Assembly: GCA_030591305.1 (NCBI GenBank)
Contig: JAUVBI010000126.1
Location: 1 to 8,643, forward strand
DNA length: 8,643 bases
DNA from: Pseudomonadota bacterium
GTDB taxonomy: Bacteria > Pseudomonadota > Gammaproteobacteria > Pseudomonadales > Halieaceae
Reading direction: 5' to 3'
In this document: positions 1 through 8,643 of the stretch, one piece after another
Position numbering within the stretch: the stretch's first letter is position 1
How the letters are laid out: each line of letters begins with the position of its first letter
Made by a program: the position numbers and the translations under genes
The notes under the pieces: model-generated
Told to the model about the DNA's origin: nothing
What the model saw: the letters and a program-made list of their open reading frames with translations, nothing else
Database searches by the model: none

Positions 1-62
1 ATGCCGACACCGCCCCGGCCGGGGGCGGTTGCGATTGCTGCGATGGTATCCTGGTTGATCAG
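1..62 (-). CDS. mnmE: tRNA uridine-5-carboxymethylaminomethyl modification GTPase MnmE, N-terminal fragment
   Basis: Only the first 20 or so codons lie in the window; the gene continues past base 1. The minus strand reads INQDTIAAIATAPGRGGVGI, which matches the very conserved MnmE N-terminus (DTI-A-ATPPGRGGVGI in E. coli). MnmE is a GTPase that works with MnmG to modify the wobble uridine of certain tRNAs, and this N-terminal part belongs to its folate-binding domain. It directly follows yidC, the usual neighbour. The start is odd: no ATG, GTG or TTG lies in the expected place. A CTG at 62-60 sits exactly where an ATG would make the common 4-base overlap with the yidC stop (CTGA in place of ATGA). 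The frame stays open further upstream into yidC, but without a better start nearby. The identity is firm from the motif; the start codon is inferred. Confidence 0.85.
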   Translation of the reverse strand, partial: MINQDTIAAIATAPGRGGVG

Positions 63-1753
63 GATTTCGCTGCCCCGGCCTCTATCTGCCGGGTGATTAC
101 ATACTGTTGTGCCATAGACAAGAGGTTGTTCACTACCCAGTACAGGACGAGGCCGGCGGGGAACCACAGAAAGAAGAAGGTGAATACAACAGGCATCCAC
201 TTCATGATCTTTGCCTGCATGGGATCAGGTGGCGGCGGGTTAAGCATTTGCATGAAGAACATGCTGGCGCCCATCATCAGGGGTAGCACAAAATAAGGAT
301 CCATGACCGACAGGTCATGGATCCACAGGATAAACGGCGCCTGGCGTAACTCCACGCTTTCCATCAAGGTCCAGTAAAGGGCGATAAATACCGGCATCTG
401 TACCAGGATAGGTAAACATCCACCCATGGGGTTGATCTTCTCTTTACGGTACAGCTCCATCATGGCTTGAGACTGTTTCGGCTTATCATCTGCAAATTGT
501 TCGCGAATGTCCGCCATTTTAGGTTGAACCCGTCGCATGTTGGCCATCGACCTGTAGCTAGTGGCGGACAATTTAAAAAAGGCGGTCTTTATAAGAACCG
601 TTAGCAGGATAATCGACAAACCCCAGTTCCCGACCAGGGCATGTATTTGTGTCAAAAGCCAGAATAACGGCTGGGCGATCCACCATAGCAAGCCGTAGTC
701 GACGCTGAGTTCCAGGTAGGGCGAGATCTCTTTCAGGCGATACTGATTCTTGGGGCCTGCGTAAAATGTTGCGCCAACCTCTCCTTGCTGACCGGGGTCC
801 AGCACCAGCGCCGGGCTGGTGAAGCCGGCGATATTAAAGCCTTCGCTGGTGACTCTTGTACTGTAATTGTGGTTTTGCGCAGGATCTGGAATCCAGGCGC
901 TGAGGAAATAATGCTGGATCATGGCCATCCAGCCGGCAGGCAGGGTCGCCTTAAAGGGCTCTTCAGCCATTTCTTTGAAGGTGAACTTGGTGAAGTGGTC
1001 ATCCGGTTGGGTGATGGCCGAGCCCAGGAAGGGTTTGAGTCCCATGCCGCCAGAGGCAGCCGATGGTGCGGGGCTGCTGTCTCGCTTCAGTTGGCCGAAG
1101 AGGTTAGCTTGCCAGCGGCTGTCGCTGGCGTTCTCCACCAGGTAGTCAACCTTGATAACATAGTACCCGCGTTCCATGGTAAAACGCTTTGTAACCTTTA
1201 TACCGGCATCGTCCTGCCACTGGAGCTCCACTACCAATTCGTTGTTTCCCTCAGCCATCCTGTATATAGAAGAAGCAGAGGAGTAGGTTGGGCGGCCGTC
1301 CTTATCGATACCGTTAGTGCCGATAAGACCACTTTGGGCAATATAGGTGCGAGTGGCATTTTGTTCCAGCAGGAGAAAGGGCACATCTGGTTTGCTCAGT
1401 TCGGCAGGATATTTTGGTAACCCGAGCTCAATGATGTCCCCACCCTCAAGGTCGATGGCTAGTTGGAGGACATCAGTGTGGATCTGGACAATGCGCCCAC
1501 TGCCGGAACTGATGGGATCCACTTTTCCGATGACAGGCGTGGTATCTGCCATTGAAGGCAGGTCTTCCGCGGTCTTCGCCACATTCGCCACAGGCAAATC
1601 TGGTGTGGTCGCAGCAGGATCTGCGGAGATCAGTCGGGTGCTTTCATGGGTCTGTGCACTGGTTTTGGCATCCTTGAAATTCACCCAATTTGTCAGCAGC
1701 ATGAAGGACAGTACGGCGATAGCGCCAATGAGTAATGAGCGTTGCAAATCCAT
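59..1753 (-). CDS. yidC: Membrane protein insertase YidC (Oxa1/Alb3 family)
   Basis: 564 aa, slightly longer than E. coli YidC (548). It inserts and folds inner-membrane proteins, alone or with SecYEG. There is an N-terminal membrane segment (about residues 7-22), then a linker rich in T, A and P and the large periplasmic domain (about 85-345). The conserved core follows: membrane segments at about 355-388, 445-463, 483-503 and 517-541. Family signatures are NPMGGCLPILVQMPVF (441-456), SVELRQAPFILWIHDLS (466-482) and FFFLWFPAGLVLYW (526-539). Lys389 occupies the place of the positively charged groove residue (Arg366 in E. coli). The ATG at 1753 follows yidD by 15 nt with only a weak purine-rich ribosome site. 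The TGA stop touches mnmE. The gene is intact and sits in the rpmH-rnpA-yidD-yidC-mnmE cluster, so it is probably co-transcribed. Confidence 0.98.
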   Translation of the reverse strand: MDLQRSLLIGAIAVLSFMLLTNWVNFKDAKTSAQTHESTRLISADPAATTPDLPVANVAKTAEDLPSMADTTPVIGKVDPISSGSGRIVQIHTDVLQLAIDLEGGDIIELGLPKYPAELSKPDVPFLLLEQNATRTYIAQSGLIGTNGIDKDGRPTYSSASSIYRMAEGNNELVVELQWQDDAGIKVTKRFTMERGYYVIKVDYLVENASDSRWQANLFGQLKRDSSPAPSAASGGMGLKPFLGSAITQPDDHFTKFTFKEMAEEPFKATLPAGWMAMIQHYFLSAWIPDPAQNHNYSTRVTSEGFNIAGFTSPALVLDPGQQGEVGATFYAGPKNQYRLKEISPYLELSVDYGLLWWIAQPLFWLLTQIHALVGNWGLSIILLTVLIKTAFFKLSATSYRSMANMRRVQPKMADIREQFADDKPKQSQAMMELYRKEKINPMGGCLPILVQMPVFIALYWTLMESVELRQAPFILWIHDLSVMDPYFVLPLMMGASMFFMQMLNPPPPDPMQAKIMKWMPVVFTFFFLWFPAGLVLYWVVNNLLSMAQQYVITRQIEAGAAKS

Positions 1754-1768
1754 AGTGGTATCTTTGGT

Positions 1769-1996
1769 CTAGTGTGAGTGCGGGCAGGGTGGGACGGGAT
1801 CTATTCCGCCATCGTGCCATGGATGGCACTTACCCAATCGGCGCAGGGCGAGGTAGCAGCCCTTGATTACTCCATGGGTAGCGATCGCATCCTGGGCGTA
1901 GGTAGAGCAGCTTGGATAGAACCGGCAGTGGTTGCCCAAAAAAGGGCTAAGGCAGGTCCTGTAGCAGTCGATAAAAAAAATGAACAAGCGACGCAT
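1769..1996 (-). CDS. yidD: Membrane protein insertion efficiency factor YidD
   Basis: 75 aa starting MRRLFIFFIDCYR. YidD is a small membrane-associated protein that assists YidC-dependent insertion. Family hallmarks are visible: an N-terminal amphipathic or hydrophobic stretch, the cysteine motif C-RFYPSCSTYA, and the near C-terminal KCHPWHDGGIDPVP motif (RCHPWHPGGYDPVP type). The reading frame is open 20 codons further upstream to an ATG at 2056. I chose the ATG at 1996 because it matches the family N-terminus and because TAATG joins it to the rnpA stop with a one-base overlap, typical of translational coupling. The gene ends with TAG 15 nt before yidC. The C-terminus is short, ending PPCPHSH. 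Confidence 0.95.
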   Translation of the reverse strand: MRRLFIFFIDCYRTCLSPFLGNHCRFYPSCSTYAQDAIATHGVIKGCYLALRRLGKCHPWHDGGIDPVPPCPHSH

Positions 1997-2394
1997 TAGC
2001 GGTCCTGGCTGGTATTGGATCCTGGCTTGAGGATATTGCGGCTCAGTTTCTGCCACTGCTGCTGCAATATAGAGGATAGTTCTGCATTATCCAACTGGTC
2101 TATGCCCCGGCGAGTGAGCAGAACAACGTCTATGGTTGGCTCATGCTCTGGTAGAGAGCGAAAAAACTCCCGGGCTATCCGCTTGATCCGGTTGCGCTGT
2201 ACCGCTAACCGAACATTTTTTTTCGCTATAACCAGACCCAGGCGATGCCTCGGTCCGTCATTCAGTCTTGCCAGTAATAACAGGTGCTTGTGTGAAGCTT
2301 TTGCTTGTGCATTGTCAAATACCCGACTGTAGTCCTTGGCAATGAGTAAGCGCTTGGCTTTGGGAAAACTGTCGTCAAAGGCCTGGCTGTTCAC
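1996..2394 (-). CDS. rnpA: Ribonuclease P protein component
   Basis: 132 aa; this is the basic protein subunit that joins the RNase P RNA to mature the 5' ends of tRNAs. The core signature VQRNRIKRIARE lies at about residues 65-76, with the RNR motif at 67-69. It is preceded by the RLGLVIAKKN segment (51-60), and both belong to the substrate-leader and RNA-binding face of the family. The predicted protein is rich in Lys and Arg. The start is a GTG at 2394; the upstream AAGGT on the minus strand (about 2406-2410) is a plausible but distant ribosome site. The gene lies 18 nt after rpmH and its TAA shares one base with the yidD ATG. Co-expression with rpmH is the usual arrangement. Confidence 0.96.
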   Translation of the reverse strand: MNSQAFDDSFPKAKRLLIAKDYSRVFDNAQAKASHKHLLLLARLNDGPRHRLGLVIAKKNVRLAVQRNRIKRIAREFFRSLPEHEPTIDVVLLTRRGIDQLDNAELSSILQQQWQKLSRNILKPGSNTSQDR

Positions 2395-2412
2395 CCGGCA
2401 TAATTACCTTGG

Positions 2413-2547
2413 TTAGAGCGCCAGGCGTCTACGGCCCCGGGCCCGACGACGGTTCAATACGTGCCGGCCACCTTTGGTAGCCATACGTGCGCGGAAGCCG
2501 TGGGTGCGAGCGCGTTTTAGTAAGCTGGGCTGAAATGTTCTTTTCAT
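2413..2547 (-). CDS. rpmH: 50S ribosomal protein L34
   Basis: 44 codons plus TAA, reading [20 protein letters not shown] at the start and ending [12 protein letters not shown]. This is the canonical L34, a small, very basic protein of the large ribosomal subunit that lies on 23S rRNA. Length and sequence are near identical to other gammaproteobacterial L34 proteins. The ATG at 2547 is preceded by a modest GGAA ribosome site (about 2555-2558). It is the first gene of the left-arm cluster and borders the origin region, as in Pseudomonas-type chromosomes. Confidence 0.98.
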
Positions 2548-2637
2548 AGCAATGTTCCAGATTGAGTGTGGGCCAGAGTCTACGGTTTGGCGGGGCAGCC
2601 CGACAACAGTAGACGTTGACCGTAAAAAAGGTGGGGT

Positions 2638-2666
2638 ATTCTATTGAAATGCCGCGGTTAATTCAA
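2638..2666 (-). promoter_or_regulatory. Probable sigma70 promoter of the rpmH-rnpA cluster
   Basis: On the minus strand TTGAAT (2666-2661) is followed after exactly 17 nt by TAGAAT (2643-2638). These match the TTGACA/TATAAT consensus at four and five positions, with ideal spacing. Transcription would start near 2631, giving an rpmH leader of about 84 nt. The position fits a strong promoter for a ribosomal protein gene; the assignment rests on motif match only. Confidence 0.6.
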
Positions 2667-2676
2667 TCTCGTTGGC

Positions 2677-2688
2677 GGTAATATTACC
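2677..2688. repeat. Perfect 12-bp palindrome upstream of the rpmH promoter
   Basis: GGTAATATTACC is its own reverse complement. It lies 10 bp upstream of the putative rpmH -35 hexamer, on the border of the origin region. It could be an operator or a protein site, or chance. No known binding motif is recognised with confidence. Confidence 0.4.
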
Positions 2689-2768
2689 CTATAATCGCCG
2701 GTAGCGAGTGCCCTGACCTAATAATGGGGGCTATACGGCCCTAACCCGGGACAGCAACGAGAGCCACA

Positions 2769-2787
2769 AGCGGCGTACGCTGCCGCT
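2769..2787. repeat. Small GC-rich inverted repeat in the origin region
   Basis: AGCGGC (2769-2774) and GCCGCT (2782-2787) are perfect inverted arms around a 7-nt loop. It lies in the GC-rich left part of the origin region. No T-run follows on either side, so it is not a convincing terminator. Confidence 0.4.
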
Positions 2788-2822
2788 ATTAGCCCACACC
2801 TTGCCCCAAAGATATAAACAGT

Positions 2823-2831
2823 TTATCCACA
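2823..2831 (+). promoter_or_regulatory. DnaA box (consensus)
   Basis: TTATCCACA is an exact match to the high-affinity DnaA box. Its left half overlaps the interrupted palindrome ATAAAC-A-GTTTAT (2814-2826), and it is followed at once by a 9-bp inverted repeat. It points toward the AT-rich segment and dnaA. Confidence 0.85.
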
Positions 2832-2859
2832 GAAAAAACAATCCCCTAACTGTTTTTTC
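2832..2859. repeat. A-tract/T-tract inverted repeat abutting a DnaA box
   Basis: GAAAAAACA (2832-2840) and TGTTTTTTC (2851-2859) are perfect 9-bp inverted arms with a 10-nt spacer. The repeat starts on the base after the DnaA box. Phased A- and T-tracts could bend or destabilise DNA beside the initiator site; this role is inferred. Confidence 0.5.
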
Positions 2860-2941
2860 ACTATCGCATAAATAACGATCAATAAGTTCATATCTATTTG
2901 ATTTTAAAGGATTATAAATTTACGCATTGCGGCGTTATTTT
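2860..2941. other. AT-rich probable DNA unwinding element
   Basis: This is the most AT-rich stretch of the window, lying between the two convergent DnaA boxes. TATCTATTTGATT (2891-2903) partly matches the E. coli 13-mer type (GATCTNTTNTTTT). It is followed by runs of A and T up to about 2922. The role as the melting site is inferred from position and composition. Confidence 0.55.
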
Positions 2942-2950
2942 TGTGGATAA
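2942..2950 (-). promoter_or_regulatory. DnaA box (consensus), reverse orientation
   Basis: TGTGGATAA on the plus strand is an exact TTATCCACA on the minus strand. It faces the first box across 110 bp. Lying about 130 bp upstream of dnaA, it could also serve autoregulation of dnaA by its own product, a known pattern in bacteria. Confidence 0.85.
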
Positions 2951-3063
2951 CTCTGCTGCAGGAGCGTATTATCCTGCATCTGAAGAGATAATAATGATCA
3001 GTAAATAACACTGGCAGGTACATTCATTTTTCTTTAAGCGTGACCGGTCTATCGGCCGGCATC

Positions 3064-3069
3064 AAGGGG
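3064..3069 (+). promoter_or_regulatory. Ribosome binding site deciding the dnaA start
   Basis: AAGGGG lies 6 nt before the TTG at 3076. The alternative GTG at 3040 is preceded only by a pyrimidine-rich stretch ending TTTAAGC, with no clear purine ribosome site. This favours initiation at the TTG. Confidence 0.6.
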
Positions 3070-3075
3070 TTCATT

Positions 3076-4530
3076 TTGCCTGAAGTAGTGTGGCAGCAGT
3101 GCGCAGATCGACTGCGAGACGAGTTACCGTCACAACAGTTCAATACCTGGATAAGGCCGCTGCAAGCCAGCACTGATGGGCGCAACCTGAGACTCCTGGC
3201 CCCAAACCGTTTTATCAAGGACTTTGTAACAGACAAGTTTGCTGAGCGTATTTCGGAGTTGGTTAGGGAGTTGGGGCGCGAAAGTGTGGATGTCGTGTTC
3301 CAGGTCGGCGTAGGCGGCGCGCCAGTGGGGGCCCGCCCCGAGCAGCGAATGCCCACACCATTGCAGGCTGTGGCCCAGGGTATGCAGCCGGCGATTTCGG
3401 GTCAGGCGGTTAATGGCAGTGCGGCCTCGGCAGACACCCATTCTTTCAGGGCGCGCCCGCCACGGATGGAAACGGTTCGCAAGGTGGAAGTAGTAGGCTC
3501 CTTGCAGCACCAGCACCATCTAGTTGAGAACTACACCTTCGACAATTTTATTGAGGGAAAATCAAACCAGCTGGCACTGGCGGCGGCAAAGCAAGTCGCC
3601 CAAAATCCAGGCGACTCGTATAATCCGTTGTTTCTGTACGGCGGGGTGGGCCTGGGTAAGACTCACCTGATGCATGCCGTCGGCAATGCACTGAAGCAGG
3701 AAAACCCCCAGGCCAAAGTGGTATACCTGCACTCTGAACGTTTTGTGGCGGATATGGTCAAGGCGCTGCAACTTAATGCTATCAGCGATTTCAAGCGCTA
3801 CTACCGCTCGGTAGATGCCCTGCTCATCGATGACATCCAGTTTTTTGCCAAGAAAGACCGGTCCCAGGAAGAATTTTTCCACACCTTTAATGCCCTGCTA
3901 GAGGGCGGCCAGCAGATGATCCTGACCTGCGATCGCTACCCCAAGGAAATTGACGGCCTTGAAGAGCGGCTTATATCCCGCTTCGGCTGGGGCCTGACGG
4001 TGGCTGTGGAGCCACCGGAGCTGGAAACCAGGGTGGCCATTCTTATGAAAAAAGCCACCCAGGCATGTACCGACCTGCCCCCGGAGGCGGCTTTTTTTAT
4101 CGCCCATCACATTCGATCAAACGTGCGTGAGTTAGAGGGTGCGCTAAAAAGAGTGATAGCAAGCGCACACTTCACCGGCAGGCCTATCGATGTAGATCTA
4201 GTAAAGGAGAGCCTCAAGGATCTGTTGGCCTTACAGAATAAGCAGATCAGCCTCGACAACATCCAGCGCACGGTGGCAGAGTACTACAAGATCAAGATAG
4301 CTGATTTGATGTCCAGGAGACGCAGTCGGTCGGTGGCCCGCCCCCGGCAGGTAGCCATGGCTTTGGCCAAGGAATTGACCAATCATAGCCTGCCCGAAAT
4401 TGGCGATAGTTTTGGCGGCAGAGATCACACGACAGTCCTGCACGGGTGTCGTAAAATTAAGGAACTTCGCGAAAGTAACTCTGATATTAGCGAAGATTAC
4501 AAAAACCTGTTGCGATCGCTCACAACTTGA
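3076..4530 (+). CDS. dnaA: Chromosomal replication initiator protein DnaA
   Basis: 484 aa from TTG 3076 (496 from GTG 3040). The ATP-bound form binds DnaA boxes, melts oriC and loads DnaB helicase; it also regulates transcription. Domain I starts at [20 protein letters not shown], then comes a variable linker (about residues 85-145). The AAA+ domain has Walker A GGVGLGKT (189-196), Walker [10 protein letters not shown] (249-257), sensor 1 LTCDRYP (Cys285 where E. coli has Ser) and the arginine-finger region SRFGWGLTV. Domain IV carries [11 protein letters not shown] and the DNA-binding signature [15 protein letters not shown] (447-461). I chose the TTG because it has a good ribosome site and gives the N-terminus expected for the family; GTG 3040 would add 12 residues of no known domain. 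The gene is intact, ends with TGA, and lies 105 nt before dnaN. Confidence 0.97.
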
Positions 4531-4635
4531 TAATCTTTGTCAGTTAGCTGAAGACACGCCTCATATTTAACTACTTGCGGGCTGGTCATCAGGTAACAAC
4601 AGTAATTGCCATTTCTGGGAAGGGAAAACAATTAT

Positions 4636-5739
4636 ATGAAGTTCACTATTTCGCGGGACGCCTTACTCAAACCGTTGAATCTTGTGGCCGGTGTGGTTGA
4701 GCGCAGACAAACCCTACCCATTCTGGCAAACGTATTAATGGTGCTGGATGGAGAGCAGCTGGCTCTGACGGGCACCGACCTGGAGGTTGAGTTGGTAGGC
4801 CGGGTTCAGCTCGCACACCCCGGCGACTCGGGAGAGGTGACGATTCCGGCCCGCAAACTGGTTGATATTTGCAAGTCCCTGCCAGAGGGTAGTGAAATCG
4901 ACTTTGCCGCCCAGGACAATAAGGTGACGATTAAGTCGGGCCGCAGCCGCTTTACCCAGGCCACGCTGCCAGCCAGGGAGTTTCCCAAAGTTGAAGACAT
5001 CGTGGGAACCCACCAGTTTACGGTCAAGCAGGGCCAGTAAAACCGCCTGATTGATCGCACCAGTTTTGCCATGGCTCAGCAGGACGTGAGGTATTATCTT
5101 AATGGCATGTTGTGGGAGATCAAGGACAAGCAAATGCGGGTTGTCGCCACGGACGGGCATCGCCTGGCCCTGTGCACCCTGCCAGGGACGATCGACGTCA
5201 GTGACGATACCCAGGTGATACTGCCGCGCAAGGGTGTGCTGGAACTCGCTCGGCTGCTGCAGGAGGACGATGCTGATATCGCGATCGTTTTAGGCAGTAA
5301 CCACATTCGCGCCACCACTAATGACGTTACTTTCACCTCTAAACTGGTGGATGGCAAATTTCCGGATTACCAGCGTGTGCTGCCCCGCTCTCCCGATAAG
5401 ATTGTGTTGGGGTCCAGGCTGGAGCTGCGCCAGGCATTTACCCGGACAGCCATTTTGTCAAATGAAAAATATCGCGGTGTGCGCCTGAAGCTGACCCAAA
5501 ACAGCTTGGATATTGTCGCCAATAACCCTGAGCAGGAAGAGGCTGAAGAGGTGGTGCAGGTGGATTACCAGGGCGACTCACTGGAGGCGGGCTTCAATGT
5601 CAGTTACTTGCTGGACGTACTTGGGGTGCTGAGCGGTGAGCAGGTGAAGCTCTCCCTGTCAGACCCCAGCAGCAGCGCGTTGCTGGAGGAGTCGGATGCG
5701 GGTGATTCTCTTTACGTCGTCATGCCTATGCGCCTCTAG
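4636..5739 (+). pseudogene. dnaN: DNA polymerase III beta subunit (sliding clamp), interrupted by an in-frame stop
   Basis: The clamp forms a ring dimer that tethers DNA polymerase III to DNA. The frame starts MKFTISRDALLKPLNLVAGV at ATG 4636, with a GGGAAGGG ribosome site upstream, and ends in the conserved VMPMRL. There are 367 residue positions against 366 in E. coli. The whole frame aligns without a gap, including NRLIDRTSFAMAQQDVRYYL, FTSKLVDGKFPDYQRVLP and NNPEQEEAEE. However, codon 135 (5038-5040) is TAA, at the start of the second of three clamp domains, where E. coli has Met. The reading frame is the same on both sides, so this is a base substitution and not an indel; TTA to TAA is the simplest change. 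The next internal ATG is at 5071 and has no clear ribosome site. Because dnaN is essential, a sequencing or assembly error, a second intact copy elsewhere, or suppression must be considered. TAA is a normal stop in neighbouring genes. The gene identity is certain; whether it is truly broken is not. Confidence 0.9.
5038..5040 (+). other. Premature in-frame TAA in dnaN (codon 135)
   Basis: The codons around the site read CAG TAA AAC CGC CTG ATT GAT. Matching to E. coli (QATMKRLIE) places the stop opposite a hydrophobic residue, with homology continuing on both sides. The stop separates a 134-codon N-terminal piece from a C-terminal piece of 232 codons. Confidence 0.95.
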
Positions 5740-5781
5740 GGAGGCGCAGTACGTCGCTTACTATCAATCACTAATACTGCC

Positions 5782-5798
5782 CAGGCCATCATGGCCTG
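5782..5798. repeat. Interrupted palindrome between dnaN and recF
   Basis: CAGGCCATCATGGCCTG has perfect 8-bp arms around one central base (7-bp stem with a 3-nt loop as RNA). It lies 43 nt after the dnaN stop and 17 nt before the preferred recF start. The ATG inside it (5791) is an alternative recF start that would be buried in the stem. No T-run follows, so termination is unlikely. Confidence 0.45.
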
Positions 5799-5814
5799 TT
5801 ATCACCAGGCCAAC

Positions 5815-6966
5815 GTGTCGCTAACCCGTCTCCAGATCAACCATGTGAGAAACCTGAAGCAGGTAAAGTTGCAAGATCTGGCACAGGTTAATGTGTTTTT
5901 CGGGCGCAATGGTAGCGGTAAAACCAGCATTCTGGAGGGTATCCACCTGCTGGGAATGGCCCGGTCTTTCCGCGGGAACGGCGTTAAATCTCTGATAACC
6001 CACGGCCAGCCGAGCTGTATTGCATTTGGTGTGGCCGGTGGTTCCACTTCTACGGGAGCGGGAATCAGCCTGGGCGTACGACGCGGGGTGGCGGGAGAGG
6101 TACTTATCAAGGTGGCGGGGAGCCGGGTAAAGTCCGTGGCCCAACTGGTGGAGCATTTACCATTACAGGTGATAAACGCGGATAGCTTCGAGTTGTTGAC
6201 GGGGTCGCCCGGTGCCAGGAGACAATACCTGGACTGGGGAGTGTTTCACGTGGAACATCGTTTCCTTGAACAGTGGCAACGGTTTCAGCGGTGTATAAAA
6301 CAGCGCAATAAATTACTCAGGCATGGTAAAATCCGAGATCAGGAATTGGCAGTCTGGACCCGGGATCTGGCGACATCCGGTGCCGCCATTGGCGAATACC
6401 GCCGGGCCTACTTCAAGCAGCTGGCGCCTCGCTTCACAGCTATCGTGAGGCAGTTGGTGCCCTCCCTTGGCGATGGGCTGGAGTTGCGCTATCAGCAGGG
6501 CTGGGACCGGCAGGCGAGTTATGAAACGGCGCTGGATAGCAGCGCATCCTCGGACATCGAGCAGGGTTATACCCATGTTGGGCCCCAGCGGGCGGATATC
6601 AGGGTGTTGATAGACGGGCGTCTGGCCGCAGACACTTTATCCAGGGGGCAGCAAAAACTGGTGGTGTGCGGGTTAAAGCTGGCTCAGGGGCAGTTGATGA
6701 CAGAGCAGGGCAAAGGTAGTTGTACTTACCTGCTGGACGACCTGCCCTCCGAGCTCGATCTGGAGCACAGTCGGCAGGTTTGTGAGCTGCTGGCGTCGAT
6801 GAGGGCCCAGGTATTTATTACCTGTGTCGATCAGGCAGATATCGCCTCAGTTTGGCCCGAAGACACACCCGGCATGGCGATGTTTCACGTGGAACATGGC
6901 ACTGTTAAATTAGCCAACGAAGCGGCCATCTCTAAAATTGATTTCAGTGGGCAGCCACATAAATAA
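5815..6966 (+). CDS. recF: DNA replication and repair protein RecF
   Basis: 383 aa from GTG 5815 (E. coli 357). RecF is an SMC/ABC-like ATPase that, with RecO and RecR, helps load RecA at single-strand gaps. The N-terminus VSLTRLQINHVRNL aligns with E. coli MSLTRLLIRDFRN, which is why I prefer this GTG over the ATG 24 nt upstream. Walker A is GRNGSGKT (30-37), LDWGVFHVEH follows at about 139-148, the ABC signature is LSRGQQKL (275-282), and Walker B is YLLDDLPSELD (305-315). The C-terminus carries MFHVEHG (356-362) and a tail of about 20 residues. Two parS-like sites lie inside the coding sequence, each giving FHVEH. The gene is 75 nt after dnaN and 22 nt before gyrB, so co-transcription is likely. 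It is intact. Confidence 0.96.
   Translation: MSLTRLQINHVRNLKQVKLQDLAQVNVFFGRNGSGKTSILEGIHLLGMARSFRGNGVKSLITHGQPSCIAFGVAGGSTSTGAGISLGVRRGVAGEVLIKVAGSRVKSVAQLVEHLPLQVINADSFELLTGSPGARRQYLDWGVFHVEHRFLEQWQRFQRCIKQRNKLLRHGKIRDQELAVWTRDLATSGAAIGEYRRAYFKQLAPRFTAIVRQLVPSLGDGLELRYQQGWDRQASYETALDSSASSDIEQGYTHVGPQRADIRVLIDGRLAADTLSRGQQKLVVCGLKLAQGQLMTEQGKGSCTYLLDDLPSELDLEHSRQVCELLASMRAQVFITCVDQADIASVWPEDTPGMAMFHVEHGTVKLANEAAISKIDFSGQPHK
6242..6257. promoter_or_regulatory. parS: parS-like centromere site 1 (inside recF)
   Basis: TGTTTCACGTGGAACA matches the 16-bp ParB-binding parS element, known as TGTTTCACGTGAAACA in B. subtilis and TGTTCCACGTGGAACA in Pseudomonas. The left half follows the first form and the right half the second, leaving one mismatch in the palindrome. 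It lies about 3.3 kb from oriC, where parS sites are usual. It encodes V-F-H-V-E-H of RecF (143-148). Confidence 0.8.
6881..6896. promoter_or_regulatory. parS: parS-like centromere site 2 (inside recF)
   Basis: This is an identical copy of the 16-bp site, TGTTTCACGTGGAACA, 639 bp downstream of the first and in the same reading frame. It encodes M-F-H-V-E-H near the RecF C-terminus (356-361). Two identical copies of a 16-mer this close to oriC make chance very unlikely. Confidence 0.82.
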
Positions 6967-6985
6967 AAGCAGCATCGAGAGTTAA

Positions 6986-8643
<1,658 letters not shown>

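Follow-up and report, generated by a model that had tools for sequence, protein, structure and literature searches.

The dnaN locus and its in-frame stop codon

The analyzed stretch of 8643 bp, hereafter called the window, carries the genes yidC, yidD, rnpA, rpmH, dnaA, dnaN, recF and gyrB. It appears to be a complete contig, as the longest contig recorded for the two dnaN half-gene proteins described below has the same length. In agreement with the preliminary description of this DNA, yidC, yidD, rnpA, rpmH, dnaA and recF are all open, and gyrB is open as far as the contig end. The dnaN frame starts with the ATG at 4636, is open to 5037 and again from 5041 up to the TAG at 5737–5739. It is interrupted by an in-frame TAA at 5038–5040 of the plus strand, which represents codon 135 counted from ATG 4636. 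Read through this stop, the frame gives a product of 367 residues, the commonest length among the 120 listed full-length relatives, and these relatives cover 100% of the read-through query in the alignment. This confirms that frame and length are kept on both sides of the TAA. The features discussed below are the following:

4636–5739, plus strand: dnaN as a whole, read through, a 367-residue sliding clamp with one internal stop
4636–5040, plus strand: 5' piece of 134 residues (protein P0122), domain I and the start of domain II, PF00712 at residues 1–119
4957–5043, plus strand: patch of codons 108–136, holding 6 of the 13 DnaN positions private to the window
5038–5040, plus strand: in-frame TAA at codon 135, a sense codon in the best 80 of 579 loci
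5041–5043, plus strand: aberrant codon 136, asparagine, with lysine or arginine in the 120 listed relatives
5041–5070, plus strand: stretch from the stop to the next ATG, untranslated if the gene is split, with codon 136 aberrant and codons 137–145 relative-like
5071–5739, plus strand: 3' piece from residue 146, 222 residues (protein P0242), most of domain II and domain III, PF02767 (partial) and PF02768

Owing to the TAA at codon 135, the sequence as it stands lacks the one unbroken frame of about 367 codons expected of a functional single-chain DnaN. The three domains of the TIGR00663 clamp are present, spread over the two pieces. Relative to the curated TIGR00663 cut-off of 137.65 bits, the 5' piece scores below (114.5) and the 3' piece above (217.3), compared with 367.2 for the intact relative P0002. 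TAA is also the stop codon of recF, rnpA and rpmH. A reassigned code was rejected on the grounds of these three genes, as had been argued before.

Conservation of codon 135 and its neighbors

To place the interrupted codon in context, it was compared with the best 80 of 579 confirmed relative loci, and the DnaN residues with 120 listed sequences out of 7998 full-length relatives. Codon 135 is a sense codon in 80/80 loci (70 leucine, 8 valine, 1 isoleucine and 1 phenylalanine), and residue 135 is leucine in all 120 listed relatives, which shows that the site is constrained and that the TAA is not background variation. The comparison with the closest relatives, proposed in the preliminary description, thus revealed sense codons in all relatives examined and no stop.

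The adjacent residue 136 is asparagine in the window versus lysine (113/120) or arginine (7/120) in the listed relatives, and further residues private to the window are found at 108, 118, 122 and 123. Codons 137–145, in turn, resemble those of the relatives; the serine at residue 143 is absent from the six nearest sequences shown, and is found in 8 of the 120 listed relatives and in locus L105. The simplest error had been proposed to be a single-base slip from TTA to TAA. This proposal was not supported: codon 135 of the window differs at three bases from 12 and at two bases from the remaining 2 of 14 relatives, and TTA occupies this codon in just 2 of the best 80 loci (of 579), neither titled Halieaceae, although it is not a rare codon in general (25/277 leucine codons of the window). 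Since codon 136 is aberrant as well, a single-base change is not the simplest path to the observed sequence.

The named organisms nearest to the window are Pseudohalioglobus lutimaris and Seongchinamella unica, two members of the Halieaceae whose DnaN proteins are both 85% identical to the read-through product. These proteins belong to TIGR00663 with PF00712, PF02767 and PF02768, and their gene likewise lies between dnaA and recF; the window differs from them by the one in-frame stop at codon 135.

A patch of unusual residues around the stop

Including the stop, the window DnaN shows 13 private positions against the 120 listed relatives, whereas the relatives average 0.97 and reach 10 at most; the ten relatives next most alone have between 0 and 6. 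Six of the 13 fall within the 29 codons 108–136 (scan p = 0.010). One of them, at position 108, is near Phe106 in the sequence, a residue that a review assigns to the hydrophobic core of the clamp dimer interface (PMC11139829). In a looser set, consisting of the 24 residues that the window shares with none of the three nearest genomes (which have 1, 9 and 6 such residues themselves), this clustering does not reach significance (p = 0.30). Furthermore, with 15 loci as comparison, 191 DnaN columns are invariant and the window departs from 5 of them, which lies within the range of 0–6 seen in relatives. Both of these results speak against a pure artefact.

Across the five long genes, 39 residues of the window are unique at otherwise invariant sites, compared with 7, 16 and 14 in the three nearest relatives and 40, 21, 7, 21 and 11 in L096, L001, L003, L100 and L103, respectively. 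Such a high count would be expected from a mild error rate over the whole contig as well as from a faster lineage. Broken invariant sites form three adjacent pairs in the window (dnaA 356–357, dnaN 122–123 and dnaN 135–136) and none in eight relatives. By our estimate, about one such pair is expected by chance for 39 sites, so that the excess supports a local disturbance and does not decide the matter. Copying from a nearby repeat was considered as a source of the odd sequence and rejected: positions 4900–5200 contain three short direct-repeat pairs, read as chance, and no inverted repeat.

A local sequence error as the most probable origin of the stop

Altogether, we consider the TAA to be an artefact of a local sequence or assembly error, with a probability of about 0.65. 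The preliminary description had also favored an error, and this remains the best-supported explanation. It builds on the TAA itself, on the conservation of its site among relatives and on the surplus of unusual residues nearby, from which we infer that the patch reflects error rather than mutation. A short faulty segment of approximately codons 108–136 (4957–5043) would then be present in a lone metagenome-type contig. The cause might be a series of base errors, or a brief frame slip that is reversed within codons 135–136; each would account for both aberrant adjacent codons at once. The Halieaceae-related organism itself very probably has an intact dnaN at this position.

Besides the aberrant codons 135 and 136 and the intact codons 137–145, support comes from E. 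coli, where an engineered −1 frameshift allele of dnaN is reported to be truncated and non-functional, the cells needing a plasmid-borne clamp (PMC4045847). Translation of this allele ends at codon 135 with a 134-residue product, as in the window; however, its frameshift is at residue 50 and its sequence is foreign after residue 49 (PMC4045847), whereas domain I of the window is native. Therefore, the allele is not an exact test of the 5' piece.

With no stop in the relatives examined and a sequence that looks locally damaged, an error is likelier than new biology, and the TAA is most likely not a real feature of dnaN. As an artefact, it is a warning that, in a single contig, a stop inside an essential gene should be judged along with any odd codons next to it before biological conclusions are drawn. 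If it were real, the bacterium would have a split or replaced essential sliding clamp, which would bear on the question how much of the clamp ring has to consist of a single chain.

Evolutionary rate of dnaN and the possibility of a real nonsense allele

The main alternative is a recent, real nonsense allele, which would be covered by a second clamp gene or a suppressor tRNA, or would represent a dead-end variant. We regard it as unlikely, although it is supported by a raised dnaN omega. Omega was estimated with a self-written codon branch model (F3x4) on a single tree of nine taxa, whose codons were aligned pairwise to the window as anchor. It came to 0.095 on the window branch versus 0.022 elsewhere (LRT 20.85, p = 5e-6). 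Without codons 101–140 the value is still 0.085 versus 0.022 (p = 0.00013), which means that part of the rise is not explained by a local error. The increase is seen for codons 2–134 (0.158, p = 0.00032) and 146–367 (0.059, p = 0.013), as well as for the narrower or wider sections 2–100 (0.133, p = 0.0085) and 141–367 (0.067, p = 0.0045). In codons 101–140 minus 135, silent changes are nearly absent and omega runs to its upper bound (p = 0.00013). Also in favor of a nonsense allele, omega is not raised on the window branch for dnaA, yidC and recF (p = 0.83, 0.52 and 0.74), and the 24 unshared residues of the window exceed the 1, 9 and 6 of its three nearest genomes.

However, the roughly fourfold higher omega of 0.095 remains far below 1, and 15 of 18 unique DnaN changes outside codons 108–136 have BLOSUM62 scores of 0 or more. 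In addition, gyrB is raised as well (0.035 versus 0.0185, p = 0.034), so that the dnaN rise may partly reflect the lineage. With the eight other taxa set in turn as dnaN foreground, none was raised and two were lowered (L093, p = 0.00024; L095, p = 0.031), which indicates that the branch test reacts to uneven branch lengths. We read these data as a gene that evolves faster yet stays constrained, and that carries a short patch of another nature. A uniform error over the whole contig is not favored, as three of the four long neighbors fitted show no raised omega and BLOSUM62 scores are 0 or more for 12 of the 16 gyrB changes found only in the window, although the high count of unique residues at invariant sites would fit a mild form of it.

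Clamp genes in the family

The occurrence of clamp genes was surveyed in 140 genomes of the family of G001, the Pseudohalioglobus lutimaris genome. A dnaN match was obtained in 125 of them and none in the other 15, and not one of the 125 matches contains a stop inside the gene. Partial matches in six genomes (G033, G126, G130, G082, G122 and G108) are all cuts at contig ends, leaving one real interruption, a frame change in G115. Here, dnaN (L097, around 1987–1996) consists of two overlapping pieces in different frames, due to an error or a real break. It resembles the window in that a relative's clamp gene lies in two pieces; unlike in the window, the cause is a frame change near residue 207 and not an in-frame stop.

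A nonsense allele could be covered by a second clamp gene, and distant clamp-like genes with 32–33% identity do occur in the family (G139:C61:3851–4999 and G003:C41:2695–3744), while G119 has a partial second clamp-like match. Against this, the four genomes nearest to the window (G049, G050, G051 and G037, of which G050 is nearest with 91% DnaN identity) have one dnaN match each. As a separate observation, G003, the genome of L002, holds three near-full clamp genes at 81–85% identity in addition to the distant one, and the three near-full clamps suggest that it is a mixed genome bin.

The protein clusters of both half-genes, P0122 and P0242, comprise two member sequences each. The second member may be a plain fragment or a further copy broken at the same place, and its presence in both clusters counts against a pure artefact. 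Even less probable than a nonsense allele in general is that a broken or split dnaN is stably maintained in the lineage, either as two pieces or beside a second clamp, with drift already begun. This would form a subset of the nonsense allele and of the two-piece clamp treated below, and the raised omega on the window branch would then suggest the onset of drift.

Would a split clamp work?

In a two-piece clamp, domain I would end at the stop, and re-initiation at ATG 5071 would provide domains II and III, both pieces forming a joint ring. The internal in-frame ATG is conserved (M146 in 120/120 listed relatives), and the 3' half is constrained, as seen from the omega of 0.059 for codons 146–367. 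A listed DnaN piece of 222 residues (P0243) shares its initial methionine with the 3' piece, but it is located on a contig of 955 bp and may have been truncated at the contig edge, or may represent another interrupted dnaN. A comparable case is the short E. coli clamp form beta*, which, like the 3' piece, comprises domains II–III from an internal in-frame start. However, beta* is made besides the full-length clamp, which would be missing in the window.

Several findings make such a split highly improbable. In line with the preliminary description, visual inspection of the 30 bases preceding ATG 5071 revealed no ribosome site. The same description had called the split structurally suggestive, with a break near the boundary of domains I and II, which we could not substantiate. 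In the model of P0002, the closest full-length relative, helix 132–147 is the first of domain II and has residue 135 at its fourth position, and the Pfam domain limits of this protein are at 119 and 130; thus, the break does not coincide with a domain boundary. This model (mean pLDDT 70.9; 92 on average for residues 131–140 and 69 for 141–150) was used only for the helix limits, while the pLDDT of 35 for a model of the 3' piece alone is too low to inform. PF00712 is contained in the 5' piece, and in the 3' piece PF02768 is nearly whole; PF02767 is matched only from profile position 18 of 116, so that a product from ATG 5071 would lack positions 1–17 of the central-domain profile and most of helix 132–147. 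Moreover, codons 137–145 are intact yet would be untranslated, and no stop occurs inside dnaN in the 125 family genomes with a match. A literature search, largely limited to openly available papers, recognized no natural broken or split dnaN.

Finally, read-through of the stop, programmed or by a suppressor tRNA, would yield a full-length clamp and is compatible with the preserved frame and the constrained downstream half, but is equally improbable: the stop is not conserved in any relative examined (0 of the best 80 loci and 0/125 family genomes), TAA terminates three other genes of the window, and the sliding clamp is needed in steady supply.

Observations in neighboring genes

Two doublets in DnaA, at window positions 4105–4110 (codons 356–357) and 4066–4071 (codons 343–344), differ from all nearest genomes and, like the dnaN doublets, may be local errors or multi-base changes. 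On the minus strand, the longest yidD frame, with a GTG at 2056, overlaps rnpA by 61 bases (1996–2056), and the true yidD start may be located further in than this GTG.
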